The notes below the pieces were generated by a model. The model was not told the origin of the DNA and did not search any database. It saw only the letters and a list, made by a program, of their open reading frames with translations. From a virus, in the IMG/VR virus record IMGVR_UViG_3300032117_000971, positions 1 to 24,989 of that record: a DNA stretch of 24,989 nt; one strand, written 5' to 3'. Positions within the stretch are counted from its first letter, which is position 1, and each line of letters begins with the position of its first letter. A program made the translations under genes and the position numbers. Positions 1 to 24,989 of this stretch are shown piece after piece.

Positions 1-116
1 TTGTTAGTTGACTCTTGTTTATCTTTAAAGTCAATTGTTGGACTAACATAGTTAGTTTCATCAGCAAATGCCGACAATGATACCACTGCTAATAATGCTA
101 CTAATAATTTACTCAT
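1..116 (-). CDS. Small exported protein, N-terminal part (3' end outside window)
   Basis: Reading the minus strand from the ATG at 116-114 gives 38 codons without a stop before the window edge. The N-terminus is a clear Sec signal peptide: Met-Ser-Lys, then about 12 hydrophobic residues (LLVALLAVVSLSAFA) and an AFA-D cleavage site near residue 17. The mature part starts DETNYVSPTIDFKDKQ and is polar. A good Shine-Dalgarno (AGGAG, 7 bases before the ATG) supports the start. It has its own promoter (151-179), nearly identical to that of the phosphoesterase gene at 1948. The mature protein should act in the periplasm or envelope. I do not recognise a family and the C-terminus is not in the window. 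Confidence 0.7.
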   Translation of the reverse strand, partial: MSKLLVALLAVVSLSAFADETNYVSPTIDFKDKQESTN

Positions 117-150
117 TTACTTCTCCTGTGGTTGGTTATATTAATATTTA

Positions 151-179
151 AGCATATTAATGTTACAGTTTTATTACAA
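151..179 (-). promoter_or_regulatory. Sigma-70-like promoter for the exported-protein gene
   Basis: On the minus strand there is a -35 TTGTAA (179-174), a 17-base spacer and a -10 TATGCT (156-151). The predicted start lies near 144, giving a leader of about 28 bases that carries the AGGAG site. The -35 and the bases after it (TTTGTAATAAAAC) and the -10 region (TATGCTTAAAT) recur with identical spacing at 1960-1988, which is the main support for function. Confidence 0.55.
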
Positions 180-192
180 AAATATAAAAAAA

Positions 193-1191
193 TTATTTTT
201 TGATTAAATTATCTTTAAAAATCTGCCAACAGTTATCCCAAGTCCACTTGAGGCTCGCTTGTTCAACTGTGGCACGATTTAATTTTAAACAGTTATCAAT
301 ATTGTTCTTTAGATTACTGCTCATATATCCAGTAATGCCATTTTCTAATATATCTTTGGGACCTGCTACATCGTATGCGGCTACAGGTGTTCCTACTGCT
401 AGACTTTCTATAATAACTACACCAAATGTATCAGTTATGCTAGGAAACACAAACACATCAGCTGATGCGTAATGTCGTGCTAGACTAATACCTGTACGAG
501 TTCCGATAAAGTGAACATCGGGGTAACGTTCTGTTAGATCTGCTAGATAAGGACCATCACCTACTACAATCTTAGTACCAGGGTAGTCCAAACTACAAAA
601 GGCATCTAAGTTTTTTTCTTTGCTAATACGACTAACACACAGCAACGTAGGTTTAGGATTATTTGAATCTTTACGTAGGCTACTTTTAAATATATCTCGG
701 TCAACTCCACGTGTCCAAGGAATAATATCTCCTGTAAATCCATGTGCTCGCAAATCATCCACCATGGTCTGTGTTGTGGTTAGCACACGACCGCTATGTT
801 TATGAAACCAGCGCACATACCAATAGGTTATTACTTTAGGAATTTTATAGAGCTCTTCAAGGAACTCTGGGAATTTTGTGTGATAGCTGGTGTTGTATCT
901 CCATCCTTTACGGTCAAGCCAACAGCGTGCTGCAAAGCCAATTGGACCTTCTGTAGCGATGTGTATATAGTCCGGATTGATCGCCTGGATTTTCTTACCA
1001 ATATGGCGCGGCCAGGAAATTTTAACTTGAGGATAACCAGGGCAATCACAATGAGGGAACTGCCCGGGATCAATATAAACAACATCAAAGCCGTCAGTGC
1101 CAGCAAGTATTTCAATATTTTTAAACGTGGTAACAACGCCATTTATTTGGTCTCTTAAGTTATCCGTGACAACCAAGATCTTTTTAGTCAT
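193..1191 (-). CDS. GT4-family glycosyltransferase (MgtA-like)
   Basis: A 332-residue retaining GT-B glycosyltransferase that should transfer a hexose, perhaps mannose, from a nucleotide sugar to a lipid or glycan at the cytoplasmic face of the inner membrane. Seen: ATEGPIGFAARCW at about 79-91 followed by YHTKFPEF (103-110), typical of the MgtA/GDP-mannose-dependent branch; RGVDRDIF (161-168); the donor-site segment VSRISKEKN (186-194); and the D/E-x7-E segment FPSITDTFGVVIIESLAVG near 249-267. I chose the ATG at 1191 over a Met 14 codons upstream because the protein then opens directly with the MTKKILVVTDN beta-strand and overlaps the phosphoesterase gene by only 8 bases. In bacteria this glycosyltransferase is often paired with a phosphoesterase like its neighbour. 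Donor and acceptor cannot be read from sequence. Confidence 0.85.
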   Translation of the reverse strand: MTKKILVVTDNLRDQINGVVTTFKNIEILAGTDGFDVVYIDPGQFPHCDCPGYPQVKISWPRHIGKKIQAINPDYIHIATEGPIGFAARCWLDRKGWRYNTSYHTKFPEFLEELYKIPKVITYWYVRWFHKHSGRVLTTTQTMVDDLRAHGFTGDIIPWTRGVDRDIFKSSLRKDSNNPKPTLLCVSRISKEKNLDAFCSLDYPGTKIVVGDGPYLADLTERYPDVHFIGTRTGISLARHYASADVFVFPSITDTFGVVIIESLAVGTPVAAYDVAGPKDILENGITGYMSSNLKNNIDNCLKLNRATVEQASLKWTWDNCWQIFKDNLIKK

Positions 1192-1948
1192 CGTGGCGTT
1201 TGTTCCAGTATACAATTTCCCAACGACCATCATAGTGTTCTACTAGAGCACTACAACTTTCTACCCAGTCACCGTCATTCATATAGGTAATACCATTGAT
1301 GTGTTTAATTTCAGGTGTATGGATATGCCCACAGATCACGCCATCATAACCACGTTTACGAACATAATCTGTGAGTGTAATTTCAAATTGAAAGACAAAG
1401 TCAAGAGCTTTCTTGACCTTATGTTTGAGATATTTACTAAGGCTCCAATAGCCAAAGCCCATTCTGTGTCTGATATAGTTATATTTGGTATTAACCCAAA
1501 GCACAAAGTCATAGGCCTTGTCACCTAAGAAACTTAACCACTTGGCCGCACGTGTTATACCATCAAACATATCGCCGTGTGTGATAAAATATAAGTCGCC
1601 ATCTATGCTACGATATTCTGCTTGGTTTACTATGGTAATGTTGCCTACGTCAAATGCTTGTATAACAAATGGGCGAAGGAATTCATCGTGGTTACCGGTG
1701 ACATAGGTAACATGTACACCATGCTTGGCCATACCAAGAATTCTACGAATAACATTGCTATGGCTTTGTTTCCAACGCCACTTATTTTGTTGAATTTTCC
1801 ATCCATCGATTATGTCTCCGATTAGAAATAAGTTTTCACAAGTATGATGTTTGAGGAAGTTGTTGAGTACATCTGCTTGACAGTCTTTAGTACCTAGGTG
1901 TACATCTGAAATACAGATGGTTTTGTATGCTGTGATATTTTTTGTCAT
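1184..1948 (-). CDS. LpxH-like calcineurin-type metallophosphoesterase
   Basis: A 254-residue member of the calcineurin-like phosphoesterases, close to the UDP-2,3-diacylglucosamine diphosphatase-like group. All metal-binding motifs are visible: SDVHLG (14-19), GDIIDGW (44-50), GNHDE (85-89), HGDMFD (124-129) and GHIH (207-210). The following NDGDWVESCSALVEH is a signature of the branch found beside GT4 glycosyltransferases in proteobacteria. It probably hydrolyses a phosphodiester or pyrophosphate in an envelope-lipid precursor; true LpxH activity is not established. It overlaps the glycosyltransferase start by 8 bases, so the two are co-translated. There is no Shine-Dalgarno before the ATG and the predicted transcript start is only about 5 bases upstream, suggesting a nearly leaderless message. 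Confidence 0.87.
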   Translation of the reverse strand: MTKNITAYKTICISDVHLGTKDCQADVLNNFLKHHTCENLFLIGDIIDGWKIQQNKWRWKQSHSNVIRRILGMAKHGVHVTYVTGNHDEFLRPFVIQAFDVGNITIVNQAEYRSIDGDLYFITHGDMFDGITRAAKWLSFLGDKAYDFVLWVNTKYNYIRHRMGFGYWSLSKYLKHKVKKALDFVFQFEITLTDYVRKRGYDGVICGHIHTPEIKHINGITYMNDGDWVESCSALVEHYDGRWEIVYWNKRHDD

Positions 1949-1959
1949 ACTATTATTTA

Positions 1960-1988
1960 AACATAATATGATTGCCGTTTTATTACAA
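1960..1988 (-). promoter_or_regulatory. Sigma-70-like promoter for the phosphoesterase-glycosyltransferase pair
   Basis: Minus strand: -35 TTGTAA (1988-1983), 17-base spacer, -10 TATGTT (1965-1960). It shares TTTGTAATAAAAC and a TATGYTTAAAT block with the promoter at 151-179 in the same register. The ATG lies 11 bases after the -10, implying a leader of only a few bases. Confidence 0.55.
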
Positions 1989-2051
1989 AGACTTAATTAA
2001 TTTATTTTTAACCAAAATAACCAATAATAATATTACCGTAATCTAGCAAGG

Positions 2052-2059
2052 TATAAATA
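2052..2059 (+). promoter_or_regulatory. T4-type late promoter (TATAAATA)
   Basis: An exact TATAAATA octamer, the consensus -10 element of T4 late promoters recognised by the phage sigma factor gp55. It lies 31 bases before the GTG start at 2091, in the 142-base gap between divergent transcription units. Only two exact copies of this octamer were noticed in the window, and both are in intergenic positions just upstream of genes in the correct direction. This implies that the 2091-3593 operon is expressed late. Confidence 0.7.
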
Positions 2060-2090
2060 TGACTATATAACTTATCGGAAGGTTTTCAAA

Positions 2091-3146
2091 GTGACAACTC
2101 GTGTATTGTTTATTCTAAAACGTAGGGAAGACTATAACCCTATCAAACATAGCCCTACTGGATTATCCACGGGGCTTTTTAATTCTGCTAGCTTTGTAGA
2201 CGACATGCTCAAAGATATGGGTATAGAATCTAATATGGAAGTTGCTATTGATAATAACTGTATTGATAGACTAGTTAACAAACACAAGCCCACACATGTT
2301 ATTATCGAAGCACTTTGGGTAGTTCCAAGTAAGTTTGCTGTGCTATGTAAACTACATCCTACGGTACGCTGGATTATTCGGTTACATAGCGAAATGCCTT
2401 TTATGGCAGGTGAAGGTATGGCCATGGATTGGTTGGGTGACTATGCTACATACAAGAATATAGACATCGGTGTTAACGCACCACGTATGTTAGATGAAGT
2501 TCAAACATATCTTAAAATAGCCAAAGGTTGGACTGATAGTCAGACCAAGCAACGTGTTTACTATATGCCTAACTTTTATCCGCAAGAGTATCAAACAAAG
2601 ACCTTAGACAAAAACAAACATTGGGTAGATGTGGCCTGCTTTGGTGCCGTTCGCCCATTAAAGAATCACATGCTACAAGCAGTAGCAGCGTTAAAATTTG
2701 CTCGTCATGTAGGTAAACAATTACGCTTTCATATCAATGTAGGACGTATTGAAATGAAAGGTGATCCTGCGCTGAACAATCTACGTGGTTTCTTTCAACA
2801 CTTAAGTGACAGCGGACATCAAATGATAGGGCACGAGTGGCGTCCTAGAGAAGGGTTCTTAGACCTATGTAAAGAAATGGACATTGGACTTCAATGTAAC
2901 TTTAGCGAAACATTCAATATTGTGTCAGCTGATTTGATTAGTCAAGGTGTACCTGTAGTAGGCAGTTACGAAATACCTTGGGCTACACGTTGGTTTAATG
3001 CTCGTCCGGCAGAAAGCAACGAAATTGCTGATACTATGATTAGTACTTACGATCATCCTGGCTTAAATGTATGGCTAAATCAACGTAATTTAACTAAATA
3101 TACTAATAAAACTAAGAAGATTTGGTACAAATTATTTAAGGATTAA
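2091..3146 (+). CDS. GT-B-like phage glycosyltransferase
   Basis: A 351-residue protein that looks like a divergent GT4-type glycosyltransferase. The N-terminal half has alternating beta-strands and helices (TRVLFILKRRED at 3-14; THVIIEALWVV at 68-78; RWIIRLHSE at 93-101). The C-terminal half has FGAVRPLKN (184-192), matching the donor-domain opening, and NFSETFNIVSADLISQGVPV (270-289), matching the E-x7-E region. Translation starts at a GTG preceded by GGAAGG about 9 bases upstream. It is the first gene of a plus-strand unit behind a late promoter and precedes two small paralogous genes. Late expression suggests that it modifies a virion glycan, capsid protein or the host surface late in infection, but the acceptor is unknown. 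It could also be a non-catalytic relative. Confidence 0.7.
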   Translation: MTTRVLFILKRREDYNPIKHSPTGLSTGLFNSASFVDDMLKDMGIESNMEVAIDNNCIDRLVNKHKPTHVIIEALWVVPSKFAVLCKLHPTVRWIIRLHSEMPFMAGEGMAMDWLGDYATYKNIDIGVNAPRMLDEVQTYLKIAKGWTDSQTKQRVYYMPNFYPQEYQTKTLDKNKHWVDVACFGAVRPLKNHMLQAVAALKFARHVGKQLRFHINVGRIEMKGDPALNNLRGFFQHLSDSGHQMIGHEWRPREGFLDLCKEMDIGLQCNFSETFNIVSADLISQGVPVVGSYEIPWATRWFNARPAESNEIADTMISTYDHPGLNVWLNQRNLTKYTNKTKKIWYKLFKD

Positions 3147-3150
3147 ACAA

Positions 3151-3381
3151 ATGAGCAAGCATCACGTTAAAACACATAAATGGATTAGAGGTAAGTTACA
3201 GGTAATTATCAATGAATTTGATGATTTAGACGCTGCTGTAACATTTGCTAATAATCAACAACGCAATCATGAAAGAACTAACTACGAAGTTGAAACAGAA
3301 CAAGTAGTTAAAGTATACGACAGCGAAAGCGGTGAACTAGTTACAAACATTGGTTACAGTCAATTGGATACATACGCATGA
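3151..3381 (+). CDS. Small conserved-looking phage protein, first of two tandem paralogues
   Basis: A 76-residue protein with no family I can name. It begins HHVKTHKWIRGKLQVIINEF, continues with a helix-like stretch rich in Asp, Ala and Asn, and has a strand-like segment VVKVYDSESGELVTN near 52-66. The end is TYA. The next gene has the same plan: His-rich start, KW-x-x-G-x-L, an acidic-aromatic stretch, a short DGEVIFNS-type strand and a TYA end. So the two arose by tandem duplication or belong to one family. It starts 4 bases after the glycosyltransferase stop (AAGGA lies about 10 bases upstream of the ATG) and overlaps the next gene by four bases. No signal peptide or membrane segment is visible. 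Confidence 0.7.
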   Translation: MSKHHVKTHKWIRGKLQVIINEFDDLDAAVTFANNQQRNHERTNYEVETEQVVKVYDSESGELVTNIGYSQLDTYA

Positions 3382-3593
3382 GTCAACATTCACATCACAA
3401 AGTAAAAATCAGCAAATGGGTAGATGGTGTTCTAAACACTATTGAAGAATTTTTTGAAAATTTTGATGATGCTGTATTGTTTATTAACGGCAATCAGCAT
3501 CATAACGCCAAAATACACAATAAAGATGGCGAAGTAATTTTTAATTCAAATAGTAGTATAGAAGATCCAAGCACTGTTGCAACTTACGCATAA
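3378..3593 (+). CDS. Small phage protein, second of two tandem paralogues
   Basis: A 71-residue protein starting at an ATG that overlaps the previous TGA (ATGA), so translation is probably coupled. It opens MSQHSHHKVKISKWVDGVLN and contains EEFFENFDDAVLFING and KDGEVIFNSNSS, which align by eye with the preceding gene; both end TYA. It is the last gene of the late plus-strand unit and is followed two bases later by a strong terminator stem. Function unknown; the tandem arrangement behind a late promoter would suit a small structural or decoration role, but nothing in the sequence shows that. Confidence 0.68.
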   Translation: MSQHSHHKVKISKWVDGVLNTIEEFFENFDDAVLFINGNQHHNAKIHNKDGEVIFNSNSSIEDPSTVATYA

Positions 3594-3594
3594 C

Positions 3595-3621
3595 AAAAAG
3601 CCCCAAATAAGGGGCTTTTTT
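3595..3621 (+). terminator. Rho-independent terminator of the plus-strand late unit
   Basis: A perfect 10-base-pair stem AAAAAGCCCC / GGGGCTTTTT with loop AAATAA, followed on the plus strand by a T run. It starts two bases after the stop at 3593. The A run on its 5' side means it could also work in the opposite direction. Confidence 0.88.
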
Positions 3622-3630
3622 ATTGACATT

Positions 3631-3655
3631 AAAAAGCCCACCGAAGTGGGCTTTT
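3631..3655 (-). terminator. Rho-independent terminator of the porin gene
   Basis: On the minus strand, AAAAGCCCAC, a TTCG tetraloop, GTGGGCTTTT and one further T form a perfect 10-base-pair stem with U-tract. It lies 25 bases after the porin stop. Together with the stem at 3595-3621 it forms a back-to-back terminator pair between convergent genes. Confidence 0.88.
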
Positions 3656-3679
3656 AAGTTTTGGAAAACTAAACTATTC

Positions 3680-4837
3680 TTAGAAGAATAAGATAGCACC
3701 AGCACTGATAGTGTTTGTGTACTCAACACCGTTGTTAGCACTTGCAGCACCAGTTTCTGTTTGGTGTGCGCGGCTATATTCAGCTACTAAGTTCAAACTC
3801 TTTGTAACAGGTTGATAAGCACCAACTGTCCATGCGCGATCTGTGAAGCTAGCACCATTGTATGTTGCGTTACTTTCGCCCCATGATGCGCCAACTTTAG
3901 TACCAATACCTGGAACTTTGTATGTTGCTTGTACATAACCACCGTTGTCGTTAGTTTTAACGCCACCGTTAGCAATGAAACCAATACTACCTAGACCGTT
4001 TAGGTTAGCGCCAGTTGGGTTAACACCTGACAAACCTTCACCGTTGTAGTAGTAACCTACTAGGTCAGCACCATAAGCTGATAATTTAGTACCAACATCA
4101 AAGCCTTGTGATGTATATGCTTGTGTTGCTGAAGTTGCAGCACGTTGTTGGTAGATACCACTTACCCATGAATGAGTAGCAATACCTGCTACCTTAAGGT
4201 CATATGTTACTTTACCTTGGTAACCAACTTGGCTGTCTGTTTGGTTAGTGTTAACGCCATTTAATGGCTCAACTAACGCTACAGTAGCTTGCGCACCAGC
4301 AAAGTTTGGTGTTGTGTAAGCAATTTGACCTAACCAATCAGCATAGATATAACCTGTACCAATATGGCCATAAGTTGCGTTACCACCTGTACCACCAGCG
4401 ATAGGACCAACGCCTAACAATGTCATATCATTTAAGATAGCATCTGAACCAAACACGCCTAAATCACGACCCATTTTAATTGAGCCCCATGATTTGTCGC
4501 CTGCTGTCATATATGCTTGACGAATGTTTAATGTGTTGTTACCACCTGCTGTGTTAGTACCTGAGCTTGTACCTGTGAAGAATGAGAATTGAACAGCGAT
4601 GTCCAAATCATTCTGACGAGTTTTTGCTCCAATACCAAGTTCAGCTGGAAGTAAACCAGTACCAATGCTGTTTGCAGCACCAGTAGCGTTTTTACCAGTT
4701 GTTGTAGTGTTTGTGTAGAAACTGTTAACGTTACCGCCAACGTCTACTGTCCAATCACCTGCTGGGATAGTGATGCCAGCATTTGCTTGAGTAGCAAATA
4801 AACCAGCCAATAATGTTGCTAATAGAAACTTCTTCAT
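3680..4837 (-). CDS. Gram-negative outer-membrane porin encoded by the phage
   Basis: A 385-residue beta-barrel protein. It has a 20-residue signal peptide (MKKFLLATLLAGLFATQANA, cleaved before GITIP), alternating amphipathic strands rich in Gly, Asn, Thr, Tyr and Ala throughout, and a C-terminal strand ending AGAILFF, the terminal-Phe signal recognised by the BAM complex. Strand segments such as WTVDVGGNVNSFY, SWGSIKMGRDLGVFG and YVQATYKVPGIGTKVGASW fit general-diffusion-type porins of beta/gammaproteobacteria. A ribosome site (AGGAG) lies 10 bases before the ATG. Two superimposed promoters (4888-4916), one of them a T4 late motif, sit about 60 bases upstream, and a terminator follows, so it is a self-contained late unit. 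The complete barrel argues for function: it may alter outer-membrane permeability, replace a host porin or exclude superinfecting phage. It has clear similarity in style to bacterial genes and was presumably acquired from a host. Confidence 0.92.
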   Translation of the reverse strand: MKKFLLATLLAGLFATQANAGITIPAGDWTVDVGGNVNSFYTNTTTTGKNATGAANSIGTGLLPAELGIGAKTRQNDLDIAVQFSFFTGTSSGTNTAGGNNTLNIRQAYMTAGDKSWGSIKMGRDLGVFGSDAILNDMTLLGVGPIAGGTGGNATYGHIGTGYIYADWLGQIAYTTPNFAGAQATVALVEPLNGVNTNQTDSQVGYQGKVTYDLKVAGIATHSWVSGIYQQRAATSATQAYTSQGFDVGTKLSAYGADLVGYYYNGEGLSGVNPTGANLNGLGSIGFIANGGVKTNDNGGYVQATYKVPGIGTKVGASWGESNATYNGASFTDRAWTVGAYQPVTKSLNLVAEYSRAHQTETGAASANNGVEYTNTISAGAILFF

Positions 4838-4870
4838 TACTTTAATTCTCCTTTATTTGGATTAACACCA

Positions 4871-4887
4871 GATAGTGTTATACTATC
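4871..4887 (-). promoter_or_regulatory. Palindrome in the porin leader
   Basis: GATAGT, a 5-base loop, then ACTATC: a perfect 6-base inverted repeat located in the untranslated leader between the predicted porin transcription start and the ATG. It could be an mRNA hairpin that affects stability or translation, or an operator. No more can be said from one copy. Confidence 0.4.
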
Positions 4888-4916
4888 AGTGTAAATTATT
4901 TATAATCGTTTGTCAA
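4888..4916 (-). promoter_or_regulatory. Overlapping sigma-70 and T4-late promoters for the porin gene
   Basis: On the minus strand a perfect -35 TTGACA (4916-4911) is followed after 17 bases by TACACT (4893-4888). Inside that spacer lies an exact late octamer TATAAATA (4904-4897). Host polymerase could therefore use the site early and gp55-type polymerase late. The late octamer has the stronger support because it is exact, intergenic and correctly oriented. Confidence 0.62.
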
Positions 4917-4921
4917 GAAAT

Positions 4922-4969
4922 TGTTGCCTTTTGACAACATTTTTGGTAAAATGTTGTATTTTCGCAACA
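4922..4969. repeat. 48-base nested inverted repeat between sahH stop and porin promoter
   Basis: TGTTGC (4922-4927) pairs with GCAACA (4964-4969), and inside this ACAACATTTT (4934-4943) pairs perfectly with AAAATGTTGT (4948-4957) around a TGGT loop; the two arms are separated by symmetrical 6-base gaps. It begins one base beyond the S-adenosylhomocysteinase stop codon. It lacks a terminator U-tract, so it may be an RNA 3'-end stabiliser, a weak attenuator or a protein-binding palindrome. Confidence 0.6.
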
Positions 4970-4970
4970 C

Positions 4971-6257
4971 TTAGTATCTATATGTTTCGGGTTTGTATGG
5001 GCCTTCAACAGTTACACCAATATAGTCTGCTTGCTTAGTTGTTAGTTCTGTTAATTCGGCGCCAATCTGTGCTAGATGTAGTTTAGCTACCTTTTCATCT
5101 AGATGTTTAGGTAGTAAGTACATTTTACCAACTTCATAGTTAGCATAGTTTGTGTACATTTCAACCTGTGCCATTACTTGGTTAGTAAAGCTATTTGACA
5201 TAACAAAACTAGGATGCCCTGTAGCACAGCCCAAGTTCACTAAGCGACCTTTAGCTAGAACAATAATCTTACGACCGCTAGGCATAGTGACATGATCCAC
5301 CTGTGGTTTAATTTCGTCCCACTCATAGTTAGCCAAGCTGGCAATTTGGATTTCGCTGTCAAAGTGACCGATGTTACATACAATAGCATTGTTCTTCATG
5401 GCCAACATATGATCATGTGTAATGATATCCACGTTACCCGTAGCTGTTACAAAAATGTCTGCTTTGTCTGCGGCATAGTCCATGGTAACAACTTTGTAAC
5501 CTTCCATTGCGGCTTGTAGGGCACAGATTGGATCAATTTCAGTTACCCAAACCTGCGCACCAAGTGCTTTAAGACTTGCGGCACTACCTTTACCCACATC
5601 ACCGTAACCTGCTACTACCGCTGTTTTACCAGCAATCATAACATCAGTGGCACGTTTGATCGAATCTACTAGACTTTCACGGCAACCGTACAAGTTATCA
5701 AACTTACTTTTAGTTACACTGTCATTAACGTTAATAGCACGTAGTTTAAAACTACCGTTGGCAATTGCTTCGTTAATTTTGTGAATACCTGTAGTTGTTT
5801 CTTCAGTAACGCCGTAGATACCGTCAAGTAGTTCTGGATAGTTAACGTGGATATACCAAGTTAGGTCATGTCCGTCATCCAACAACATATTAGGTACCCA
5901 CCCATCTGGACCTTTAACTGTTTGTTCTAAGCACCACCAGTACTCGTCCTCTGTTTCACCTTTCCAAGCAAATACAGGAATACCTTGATCAGCTAGTGCA
6001 GCCGCGGCATGATCTTGTGTACTAAAAATGTTACAAGAACTCCAACGTACATCTGCTCCTAGGTCAATCAGTGTCTGTACCAATACCGCAGTTTGAATAG
6101 TCATATGTAATGACCCTGTAATACGTGCGCCTTTAAGTGGTTGACTAGCACGTAGTTCTTCACGGATAGCCATTAGGCCTGGCATTTCCGTTTCGGCGAT
6201 TGCTATTTCTTTATGGCCCCACTCAGCAAGGCCAATGTCTTTTACTTTATAATCCAT
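4971..6257 (-). CDS. ahcY: S-adenosylhomocysteinase
   Basis: A full-length 428-residue NAD-dependent enzyme that splits S-adenosylhomocysteine into adenosine and homocysteine, relieving product inhibition of methyltransferases. Catalytic residues are visible: His51 in GSLHMT, Asp128 in LDDGHD, the TEETTTG segment (151-157), Lys183/Asp187 in [10 protein letters not shown], and the NAD-binding GYGDVGKG (217-224). The C-terminus PYKPETYRY is canonical. It lacks the roughly 40-residue insertion before TEETTTG that many proteobacterial enzymes carry; [10 protein letters not shown] runs straight into it, as in the shorter class. DDGHD replaces the more usual DDGGD. AGGAT lies about 6 bases before the ATG. 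It is downstream of the flavodoxin gene region and upstream of the porin. In a window with two methyltransferases and four radical SAM genes, SAM-cycle maintenance is the likely role. Confidence 0.96.
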
Positions 6258-6294
6258 ATTTTATCCTAATGTTAATATTATATACTTACACAAA

Positions 6295-6981
6295 TTAAAC
6301 CACATGCTCAATTAAATATTTTTCTAAATTATCAATTAAATATTCTGAATTTGCTTCTTTTTTCGCATTTAAAACCGTATGCGCACCTATTGACCAAGTA
6401 AAGTACGGTTGCATGAATTCATAGCCAACTAGTTCAAATTGTACTTTCATATGACAGGTTAAATTTTCTTCTTTACCAAAATAACTTTCCATAAATTCTC
6501 TACTACCGCCAGTGGTCATTGACATCATCACTCTATGTCCTGTTAAGAATTTGTTGTGTTCTTGTTTGCCACCTTTAGTTTCTACATTGTTTAATGTAAA
6601 CAGTGCGTCATAGGCAAATATATTTTCAATGTATGCTTTAAGTAGTGACGGGTATGTCCACCACCATAACGGACATTGTATGTATAATAGATCAGCTTCT
6701 TTTAACTTTTCTATTTCCTGCTGAGCAAATTTAGGTAATAGATCTGCTTGATTAGCCAATAACCATTTATCAGTGAAGCTTCGTATTTTGCTAGCGATAC
6801 CGGGTAACCAAAAATCACGTTTAAAATTATTTTCTAATCCTCTAGGATCAAACTTAGATCTATATAAATCTAGAGTTTTAACATCATGTCCGTGAGATTT
6901 AAAACAAGCAATAGCACGATCAAACAATGCATGATTTAAACTTATTTTTGCTGGGTGAACCAGTATAGCATAAACTTTCAT
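6295..6981 (-). CDS. Flavodoxin-fold NAD(P)H dehydrogenase (quinone) family protein
   Basis: A 228-residue protein of the Flavodoxin_2 family (MdaB/KefF/NQO1-like). It opens with MKVYAILVHP, has CPLWWWTYPSLLKAYIENIF at 103-122, the typical FMN/FAD and substrate segment, and SMTTGGSREF near 154-163, which matches the flavin-ring loop. Such enzymes pass two electrons from NAD(P)H to quinones or other acceptors in the cytoplasm. Its ATG overlaps the stop of the upstream radical SAM gene by one base (TAATG), the end of a four-gene coupled series. It may therefore supply reducing power to the radical SAM enzyme or desaturase next to it; that is inference. Known members of the family differ widely in acceptor, so a specific substrate cannot be given. 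Confidence 0.85.
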   Translation of the reverse strand: MKVYAILVHPAKISLNHALFDRAIACFKSHGHDVKTLDLYRSKFDPRGLENNFKRDFWLPGIASKIRSFTDKWLLANQADLLPKFAQQEIEKLKEADLLYIQCPLWWWTYPSLLKAYIENIFAYDALFTLNNVETKGGKQEHNKFLTGHRVMMSMTTGGSREFMESYFGKEENLTCHMKVQFELVGYEFMQPYFTWSIGAHTVLNAKKEANSEYLIDNLEKYLIEHVV

Positions 6982-8873
6982 TATAATACTCCTAACAATT
7001 TCTTTTCGCCACGCATGATATTACCAGTATCTAAAAATAATTTGTACATAGATATTAATGAATTTAAATCATTGTGTTTGGTCTTGTTAAAATCAACTGT
7101 ATATATTCCCAGTCTACGCCATTTACCAATGTTGGCACGACTAATGTAAAGTCCTTCTTCTCGTCGATGTACTTTTACAGGTACTTTATAAGTATGTGCG
7201 ATAAATTCTATTAAATGTTTACGGAAGGTTTGACATTTAAAGAATACTAAAGCAATGAAATAGTAGCCGCCATATACTCGATTGCCCATCACGTCAAAGG
7301 TACAATCTTGCGAAGGGTCTGTTAGTATTTCCTGCCAACGGTTAATCACTTTTGTGCATTCTGTCTTACAGTGCTGGTCCTGCATAAAGAAATGATGATA
7401 GATAGTATGTATAATTTCACCATGACCTATGTTGTGATTTTCTCGTATCCAATTGATAGTATCTTTTAAATACCCGCCCTGGACAAATAAGTTATATAAG
7501 CTAGCACTCAATAGCATTTCTAGATAGTCATCCGTAGAGTAGGTGCTAGTACCGACTACTATTTCGTGTTGGGCATGAGACTCAGGATAACTCCACCCAT
7601 TGGTTTTGTTTGTAGTCTTTATTTCCCACTTGCGTCTATAATCAGCACTGTAGCTAGGTGCTTCAGGTAATAATATCCATTCAAACCATTGCAGAGATAA
7701 TCCGTGACTACCAAACACTGTTAACTCATGATAAAACTTATCTAAAGTCATGCCAGGTAATCCCATAATGATTTCTACATATAAAGGTAGCTTAGTATCC
7801 TTGGCTATAGGTTCAAGTACCGCCAGTTGTTTTTCAAACGGAATATTCTTACGATCAATATTTTTTAATATATCGTCATCTAAAGTCTGTAGACTAAGTT
7901 TAATTTCTTTATTGTGGCTAAGATTATTTTTAATGTCTGTTTCTAATATCGATTTAATGATGTCTAATCTATTTTCAGTTTTAGCAAAGCCACCATAGCC
8001 CATTTTAAATGTAGCACGTTGCTCTTTCTTACGTTTAACAACGTAGTTGATAATATCAATATCTCGTTGACCAAATATGCCAAAGTTAGCATCAGCTAGG
8101 TATAGATAGGTAAGATCAAACGTAACTAATACGTCTACTTCTTTTTTAACTGTATGTAGACTTTTCTGTATAACAGTAGTACCGATGCCACCTCCCCAAT
8201 CACAATAGGTACAACCATAAGGACATCCACGTGTGGTTTCAATGATGCTTAACAGCATGCTATCGCTAAAGTTAATTTTTTTGAATGTCTCAAATGCTTT
8301 AAGTTCATCTTGCTGTGCTGTTGCAGCACTGTAGTCATATTGGAATTCTTTGCGTTGAGTTCTAGACATAGACAGTTGACTGCTCAACATAGATCTAGAT
8401 TTACTTGGGTATCTCGTATCAGTTAACTGGCTCCAATCAACTTGACCATCAGAGTAATTGTCTAATAACTCTTTAAAAAACAATTCACCATAGCAGTCAC
8501 CTAAGTGGCTGGCATCTAGGTAAGGGTGTTTCTTAAACCAATCGATATCATGCTTGAGATATTGATGAGGTCCACCACTGACTATTAAGCAATCAGGAAA
8601 TGTTTCTTTAACCCAAGCGGCTATCTCGTGTGCTAGGCCAAAGTTCCAAACATATAAACTAATAGCAAATACATCTGGCTTAGCACGTAGCAATTCATGT
8701 TTAATTTTATCTATGTGACTGGCGTCATAACAGTCAAGATAGCAAGGATACCATTGCCATTGATTTTGATGTCGGCCATGCATTTCATAATAGGTCTTGG
8801 CACTGGCCCATAGTGCTGGTAACCATATCTCACTGCTGAATCTAGGAAAGTTTGCTATGACTATGGTCTTCAT
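6981..8873 (-). CDS. B12-binding-type radical SAM protein
   Basis: A 630-residue protein with a Rossmann-like N-terminal domain of the cobalamin-binding radical SAM type (DVFAISLYVWNFGLAHEI at 67-84; VSGGPHQYL at 98-106) and a radical SAM domain with the cluster motif Cys217-x3-Cys221-x2-Cys224 (RGCPYGCTYCDWGG). Downstream are segments expected of the barrel, including YLADANFGIFG, SLQTLD and VEIIMGLPGMT. The C-terminal 200 residues resemble nothing I can name. No DxHxxG cobalamin motif is visible, which is common in this class, so B12 dependence is uncertain. Its ATG overlaps the desaturase stop (ATGA) and its stop overlaps the flavodoxin start. Family members carry out methylations, ring rearrangements and C-C bond chemistry; the reaction here is unknown. 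It is much larger than the three twitch-type radical SAM proteins at 19.4-23.1 kb and belongs to a different branch. Confidence 0.88.
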   Translation of the reverse strand: MKTIVIANFPRFSSEIWLPALWASAKTYYEMHGRHQNQWQWYPCYLDCYDASHIDKIKHELLRAKPDVFAISLYVWNFGLAHEIAAWVKETFPDCLIVSGGPHQYLKHDIDWFKKHPYLDASHLGDCYGELFFKELLDNYSDGQVDWSQLTDTRYPSKSRSMLSSQLSMSRTQRKEFQYDYSAATAQQDELKAFETFKKINFSDSMLLSIIETTRGCPYGCTYCDWGGGIGTTVIQKSLHTVKKEVDVLVTFDLTYLYLADANFGIFGQRDIDIINYVVKRKKEQRATFKMGYGGFAKTENRLDIIKSILETDIKNNLSHNKEIKLSLQTLDDDILKNIDRKNIPFEKQLAVLEPIAKDTKLPLYVEIIMGLPGMTLDKFYHELTVFGSHGLSLQWFEWILLPEAPSYSADYRRKWEIKTTNKTNGWSYPESHAQHEIVVGTSTYSTDDYLEMLLSASLYNLFVQGGYLKDTINWIRENHNIGHGEIIHTIYHHFFMQDQHCKTECTKVINRWQEILTDPSQDCTFDVMGNRVYGGYYFIALVFFKCQTFRKHLIEFIAHTYKVPVKVHRREEGLYISRANIGKWRRLGIYTVDFNKTKHNDLNSLISMYKLFLDTGNIMRGEKKLLGVL

Positions 8874-9709
8874 TTGGCCATACCTAATCGTAGAAGTTTA
8901 ATCACATAACTACCTAGATCAATTTCAAACCAACGATAACTGTGGCTTTGTTGTTTTATCCAACGCTCACTGTGATGATTATTGTGCAGTGCCGAACTAA
9001 ACAATCCGCAACCTATCAAGTGTGTTATCAGTCTATTATTGCTATTATTAGACACATCTTCGTTCCTATAGCCTAAAAAGCGACTGTGACCCAGGCTGGT
9101 AGTAAGGAATGTGATCATACTGATAATAACACGTCCCATGAACACTACTTTGAATAAGAATATAGGCAACACTAACCACAATATAAACCAATACAATAGC
9201 GTCAATGGTATCTTAAATTCTTCGCAGAAGAATGTCCATGTGTCATCTAATATATCTTTATGTATGATAGATTGCTTAGATACATAAGCATCTCTATCAG
9301 CATAGTCTGTAGGTTTTTGATATAAGAACATCAAAGGGCTTAGGCTACACACGGTGTTCCAATGCCAAGGAAAATATAAATTATCCTGTCCAGGACGATC
9401 TGTCCGAGCATGGTGATTTTCATGATTAACACAGATATTAGTCAACGGACCATTAGCATGATCAACTGTGATCAAAAATGTTAATATCCTATAGGTCAAA
9501 CTACTGGTGTTGATCTTAAACAGATAGTGTGAGCAGATGAGATGTCCAAATAATTCGTTGACCGTAACAGTGTATAGAGTGGCAAGGACATACCAATACC
9601 ATTCGGTATTGATATGTGCCAGGGTCACTGCTAATTCTTTAACGCCAACAATCCACGCTATTGATGTTAAGACAAACAGTGTGATGTTTGTAGGATTAAG
9701 CGTGAACAT
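8870..9709 (-). CDS. Membrane fatty acid desaturase family protein
   Basis: A 279-residue integral-membrane di-iron enzyme. Three histidine boxes are complete: His56-x4-His61 (HLICSH), His96-x2-His99-His100 (HENHH) and His242-x2-His245-His246 (HNNHH). Hydrophobic helices flank them (about 8-33, 38-53, 170-205). The pattern is that of acyl-lipid or acyl-CoA delta-9-type desaturases and related hydroxylases. I place the start at the ATG at 9709, which gives MFTLNPTNITLF; a TTG four codons upstream is possible, but neither has a strong ribosome site. With the ATG it overlaps the oxygenase gene by 14 bases, and its stop overlaps the radical SAM start by four, so the three are coupled. It could alter host membrane lipids or act on a small molecule made with the neighbouring enzymes. 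Confidence 0.87.
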   Translation of the reverse strand: MFTLNPTNITLFVLTSIAWIVGVKELAVTLAHINTEWYWYVLATLYTVTVNELFGHLICSHYLFKINTSSLTYRILTFLITVDHANGPLTNICVNHENHHARTDRPGQDNLYFPWHWNTVCSLSPLMFLYQKPTDYADRDAYVSKQSIIHKDILDDTWTFFCEEFKIPLTLLYWFILWLVLPIFLFKVVFMGRVIISMITFLTTSLGHSRFLGYRNEDVSNNSNNRLITHLIGCGLFSSALHNNHHSERWIKQQSHSYRWFEIDLGSYVIKLLRLGMAK

Positions 9710-10811
9710 GCTTTTTAGCAAAGGCTTTAAAATATCCTAGTAGATCACGTGAAGGTAATTTAAAATTCTTGATACCTGCGATCTTAACAATATGGCGGAT
9801 TTCATTAGCATACTCATTAGCATATGGTTGCTGTAGGTATGGTTGATATGCTCCATCTTGAAGATTAGTATAGTCGTGTGCGATACGATAACATAGACGA
9901 CCTTCAATATTACCTAGTCTGCGATGTAGAGTGATCGAATTATCAAACAACATTAGATCGTTGTTATTCTTATACCAATGATCATAGATATATTTTTCAG
10001 TGAATAGCTCTTTATTGATTCGAGCAAATATTTTATCACTTTCTTGTTTACTCATTCCTTTGATACTATACGCAGTGTTAATACTATAATGTAATCCAAC
10101 AATACCACCAGGACTACGTATGACCATCGGAACTTCTTTATCATCTTCGGGACACATATTAGCATGCATGATAGCATCTTGTTCTTTGTTTAGTCCCGGA
10201 TTGATCTTACCAGGAGTGAATCTATGTAGTAAAATCATTTCATCTAATTCGCTACGGAAACTTTCACTTACACTTTCGTAATAGTCAGGTGTTGTTACAA
10301 ATCCCGTAGCACTACCAATAACATTTTTGTGTGCTAATAATGCTACACCTGGTGTCCAAGTCAATGTGCCGCTTTCGTTGCTATGCCATAATAGCTCTCC
10401 CTCAGCGAACAATCCTTTTGGATTACCATCTTCATCATAGCCACCGGTAACACGACTGACATCATACCCATTATCTGTCTTTTCCTGTGTGCGGAATAGT
10501 GCGCGAATAGCTGTTGCATCTTCGCTGTCTAGATAATCAGCATGTTCTTGAGCATCGTTGACTATGATGGGCCATGGTCTAGAATATTTCTTGATTAAAT
10601 AATTCTTAAGCCCGTAGCGTGTTTCACCAAATTGCAATATACGTTCTGCTAATTGGTCTTTGGTGCAGTTCGTGGCACGTATACAAGTAACTAAATTTTT
10701 AAGATGTAAATGGCCAATTTCTAACCATTGTTCATCGGACAGTGTATTAAAATCTACATCATCAATTATAATACCAAAACGGCCAAGGCCAGGGATTTTA
10801 GATATTTTCAT
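9696..10811 (-). CDS. TauD/TfdA-type Fe(II)/2-oxoglutarate dioxygenase family protein
   Basis: A 371-residue protein of the TauD/TfdA superfamily as found in T4-like aquatic phages. Seen: ELLWHSNESGTLTWTPGVALL (near 139-159), equivalent to the WHTD region; DNSITLHRR (290-298), holding the distal metal His296; and CYRIAHD (307-313) with the 2-oxoglutarate-binding Arg309. The proximal motif is His143-Ser-Asn145-Glu146 rather than the usual His-x-Asp, so the facial triad is unusual: either Glu146 serves as the carboxylate ligand or the protein is altered. AGGAG lies 7 bases before the ATG. It heads a coupled series with the desaturase, radical SAM and flavodoxin genes. Family members hydroxylate, halogenate or desaturate small molecules; the substrate is unknown. 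Confidence 0.85.
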   Translation of the reverse strand: MKISKIPGLGRFGIIIDDVDFNTLSDEQWLEIGHLHLKNLVTCIRATNCTKDQLAERILQFGETRYGLKNYLIKKYSRPWPIIVNDAQEHADYLDSEDATAIRALFRTQEKTDNGYDVSRVTGGYDEDGNPKGLFAEGELLWHSNESGTLTWTPGVALLAHKNVIGSATGFVTTPDYYESVSESFRSELDEMILLHRFTPGKINPGLNKEQDAIMHANMCPEDDKEVPMVIRSPGGIVGLHYSINTAYSIKGMSKQESDKIFARINKELFTEKYIYDHWYKNNNDLMLFDNSITLHRRLGNIEGRLCYRIAHDYTNLQDGAYQPYLQQPYANEYANEIRHIVKIAGIKNFKLPSRDLLGYFKAFAKKHVHA

Positions 10812-10948
10812 GAAATTCTCCTAGAATACTAATATTATAAACTCTTTAATTTTATATTGCTAGTGGAGAACCCACATACGACATAAACGGCCCATTTCGT
10901 AGGTCATTTATTCGGCGTCAATTCTGATGAGTGGCGCTGCAATTTTAT
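10812..10948 (-). promoter_or_regulatory. 137-base non-coding leader before the oxygenase operon
   Basis: One of the longer gaps in the window, and it has no coding signal. A TATAAT (minus strand, 10839-10834) sits 22 bases before the oxygenase ATG and could be a -10 element, although no good -35 lies 17 bases upstream. An 8-base inverted repeat (GACATAAA at 10880-10887, TTTATGTC at 10948-10955) brackets a 60-base segment with higher G+C, including GGCGTC and GGCGC blocks. This could fold as an RNA element upstream of the operon. I could not match it to a known riboswitch. Confidence 0.35.
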
Positions 10949-11641
10949 TTATGTCTTGCTAAAAATATATAAAACTAATCCGCCATTTTCGCTATTAGTT
11001 AATGCTAATAAGTCTACTAAATGGTTATTAACACTAGGAGAAGATTTATGGAATGTCAAATCATCACACATTTTACGCAGTTGGCGATTAGTGAAACTTA
11101 GTTCAAACGGATTAAGCTCTTGATCTCGATACAGTATATCACAGTTATAGTTAATGTTAAAGAAACGTTTAAGTATTTTGCCCCAGGGATTGTATACTGC
11201 CAATATTAACTTGCCGTTTGGTTTTAATAGGTGTTTGATTTTAGCTAGTGCTTCTTCATACTGGGGTATATGATGTAATACACCACAACAAATAATCACG
11301 TCATATTTCTTTTCAGTATTAAACTGTAGGAAATCTTTTTTTACCCATCTGACATTGTTTATCTTGTTAGCTTTAGCAAAAGAACTAGCATAGTCGATAC
11401 TGTCGCTAAAATCCACTGCGGTAAATTTACTGTTCTTATATTTGTCAGCAAATAAGTTTGATACCAGTCCAGTTCCGCAGCCGACGTCTAATACATCAAG
11501 CCCATTGCTCATAACAGCATCAATCTCACGTAGATAGATATTGTATATCCCTTGTTCTTCGTAAAATTTTAAATCTTCCCAACTATAACGTCCAGGAAAA
11601 TGTAAATTACTATAAAACTGTTTAATCTCTTCTGTGATCAT
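10949..11641 (-). CDS. Class I SAM-dependent methyltransferase
   Basis: A 230-residue methyltransferase of the Methyltransf_11/25 type. Motif I is VLDVGCGTG (50-58), followed by the acidic end of strand 2 (FTAVDFSDS), the motif-IV-like DVIICCGVLHHIPQYEEAL, and the KHLLKPNGKLILAVYNP strand-5 segment, all in standard order. The LHHIP motif is typical of small-molecule or lipid methyltransferases rather than DNA methyltransferases. Its ATG overlaps the stop of the SGNH-like gene (ATGA). The C-terminal segment (FNINYNCDILYRDQELNPFE and after) may carry the substrate site. The substrate is unknown; the neighbours suggest a glycan or metabolite. Confidence 0.88.
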   Translation of the reverse strand: MITEEIKQFYSNLHFPGRYSWEDLKFYEEQGIYNIYLREIDAVMSNGLDVLDVGCGTGLVSNLFADKYKNSKFTAVDFSDSIDYASSFAKANKINNVRWVKKDFLQFNTEKKYDVIICCGVLHHIPQYEEALAKIKHLLKPNGKLILAVYNPWGKILKRFFNINYNCDILYRDQELNPFELSFTNRQLRKMCDDLTFHKSSPSVNNHLVDLLALTNSENGGLVLYIFSKT

Positions 11642-12555
11642 TTAAGACTTCCTAACAACTCTTTAAAGTTTGGCATTAAGAGATCTACAGTAGGTGATAT
11701 GACAAAGTCGTTAGGAGTAAATTCTGGGATCGGTAGCTCAATAGTTTCTTTTGATATTTTTTCAGCCACAGCTCTATATTTGCCTGTTTTAGGGTTTTTA
11801 TTTAGTAACATCTCTAAAGCATAGTCATGATGTGCTAGAGTATTCGGATGATGGTCAGTTTCATGTTTTAAAATGACGTATTCTTTATTATTAATAAAGT
11901 ATTCCCAAATACCAGAAAAATCTTTAGGATTAAATGGATTTTTTGGGGGATTAATAAATTTTTTCCAATCTATTAAATTTATTAAATTTCTAATAGGAGA
12001 CATTTCTGTTATTTTTTTAATTGTTGTTATCTCATCAGCTGTGATATCATCTTTTTCTTGATAGGTAGTTTGATACCTAGGATAGAATTTGGGTCTGCCG
12101 TCTGCCCATATATTTTTAGCAGAGTGCATTGTATACGAACATCCTATTTTATCTAGTAACAACTGTGTCTGATAAATTATCTGTAATTGATCAACGATCA
12201 TATTTGTAAAACTTGAATAAAGATCTGGATGTGTCCTATATAATCCCATACATGGCTCGCGGCCTGTACTGAACCAAAGTTTTCCATTTGTATCAGGAAA
12301 AAATCCTTTTACATGTTTATTATCAACCCATTCTTCATCATACCAAAGACCTATCCTGTGATTTTCAGCCCACATGATGTTTATGTGATCGTCGGGGGTA
12401 AAGGTGTTAATCTTATCTACTAAAATCCAGTAGATATTTTGATTTCCATAACCTTTATTAGCCAGATTGATTACAGGTTGATCATATACCTGTAACCAAT
12501 CAGCCCAAGTTGGCCAATACCATTTCGTCATACTACAACCAAAGGTATAGATCAT
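11638..12555 (-). CDS. SGNH/GDSL-hydrolase-like phage protein
   Basis: A 305-residue protein with the layout of an SGNH hydrolase. Block I is FGCSMTKWYWPTWADWL (5-21), with candidate nucleophile Ser8; block II is NKGYGNQN (33-40), with the oxyanion Gly; a block III-like WAENHR follows (62-67); and the catalytic Asp-His region is DHHPNTLAHHDYA (234-246). The FGCSxT...W..W opening is common in SGNH-like proteins of T4-like aquatic phages. SGNH enzymes remove acyl groups from lipids and polysaccharides; a carbohydrate esterase role would fit this surface-glycan-rich window. The long middle (80-230) is not recognisable. The gene follows a small basic protein and overlaps the methyltransferase start, so the two are coupled. 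Confidence 0.65.
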   Translation of the reverse strand: MIYTFGCSMTKWYWPTWADWLQVYDQPVINLANKGYGNQNIYWILVDKINTFTPDDHINIMWAENHRIGLWYDEEWVDNKHVKGFFPDTNGKLWFSTGREPCMGLYRTHPDLYSSFTNMIVDQLQIIYQTQLLLDKIGCSYTMHSAKNIWADGRPKFYPRYQTTYQEKDDITADEITTIKKITEMSPIRNLINLIDWKKFINPPKNPFNPKDFSGIWEYFINNKEYVILKHETDHHPNTLAHHDYALEMLLNKNPKTGKYRAVAEKISKETIELPIPEFTPNDFVISPTVDLLMPNFKELLGSLK

Positions 12556-12558
12556 CTA

Positions 12559-12756
12559 CTAATCCCCAGGAATTTCTCTTTTGGCTTTTTGTGTTGTTGC
12601 TGGATCACTGAACTTGCGTGACTTGTTAGCTACATAAGTAGCTTGCGCATCGATCATTGCTTTTCGAAAAATACTACGTGCTACTGGATCTTGAATATTA
12701 CCAAGTTTGATCTTGTTCATCTTGCCAAACTTAAATGTTGCGTTAGTTTTTGCCAT
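12559..12756 (-). CDS. Small basic protein of unknown function
   Basis: A 65-residue protein with many Lys and Arg (for example KFGKMNKIKLGN and SRKFSDPATTQKAKRE). The start is well supported: AGGAG lies 8 bases before the ATG. It lies 9 bases after the omega-like gene and 3 bases before the SGNH-like gene, so it belongs to the unit that begins at the omega promoter. There is no signal peptide, membrane segment or cysteine motif. Its charge would suit nucleic-acid or polymerase binding, but I do not recognise the family. Confidence 0.65.
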   Translation of the reverse strand: MAKTNATFKFGKMNKIKLGNIQDPVARSIFRKAMIDAQATYVANKSRKFSDPATTQKAKREIPGD

Positions 12757-12765
12757 GCTAATCTC

Positions 12766-13005
12766 CTATTTGATTTTGTTTAAGTATTCTGCGCCGATTT
12801 TGCCTTCAGCAATTTCAATTAAAGCAGTGACATTAGCTTTATTTTCATATGGTACCTTGACTCCGTTGCGTTCTTGAAATACTCGTTGATTCGCAATTTC
12901 TCTAGCACGGGCAGCAGCTCCTAGAATCATTTGAAATCTATTGCCGCCAAATGCTTCTAAACAACGATCAATATTGACTTTTTCTACTGAGTTTTGAGGT
13001 TTCAT
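12766..13005 (-). CDS. rpoZ: RNA polymerase omega-subunit homologue
   Basis: A 79-residue protein that matches the conserved core of the bacterial RNA polymerase omega subunit: CLEAFGGNRFQMILGAAARA (15-34) corresponds to the NRFDLVLVAARRAR region, and NKANVTALIEIAEGKI (55-70) corresponds to the NDKTTVIALREIEEGLI region. Omega helps fold and hold the beta' subunit and mediates ppGpp responses. Between the blocks is a short extra segment (FQERNGVKVPYE). The gene has a strong sigma-70 promoter of its own (13033-13061) and so is probably made early by the host polymerase. It could replace host omega or mark the polymerase for phage factors; this is inference. The ribosome site is purine-rich but not canonical (AGAGAAAG). 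Confidence 0.85.
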   Translation of the reverse strand: MKPQNSVEKVNIDRCLEAFGGNRFQMILGAAARAREIANQRVFQERNGVKVPYENKANVTALIEIAEGKIGAEYLNKIK

Positions 13006-13032
13006 GTGACTTTCTCTTTCTGTTAAACTTTA

Positions 13033-13061
13033 AGTATATACTAAAACTAGTTAAATGTCAA
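13033..13061 (-). promoter_or_regulatory. Strong sigma-70 promoter for the omega-like gene
   Basis: Minus strand: perfect -35 TTGACA (13061-13056), 17-base spacer, -10 TATACT (13038-13033), five of six matches. The predicted start is near 13026, giving a leader of about 20 bases. The -35 and most of the spacer overlap the last codons of the upstream gene. It is the best consensus-type promoter seen in the window. Confidence 0.75.
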
Positions 13062-13854
13062 ATGATTTTAAGTGTTTTATTACATTTTGGGCTTCGGTTA
13101 ATTTCATAAACTTCAAAGGCTGTGTCAAATACTTTATAGTATCTTGTTTTGACCAATCAATAGAATAAAAATCTTCCCAAGTATTGATTGCCGCTTGCGG
13201 AACTGCTACATAGTAAGTCCAGTTGTCTTGATGTGTTTTATATGTGCCTAATAATTCAAATTCACTAAACCATTTTTCTTCGCTGAAATTTCTTATATCG
13301 GGTATAGCATCTAACCAAGGTTTATTATTACGTTGTTCTATTAACGTTTTGAGATTGATCCAATCCTGTTTAGCTACTGGCATTAATTCATTTACTAGAC
13401 TATAATTTATAGTTGCTCTCATTCCGATTAATTTTTCTACCATATCAGAATATATCTGTTGATAGGGATTCCAGAGCACTTCTACTTTTAAATTAATTTT
13501 ATTATCAACAAAAAAATCAAAAGGTTTTAGGGGAGTTTGGTCGCAATCTTGTATTAAGAAATAATCACTGTCAAAATGATCGATAGCGCATAATTTAAAT
13601 GCCTGCTGTAAATACCAATGGCCTGCTTCCCATTTTGATAAATTGTAGTATTGTTTAAAATACGTATCGTCTAAAAAACAATAATTATCAGAGTTTAACC
13701 CGAATTGATCAAATACCTCATCGATAATTCGTCTAGGGTATGGTGTTATAATATAGGTTAAATCTGGTCGAGGATTTAAATTGTGATCAAACGATAATGT
13801 TATTGCAGCTTCGTTTATACGGCCAGTTCCTATCAATAGAACTCTGGTTAACAT
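13051..13854 (-). CDS. GT-A-like (DUF6492-like) putative glycosyltransferase
   Basis: A 267-residue protein with features of a small GT-A fold family: a WYLQQAFKL segment (80-88) followed by a DSDYFLIQDCDQTPLKPFDFF stretch near 95-115 in which Asp103-Cys-Asp105 resembles the metal- and sugar-nucleotide-binding DXD. A later FSEFELLGTYKTH (197-209) matches the Ser-Glu-Tyr-Glu-Leu-like segment seen in such proteins. The N-terminus (RVLLIGTGRINE) is strand-like. It starts one base after the 155-residue gene's stop and its 3' end carries the omega promoter. Likely to act on a glycan, but the call rests on motif shape alone; the protein could be a non-enzymatic relative. Confidence 0.5.
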   Translation of the reverse strand: MLTRVLLIGTGRINEAAITLSFDHNLNPRPDLTYIITPYPRRIIDEVFDQFGLNSDNYCFLDDTYFKQYYNLSKWEAGHWYLQQAFKLCAIDHFDSDYFLIQDCDQTPLKPFDFFVDNKINLKVEVLWNPYQQIYSDMVEKLIGMRATINYSLVNELMPVAKQDWINLKTLIEQRNNKPWLDAIPDIRNFSEEKWFSEFELLGTYKTHQDNWTYYVAVPQAAINTWEDFYSIDWSKQDTIKYLTQPLKFMKLTEAQNVIKHLKSFDI

Positions 13855-13855
13855 T

Positions 13856-14323
13856 CTATAGATTTGGTATACTGTTGATTAGGTCTGCTAGACTCCAAGT
13901 AATGGTCATGCCCGGACTAACATCAGTCACACTCACCCATCCGTTAAATTCTGGATCAGATATGTGTGGGTTAGTTATTATTACTTCTGGTTGTCCACCA
14001 AAACGTAATGGTTTTGTTTTAATAGCTGTTTGCCAATTTAATGCTATTGGTTGATCATCTATAAAAAAATTAATATCGTAAATCTGTATTGGTCCAATAG
14101 TTTCGGCAGCATTATTAACGCCTAATGTATAATGAACATCCTCTATTATTTCAGAAGTAAATTCAATTTGATTGGGTTCTACTTTAGAAATATGAGCAAA
14201 ATTAGCAGTTACTTCAAATTTCTCAACTTGAAGCAGTCCTCCTAGATATAAATTTACCCAGGCTTTACCGGTTAGTGGTGATCCCTTGCTTACTTTTACT
14301 ATTACTTTGAGTTGTCTTGACAT
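13856..14323 (-). CDS. Beta-rich protein of unknown function
   Basis: A 155-residue protein made almost wholly of predicted strands: LKVIVKVSKG, AWVNLYLGGLLQVEKFEVTA, QIEFTSEI, YTLGVNN, IQIYDINFFIDDQPI, MTITWSL. No Cys, signal peptide or membrane segment is present. The segment LGVNNAAETIGPIQIYDINF followed by a short turn loosely recalls small jelly-roll carbohydrate-binding modules, but this is weak. AAGGA precedes the ATG. It lies between a long unknown gene and the putative GT-A protein, so binding a glycan or acting as a virion component are the two reasonable ideas. Confidence 0.6.
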   Translation of the reverse strand: MSRQLKVIVKVSKGSPLTGKAWVNLYLGGLLQVEKFEVTANFAHISKVEPNQIEFTSEIIEDVHYTLGVNNAAETIGPIQIYDINFFIDDQPIALNWQTAIKTKPLRFGGQPEVIITNPHISDPEFNGWVSVTDVSPGMTITWSLADLINSIPNL

Positions 14324-14387
14324 AATTGAAAATCCTTAATTGAAATAATCGGTTAGCATAACGCGTAAATCTAATATATTGACTGTT

Positions 14388-15758
14388 TTATGATAGCAGC
14401 CAAGTCATTGCGCTGGTCCATTTTGGTGCTGGATCTTTATGTTCAAATGTAACTGTACCACCAACTTTAGCAGGCCATTGGCACGAAGTCACAAAAGTCT
14501 TCCCTTTACGCCTTGTTTTAATAACAACAAAATTCCATCCAAAAAGTTCAATCATTCGTTGACTAAATTGTGGTAAAGCTCGTTTTGATCTGATAGCATC
14601 GTGAACTGCTGATTTAGCTATATAACGCACATAATAAAACAACGGAGAATTCCATGGCTTTTTGGGGTTATTATCTTGTGCTTGGACATAACTGAATAAT
14701 GGGCGGAATTCTTCCGGAATTTCTTCTACTGTAGCTGGTACACCTTTATTTCTGTTTTTCCAAACAGTTGTAATATAATCAATAAATCTATCATCAAATG
14801 GCATGAATTTTTCTAATCCGCCCAGTGAACCTGGGTAATTTTCATGTATCCAGTTTGCTGCCGCAAATGGTTGTAACATCGGGGTTGTTGATTGTAACAA
14901 TTGAATAAATTTTACAGAATCATCTGCCGACTGCAACATATGAGCTGGAATCTTTAATTCATTTATACTGCTCGGACTACCTGTTGTTCCACCTTTACTA
15001 CTTAAGAAAATAGTATTTCCAGTTTTAGAATTTTTCAAAGCAAAACTATCTGCCAATGGGCTTGAGGTTGAACCCGGGAAAAATAAGATATATTCATTTA
15101 ATTTTGCGCCTAAATGGGTATAAAACGCTTTTATGTCTGGGAAGTCAGCTACTCCATACATCATTGATAATATTCCAAGATATTCAAAAGCGTCATTTTG
15201 TATTGCGTTTTCTTCTTGTGTAGAAATATCTGCAGAAATAGTCGGTAGTTGACCATTCATAATCTGCCTAGCTATTTCTTTAACTACCGCACCAGCATTT
15301 CCTTGTTGATCTAATGCTGTACTTGACAAAATTCTTTGACCTAGTTCATTGGCCGGAAACGCTCCCAATTTAATAGCCAGCTCAGGAGTTACTTCTACTC
15401 CTTTTTCCAATTTTTCAGATTTCCAAATTTGACTAGGTTTAAGTTTGATGTTAGATGTACCGCGGCTTTTTGCGCCTCGCCAAGCTGTATCATCATAATA
15501 AATTTGCCCTAACATTACATTACCCTTGTCTGTCTTTACTGATAAACGAGGAGTAGTTGTACCTGGAGCAAAAAACTGTTGTATAGCAGGGATATTACTA
15601 GGGTCTATCGTCAGCGGACCAAGTTCGCTGTTGAATTTATGTCCAGCTTGAATCAGCTCAACAAATTTACCTACTCTATCTTCATGTTCTTTGCCCGGAC
15701 CAATAAGTTTACCTCTGGTAATGGCTCTGTCTTCTTTTATAAAATCGTTTGCTCTCAT
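14388..15758 (-). CDS. Uncharacterised 456-residue phage protein
   Basis: A long open frame with no family I can name. It opens MRANDFIKEDR, a start often seen in T4-like aquatic phage proteins. Notable segments are LSVKTDKGNVMLGQIYYDD near 72-90, NTIFLSSKGGTTGSPSSINE near 250-270, which recalls phage nuclease-like or restriction-like proteins with a Ser/Lys-Gly-Gly turn, and a basic C-terminal domain (VVIKTRRKGKTFVTSCQWPA) with a Trp-rich end. There is no signal peptide or membrane helix. It begins 6 bases after the nucleotidyltransferase-cupin stop with no clear ribosome site. It may have two domains, with the second starting around residue 280, but no function can be assigned. Confidence 0.7.
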   Translation of the reverse strand: MRANDFIKEDRAITRGKLIGPGKEHEDRVGKFVELIQAGHKFNSELGPLTIDPSNIPAIQQFFAPGTTTPRLSVKTDKGNVMLGQIYYDDTAWRGAKSRGTSNIKLKPSQIWKSEKLEKGVEVTPELAIKLGAFPANELGQRILSSTALDQQGNAGAVVKEIARQIMNGQLPTISADISTQEENAIQNDAFEYLGILSMMYGVADFPDIKAFYTHLGAKLNEYILFFPGSTSSPLADSFALKNSKTGNTIFLSSKGGTTGSPSSINELKIPAHMLQSADDSVKFIQLLQSTTPMLQPFAAANWIHENYPGSLGGLEKFMPFDDRFIDYITTVWKNRNKGVPATVEEIPEEFRPLFSYVQAQDNNPKKPWNSPLFYYVRYIAKSAVHDAIRSKRALPQFSQRMIELFGWNFVVIKTRRKGKTFVTSCQWPAKVGGTVTFEHKDPAPKWTSAMTWLLS

Positions 15759-15764
15759 AGTATA

Positions 15765-16511
15765 TTATTTATCTTTACGTTCTATATCATCCTCACCACA
15801 ATAGTCTCCGTACTGTATTTCAACTATTTTACAAGGTTGAGCGAATGGATTGTGTAGTCTGTGCCACTGTTCTGGTTCAACATGATAGTGGTCATGATGC
15901 TGTAGGGTAAAGGTGCGATCATCTAGTTCTACCTGGCACATACCGTAACTAACATGCCAATGTTCAGCACGATTATAGTGCCGTTGCATTGTCAATGTCT
16001 TACCGGGCTCTATAGTAAGTTCTTTAACTTTGGTACCCGCTACATCTTGTAGTACACGATAATAGCCCCACGGACGTTCTGTCTTGGGAGCTTTCCATTC
16101 TTCAAGAATCCAACTACTTGAATTCATTTTGTTTTCGCCACCTACTCCAAATACAAATTCAACATCGGCTTCTGTCATTTCTGGAATATTTTCTGCTGTG
16201 CGATCACCACCGTTGGCAAATATAATTTGGCTATTAGGGTACATAGCTTTGACGTTTCGAATAGCTTCGCGGCTACTTCCGTCATCATCATTAAACAATA
16301 TACAATGACTTACCATCTTAAGATTTTCGATGATATTGATACGCTCTGCACTGGGCATGAACGCACGACCTTTTTTACGAGTCAACCAAGCATCGCTGTT
16401 AATTCCAACTACTAGCATGTCACCTAATGCCCTTGCGGCTTTGAAATAACTAATATGACCACTATGTAAGGGATCAAATCCCCCTGTTATTAACACAACA
16501 CGATTAACCAT
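15765..16511 (-). CDS. Fused cytidylyltransferase-like / sugar-phosphate isomerase-type cupin protein
   Basis: A 248-residue two-domain protein. Residues 1-140 form a nucleotidyltransferase of the RfaE2/glycerol-phosphate cytidylyltransferase type: GGFDPLHSGH (10-19) with the HxGH motif and SSSWI (131-135) equivalent to the ISST motif. Residues 143-245 form a cupin like the C-terminal domain of type II mannose-6-phosphate isomerases/mannose-1-phosphate guanylyltransferases: ERPWGYY (145-151), EPGKTLTMQRHYNRAEHWHV (168-187), WHRLHNP and GEDDIER (239-245). The parts normally lie in separate enzymes, so this fusion would link a sugar- or polyol-phosphate isomerisation to nucleotide activation. 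It overlaps the upstream methyltransferase by 8 bases. It probably makes an activated sugar for the nearby glycosyltransferases; the sugar is unknown. Confidence 0.85.
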   Translation of the reverse strand: MVNRVVLITGGFDPLHSGHISYFKAARALGDMLVVGINSDAWLTRKKGRAFMPSAERINIIENLKMVSHCILFNDDDGSSREAIRNVKAMYPNSQIIFANGGDRTAENIPEMTEADVEFVFGVGGENKMNSSSWILEEWKAPKTERPWGYYRVLQDVAGTKVKELTIEPGKTLTMQRHYNRAEHWHVSYGMCQVELDDRTFTLQHHDHYHVEPEQWHRLHNPFAQPCKIVEIQYGDYCGEDDIERKDK

Positions 16512-17418
16512 TTTTATAACTCTTCTTTACTGGCGCAGTATTTTTAATTTTAATAGGCTTCAATACCGGAGTTTCTTTGACCACAGCCTTTGGTTGTTGA
16601 ATAACATGTTCTGTTGATTCAACCGTTTCGTTGAATACTCCAGCAATTTCTGGAGTTTCTGGCATACCCGGTAACGTACTTTTTTGGCTTACCCACTCAA
16701 CAAAATATAGTTCTTTATCTAACCACGGCATTACTATTTCTTCTTGTTTTAAATAGCCATTACTGTTTAGACTGCTAACAATACTTGGATGTAATAGGTT
16801 TTTATCTATCAGGTCAAACCAACTGGTAGTTTTAGGGTCCATTGGAGCAACATCACTTTTATACACAGCCATTTGAATCCATGGATCATTGAATTTCTTT
16901 AGCAAATAAGCATCACGGCAGTCAAATCCGTTGACTGCCAACATGTAGATTAAGTTTACTGGGGTGAAATTATAGTAACAATTATTATAACTTCTGCTAT
17001 AATATCGATCATATTCTACGCCATTATGCTGAGGAACTGTTAATAATAACATACCATTTACTGTCATTGCGTTACTCCAATGACGTAATGCTACTAGCGG
17101 ATTAGTACTATATTGTAGACAATCATAGGCCCACATTAGATCAATGCTAACAGGTAGTATATATTCTCGATCAAAGTCTTCATTGACTTTGTGTAGATTT
17201 GGCAATGTGGGAACTTGTGCTAATTTGCTACCGTCAATGTCAACAGCAAAGCAATTGAAGTTGTATGGTTGAGGAGGATCATCATAGTCTTCTAGTGTAG
17301 CCCACCAAACAGCATCTTCGCCTGTGCCGCAACCCATGATAGTCACATGCTTTAGACTTTCTAAGAAAGTATCATATTGCTGTATGGTTTCTAATATGCT
17401 TAAACTATGTCTAGCCAA
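16504..17418 (-). CDS. SAM-dependent methyltransferase-like protein with Pro/Lys-rich tail
   Basis: A 304-residue protein. The methyltransferase core shows motif I VTIMGCGTGED (25-35), an acidic strand-2 end (CFAVDIDGSKL) and a DLMWAYDCLQYSTNPLVAL segment followed by MTVNGMLLLTVPQH, the usual motif IV-VI order. After about residue 245 the sequence changes to a low-complexity tail rich in Pro, Val, Lys and Glu, ending in a basic VKKSYKNG. The substrate is unknown; FxPVNLIYMLAVNGF is typical of small-molecule or sugar methyltransferases. It starts inside the end of the UvsY-type gene (8-base overlap) and overlaps the fused nucleotidyltransferase-cupin gene, which suggests a common nucleotide-sugar pathway. 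Confidence 0.75.
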   Translation of the reverse strand: MARHSLSILETIQQYDTFLESLKHVTIMGCGTGEDAVWWATLEDYDDPPQPYNFNCFAVDIDGSKLAQVPTLPNLHKVNEDFDREYILPVSIDLMWAYDCLQYSTNPLVALRHWSNAMTVNGMLLLTVPQHNGVEYDRYYSRSYNNCYYNFTPVNLIYMLAVNGFDCRDAYLLKKFNDPWIQMAVYKSDVAPMDPKTTSWFDLIDKNLLHPSIVSSLNSNGYLKQEEIVMPWLDKELYFVEWVSQKSTLPGMPETPEIAGVFNETVESTEHVIQQPKAVVKETPVLKPIKIKNTAPVKKSYKNG

Positions 17419-17866
17419 TTGACGAATCCTCCATACCTGCTGTACGTAGGCGTGTGATATGACCTAACATAAAGTTTTTGCTTTCTAGACCTTTCATGAT
17501 ACCTAGCCATTTGTTACGCAATAGAGCTACTTCGTTGATGATAGTTTCCATGTCGATAACATCATCTTCTGCTTCTGCGTATTTTTCAGCATCGCGACTA
17601 GTCAGCGCACGTGCGTAGGCTTCTAGATATTTTTTATAGTGACTTTGACGTATCTTACGTAGTTGTATGTTAAGGTAGTTAAGCACAGCTTCAATCTCTT
17701 GTAATTGATTAAAGCGATGTTCAGTAATGCCTGGCAAATTGGCTAGATTCTTTTCAATATTGCCATGGGTTCCTACTTCTCGTTTAGCCTGTGCTAGTTC
17801 ATTTTCATAATAGCTTATGAAGTCCGGAATATTACCTAAATTAGCTACTACTTTGTTATACCACAT
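17411..17866 (-). CDS. uvsY: UvsY-type recombination mediator
   Basis: A 151-residue alpha-helical protein that resembles UvsY of T4-like aquatic phages, especially in the C-terminal half: DVIDMETIINEVALLRNKWL (102-121) and GHITRLRTAGMED (135-147). UvsY loads UvsX recombinase on gp32-coated single-stranded DNA; all three partners are in this window. The N-terminal half is rich in Lys, Arg, Glu and Gln with heptad-like leucines. Its ATG overlaps the preceding stop by one base (TAATG). T4 UvsY is about 137 residues, so the length fits. The only doubt is that the call is by resemblance, without an alignment. Confidence 0.82.
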   Translation of the reverse strand: MWYNKVVANLGNIPDFISYYENELAQAKREVGTHGNIEKNLANLPGITEHRFNQLQEIEAVLNYLNIQLRKIRQSHYKKYLEAYARALTSRDAEKYAEAEDDVIDMETIINEVALLRNKWLGIMKGLESKNFMLGHITRLRTAGMEDSSIG

Positions 17867-18108
17867 TAATAATCTTCGTCTTCTTCGTCGTCGTAGTCTG
17901 GTTCCTCAACTGCTTCGCCTAGGTATTCTTCTACAGCACGTTTAAGATAGCTATCAGAACCACCCACAGCAATAAGATCGCGCTCTAAAATGTTATGATC
18001 AGCTACCACGCTGATCAAATGATCAGCGGCAGCTTGACGATCTTTCGGATTGATATACTCTTTACAAGTTAACCAAACTTCTCCTACTACATCGATTTCA
18101 ATGCTCAT
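17866..18108 (-). CDS. Small acidic protein between uvsX and uvsY
   Basis: An 80-residue protein with a globular first part (SIEIDVVGEVWLTCKEYI; RQAAADHLISVVADHN) and a strongly acidic tail (EEPDYDDEEDEDY). Its ATG overlaps the previous stop (ATGA) and its stop overlaps the uvsY start, so it is translated with the recombination genes. The acidic tail resembles C-terminal tails of single-stranded-DNA-binding proteins and could contact UvsX or UvsY. I do not recognise a named family; small genes in this position are usual in T4-like aquatic phages. Confidence 0.75.
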   Translation of the reverse strand: MSIEIDVVGEVWLTCKEYINPKDRQAAADHLISVVADHNILERDLIAVGGSDSYLKRAVEEYLGEAVEEPDYDDEEDEDY

Positions 18109-18350
18109 TTTTCTCTTACTCCAACAGAAATAACTTCTGCCTGTGCTGGCAATACTAAAATTTCAACGTTATTGGGGATAATCATTACCTTGTTATTCGG
18201 TAACAAATATTTAACTTGACGACCAAGTTCTTCCGCTAACGGCATAGTATATGAACTATCTGTGCGGATGATTACGATTTCGTCCGGTTTAATGTTCATT
18301 AATGTTGTTTCTGGTAAGCCTAATGCGTTATCTTCTAAAAATTTATTCAT
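18105..18350 (-). CDS. Small conserved-type protein downstream of uvsX
   Basis: An 81-residue protein from the ATG at 18350. This start was chosen over Met codons 6-7 positions upstream because GAGGAG lies 7 bases before it and only 8 bases of overlap with uvsX result. The sequence alternates strands and turns: DEIVIIRTDSSYTMPLAEEL, QVKYLLPNNKVMIIPNNVEI, VEVISVG-like end. No cofactor, metal or membrane motif is visible. It is the second gene of the uvsX-uvsY unit. Function unknown. Confidence 0.73.
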   Translation of the reverse strand: MNKFLEDNALGLPETTLMNIKPDEIVIIRTDSSYTMPLAEELGRQVKYLLPNNKVMIIPNNVEILVLPAQAEVISVGVREK

Positions 18351-19416
18351 TTTCACTCTCCTCATCAATTTGTGTTGATTCTGTACTTAGCAGTGCAGAA
18401 TTGCCTGATACTTCTTTCATTACTCGATCCAAGCATCCGTCTTCATTCTTTTCCCATGCTTTGCGGAATTTCTTAATACTAGTACCGTCAGCAAATGAAA
18501 ACACTAAACTATTACCTTCTTTTTTAAGTAGGTTTTTAGCTTCGATCATGTCTACCATACCACTGTAAGGACTCATACCAGTTTCATATGGAATCTCTAC
18601 TTGCACCGACTCAAACGGTTTAGCATATCTGGTCTTCATAATCTTACAAGCAGCCCGGATACCGTTAACTGTTGTAGTCTTATTGCCATCAGCATCTGTT
18701 TTAAGTTTAAGTTTACGCATAGCTACAACAATACTTGAAGCGTAGATAAAGCCTTGACCACCTGAAATTTTATCATCTGGGTCAAACATATCTTGACTTG
18801 CGTAAGTATGATTAGTTGCTACTAAACCAATGTTAAGTGTGCCAAACATGTTTACACAGTTACGAACAAGTGCTGTTAGTGCTTTAGGTTTACGACCCAT
18901 ATCACCTTTCATTTCACCCGATTCAAACTGATTAACATCTGTTGGCGTCAACATCATACCTAAACTATCTAAGACAAACAAGACCTTAGGACGATCTTCT
19001 TCTTCTAATGTGCGATACTCTTTAACAAAGTCACTGATAACCTTGGCTACATCGTCAATCATAGCCATATTCAGTTTTAGCAATTTTTCCTCTGAAGTGT
19101 CTACTCCTAACGCATGTAACCAAGCCTCATCAAGCGCATTTTCTGTATCAATTAAGATTACATAAATGCCTTGCTCTTGTGCGTGACGCACAATGTTACC
19201 TGAACAGATAAAACTTTTACCTGCTCCTGATTCACCAGCAAACACTGTTACTTTGCCCATTGGAATACCTTTGTTAAAGTCTCCACTTAATAGGTAGTTT
19301 AGTGTGTAGTTGCCTGTTGAGATCCAATCTGTAGGATCGTTAAAGCCAATGCCCATTCCCGGGATAGCTTTTGTAATTGATTTTCTAAATTTACTAATGT
19401 CGTATGGTTTTGCCAT
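18343..19416 (-). CDS. uvsX: UvsX/RecA-like recombinase
   Basis: A 357-residue RecA-family ATPase that pairs homologous DNA and supports recombination-dependent replication. Visible: Walker A GESGAGKS (61-68), IDTENALDEAWLHALGVD (89-106) with the catalytic-Glu region, Walker B VLFVLDSLGMM (145-155, Asp150), the loop segment GDMGRKPKALTALVRNCVN and ATNHTY (near 201-206), and the KISGGQGFIYASSIVV filament-interface segment. The length is usual for phage UvsX. The C-terminus is acidic (STQIDEESENE). The MAKPYDISKFRKSI start is typical. The gene starts 2 bases before the stop of the upstream radical SAM gene and precedes two small genes and uvsY in one unit. Confidence 0.96.
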   Translation of the reverse strand: MAKPYDISKFRKSITKAIPGMGIGFNDPTDWISTGNYTLNYLLSGDFNKGIPMGKVTVFAGESGAGKSFICSGNIVRHAQEQGIYVILIDTENALDEAWLHALGVDTSEEKLLKLNMAMIDDVAKVISDFVKEYRTLEEEDRPKVLFVLDSLGMMLTPTDVNQFESGEMKGDMGRKPKALTALVRNCVNMFGTLNIGLVATNHTYASQDMFDPDDKISGGQGFIYASSIVVAMRKLKLKTDADGNKTTTVNGIRAACKIMKTRYAKPFESVQVEIPYETGMSPYSGMVDMIEAKNLLKKEGNSLVFSFADGTSIKKFRKAWEKNEDGCLDRVMKEVSGNSALLSTESTQIDEESENE

Positions 19417-19418
19417 GA

Positions 19419-20573
19419 TTATTTGCCCTCTTCTATTAAACTATAAAATTCTTTAAACACTTGTTTACTGTCTAGTCCACGTCTGCGGTCTATTTTAGCA
19501 ATTTCTTCTAAACAATAATCAATATTTTTTACCATTGGTGTTTTTATGTATTGTAACATATTTCTTAGACTATTTTCAAGTAGATATCCAGGTTTTTGGC
19601 TAATCCAGTTTTCTAATTCTTGTTCTACTGTGTATAGCATATGGCTCGGAAGATGTCTAATATTTAAATAATTGGGACTGGTAATTGGTCCAACTACAAA
19701 ACTATTATTATGAAATCCTAATTTTTGTAAGTATCTAATACACTCAAATATTGACATATAATTCAATAGATGATGTAACATATTAAATGATATTTTATGA
19801 TTTAACTCTTTAATAATATCGAGATTATCTAAGAAATCCTGCCAACAACTACCATAGCGAACATATTCAAATTCATGTTCGAGTTCATCAATACTGATTG
19901 TCCAATGTACGTTAGGGAATTCACATATTGCTTCAAATACCCTAGTATCTACTTTACTTAAGTTTGTATTAATACGTAGATTTACATTAAGATTAACCTG
20001 TTTAAGCAATGCCAATAATTCTAAATTTTCTTTCATTAGCAAGGGTTCGCCGCCTGCCATGTAAACGTGTTTTAATTGATGTGCGTTATTAAAGATATAT
20101 TCTTTTAATTCAGCAACACGCTCATCACTAGGTTTGATACTAACTACATCAAGTTCAGCAGCCCATTTGCTAGAATATTCAGGCCCGCAATATATACACC
20201 CAAAATTACACACATTACTCCATCGGATGTCAATCTGATGTAGATCAAAATTATTGACATTGTCGTAGAGATCTTTGTTAACCTCTTTTAACTCTTTGAG
20301 ATAAAACACCCGATCGCTGATAATATCAAAACTTTTTTTATCAAACTCTAAGCTGTAACACCCATAACATCCTATGCCGCCTTTTCGTGCTAGCATATTC
20401 TCTTTAGTTTGTGTATTAGATTCTAATATACTAGTCAGCGGAGAGTCTTTAAGATTGCCAATGGCTGTTTGACTGCGGATACAATTCATAACATCGCCGT
20501 TAGAATTATACATGAATCCAGTCCAAGGGATAGGACAAAAGCTCTTATTAGTTAAATATTCTTTTGAATTCAT
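19419..20573 (-). CDS. Twitch-domain-type radical SAM protein (copy 1)
   Basis: A 384-residue protein with the radical SAM cluster motif Cys122-x3-Cys126-x2-Cys129 (VCNFGCIYCGP) and the SAM-binding GGEP (174-177). Before it is a Cys-containing N-terminal segment: FCPIPWTGFMYNSNGDVMNC (12-31) and CYGCY (69-73), an auxiliary-cluster-like (twitch/SPASM-type) element placed before the barrel. This arrangement is common in uncharacterised phage and cyanobacterial radical SAM proteins. It starts next to a second copy (8 bases downstream of that gene's stop) and ends at the uvsX start. Likely acts by hydrogen abstraction on a sugar, peptide or nucleoside; the substrate is unknown. Confidence 0.87.
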   Translation of the reverse strand: MNSKEYLTNKSFCPIPWTGFMYNSNGDVMNCIRSQTAIGNLKDSPLTSILESNTQTKENMLARKGGIGCYGCYSLEFDKKSFDIISDRVFYLKELKEVNKDLYDNVNNFDLHQIDIRWSNVCNFGCIYCGPEYSSKWAAELDVVSIKPSDERVAELKEYIFNNAHQLKHVYMAGGEPLLMKENLELLALLKQVNLNVNLRINTNLSKVDTRVFEAICEFPNVHWTISIDELEHEFEYVRYGSCWQDFLDNLDIIKELNHKISFNMLHHLLNYMSIFECIRYLQKLGFHNNSFVVGPITSPNYLNIRHLPSHMLYTVEQELENWISQKPGYLLENSLRNMLQYIKTPMVKNIDYCLEEIAKIDRRRGLDSKQVFKEFYSLIEEGK

Positions 20574-20581
20574 TAGTGAAC

Positions 20582-21709
20582 CTATAAATCAATTGGCAAA
20601 TTTATGTTTTTTCGATCTGAGAATTCTTTTAAAAATTCTCGCATTTGAGCATACATTGTTTTATTAAATTTAGAAACTTCAATGGCCCCTATGACCGAGT
20701 CGATACCAGATATCCAACTATGTTCTTGTAGTTTTTTAAATTTTTCAATTATGTTATTCTTTTTGCTATCTATTAATGTATTAAATGTTAAAATATTTGG
20801 ATCGCGGCAATATTCAAATGTCCACTCGAGGTCTGAATACTTTTCTTTAATACTTAACATCAACAAACTAAATTGATCAATATCAAGTACAGTAATACTG
20901 TTCATTAATGATAAAATTTTTACAGTAACATTATTAGGTTTATTCTTTAATAAATGACTAATATTATCCAACATTTTGTTATAATTCATACCAAATCGAA
21001 CAAATTCTGCTAACTTTCCTGTACAATCTAAACTAACTCCTATATGTATATTATCGTATCGTAATGCTAGGTTTAATAATCGATCTATAGGTTCGAATGT
21101 AGGGCATGATAAATTCGTAGTTAACATAAGATTCTTACTAGATACATTCTCTACCAATTTAAAGAAATCTTTATGTCTTAACGGTTCGCCACCAAGCACT
21201 GCTAATGTCTCAAGTTGGTTATATTGATTAACCCACTCAACAATACTATCAAAATCTTTATCATTTTTTTCATCTATATTATAGAAGTCTTTATCAGAAA
21301 ATATTCTATATGGCTTATTCCTAACATCAGTTTCCCACTGACTACTAAATTTTGGATTACAGTATATACATTGGAAATTACATTCGTTGCCTAAACTAAT
21401 TTCAATTTGTTTAGCTTTTGGATTTTTTTGATAATCAGATAGTTGACCCGTAAACTTCTCCAAATATCGGTGACGTTTACTAGTAATTCCTTGATTTTCT
21501 AAATTCCAGCAATAATTGCAACTAGGATCTTGATAACCGTTTAATAATTTATTTTTTTGATCATCTAATACTATAGAAATTTGTTCTTTATTAATAAATT
21601 TTACAGGGACACCTTTACAACATGCGTAGACAAATCCATTTGTTGGATTAACAAGCAATTCATCCCATTTAGCAGGACAAAAAGTTGTTAAATGTTTTGT
21701 TGAATCCAT
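20582..21709 (-). CDS. Twitch-domain-type radical SAM protein (copy 2)
   Basis: A 375-residue homologue of copy 1. It contains the cluster motif Cys110-x3-Cys114-x2-Cys117 (ECNFQCIYCNPKFSSQW), GGEP (173-176) and N-terminal cysteines at 11, 30, 31, 64 and 67 (FCPAKW; YACCKG; CNYCW). The Ser-Ser-Lys/Gln-Trp after the third Cys matches copy 1, but the rest has diverged greatly, so the duplication is old or the copies arrived separately. It is noticeably A+T-rich: a 60-base sample at 20701 has 15 G+C. AGAGG precedes the ATG, which lies inside the SDR gene (22-base overlap). Confidence 0.87.
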   Translation of the reverse strand: MDSTKHLTTFCPAKWDELLVNPTNGFVYACCKGVPVKFINKEQISIVLDDQKNKLLNGYQDPSCNYCWNLENQGITSKRHRYLEKFTGQLSDYQKNPKAKQIEISLGNECNFQCIYCNPKFSSQWETDVRNKPYRIFSDKDFYNIDEKNDKDFDSIVEWVNQYNQLETLAVLGGEPLRHKDFFKLVENVSSKNLMLTTNLSCPTFEPIDRLLNLALRYDNIHIGVSLDCTGKLAEFVRFGMNYNKMLDNISHLLKNKPNNVTVKILSLMNSITVLDIDQFSLLMLSIKEKYSDLEWTFEYCRDPNILTFNTLIDSKKNNIIEKFKKLQEHSWISGIDSVIGAIEVSKFNKTMYAQMREFLKEFSDRKNINLPIDL

Positions 21710-22179
21710 TGATATACCTCTTGAGCATACGTATCTACATTCTGGTACTGCGGTGGCTCTTGTCCTAATTGTGTAGCAACATTTCCTGGTCTAACCATAA
21801 TTTGTCTAGGCCATACATTGCGCTCAGTTAATAACTCTTCTGCTAGTTCCAATGCTTTCTTTTGAATAATATATTCATCCCACTCTCGTTTAAGTGGAAC
21901 TATTATATCAGTCATTTGAGTACTAATATTTACTATTGTTTTTTGCTGCCCTTCCCAACGTCGCCACATTTCAAATAATAATTCAGTCTGAGCAAAACCA
22001 ACTTGAGCATTGTTAATAAACAAGTCACAACATTCGATTACGCCTGCTACTTTAGGTAGACTACGAATGTTATAACCGTTGCGTCGACTTAATGCTACAA
22101 CTTCGTGCCCGTCAGCTTCAAACAGTTTAGCTAATGCTAGTCCAATTCCCGCTGTCCCGCCTGTAATAGCTACTTTCAT
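21688..22179 (-). CDS. Short SDR-family oxidoreductase-like protein
   Basis: A 163-residue Rossmann-fold protein of the short-chain dehydrogenase/reductase family. It keeps the cofactor motif TGGTAGIG (6-13), the NNA motif (56-58), Ser86 and Tyr103-x3-Lys107 (catalytic Tyr-Lys). It is about 90 residues shorter than usual; the segment between the cofactor site and NNA is compressed and the C-terminal substrate loop is small. As the full catalytic set is present, it is probably an active but minimal enzyme and not a remnant. It is coupled to both neighbours: its ATG overlaps the upstream radical SAM stop (ATGA) and its end overlaps copy 2 by 22 bases. An NAD(P)-linked sugar or carbonyl reduction for the cassette is likely. 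Confidence 0.82.
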   Translation of the reverse strand: MKVAITGGTAGIGLALAKLFEADGHEVVALSRRNGYNIRSLPKVAGVIECCDLFINNAQVGFAQTELLFEMWRRWEGQQKTIVNISTQMTDIIVPLKREWDEYIIQKKALELAEELLTERNVWPRQIMVRPGNVATQLGQEPPQYQNVDTYAQEVYQWIQQNI

Positions 22180-23060
22180 TCTATTCCTCGTAATTGCTTT
22201 TGTTGTTGTATGTATGCTAGTGATTCTGGGGTATCTTTATTTTCTACTGCTAACTCAATCGGCTCTTTAAGATAAGCATAACTATTTTCTAGCTTATGTT
22301 CTTTTACAAATTCAAGTATATTAGGCAAATCATCAATATTTAACGCACTAACAGTAGTCCATGTGTTTAGTTTTACAGGCATACTCATATAACGTTGTAG
22401 GTTAGCATAAAATTTATCCCATTTAACCGGATACCGCACAAAATCATGTACTGGGCCTATACCATCTAAACTTACAGTAACAGTAACATGTACTCCTCGT
22501 TCGCATAACGGCCATAATTCTTCTAATACTGTACTACAGTTTGTATTAAGTCTTACGCTACGAATATTTAGAGGCAAGTTAGCCAAGATATGTTTATAGT
22601 TTTTACTATGGCTAGGTTCACCACCATTAATATCTAAGTGTACCACGCGATCCAATGGTAACGACCAAAAAGCATTAGAATTGTCAACTATGGTGTAGTT
22701 TTTACTTTTAAGGCCGCCAATTAAGGTACTGTGGTCTTCGTTACAAGTCAGACATGCGCTGTTGCATATATTATCTAACACGCCGCCCACTGATAGGTAA
22801 TCTTTTTGTTTTTGTAATCTATGAAATTTAATTGCATTAGTACGAATACTTGTGCCGTTTTCTAGTTCAGTTTTCATACAACGTTCGCACTCTACAGGCC
22901 AAATACCTTGTTCCATGCTATCTTTAATTCCAGTTAACCATCCACTAGCATCCATTTCCTCTAGCGAATAAAACTGCGGATTTCTAGTCATATGACCACA
23001 ACGGCTAATGGTACCGTTAGGATTGAGTCTAACAAAATGATCTAGTCTAGGGCAATACAT
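22176..23060 (-). CDS. Twitch-domain-type radical SAM protein (copy 3)
   Basis: A 294-residue, shorter member of the group. The cluster motif is Cys99-x3-Cys103-x2-Cys106 (ICNSACLTCNEDHST), SAM-binding NGGEPS lies at 145-150, and N-terminal cysteines are at 3, 21, 58 and 61 (MYCPRLDHFVRLNPNG; CERC). The barrel segments VSLDGIGPVHDFVRYP (with the family Asp-Gly) and TVSALNIDDLPNILEF are clear. It overlaps the sulfotransferase-like gene by 19 bases and the SDR gene by 4. With copies 1 and 2 it makes a set of three related enzymes that may each act on a different step or substrate of one pathway. Confidence 0.87.
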   Translation of the reverse strand: MYCPRLDHFVRLNPNGTISRCGHMTRNPQFYSLEEMDASGWLTGIKDSMEQGIWPVECERCMKTELENGTSIRTNAIKFHRLQKQKDYLSVGGVLDNICNSACLTCNEDHSTLIGGLKSKNYTIVDNSNAFWSLPLDRVVHLDINGGEPSHSKNYKHILANLPLNIRSVRLNTNCSTVLEELWPLCERGVHVTVTVSLDGIGPVHDFVRYPVKWDKFYANLQRYMSMPVKLNTWTTVSALNIDDLPNILEFVKEHKLENSYAYLKEPIELAVENKDTPESLAYIQQQKQLRGIE

Positions 23061-23644
23061 TGTAATTTTTGAAAAGCTATTTTATCTTGTTGTTTAAGAT
23101 AAGATAAAACTTCATTGAATGTTAACTCCTTACCTATTAGATTTATAAGCAAATTATCTAATCTTATAAACATTTCATAATCTACATTTAAATCAACTGA
23201 TGAGTTATCTTTAAATACAGATAAATTTTTTCCTGTAATGTTTGATATTTCAGACATATCATAAAATCTTAATTTAGCATTAGTATATCTATTTAAATTA
23301 ATTAACCAACTCAATTGTGGAGCATAATGCCTGTTTAAAAATTGATAAGAGTTAGCAAACCATCTAATAGTAGTTAAATCTAAATTAGGATTATCTCGTT
23401 TAGTATTATATACAAAGGTCTGTATACCGGATATTGTACGCTCAGTAGGATTTCTTAGCACCACATCAATTATATCCAACTTAGACAATTGTTGATTTAA
23501 TAAAATCTTACATTTATTTTGTTTGGCATATTCATTGATGCTTGAACTACCATTTTTGTAGATAGGATAGAAATACCGTTGTGAAGCTAACTCAATAACT
23601 TCACAACGGGTTGGATAGATTATTTCATCTAACCTAGATAACAT
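23042..23644 (-). CDS. Sulfotransferase-like protein
   Basis: A 200-residue protein that resembles PAPS-dependent sulfotransferases of the carbohydrate (Sulfotransfer_2-like) group: YPIYKNGSSSI (26-36) matches the 5'-phosphosulfate loop (PKVGSSS type), VVLRNPTERTISG (61-73) matches the 3'-phosphate-binding RdPxxRxxSg, and NRHYAPQLSWL (104-114) matches the usual His-x-x-Pro-Gln. It probably transfers sulfate from PAPS to a sugar, although the family is diverse. It lies directly after gp32 (stop to ATG 4 bases) and overlaps the radical SAM copy 3. Its base composition is strikingly A+T-rich: 60-base samples at 23101 and 23221 contain only 14 and 12 G+C, against 32 in the gp32 sample at 23761. 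This suggests recent or separate acquisition. Confidence 0.72.
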   Translation of the reverse strand: MLSRLDEIIYPTRCEVIELASQRYFYPIYKNGSSSINEYAKQNKCKILLNQQLSKLDIIDVVLRNPTERTISGIQTFVYNTKRDNPNLDLTTIRWFANSYQFLNRHYAPQLSWLINLNRYTNAKLRFYDMSEISNITGKNLSVFKDNSSVDLNVDYEMFIRLDNLLINLIGKELTFNEVLSYLKQQDKIAFQKLQCIALD

Positions 23645-23648
23645 CTAA

Positions 23649-24665
23649 TTACTCAGATGTCTTTTGGCGACTGCGAATCATAGCAAGAATGTCTTGAGCA
23701 TTCTTACCACCGGCTGCTGGGGTAGCAATTGGTGCTGTTGGAGCACTAACTTCTACCTCATCTGCTTCGAATGGAGGATCTTCTGCTACCACTGCTGGTG
23801 CTGGTGTTGCTGGTTGTGCTACAGGTGTAGCAGTTTGAGCTACAGGAGCCGCTTGCGCAGTACCTGCCGGCGCACTAACACCACGTGGGCGATAGTAAGC
23901 ACCCCAACGATCTGTATCATATGCTTGACCATCTACTGATGCTTCAAACATTTCTTTGATAACTTTCAATTCAACATCACTTGGTTTCTTAGGTAAGAAA
24001 TCAGCTAGGTTATACAGACCATTCTTCTCAATAGCTTCTGCTTCATCCGCTGTTAGCGCACTTTCTTTACGTGACCATTTGCTAGTACTATAATCAGCAT
24101 ATCCACCTTTTGATGTTTTGCTAATAGTAAAGTCCAGACCACCTTGGTAATCAGTTGGTAAGTTTTCTAACTCTGGATCAAGCAAGGCTGCTTTAACTAG
24201 GTTAAAGATTTGTGGGCTGATGATAAATCTGCGAATCGGATTTGCTGGTGTTTGGTCATCTGCGATTGGGTTTTCATGTACAAACCCTTGGAACAAGTAT
24301 GATTTCTTTTTCCAATATTTACGACCCATTTCTTCTAAGCTAGGGTCTTTGAACCATGTGCGCACTTCTGCTAACACAGGACATTGTTCGCCATACATTT
24401 CCACGCAAGGTACTTGTACTGTTACTGGTTTTGAATCTGGTTGACCTTTTACACCCGCAAAGGTTAAATTGATCATTAAACGTTCAGCCCAAAAGAATGT
24501 ATTCTTTGGATCTGCGTCTGGTAAAAAACGTACTCTTGCTGAAGTGCCTTCTGGAATGTTCCAGTGAGCGTAGATAGCGTTATCGCCTTGTGATTGTCCA
24601 CCACTTTGACCGCGGTTTTCTTGTGCTTGAAGTTTTGCTCTGATTTCTGCTAATGATGTTGCCAT
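23649..24665 (-). CDS. 32: gp32-type single-stranded DNA-binding protein
   Basis: A 338-residue protein resembling T4 gp32 of aquatic T4-like phages. The N-terminus MATSLAEIRAKLQAQENRGQ is a basic-helical start before a glycine/glutamine-rich link; the core holds WNIPEGTSARVRFLPDADP (35-53), VPCVEMYGEQCPVLAEVR (85-102) and IRRFIISPQIFNLVKAALLD (144-163). Only Cys87 and Cys95 are present in the zinc region where T4 has His-Cys-Cys-Cys, so a zinc ribbon seems incomplete, as in related aquatic phages. Residues 263-320 are a Pro/Ala/Thr linker with acidic patches, ending in a short NAQDILAMIRSRQ helix that could recruit UvsX, UvsY or helicase. AAGGA precedes the ATG. It coats single-stranded DNA in replication and recombination. 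Confidence 0.9.
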   Translation of the reverse strand: MATSLAEIRAKLQAQENRGQSGGQSQGDNAIYAHWNIPEGTSARVRFLPDADPKNTFFWAERLMINLTFAGVKGQPDSKPVTVQVPCVEMYGEQCPVLAEVRTWFKDPSLEEMGRKYWKKKSYLFQGFVHENPIADDQTPANPIRRFIISPQIFNLVKAALLDPELENLPTDYQGGLDFTISKTSKGGYADYSTSKWSRKESALTADEAEAIEKNGLYNLADFLPKKPSDVELKVIKEMFEASVDGQAYDTDRWGAYYRPRGVSAPAGTAQAAPVAQTATPVAQPATPAPAVVAEDPPFEADEVEVSAPTAPIATPAAGGKNAQDILAMIRSRQKTSE

Positions 24666-24733
24666 AATGTTTTCCTTTATATTTAAGTTGGTCTTTAATA
24701 TGCCTAACGCACTAATATATAGTACGCTATAAT

Positions 24734-24741
24734 TATTTATC
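24734..24741 (-). promoter_or_regulatory. Possible late-type promoter upstream of gp32
   Basis: On the minus strand GATAAATA, one base from the T4 late consensus TATAAATA, lies 68 bases before the gp32 ATG, just after a terminator that ends the previous gene. T4 gene 32 is also read from several promoters, including a late one. The mismatch at the first position makes this tentative. Confidence 0.35.
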
Positions 24742-24772
24742 CTACAAGAGATATTTTTAAATATTTTTAGCC

Positions 24773-24797
24773 AAAATAAAACCCGCCGAAGCGGGTT
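24773..24797 (-). terminator. Rho-independent terminator after the upstream partial gene
   Basis: Minus strand: AACCCGC, a TTCG tetraloop, GCGGGTT, followed by a T-rich TTATTTT. A 7-base-pair stem closed by C-G around UUCG is highly stable. It lies 25 bases after the stop at 24822 and separates the previous gene from the gp32 unit. Confidence 0.85.
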
Positions 24798-24821
24798 CTA
24801 CCCTTCCCATCTCGAGGAATT

Positions 24822-24989
24822 TTATTTTAAACCTGATAACTTTTTAATTTCTGTTAACATGCTATCTTTTGATTGTATGCTTTCGTTTGTTGATTTTGAT
24901 TTCATTTTATTATAGTGTAATAAGTCTTCTTCTGAGCCACCTTTAGTCATTGCTTTTGCTTGGCTAGGCATGATTTTAAGTTTGTCTAA
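24822..24989 (-). CDS. C-terminal part of an unidentified protein (5' end outside window)
   Basis: The minus strand from the window edge reads 55 codons to a TAA at 24824-24822 without interruption, starting ...LDKLKIMPSQAKAMTKGGSE and ending ...MLTEIKKLSGLK. It is rich in Lys, Ser and Glu and appears helical. A terminator follows 25 bases downstream, which supports a true gene end. Met codons inside the fragment could be starts, so a very short separate protein cannot be ruled out. No family is recognised. In T4-like phages the gene before gp32 varies, so position does not identify it. Confidence 0.55.
   Translation of the reverse strand, partial: LDKLKIMPSQAKAMTKGGSEEDLLHYNKMKSKSTNESIQSKDSMLTEIKKLSGLK

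What the first reader, a model, noticed from the sequence alone, without database searches (positions are those of the whole stretch)
19419..23644. Sulfotransferase-like gene, three twitch-type radical SAM genes and a minimal SDR form a cassette between gp32 and uvsX
Seen: five overlapping or near-abutting genes (gaps at most 8 bases, overlaps 4, 19 and 22) with intact cluster motifs Cys-x3-Cys-x2-Cys and GGEP in all three radical SAM proteins, all oriented with the recombination core. Family knowledge: twitch/SPASM-type radical SAM enzymes modify peptides and sugars, and sulfotransferases use PAPS. Inference: the set makes or modifies one molecule, possibly a sulfated or unusual sugar on virion or host surface, or a hypermodified phage component. 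I know of no characterised pathway with this composition, and expression with gp32/uvsX would place it in early-middle infection.
Basis: partly seen in the sequence, partly recalled or inferred. Interest (0 to 1): 0.85.

Follow-up and report, generated by a model that had tools for sequence, protein, structure and literature searches.

The report
Phage enzyme cassette with hidden RNA hairpin
A little-known group of giant bacterial viruses carries an all-or-none set of four chemistry genes (a sulfotransferase-like enzyme, two radical enzymes and a small reductase) wedged between two DNA-replication genes, and the first of these genes has been shaped to encode, inside its protein-coding letters, the RNA hairpin that normally follows the gene before it.

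Summary
In detail: five genes, stated gaps and overlaps, intact motifs; all three radical SAM proteins match one family, NF033640 (two above its cut-off). Correction: the conserved unit has four genes, the pairs sulfotransferase-like+rS3 and mini-SDR+rS1; rS2 is a local extra. Among 129 gp32-uvsX intervals fetched through gp32 or uvsX, 35 are empty, 23 hold all four genes, one holds ST+rS3, none another subset. The closest relative (gp32 96%, uvsX 99%) is empty: 45 bp stand where this window has 4,224 bp. So gp32-uvsX is a cargo hotspot in an uncultivated jumbo-phage clade; no cassette protein matched cultured phages. Related contigs carry many such radical SAM genes among sugar-tailoring genes, and distant relatives lie in Bdellovibrionota islands with glycosyltransferases; hence glycan tailoring is the leading, unproven function. 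Unexpected: a strong hairpin follows gp32 in 206/208 loci (31-54% after seven other genes); where ST follows, it usually lies inside ST's first ~25 codons, with wobble-to-wobble compensatory changes and energies far below same-protein codon redraws. When another core gene follows gp32, the hairpin lies in the spacer. That RNA element is well supported; its function, the substrate and the chemistry are inference.

The parts
23649..24665 (-). gp32-like single-strand DNA-binding protein gene, upstream border
   Evidence: phrog_1192 1e-66
23576..23609 (-). RNA hairpin inside the ST coding sequence (CCGTTGTGAAG ... CTTCACAACGG), counterpart of the hairpin after gp32 in empty relatives
   Evidence: terminator-like scan, 14 pairs; conserved and covarying in homologues
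19421..23644 (-). inserted stretch (4,224 bp) that stands in place of a 45-bp spacer in the closest relative L309
   Evidence: blastn flanks 93.8% and 94.3% identical
23042..23644 (-). ST: sulfotransferase-like protein, 200 aa, first cargo gene
   Evidence: BFVD fold match to a phage 'Sulfotransferase family' protein E 4e-14, TM 0.85; 21/71 homologues weakly hit Sulfotransfer_2; AF2 pLDDT 84
23540..23569 (-). ST 5'-phosphosulfate-binding-like loop (YPIYKNGSSS), invariant K30
   Evidence: alignments A1, A7
23417..23461 (-). ST 3'-phosphate-binding-like motif (VLRNPTERTISGIQT)
   Evidence: alignments A1, A7
22176..23060 (-). rS3: short N-terminal-twitch radical SAM protein, 294 aa, partner of ST
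   Evidence: NF033640 1e-37, below cut-off; AF2 pLDDT 85, fold matches MoaA 6e-7, SkfB, BlsE
22743..22766 (-). rS3 CxxxCxxC (C99, C103, C106)
   Evidence: invariant in A2
21688..22179 (-). mini-SDR, 163 aa, TGxxxGIG / NNA / near-invariant T87 / Y103xxxK107
   Evidence: Pfam adh_short 2e-5, below cut-off; alignment A3
20582..21709 (-). rS2: N_Twi radical SAM, local addition, not part of the conserved unit
   Evidence: NF033640 6e-58; a close relative in this slot only in near-identical contigs
21359..21382 (-). rS2 CxxxCxxC
   Evidence: sequence
19419..20573 (-). rS1: N_Twi radical SAM, 384 aa, partner of the SDR
   Evidence: NF033640 2e-71; N-terminal domain matches the C-terminal twitch of BtrN
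20187..20210 (-). rS1 CxxxCxxC (C122, C126, C129)
   Evidence: invariant in A4
18343..19416 (-). uvsX-like recombinase gene, downstream border
   Evidence: phrog_97 1e-70

Best explanation
A four-gene metabolic cargo unit sits in a hotspot between gp32 and uvsX of an uncultivated jumbo-phage clade. Shown: it is present or absent as a block; inside it ST+rS3 and SDR+rS1 are two adjacent modules; the hairpin that follows gp32 is retained and, where ST abuts gp32, is encoded in frame in ST's first ~25 codons. Inferred, expression: the hairpin ends or attenuates the gp32 transcript so the cargo and uvsX are made by read-through, and ribosomes passing from the gp32 stop into ST could melt it. Inferred, chemistry: the twitch radical SAM enzymes oxidise or epimerise a carbon of a sugar or glycan precursor, the SDR reduces or oxidises a carbonyl or hydroxyl, and ST transfers sulfate from PAPS, giving an unusual, partly sulfated glycan on the host surface or virion. 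The confidence given is for the whole chain; the block behaviour and the existence of the hairpin alone are about 0.9.
For: All-or-none at the hotspot: 23 of 24 intervals with any core gene hold all four, one holds ST+rS3 (21 of 22 after removing contigs fetched twice). Empty site in the closest relative. Swapped module order gp32-SDR-rS1-ST-rS3-uvsX and ST-rS3 without SDR-rS1 occur. After controlling for gp32 and uvsX distances, protein distances correlate best within ST-rS3 (0.31) and SDR-rS1 (0.28), permutation p 5e-4 each. Hairpin: 206/208 loci, other genes 31-54%, mean z -3.8 against codon redraws, 43 double-changed paired cells against 15 +/- 6 shuffled. Glycan context: a 357-kb relative has 16 NF033640 matches (10 above cut-off), with a tandem run of rSAMs near SGNH-like proteins, a carbamoyltransferase, a DegT aminotransferase and an epimerase; Bdellovibrionota islands share rSAMs, carbamoyltransferase, mini-SDR and another family with it and contain GT2, DegT, SIS and PfkB proteins.
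Against: No glycosyltransferase in the unit and no substrate evidence. Glycan context comes from related contigs and distant bacteria (about 25% identity), without a statistical background. ST is not recognised by Sulfotransfer_2 in the window itself, its PDB fold matches are not significant, and a profile comparison with bacterial Sulfotransfer_3 proteins failed (partly poor templates). Some rSAM genes of the 357-kb relative lie beside DNA-repair and polymerase genes, which would fit a DNA role. The ST-embedded hairpin has only a moderately U-rich tail, so termination is a guess.
Confidence: 0.4

Rival explanations
1. Protein or peptide modification: the rSAMs act like SPASM/twitch RiPP maturases on a virion or host protein, and ST sulfates a side chain.
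For: rS3's fold neighbours include SkfB, SuiB, EpeE and anSME; ST's invariant motifs are compatible with many acceptors.
Against: No precursor peptide in the abutting cassette; BtrN and BlsE, which do not act on peptides, are also neighbours; the wider context is sugar-rich.
Confidence: 0.2
2. DNA or nucleotide modification tied to the replication genes.
For: The cassette lies between gp32 and uvsX; in the 357-kb relative other rSAM genes follow uvsX or flank a Rad50-like gene, and an rS1/ST paralogue pair lies near a DNA-polymerase-like gene and a GDSGGFQ protein resembling DNA transglycosylases by eye.
Against: The TGT family search found nothing; the interval is a hotspot that also holds unrelated cargo; sulfated DNA bases are unknown to me.
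Confidence: 0.12
3. The genes are co-mobilised cargo without a joint pathway.
For: The hotspot takes many inserts, rS2 is a local extra, and the two modules can separate or swap order.
Against: Near-perfect all-or-none occurrence of four genes and stronger within-module covariation.
Confidence: 0.13
4. Small-molecule or defence chemistry: the unit makes a modified metabolite that acts on the host or on competitors.
For: Viperins are among the fold neighbours of rS3; sulfotransferase-like, SDR and optional 2OG-oxygenase-like genes resemble tailoring sets.
Against: The viperin family model matches rS1 and rS2 only weakly, far below its cut-off; no regulator, transporter or core synthase in the unit.
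Confidence: 0.1

Closest known systems
NF033640 N_Twi_rSAM (twitch domain-containing radical SAM protein, NCBIfam)
   Same: All three window rSAMs match over most of the model, with an N-terminal four-Cys twitch region and a CxxxCxxC core.
   Different: rS3 is below the cut-off and about 90 residues shorter; the model names no function; in these phages members are paired with ST or SDR.
Sulfotransferases (Pfam Sulfotransfer_2; phage proteins annotated 'Sulfotransferase family')
   Same: PAPS-loop-like and 3'-phosphate-like motifs, invariant K and R; fold match to a phage protein so annotated.
   Different: Only 200 aa; no significant match to solved sulfotransferases; weak Pfam scores.
Radical SAM islands of Bdellovibrionota
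   Same: Many N_Twi rSAMs plus carbamoyltransferase, mini-SDR and another family also found in the related jumbo phage.
   Different: No ST-like protein found there; only about 25% identity.
Radical SAM gene cassettes of pelagimyophages (PMC7029224)
   Same: Cassette-like variation of rSAM genes between related phages.
   Different: Different phages and genomic place; no sulfotransferase pairing or RNA element in the passages read.
Intrinsic terminator after a phage gene 32 (T4, own knowledge)
   Same: GC-rich hairpin directly after gp32 in empty relatives.
   Different: Here the hairpin is also encoded within the next gene's reading frame, with covariation at wobble positions.

Membership tests
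NF033640 N_Twi_rSAM | score above the curated cut-off (170 bits) | tested here: inconclusive
   rS1 241 and rS2 197 met; rS3 130 not met, so rS3 is called N_Twi-like only
NF033640 N_Twi_rSAM | CxxxCxxC radical SAM core | tested here: met
   all three; invariant in alignments of rS1 and rS3
NF033640 N_Twi_rSAM | N-terminal twitch cysteines | tested here: met
   rS3 C3/C21/C58/C61 and rS1 C13/C31/C69/C72 invariant; rS1 matches the BtrN twitch
Sulfotransferase | 5'-phosphosulfate loop with Lys and 3'-phosphate motif R..R..S | tested here: met
   K30, R64, R69, G73 invariant, S72 at least 90%
Sulfotransferase | recognised by a sulfotransferase family model | tested here: inconclusive
   window protein: no match; 21/71 homologues at E<=0.1, best 0.0023
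Sulfotransferase | sulfotransferase fold | tested here: inconclusive
   viral library 4e-14 to an annotated phage protein; PDB none significant, 16 of top 50 are sulfotransferases
Sulfotransferase | PAPS-dependent sulfate transfer | not testable with these tools
   needs an assay
Short-chain dehydrogenase/reductase | TGxxxGxG, NNA, S/T-Y-K residues | tested here: met
   invariant or near-invariant in A3, the Ser position being mostly Thr87
Short-chain dehydrogenase/reductase | full length of about 250 aa and Pfam cut-off | tested here: not met
   163 aa; adh_short 24.4 bits against 26.6, so called SDR-like/mini-SDR
Intrinsic terminator | GC-rich stem followed by a U tract | tested here: inconclusive
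   stem strong and conserved; tail only moderately U-rich in ST-embedded copies

The most novel reading that the evidence does not exclude
Phage cargo genes inserted after gp32 are under selection to encode the gp32 3' hairpin inside their own reading frame, so that part of the cargo protein's sequence (the conserved RCE...SQR stretch of ST) exists because of the RNA. The hairpin acts as a translation-sensitive attenuator that sets cargo and uvsX expression relative to gp32, and the cargo makes a new type of sulfated, radical-SAM-tailored glycan.
Probability: 0.3. Interest if true: 0.85.

Novelty: new variant of a known kind. Interest (0 to 1): 0.66.

Why it matters
It gives a clean, testable case of how phages plug foreign metabolic genes into an essential replication operon without losing its RNA element: the first cargo gene carries the element in its own codons. 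It also points to an unexplored pool of twitch radical SAM enzymes (10-16 matches per contig in several large relatives) paired with sulfotransferase-like and mini-SDR proteins, with no cultured representative found here and no description found in the held literature.

Tried and rejected
Cultured phages by tblastn for ST, rS1, rS3, SDR: no match, even SDR at E 10, while uvsX matched 2,194 records; the SDR result is surprisingly empty, so this mode may be insensitive. ST profile against PDB sequences: none. ST region against Sulfotransfer_2 in related contigs and in 144 genomes of the Bdellovibrionota centre's phylum: none, and no control rang in the latter. Profile comparison with Sulfotransfer_3 proteins: no signal, templates partly wrong reading frames. 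2OG-oxygenase-like optional gene: HxD...H...R pattern by eye, no Pfam support. DNA-transglycosylase idea: TGT model negative. Rfam: nothing in the window. A RiPP pathway was set aside for lack of a precursor gene. The five-gene single-unit reading was rejected because rS2 is not conserved. PAPS supply: an APS_kinase-like domain exists in three large relatives, but it is fused to an NMN-adenylyltransferase-like domain and far below the apsK cut-off, so it is not counted as evidence.
Full report
Checking the observation. The window is a 24,989-bp virus record with no larger genome held. The five ORFs, coordinates, gaps and overlaps are as described. gp32 and uvsX are confirmed. All three radical SAM proteins match NF033640; rS3 falls below its cut-off. 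ST has no family match of its own but has sulfotransferase-like motifs.

What is conserved. A scan with rS3 gave 52 viral contigs; scans with ST, rS1 and SDR gave at least 415, 586 and 588 related stretches. Mapping showed gp32-ST-rS3-SDR-rS1-uvsX again and again, with a close relative of rS2 in this slot restricted to near-identical contigs, and optional genes inserted: a 2OG-oxygenase-like protein, an SGNH-like protein, other rSAMs and unknowns. Order can be swapped by module (gp32-SDR-rS1-ST-rS3-uvsX), and ST-rS3 can stand alone.

Sampling without using the cassette. Because those loci were found through the cassette, I fetched loci through gp32 and uvsX. Of 129 complete intervals, 35 were empty (<200 bp), 23 had all four genes, one had ST+rS3, 65 had other inserts and five had only other known insert genes (eight intervals are contigs fetched twice, leaving 121 contigs). 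No interval had SDR+rS1 only or a single core gene. These are the 80 best matches of each scan, so frequencies are not those of the whole clade. Other inserts include another mini-SDR, rSAMs, SGNH-like and unknown proteins. In the cultured jumbo phages Phosso, Atu_ph07 and Vibrio 2.275.O the gene before uvsX abuts it closely, with no insert; it is annotated as single-stranded DNA-binding protein only in the Vibrio phage. The closest relative, L309, has the empty site: its 45 bp correspond to window 19421-23644, with flanks about 94% identical.

Two modules. Across 39 distinct loci, after controlling for gp32 and uvsX distances, ST-rS3 (0.305) and SDR-rS1 (0.277) correlate best; cross pairs give 0.11-0.23. 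The ranking supports modules; the differences between pairs were not tested formally.

What the proteins are. rS3's model (pLDDT 85) matches MoaA, SkfB, BlsE, SuiB, anSME and viperins. rS1's N-terminal domain matches the C-terminal twitch of BtrN, so the twitch lies before the core. ST's model (pLDDT 84) matches a phage protein annotated as sulfotransferase (E 4e-14, TM 0.85) and, more weakly, further viral proteins so named; PDB matches are not significant though 16 of the top 50 are sulfotransferases. Annotation-to-annotation support is weaker than an assay. The SDR keeps the nucleotide-binding and Y-K residues in 163 aa.

Context. Eight larger related contigs all carry NF033640 genes; the 357-kb one has 16 matches, 10 above cut-off, including a tandem run at 318-325 kb. 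Near that run lie SGNH-like proteins (by eye), a carbamoyltransferase, a DegT aminotransferase and an NDP-sugar epimerase. It has a second ST-like gene about 2 kb from an rS1 paralogue. The bacterial relatives found are distant and mostly Bdellovibrionota, whose genomes carry 10-37 NF033640 matches. Their islands contain glycosyltransferases, DegT, SIS and PfkB proteins, and share carbamoyltransferase, mini-SDR and other families with the phage. I did not compute a background for these neighbours, and neighbours up to 20 kb away were included, so this is suggestive only.

The hairpin. Spacers of empty intervals carry a strong hairpin (35 of 38 at -6 kcal/mol or lower). In the window a 14-pair hairpin lies inside ST. 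I tested ST genes against redrawn codons giving the same protein from the same gene's codon use: 59 of 71 have z below -2, mean -3.8. The weak ones are mainly genes not next to gp32 (L153, L157, L159, L172, L214, L103, L110) or with a later start; two (L085, L109) are misread starts, and L099 is a true exception. Over 208 distinct loci a hairpin of -12 kcal/mol or lower lies within 140 nt of the gp32 stop in 206; after seven other genes this is 31-54%. Where ST is next it lies inside the ORF in 92 of 103; the other 11 have it upstream of or across ST's start, often where ST starts late. Where SDR or an rS2-like gene is next it lies in the spacer. Some other first cargo genes also seem to encode it.

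Covariation. On 42 ungapped homologues, 94% of cells in the 12-pair stem pair; 43 cells change on both sides (shuffled 15.3 +/- 5.9; 0/500 reach it); slid controls pair 30-51%. The shuffle does not remove relatedness, but the sliding and codon controls do not share that weakness. Changed columns 9/45, 12/42 and 18/36 are third codon positions on both sides, so the coordination is not explained by the protein. Only three pairs show two-sided change, as expected if the protein fixes the other positions; the number of such pairs is no higher than in shuffles. The structure was chosen after viewing the sequences.

Interpretation. Shown: an all-or-none cargo unit at a hotspot, two modules, and an RNA hairpin kept after gp32 and encoded within ST. 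Inferred: the hairpin terminates or attenuates; the enzymes tailor a glycan. The second inference is the weaker.

Noticed in passing
window 3680-4837 (-): Porin-like protein with a signal peptide in a phage; a porin-like gene also occurs in the 357-kb relative (contig 60726-61955), which also has solute-binding-like proteins.
   Followed up: no
window 4971-6257 (-): Complete adenosylhomocysteinase (TIGR00936, 5e-183), which would recycle S-adenosylhomocysteine in a genome with many SAM-using enzymes.
   Followed up: no
window 6981-10811 (-): B12-binding radical SAM protein (KedN5-like), desaturase-like protein and TauD-like dioxygenase in a row.
   Followed up: no
window 15765-16511 (-): Fusion of a cytidylyltransferase-like domain and a mannose-6-phosphate-isomerase-type cupin, conserved downstream of uvsX in many relatives.
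   Followed up: partly
L265/L266 (related contig 316.4-324.8 kb): Tandem run of N_Twi radical SAM genes between tail-fibre-like genes and sugar-tailoring genes.
   Followed up: partly
L266:9927-10763: APS-kinase-like domain fused to an NMN-adenylyltransferase-like domain.
   Followed up: partly
L263:14601-17666: N_Twi radical SAM gene next to a Rad50-like (gp46-like) gene.
   Followed up: partly
L321, L339, L420, L445, L380 and others, first 120 nt after gp32: Unrelated first cargo genes also appear to encode the post-gp32 hairpin in their reading frame.
   Followed up: partly
L252:17146-18720: Tryptophan-halogenase-like protein (PF04820, 3e-86) in the related jumbo phage.
   Followed up: no
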